Below are positions 1-5,789 of a DNA stretch of 5,789 nucleotides, one piece after another (positions within the stretch are counted from its first letter, which is position 1; each line of letters begins with the position of its first letter). Position numbers and translations under genes: made by a program. Origin of the DNA: Anaerobacillus sp. (GTDB taxonomy: Bacteria > Bacillota > Bacilli > Bacillales_H > Anaerobacillaceae); assembly GCA_007120055.1 (NCBI GenBank), contig SKOL01000512.1:1-5789 (forward strand). Reading direction: 5' to 3'. The notes beneath the pieces are model-generated. The model was not told the DNA's origin and did not search any database. It saw only the letters and a program-made list of their open reading frames with translations.

Positions 1-855
1 ACAGGTCTTCCAAAAATGCGAATTGAGGAAGCGGCAGCTAGACGTCAAGCACATATCGACTCGAAAAAAGAAACGATTGTTGGTGTCAATAAATATCGCT
101 TAGAACAAGAAGATCCGATTGAAATTTTGAATATTGATAACACAGCTGTTAGAGAGGCGCAAATCAGGCGCTTAGAGCAATTAAGAAGTAATCGCGATGA
201 AGAAGCAGTATCTAAAGCGCTAGAAGCGATCACTACAGCTGCAGAAACTGGTGAAGGTAATTTATTAGAGTTGGCGATTGAAGCAGCACGAGCACGTGCG
301 AGTTTAGGAGAAATTTCTGATGCATATGAAAAAGTCGTCGGTAGACATAAAGCAGTGATCCGCTCGATAAGTGGGGTTTATCGAGCTGAGTTTGCTGAAA
401 GTGAGGAAATTGATCTAGTCAGAAAACAGGCGGATGAATTTGCCGAGAACGAAGGAAGACGTCCACGGATTATGATTGCGAAACTCGGTCAAGACGGCCA
501 CGACCGTGGTGCTAAAGTTATTGGAACAGCATTTGCAGATATTGGGTTTGACGTTGATATCGGGCCGTTGTTCCAAACGCCAGAAGAAGCCGCCCAACAA
601 GCTGTCGAAAACGATGTCCATGTGATTGGTATGAGTTCTTTAGCTGCCGGTCATAAAACATTACTTCCTGAAGTGGTCAAGGAATTACGTAAACTAGGAA
701 GAGAAGATATTTTAGTCATTATCGGTGGAGTTATCCCTCCACAAGATTATGATTATTTATATGAACAAGGAGCAGCAGCTATTTTCGGACCTGGAACTGT
801 TATCCCAGTTGCAGCCCAAAAAGTATTAGAAAAAATAAACGAACAACTGCTTTGA
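1..855 (+). CDS. mutB: Methylmalonyl-CoA mutase large subunit, C-terminal part (partial at left edge)
   Basis: This is the 3' part of the adenosylcobalamin-dependent mutase that interconverts methylmalonyl-CoA and succinyl-CoA (also called scpA or mcmA). The frame is open from base 1, and the first codons read [20 protein letters not shown], which matches the end of the catalytic region in this family, so the ATG at 16 is internal and not the start. A linker of variable sequence follows, then a complete B12-binding domain (about bases 460-850). It carries the DxHxxG motif as DGHDRG, with the cobalt-ligating His codon at 499-501, then GMSSLAAGH and [11 protein letters not shown], the loops that hold the cofactor tail. 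The stop is TGA at 853-855. The downstream neighbour is meaB, the dedicated chaperone GTPase, which supports a mutase rather than another B12 isomerase. The small subunit and N-terminal catalytic barrel lie outside the window. Identification is firm; only the choice of symbol is open. Confidence 0.96.
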
Positions 856-859
856 TGAT

Positions 860-872
860 GTTGGTTAGTTGG
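860..872 (+). repeat. 13-bp direct repeat GTTGGTTAGTTGG, copy 1
   Basis: GTTGGTTAGTTGG occurs here just after the mutase stop codon and again, identically, at 2340-2352. Both copies lie on the upstream side of a hairpin-repeat array and in the same orientation relative to it, so the motif probably marks the left border of that element. A looser GTTAGTTGG follows at 879-887. Confidence 0.6.
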
Positions 873-905
873 TTTGTCGTTAGTTGGCTAGGACCCTCGC
901 CCGAA

Positions 906-960
906 TTTTTCCGTTAGATGGTGACCGCAGGCATACCGCCATGAGGGTTTAGTATGAAAA
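906..960 (+). repeat. Short hairpin repeat, copy A (degenerate)
   Basis: This matches the family consensus: a left arm with TTAGATGG, a core beginning GTGAC and ending CCATGAG, then GGGTTTAGTATGAAAA. The core stem is damaged here (TGACCG against CCGCCA, two mismatches), so this is a decayed outer copy. The segment GAGGGT at 943-948 could instead pair with ACCCTC at 893-898. Copy A is 73 bases from copy B, without the long hairpin that separates copies in the second array. Confidence 0.7.
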
Positions 961-978
961 TAGGTACTTGGAGGTGGA

Positions 979-1031
979 TTTTCATTCTAGATGGTGACGA
1001 ATAAATCGTCATGAGCGTTTTTGTATGAAAA
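979..1031 (+). repeat. Short hairpin repeat, copy B, in the meaB leader
   Basis: The core TGACGA, loop ATAAA, TCGTCA is a perfect 6-bp stem at 995-1011, extended by a G-T pair. The outer arms ATTTTCAT and ATGAAAAT are also complementary, closing a larger imperfect hairpin. The copy ends about 20 bases before the meaB ribosome binding site (AGGAGGAGGG, 1051-1060). If transcription enters from the mutase gene, this hairpin lies in the RNA immediately ahead of meaB. Confidence 0.8.
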
Positions 1032-1064
1032 TCGCCCGACATTTTAAAAAAGGAGGAGGGTAAC

Positions 1065-2081
1065 ATGAAAAACGATAAGGAACAAACTCCTCATAGAAAA
1101 AAGCAGTTACAGGTTGGAGATTATGTCAATGGTGTTTTAGAAAATAACCGAACGATGCTTGCACGAACAATTACTTTAGTGGAAAGTAATGCTGAAAAAC
1201 ATTTTCAGCTAGGTCAAAATGTCATTAGCGAACTTTTACCTCATACCGGGAAATCAATACGGATAGGTATTACTGGTGTCCCAGGGGCAGGAAAAAGTAC
1301 ATTAATTGAAGCTTTAGGCACCTACTTATGTGATCGTGGTCATAAAGTGGCCGTTCTAGCTGTCGACCCTAGTAGTCAAGTGTCTAAAGGTAGTATTCTT
1401 GGAGATAAAACAAGAATGGAACAATTAACCAAAAATAAAAATGCCTTTATACGTCCAACCCCTTCCGGAGGAACATTAGGTGGTGTGGCTCGAAAAAGTC
1501 GAGAAACGATGCTCGTTTGTGAGGCGGCCGGTTATGACGTCATTATCGTCGAAACTGTAGGCGTTGGGCAAAGTGAAACGACGGTTCGTTCGATGGTCGA
1601 CTTTTTCCTCGTTGTTATGATTACAGGGGCCGGTGATGAGCTTCAAGGAATGAAAAAGGGAGTATTAGAAATTGCTGATGCCATTTTTATTAATAAAGCT
1701 GATGGAGATAATAAAATAAAGGCACTTGCAGCGAAAGAAGAATATAATCAAATTTTGCACTACTTACCACCAGCAACAAAAGGCTGGGAAACGAAAGCCT
1801 ATACTTGTTCGGCTTTGGAAAATGAAGGGATAGATACGATGTGGGATGTAGTAAATAATTATATCTCTCATACAAAACAGAAAAATATATTCTATGAACG
1901 TCGCAAAGAGCAACTGTTCCTTTGGCTAAATGAAACATTACAATCCCAATTATTAAACCGCTTTTACGACCACCCAACAATAAAAAGTAGTTTACCCACA
2001 TATAAGGCAGAAATTGAAGCAGGAACAACCACAGTAACACTAGCAGCGCAAAAGTTGCTAGAAGCGTATGACCATAGTTGA
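1065..2081 (+). CDS. meaB: Methylmalonyl-CoA mutase-associated GTPase MeaB
   Basis: MeaB (the bacterial counterpart of human MMAA, formerly ArgK or LAO/AO transport ATPase) is a cytoplasmic G3E-type GTPase. It gates delivery of adenosylcobalamin to methylmalonyl-CoA mutase and protects the mutase from inactivation. The 338-residue protein is of normal family length. Visible motifs are the P-loop GVPGAGKST (71-79), DPSS (101-104), the family block around SGGTLGGVARKSRETM (134-149), the switch segment ETVGVGQSE (163-171), NKAD for guanine specificity (210-213) and a G5-like CSA (248-250). The C-terminal helical region, used for dimerisation in the family, is present. The ATG has an excellent ribosome site, AGGAGGAGGG at 1051-1060, with normal spacing. 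The gene follows the mutase on the same strand, but 209 bp away, and that gap is filled by two hairpin repeats, which is unusual for a pair expected to be co-expressed. I see no convincing promoter of its own. Confidence 0.97.
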   Translation: MKNDKEQTPHRKKQLQVGDYVNGVLENNRTMLARTITLVESNAEKHFQLGQNVISELLPHTGKSIRIGITGVPGAGKSTLIEALGTYLCDRGHKVAVLAVDPSSQVSKGSILGDKTRMEQLTKNKNAFIRPTPSGGTLGGVARKSRETMLVCEAAGYDVIIVETVGVGQSETTVRSMVDFFLVVMITGAGDELQGMKKGVLEIADAIFINKADGDNKIKALAAKEEYNQILHYLPPATKGWETKAYTCSALENEGIDTMWDVVNNYISHTKQKNIFYERRKEQLFLWLNETLQSQLLNRFYDHPTIKSSLPTYKAEIEAGTTTVTLAAQKLLEAYDHS

Positions 2082-2090
2082 ATATAATAT

Positions 2091-2205
2091 GGCTGTTCCC
2101 TAAGTGTCAGTTAACCAGTAATAGCTAATAAATACAGACGTATGAACCTTAACATATATTCTGTTTTTAGCATTTACTGTGACTGACACTTTATTTTGGG
2201 CAGCT
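2091..2205. repeat. MITE-like imperfect palindrome M1, possible terminator of meaB
   Basis: The ends are inverted: GGCTGTTCCCTAAGTGTCAGT at 2091-2111 faces ACTGACACTTTATTTTGGGC followed by AGC at 2182-2204. The inner AGTGTCAGT/ACTGACACT arms are perfect. The centre carries TAAATACAGACGTATGAA, which matches the centre of M2 (3669-3803, reverse strand) at 16 of 18 positions, so the two are copies of one element. No coding capacity is seen. It begins ten bases after the meaB stop. A long foldback there could end transcription, although no clean U-tract follows it. Confidence 0.7.
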
Positions 2206-2206
2206 G

Positions 2207-2339
2207 TTTTATATACTACGTTATTTTCAAGAAACAACTCTTGTAAACAGTGATGCTTTTTTATATGAAGTATCATGTGAAAATTGCTTAAAAGTTCAAA
2301 TTTCGTGCGGTTATTAAAGTAATCTATTATAATTATAAA
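2207..2339. other. AT-rich spacer without a gene
   Basis: No open frame with a ribosome site is visible on either strand. TATAAT at 2328-2333 is a perfect -10 hexamer and could start transcription of the downstream repeat array and PAP2 gene, but there is no good -35 at the right distance, so I do not call a promoter. A 5-bp hairpin, CAAGA/TCTTG, is the only other local structure. Confidence 0.4.
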
Positions 2340-2352
2340 GTTGGTTAGTTGG
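2340..2352 (+). repeat. 13-bp direct repeat GTTGGTTAGTTGG, copy 2
   Basis: It is identical to 860-872 and stands about 18 bases before the first short hairpin repeat of array 2. The following AGGTACATACTGGA resembles the sequence before copy B (AGGTACTTGGAGGTGGA at 962-978), so the left flank of the array is conserved beyond the 13-mer. Confidence 0.6.
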
Positions 2353-2369
2353 AAAGGTACATACTGGAC

Positions 2370-2422
2370 TTTTACATTCTAATTGATGACGATGCTCGTC
2401 ATGAACGTTTTGTATGGAAAAA
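2370..2422 (+). repeat. Short hairpin repeat, copy C
   Basis: The core ATGACGA, loop TGC, TCGTCAT is a perfect 7-bp stem. The outer base pair is A-T here where most copies have a G-T pair, which keeps the pairing. The left arm is TTTTACATTCTAATTG and the right arm GAACGTTTTGTATGGAAAA. This is the first unit of array 2. Confidence 0.85.
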
Positions 2423-2500
2423 GAACGAGTAATTTTCAGAACGAGCCTCTAAAATTCGCTAGAAGTTTACAGCGAAGAGAGGGAAATTACTCGTTCTTTT
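2419..2500 (+). repeat. Long variable-stem hairpin 1
   Basis: AAAAGAACGAGTAATTT (2419-2435) and AAATTACTCGTTCTTTT (2484-2500) form a perfect 17-bp stem around a 48-nt loop (2436-2483). The stem sequence is shared with neither of the other two long hairpins, but the loop is 37 of 48 identical to that of hairpin 2. Inside the loop, TAAA/TTTA and TTC/GAA close a small stem-loop with tetraloop GCTA. The hairpin fills the space between short repeats C and D. With T-rich and A-rich flanks it could also weakly terminate transcription either way, but the long loop makes it a poor intrinsic terminator. Confidence 0.85.
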
Positions 2501-2550
2501 ACATCTTAGATGGTGACGGAAAATTGTCATGAGAGTTTTGTATGAAAAAA
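2497..2550 (+). repeat. Short hairpin repeat, copy D
   Basis: The left arm is TTTTACATCTTAGATGG, the core TGACGG, loop AAAA, TTGTCA, and the right arm GAGAGTTTTGTATGAAAA. Two stem positions are G-T pairs, which remain paired only in an RNA of the plus strand. The core lies 127 bases after that of copy C and 126 before that of copy E. Confidence 0.85.
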
Positions 2551-2626
2551 GGCGGATGATTTCGTGAACGAGCCTCTGAGATTCGAAAGAAGGTCACAGC
2601 GAAGTGAAGGAAATCATTCGCCTTTT
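2547..2626 (+). repeat. Long variable-stem hairpin 2
   Basis: AAAAGGCGGATGATTT (2547-2562) pairs with AAATCATTCGCCTTTT (2611-2626) over 16 positions, with one G-U pair in plus-strand RNA. The 48-nt loop (2563-2610) contains GAACGAGCCTCTGAGATTCG and, further on, GAAGGTCACAGCGAAGTGAA. A small internal stem TGA..TTC/GAA..TCA carries the GNRA-type tetraloop GAAA. A frame from ATG 2542 through this loop is broken by TGA at 2557-2559. Confidence 0.85.
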
Positions 2627-2673
2627 ACACCTTAGTTGGTGACGGCGCCCGGCATGAAGGCTTAATACAAAAA
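2623..2673 (+). repeat. Short hairpin repeat, copy E (degenerate), in the PAP2 leader
   Basis: The left arm TTTTACACCTTAGTTGG is well kept. The core TGACGG, loop CGC, CCGGCA has one mismatch, and the right arm has decayed to GAAGGCTTAATACAAAAA, losing the usual GTATG. It is the last unit of array 2 and ends about 25 bases before the ribosome site of the PAP2 gene. Confidence 0.75.
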
Positions 2674-2711
2674 TACTGACAGTTTTTTATTTATTTTAAG
2701 GGAGGAAGGTA

Positions 2712-3620
2712 ATGAGTCAATTAGAGATATTACAATGGTTTACACAACTACAACATCCTTTTTTAGATCAATTTGCAAGGGTGTTTACGTTTTTAGGGAA
2801 TGAAGAGTTTTATTTTATAATTTTGCCATTAATTTATTGGTGTATATCAAAACCGGTAGGCTTTCGTCTTTTTTATATTTTCATATTTTCAATATATATT
2901 AATTCTTTCTTGAAAATTTATTTCGCAGTCACTAGGCCGATTGGTGCTGAAGGGGTTAATTCTTTATTTATTAGCTCTGCAGCTGATGCAGGGAGTCATT
3001 ACCCACATGATTCGTTTCCTAGTGGACATGCACAAGGGTCGGCAACGCTTTGGGGGTATTTAGCTTACATATTTCGAACGCCAGTTTTTATTGCGCTAGC
3101 TTGTTCGTTAATCTTCTTTATATCAATATCTAGACTTTACACCGGACTACATTGGCCAACAGACATCATTGCAGGGGTTGCTTTAGGTATTGGGATTATT
3201 ATTATCGCAATATATGTGAAGAATTTGTTATCGAAGATTAATGTTGGTCTACAACTCATTTTAGCTGTTATCGTTCCTATAATTCTCGTATTTTTGTTCC
3301 CAGAAGAAGAAGGCTTTAAATTTGCAGGATTACTTTTAGGAGCAGGAGTTGGCTACATATTAGAAAGTAAATTCGTGAAAATGGAAATCAGTGCTAGTTT
3401 TATTCGAAAAGGTATTGCTTTTGTGATTGGCTTAGTTGGAATGTTTGCAATCCAGGAAGGTTTTAAGTTCGTTTTTCCAGATATGTTTATTTTTGATTTT
3501 ATTCGCTATGCATTAATTGGTCTTTGGGGATTATTTTTAGCTCCTTTCAGTTTCGTTCTGTTTAAAATTTACGATAAAGAAGAAAAAGGATATTTTCCAA
3601 CGTTCACTAATAGAATGTAA
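2712..3620 (+). CDS. PAP2-superfamily membrane phosphatase
   Basis: This is a multi-pass membrane phosphatase of the PAP2 (type 2 phosphatidic acid phosphatase) superfamily, which removes phosphate from lipid phosphates or pyrophosphates through a phospho-histidine intermediate. All three signature motifs are intact: KX6RP (K68 to R75-P76), PSGH (103-106, with H106 the acid/base His) and SRX5HX3D (S140-R141, nucleophile H147, D151). Hydrophobic stretches surround the motifs, and a further C-terminal part with several more membrane segments (about 155-285) makes it 302 residues, longer than minimal bacterial PAP2 enzymes of about 200. The ATG is preceded by GGGAGGAAGG (2700-2709), a clear ribosome site. 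No partner gene shows the substrate. Undecaprenyl pyrophosphate, phosphatidylglycerol phosphate and phosphatidate are all possible, so I give no symbol. The leader contains hairpin repeat array 2. The gene ends facing ccdA across a shared palindrome. Confidence 0.93.
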   Translation: MSQLEILQWFTQLQHPFLDQFARVFTFLGNEEFYFIILPLIYWCISKPVGFRLFYIFIFSIYINSFLKIYFAVTRPIGAEGVNSLFISSAADAGSHYPHDSFPSGHAQGSATLWGYLAYIFRTPVFIALACSLIFFISISRLYTGLHWPTDIIAGVALGIGIIIIAIYVKNLLSKINVGLQLILAVIVPIILVFLFPEEEGFKFAGLLLGAGVGYILESKFVKMEISASFIRKGIAFVIGLVGMFAIQEGFKFVFPDMFIFDFIRYALIGLWGLFLAPFSFVLFKIYDKEEKGYFPTFTNRM

Positions 3621-3668
3621 AAATTAAAGATCGTTCAAAAGCAACAATTTATATAGAAAAAACTTTGA

Positions 3669-3803
3669 AAAAGGGGCTATCCCAAAAGTAAGTGGCAGAC
3701 ACCGTTAGGCACCAAATATAGACGGATACATAAATTTATACGTCTATATTTAGTAAGTTCTAAGTTCTGCATGGTGTCAGACACTTATAGGACAGCTCCT
3801 TTT
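3669..3803. repeat. MITE-like palindrome M2, likely bidirectional terminator
   Basis: The 135-bp element has inverted ends: AAAAGGGGCTATCCC then AAAAGTAAGTGGCAGACACC on the left, and GGTGTCAGACACTTATAGG then ACAGCTCCTTTT on the right. The centre is a second perfect inverted repeat, AAATATAGACG/CGTCTATATTT. It belongs with M1 (2091-2205). It sits between the convergent PAP2 and ccdA genes, 48 bases after one stop and 14 after the other. The long stem with T-runs at both ends suits termination on both strands. GGGCTGTCCC-type ends are reminiscent of insertion-sequence-derived small elements in Bacillaceae; no transposase is present. Confidence 0.75.
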
Positions 3804-3817
3804 CACTATAAATTTTG

Positions 3818-4504
3818 CTATATTGTTGGTGTTATATAAGCCATGTTGCCAGTAATTAAGAGCAATCCTAAAATAATTAAAAGAACACCACTAATGATTG
3901 AAATTATACGTACGTGTCTTTTTAAAACATTAATAAATTGAAAGCCGAGTGTACTTAATATTCCGATGAGTAAAAATGGTAATCCTAAGCCAAGCCCGTA
4001 AATAAATAATAATCGTCCACCTCGAAACATCGTCTCAGAATCTGCAGCCATAATTAAGATGGAACTTAACATTGGTCCGATACACGGAGTCCAACCAAAA
4101 CCGAACGCTAACCCCATTAAAGCGACACTCCATAAAGAATTTTTCTTCTTAAATAAAAAATCTAAACGAAACTCTCGATTTAATAATTGGAATTTTAATA
4201 GTCCTAATAAATGTAATCCAAATAAAATAACGATAAACCCAAAAAGTCTTGAAAAATTGTCTGAATAGCTTAAAAACGCAGAGCCTATGGTAGAAGCGGT
4301 CATCCCAAGTAAAATTAAAGGTATGATAAGACCAATGATAAAAAAGCAAATACGTACGATGATTTGTGTTCGATGATGCCGGTTGTCGTTTAATTCAGTA
4401 ACAGATAGCCCGGTGATCACAGCTAAATAACTAGGAATTAAAGGTAAAATACATGCAGATGTAAATGATAATAACCCTGCAGTAAAGGCGAGAAGGTAAT
4501 CCAT
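3818..4504 (-). CDS. ccdA: CcdA-family thiol-disulfide transporter (DsbD membrane-domain type)
   Basis: CcdA is an integral membrane protein that carries reducing equivalents from cytoplasmic thioredoxin to extracytoplasmic thioredoxin-like proteins, for example in cytochrome c maturation or spore and envelope thiol reduction. At 228 residues with about six hydrophobic segments it has the usual size. The two redox cysteines are recognisable: C18 in LLSFTSACILPLIPSYL and C141 in GFGWTPCIGPM. The first motif reads SAC rather than the common SPC, so the proline before the first cysteine is missing, while the second TPC is standard. A third cysteine, C53, lies in a membrane segment. The ATG (4504-4502) overlaps the stop of the upstream thioredoxin-like gene by one base (TAATG), so the two are probably translationally coupled and the neighbouring protein is the natural electron acceptor. 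M2 lies just beyond the stop. Confidence 0.93.
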   Translation of the reverse strand: MDYLLAFTAGLLSFTSACILPLIPSYLAVITGLSVTELNDNRHHRTQIIVRICFFIIGLIIPLILLGMTASTIGSAFLSYSDNFSRLFGFIVILFGLHLLGLLKFQLLNREFRLDFLFKKKNSLWSVALMGLAFGFGWTPCIGPMLSSILIMAADSETMFRGGRLLFIYGLGLGLPFLLIGILSTLGFQFINVLKRHVRIISIISGVLLIILGLLLITGNMAYITPTI

Positions 4505-5025
4505 TATGCTTCTCCTTCATTGTTCAACTTCTTATAAGCATCATCGTAACGTTGCTCTAGCTCCTCAGCATCTAAAATAATATAAGGATAAGCACCAAGA
4601 TTATTCCCAGCTTCATCAAAGAATACGTAAGTCGGTGAGACGTTTGCCCCGTAATAGTTAGCAATACTTCGATCTAAATCAAGTCCATATAAATGAGTAG
4701 CTTTATATTCATTTTCAAACTTATCTTGAATTTCTCCACGGCGACCGTGGAAAACAATCGTAATTACTTCAATCTCATCTTGCTCGGCAGCAAACTGTTG
4801 AATAAACGGCATCGAAAAGCTACAACATTCGCACGGAACAGCTACGAATTGTAAAATCGTTTTCTTTTCACCGATATAATTGTCTAATAAAATTGGTTCT
4901 TCATCATTAAAGCGTTCCACAGTTATAATATCTGGGTTTTCATCTACTGCCCAAAAACCATAAATCGTATAAGCCATACCACTCAAAATAAATAAAATAA
5001 ATGCAATTGATAGTTTATTTGCCAT
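4504..5025 (-). CDS. Membrane-anchored thioredoxin-like (TlpA/redoxin) protein with CECC active site
   Basis: This is a 173-residue thioredoxin-fold protein held on the outer face of the membrane by one N-terminal hydrophobic segment (about 5-25). The expected TlpA/ResA arrangement is visible: FVAVPCECCSFSMPF at 60-74 replaces the usual FWASWCxxCxxEMP, and the cis-proline loop is VSPTYVFFDEAG (129-140). The CXXC pair would be C65 and C68, with an additional cysteine C67 between them and proline instead of tryptophan before C65. The family reduces or oxidises extracytoplasmic disulfides; the partner here should be CcdA, encoded by the next gene with a one-base overlap. The start is ATG at 5025: an earlier in-frame TTG at 5040 overlaps the ribosome site and is rejected. 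A SCO-like or peroxiredoxin-like role cannot be excluded. No usual TlpA/ResA symbol is assigned because the active site differs. Confidence 0.87.
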   Translation of the reverse strand: MANKLSIAFILFILSGMAYTIYGFWAVDENPDIITVERFNDEEPILLDNYIGEKKTILQFVAVPCECCSFSMPFIQQFAAEQDEIEVITIVFHGRRGEIQDKFENEYKATHLYGLDLDRSIANYYGANVSPTYVFFDEAGNNLGAYPYIILDAEELEQRYDDAYKKLNNEGEA

Positions 5026-5031
5026 TTTGAT

Positions 5032-5038
5032 TTCCTCC
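5032..5038 (-). promoter_or_regulatory. Ribosome binding site that fixes the start of the thioredoxin-like gene
   Basis: GGAGGAA on the minus strand is followed by six bases (ATCAAA) and then ATG at 5025. The upstream TTG at 5040-5038 would place this site inside the coding sequence and has no ribosome site of its own, so ATG 5025 is preferred. Confidence 0.9.
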
Positions 5039-5046
5039 AATAATTA

Positions 5047-5097
5047 TTTTCATACAAACCTCTCATGACGGTAATCGTCAACTTTTAATCTAGAAAA
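5047..5097 (-). repeat. Short hairpin repeat, copy F, in the thioredoxin-like gene leader
   Basis: Read on the minus strand, the core TGACG, loop ATTAC, CGTCA (5080-5066) is a perfect 5-bp stem, followed by the right arm GAGAGGTTTGTATGAAAA. The left arm is diverged (TTTTCTAGATTAAAAGT). The copy ends about nine bases before the ribosome site of the thioredoxin-like gene and points the same way as that gene. Confidence 0.8.
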
Positions 5098-5173
5098 GGC
5101 GGGTGCTTTTCCTCACTTCACCTTGACCTTCTTAAGAATCTCAGACGTTCGTTCGCAAAAGCACCCACCTTTT
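5094..5173 (-). repeat. Long variable-stem hairpin 3
   Basis: On the minus strand AAAAGGTGGGTGCTTTT (5173-5157) pairs with AAAAGCACCCGCCTTTT (5110-5094) over 17 positions, with one U-G pair that would be a C-A mismatch on the other strand. The 46-nt loop keeps the family sequence, including GTCTGAGATTC, TTAA, GAAGGTCA and GAAGTGAGG. The stem sequence differs from hairpins 1 and 2 but is conserved in length. It lies between short repeats G and F. Confidence 0.85.
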
Positions 5174-5220
5174 TTCATACAAAACCCTCATGACGAGGCA
5201 GCGTCACCATCTACAACGAA
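5171..5220 (-). repeat. Short hairpin repeat, copy G
   Basis: On the minus strand: left arm TTTTCGTTGTAGATGG, core TGACG, loop CTGCCT, CGTCA, right arm GAGGGTTTTGTATGAAAA, the closest copy to the consensus on that side. The core is 126 bases before that of copy F, the same period as in array 2. Confidence 0.85.
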
Positions 5221-5256
5221 AACCGTCATGACGAAGTATCGTCACAAAAATCTAGC
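5217..5256 (-). repeat. Short hairpin repeat, copy H (fused to copy G)
   Basis: On the minus strand the core TGACGA, loop TACT, TCGTCA (5244-5229) is a perfect 6-bp stem. Its right arm, GACGGTTTTCG, runs straight into the left arm of copy G, so the two cores are only 38 bases apart and the long hairpin is absent. The left arm reads GGCTAGATTTTTG. Confidence 0.75.
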
Positions 5257-5342
5257 CTATAAGTTAGGCATGGGCGGACTTAACGAACGAACCACATAAC
5301 ATCAAATCACATTTACATGGAATAGATTACTAAATCAATTTT

Positions 5343-5371
5343 TTGAAAACTGCTGTTAAAAGTGTTATTTT
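5343..5371 (+). promoter_or_regulatory. Probable sigma-A promoter of the lipoprotein gene
   Basis: TTGAAA (5343-5348), a 17-base spacer and TATTTT (5366-5371) make a plausible vegetative promoter about 50 bases before the TTG start. A second -10-like TACAAT at 5390-5395 lacks a good -35. Array 3 lies outside this promoter and would belong to the opposite transcript. Confidence 0.5.
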
Positions 5372-5420
5372 CTTTTTGTGAGTTCATACTACAATCATAC
5401 TAAAATGAGGTGAGGTTATC

Positions 5421-5789
5421 TTGAATAAGTTTAACTTATTTGTGACAATTTTTACAGTGGCAATGTTATTAATGGGGTGTTCTAGTAATCAGCAGTTTTT
5501 AGAAAATTTAAATGTAACCTTTGAAAATGAAGGGGCGACGATGCCGACAGAATTTCAAACATATACAGTACAACTAACCGATAGCGCAGGAGACGTAGTT
5601 GATGTTGATGAAGTTTACTTGTATATGAATATGGAAAGGATGAACCATCCAATTGAAGGAACGATGCATAACATTAGTGAAGGGGTTTATGAATTAGAAC
5701 TGCCACTTGCAATGGCAGGAGAATGGTATGCCAATATAACAGTTACGAACGATGGTGACGTAAAACTTTTTGAGGGTTTCGTCCTTTAT
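5421..5789 (+). CDS. YtkA/FixH-like lipoprotein (partial at right edge)
   Basis: The first 123 codons of a secreted lipoprotein are visible; the frame is still open at the right edge. It starts with TTG at 5421, preceded by the ribosome site GAGGTGAGG (5407-5415). An in-frame TGA at 5406 rules out an earlier start, and the next ATG would fall inside the signal peptide. The signal peptide ends in the lipobox LMGC with lipid-bearing C20. The mature part resembles the YtkA-like/FixH domain: a beta-rich region with YLYMNMERMNHP (67-78), TMH (81-83) and LAMAGEWYANITVT (96-109), the Met/His-containing block and the MAGxW strand typical of the family. Its biochemical role is not established; the Met and His residues suggest metal, perhaps copper, binding. 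It is divergent from the thioredoxin-like/ccdA pair, which suggests a shared envelope redox or metal function. Family assignment is by pattern recognition. Confidence 0.85.
   Translation, partial: MNKFNLFVTIFTVAMLLMGCSSNQQFLENLNVTFENEGATMPTEFQTYTVQLTDSAGDVVDVDEVYLYMNMERMNHPIEGTMHNISEGVYELELPLAMAGEWYANITVTNDGDVKLFEGFVLY

Follow-up and report, generated by a model that had tools for sequence, protein, structure and literature searches.

Composite hairpin repeats in intergenic gaps of Anaerobacillus: a dense and probably mobile family with proposed terminator-like landing sites

Small interspersed repeats are common, and their landing site, the strand that folds and the enzyme that moves them are often unclear. 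By analogy, the closest designs to the repeats described here appear to be pneumococcal BOX, which is modular, and SPRITE, and for the landing site the group IIC introns. In the accounts available for Streptococcus pneumoniae, BOX is composite, modular, non-coding and hairpin-rich, varies in module number and is rare in relatives, and pneumococcal repeats insert into one another (PMC3049150, PMC10969869). BOX is also described as having terminal inverted repeats and target duplications (PMC3049150). SPRITE of the same species is presented as an 18-bp duplex whose ends are AAAA/TTTT, with a T-rich tract and the look of a terminator; according to the same text, neither a target duplication nor a related IS could be established for it (PMC3049150). 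Group IIC introns are reported behind intrinsic terminators (PMC3240598). In the Bacillaceae, bcr1 is mentioned as a structured repeat of about 150-170 nt, specific to the Bacillus cereus group by the title of a reference cited there (PMC2267715).

The repeats characterised here consist of a short hairpin (S) and a long hairpin (L) and would be classed with the small interspersed mobile repeats. We found no named family for them, BOX, SPRITE and bcr1 being compared by description only, and titles and abstract openings of CC-licensed papers yielded no published account. With many copies, and with close relatives in which few or none were detected, such a dense family allows tests of where the repeats land, which strand folds and what moves them.

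The window, by which we mean the whole analysed stretch of 5,789 nt of Anaerobacillus sp. contig SKOL01000512.1, carries genes that we take from their translations to be mcmA (C-terminal part), a meaB-like gene, a PAP2-like gene, a membrane protein gene and the start of a lipoprotein gene, and on the minus strand what is presumably a thioredoxin-like gene. The meaB-like protein is 97% identical to the copy of Anaerobacillus arseniciselenatis DSM 15340 (locus L021, genome G001) and 93% identical to that of an Anaerobacillus MAG (locus L001, genome G002), and the main DNA blocks shared with L021 are 93.5-95.3% identical. All genome-wide copy counts refer to G001 as the nearest genome, not to the window's own genome.

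Searching the window with models built from the nearest genome (R2 for S, R1 for L) returned repeats in three gaps. The first array, on the plus strand, starts with a Q block at 860..905 (GTTGGTTAGTTGGTTTG... ending AGGACCCTCGCCCGAA; assigned by its sequence and the Q family of G001), which lies directly before an S copy at 906..960 (44.4 bits). An 18-nt spacer at 961..978 follows, where alignment with L021 and L001 places a long hairpin in L021, so that the spacer may be a remnant or a replacement of L. The next S copy at 979..1031 (62.1 bits) stops some 20 nt short of the GGAGG that belongs to the meaB-like gene at 1065. The mcmA-meaB gap exists in three states, S-S in the window (841-1064), S-L-S in L021 (9716-10018) and L alone in L001 (6905-7060). 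In L001 the right arm of L continues into a stretch similar to the upstream region that the meaB loci have in common.

The second array, also on the plus strand, is preceded by a short Q block at 2340..2370, assigned in the same way, and comprises S copy C (2371..2420, 52.4 bits), L1 with a stem of the AAAAGAACGAGTAATTT subfamily (2419..2499, 98.0 bits), S copy D (2498..2548, 71.1 bits), L2 of the AAAAAGGCGGATGATTTC subfamily (2546..2626, 101.2 bits) and S copy E (2624..2673, 38.3 bits). The order S-L-S-L-S that the earlier note had described at 2370-2673 is thus exact by model matches, with all units on the plus strand. The third array lies on the minus strand upstream of the thioredoxin-like gene, with S at 5047..5096 (35.8 bits), L3 of the AAAAAGGTGGGTGCTTTTGC subfamily at 5094..5174 (87.5 bits), S at 5172..5222 (58.0 bits) and a partial S at about 5216..5250, recognised by sequence from its inner hairpin only and below R2 reporting at E<=1. 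The window therefore holds seven full and one partial S and three L. Eight short and three long copies in three intergenic gaps had been counted from the letters: the gaps, the long copies and seven of the short ones were recovered, whereas the eighth is only the inner part of S. The predicted fold of 2365-2680 is lower than dinucleotide shuffles by 6.0 sd, with none of 100 reaching it, and that of 5035-5260 on the minus strand is lower than shuffles by 6.1 sd, with none of 200 reaching it.

The outer stem of L is made of 17 bp of changing sequence between AAAA and TTTT. It is accompanied by a nearly constant internal loop, GAACGAGCCTCT / ACAGCGAAG (the constant loop can also be written GAACGAGCC/AGCGAAG), and by an inner hairpin that covaries (AAAATTC..GAAGTTT, GAGATTC..GAAGGTC, AAAACTC..GAGGTTT) with unpaired positions inside. 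The changing stem around a fixed loop, proposed before any search, was confirmed, with the refinement that the stems fall into recurring subfamilies (GGCGGATGATTTCGT, GGYGGGTGCTTTTGC, GAACGAGTAATTTCCT and others). Across 39 copies, 16 of the 22 named pairs change on both sides, and double-changed cells number 105, whereas shuffles give 32.7 and slid structures 14-36; as the same 39 sequences served to derive the structure, it is favoured on cells paired. In the more distant genomes G005, G059, G130 and G179 the outer stems of L differ greatly in sequence and nevertheless pair, and the loop is mostly kept.

Among 1120 cells of the outer stem in 80 distinct ungapped G001 copies, G.U occurs 88 times against 18 for A.C, and 49 times against 16 once the two G.U-richest positions are removed (p=5e-5), the counts being inflated by shared ancestry. 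Because equal folding of both strands predicts G.U to be about as frequent as A.C, this excess suggests that the strand read in L orientation is selected to fold, and it would look the same for RNA and for single-stranded DNA. The strong covariation around a constant loop, which has no Rfam match, makes a protein- or ligand-binding fold possible. The internal loop (A2 columns 19-32 and 52-65) can be drawn as two tandem G.A motifs split by A-T and C-G pairs, and the GAGT subfamily shows an A-T to G-C exchange.

S has the form TTTNCATNTTAGATGG, a TGACG/CGTCA stem with a variable loop, then TGAGNGTTTTGTATGAAAA. Its covariation is weak, with 4 pairs changed on both sides against 3.3 in shuffles, although double-changed cells reach 24 against 8.4. 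The TTTTCAT of the unit could pair with ATGAAAA, either at the 3′ end of its own S or before the preceding L. By eye, an S-like hairpin follows L in some distant copies (most clearly L133, L162 and L238) and is missing in others (L136); the S model misses such hairpins behind the distant L copies of G005, G059, G130 and G179, with a best local score of E=0.078.

By description, BOX shares with the S/L repeats a composite, modular and hairpin-rich design. The BOX modules are given as boxA-(boxB)n-boxC, whereas the present arrays have S in alternation with either L or Q, and L combines a constant loop with a changing stem. No clear counterpart of the terminal inverted repeats and target duplications described for BOX was seen in S/L. 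The 18-bp duplex of SPRITE with its AAAA/TTTT ends resembles, again by description, the 17-bp stem of L between AAAA and TTTT, while a constant internal loop, an inner hairpin and an S partner have no mention for SPRITE in the relevant text of PMC3049150. As described, bcr1 is likewise a structured Bacillaceae repeat of a size similar to the S/L unit, but belongs to the B. cereus group.

A CRISPR reading was rejected, in line with the earlier note: near-identical direct repeats with unique spacers are not seen, the repeats diverge and the apparent spacers are a conserved hairpin family. We also rejected a tRNA reading of the repeats. In Rfam release 15, S and L from the window and from distant copies had no match at E<=1, and the eight matches obtained from nine further sources (tRNA, FMN riboswitch and others) all lie outside S and L.

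Profile searches (E<=1e-3) of 1.6 Mb of G001, taken from five contigs as 80 stretches, gave 218 S, 185 L and 61 copies of a further module, T, which corresponds to 136, 116 and 38 per Mb, with L matches split by T counted twice. In the stretches read, an S and an L thus each occur about once every 7-9 kb. The first 800 kb contain 117 S, 99 L and 29 T against 0, 0 and 0 in the reversed sequence; 23 of these 245 repeat matches lie mostly inside called genes, the gene calls for gaps being crude ORFs. From 236 kb of G002 we recovered 45 S, 47 L and 10 T, on contigs picked for holding matches, so that no density follows. Over all of G001 a strict core pattern had 101 matches, in G002 it had 33, and its reversed version had none in either genome.

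Beyond these two genomes the family thins out rapidly. Within the taxonomic family, the L model found copies in three of seven genomes (at least 150 in G001, 84 in G002 and 2 in G005) and 0 in the other four. In the order, 6 of 299 genomes had matches, namely these three and G059, G130 and G179, the four genomes other than G001 and G002 having 1-4 L each. A broader L model that includes the distant copies found, among 398 genomes of the class, only G059 (4 copies), and within the family of G059 it matched one of two genomes. The order- and class-wide searches considered the best 10-15 candidates per genome under stricter filters, and weak copies can be missed. The S model, with at least 150 copies in G001 and 131 in G002 as positive controls, found 0 in G003-G007, G059, G130 and G179. 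Several pattern matches in other genomes (L295, L296, L297, L298, L301, L302, L303 and L304) were dropped by eye as having no L-like fold and L300 of G130 was kept; the reversed core pattern gave one match each in 14 genomes, and singletons mean little without a stem. Viral contigs gave 0 exact core pattern matches, and plasmids and phages no match by distant blastn.

The left end of the element is the better defined one. Clusters that begin with L have a left flank that is mostly GTATGAAAA, and in G059 the agreement among the four copies, which sit at unrelated loci, sets in immediately after TTTT, at TTTT-N-TGTGTAAAAC. Nine L are known from G005, G059, G130 and G179. Four of them (L162, L164, L239 and L133) are preceded, at a distance of 11-13 nt, by the end of a T-run that a hairpin of -8 kcal/mol or lower abuts. 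In L238 and L161 the T-run lies 11 and 20 nt upstream of L and no strong hairpin adjoins it, and L136, L163 and L300 have no T-run near L. In G001, 33 of the 132 usable left ends match the T-run motif and 99 show none by this pattern; nine of the 33 have an S remnant upstream and were left out, which leaves 24 for testing. A strong hairpin abuts 11 of these 24 runs (T>=4) against 460 of 6302 intergenic runs (p=3.6e-7), and if only runs with T>=5 are taken, 11 of 14 left ends against 254 of 2552 controls. An earlier test on 800 kb, where clean cases were few, had given 3 of 9 at -8 kcal/mol or lower, compared with 8% among 3162 control runs (p=0.02); the 1.6-Mb test used a stricter rule.

These comparisons support terminator-like hairpins as a preferred landing site where a T-run is visible, T-tract insertion being claimed for this minority and presumed for the rest. 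Clusters are, however, no denser in gaps where terminators would be expected, as convergent, divergent and co-directional gaps of G001 are occupied at similar rates. The same-direction motif GTATGAAAA occurs at the left and the right of the unit, L and S each have their own inverted arms, and the right end is not sharply defined. The gap comparisons, few of them clean, showed no target-site duplication. Such a duplication and terminal inverted repeats would mark a MITE in the strict sense.

The earlier note had suggested an undescribed structured RNA or mobile repeat and had proposed looking in Rfam and for further copies. Both halves of the suggestion found support, the structured one in the covariation and strand asymmetry of L and the mobile one in dispersal to unrelated loci with a defined left end, and the lack of an Rfam match and the abundance of copies in the nearest relatives (G001 and G002) agree with it.

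Two additional modules accompany S and L. Q, a family defined in G001, consists of repeated (GTTGGTTWG) units that precede S; 800 kb of G001 contain 39 such blocks, 24 of them with an S, L or T match within 60 nt after, and the reversed control contains 3. T is an insert of about 80 nt inside L or S in G001, and we saw none in the window. A loose pattern sort placed 24 of the 61 T copies in L, 18 in S and 19 elsewhere; when 14 of each class were checked by eye, four of the S class and one of the L class looked like other contexts. The T core TGCTCCTGCGGTTACTCGTCGCAAAGC is found also in G001 repeats with GGAGCTAGAC flanks (L115, L125, L130 and others), in 33-nt tandem arrays, and in two Y1 transposase loci (L216 and L223) of G006, a genome without detected S or L. 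Given these other contexts of its core, T is apparently an independent repeat that found its way into L and S.

We consider it probable that S/L is a non-autonomous mobile element which favours the T-tracts of terminators and builds arrays on itself. The unit would be a non-coding stretch of about 130-140 nt with the left end GTATGAAAA, then L (or the G/T-rich Q), TTTTCAT, S and GTTTTGTATGAAAA. It would insert directly 3′ of a T-run, as comparison supports for a subset of copies, and in the best-resolved cases into the T-tract behind a terminator-like hairpin; S plus GTTTT would then offer a new landing site to the next unit. As S has the form of a hairpin with GTTTT behind it, insertion of one unit into another would explain the head-to-tail S-L-S-L-S arrays, a reading suggested by the array structure and by the unlikeness of neighbouring copies. 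The constant internal loop of L is the likely recognition feature, while the outer stem would drift through paired changes, and an enzyme acting in trans presumably recognises L/S and copies the unit. The effect on the host may be mild, in the form of extra hairpin-plus-T terminators or attenuators in intergenic RNA. Our confidence is slightly lowered because the S model fails in the distant genomes and some distant copies have no T-runs. A bolder and doubtful version would make it a bacterial SINE-like element, whose structured L-S RNA is copied back at the T-tracts of intrinsic terminators by an enzyme in trans, and which carries its own landing site (S + GTTTT), arrays itself, and swaps outer stems while keeping the recognised loop.

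If L and S were cis-regulatory RNAs instead, that is riboswitch- or thermosensor-like leaders kept for gene control, one would expect an aptamer design such as that of L, with variable paired stems, a constant internal loop and selection on one strand. The three window arrays also end about 9-26 nt before a GGAGG-like site, and 106 of the 128 clusters in co-directional gaps of G001 run along the genes. Yet the other 22 are antisense, copies exceed 100 per Mb, and convergent and divergent gaps hold clusters about equally densely (28 of 138 and 35 of 162, with 128 of 551 for co-directional gaps). Together with the different make-up of the mcmA-meaB gap in the window, L021 and L001 and the weak covariation of S alone, this makes a leader function quite unlikely. 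The orientation bias itself is what transcription-linked insertion or selection against antisense copies would give. The differing mcmA-meaB gaps could also reflect tandem duplication and recombination among old repeats that no longer move, as dispersed repeats can recombine and the three loci differ by loss or gain of modules in one gap. Against this, neighbouring L copies in arrays have a mean identity of 0.716 (6 pairs) compared with 0.765 for random pairs; they are no more alike than random pairs, which makes the arrays unlike tandem duplication of one unit. Moreover, for 23 of the 82 full-length G001 L a copy elsewhere is at least 97% identical, the four G059 copies are dispersed, and at 13 alignment breaks between G001 and G002 the element stands on one side in five cases, on both with different make-up in three and on neither in five. 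The breaks were chosen for breaking and give no rate, and one further break in L188 was left out; gap comparisons cannot always separate gain from loss. At L188:19692, for example, G002 reads hairpin-TTTTTTTT|AAAAAAATTTTC where G001 reads hairpin-TTTTTT|GTGTG-Q-L-...TTTTC. We therefore hold recombination without present mobility to be very improbable.

Two further alternatives name a mover. L and S might be the two end hairpins of palindromes of the REP/RAYT or IS200/IS605 type, with a Y1 (HUH) transposase as their mover, and the resemblance is real in that both kinds occur as many intergenic palindromes per genome and as hairpin arrays. The T-rich left junction without duplication resembles the target habit of IS200/IS605 elements, and in convergent and divergent gaps, with the leading strand taken from GC skew, there are 42 leading-strand and 21 lagging-strand clusters, a residual bias in keeping with a Y1 enzyme. 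However, L and S are unlike each other and nearly always keep one orientation (mixed orientation in 3 of 191 G001 clusters), without the regular alternation of REP/BIME, and the consensus of either lacks a GT(A/G)G head before the palindrome of the kind described in PMC2817692. The Y1 transposase (PF01797; a control search had matches in 5 of 14 genomes) was present in G002-G007, G059 and G179 but was not found in G130, nor in G001 among ten candidates scored, where a gene could be missed in the draft genome. In addition, 30 Y1 loci from six genomes had no L at E<=1 and a best S score of E=0.64, and a RAYT-like gene of G002 (L212) is flanked, by eye, by a different REP-like palindrome, GGGACGATGTACCTGTCCC. 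All this leaves a Y1-moved origin rather improbable. The other alternative, which we judge unlikely on the whole, is a SINE-like retroelement, in which a reverse transcriptase of group IIC or another type, acting in trans, would write an RNA copy of the unit into the T-tracts of terminators. As described, group IIC introns share the terminator landing site with the S/L unit, and G001 has two reverse transcriptase genes (PF00078, RVT_1). The left end also looks kept and the right one ragged: among 138 unit matches with an L core, only 2 begin beyond position 20 of the 139-position model, while 29 stop before position 130, and by eye the right half of S is lost in two of the four G059 copies. 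The first cut-off used nevertheless gave the opposite sign (57 begin beyond position 8, 32 stop more than 8 positions short), owing to subfamily differences in the GTATG part, so that these cut-off dependent statistics are a hint only, and the ragged right ends may be plain divergence of S. G059, with its four dispersed copies, has no RVT_1 match, and 12 RVT_1 loci had no S, L or T at E<=0.1. Rfam recognises no group II intron part in the repeats, and a unit of about 140 nt is too short for an intron-encoded reverse transcriptase.

We also considered IS110 (PF01548), found in nine of ten genomes and not in the MAG G002. As movers, the Y1 transposase, the reverse transcriptase and IS110 were all rejected, as none of them tracks the presence of the element.

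Some minor observations concern the neighbourhood of the repeats. An FMN riboswitch lies near the sole L found in G179 (L161, 1800-2052), which is probably a coincidence. By eye, the window contains a different palindromic repeat, of the GTGNCAGACACC ... GGTGTCAGACACTTATAGGACAG type, at 2090-2215 and 3672-3805. At one gap, a stretch similar to this palindromic repeat is absent from G002 and present in G001, and part of the copy at 3672-3805 matches another L021 site in reverse.
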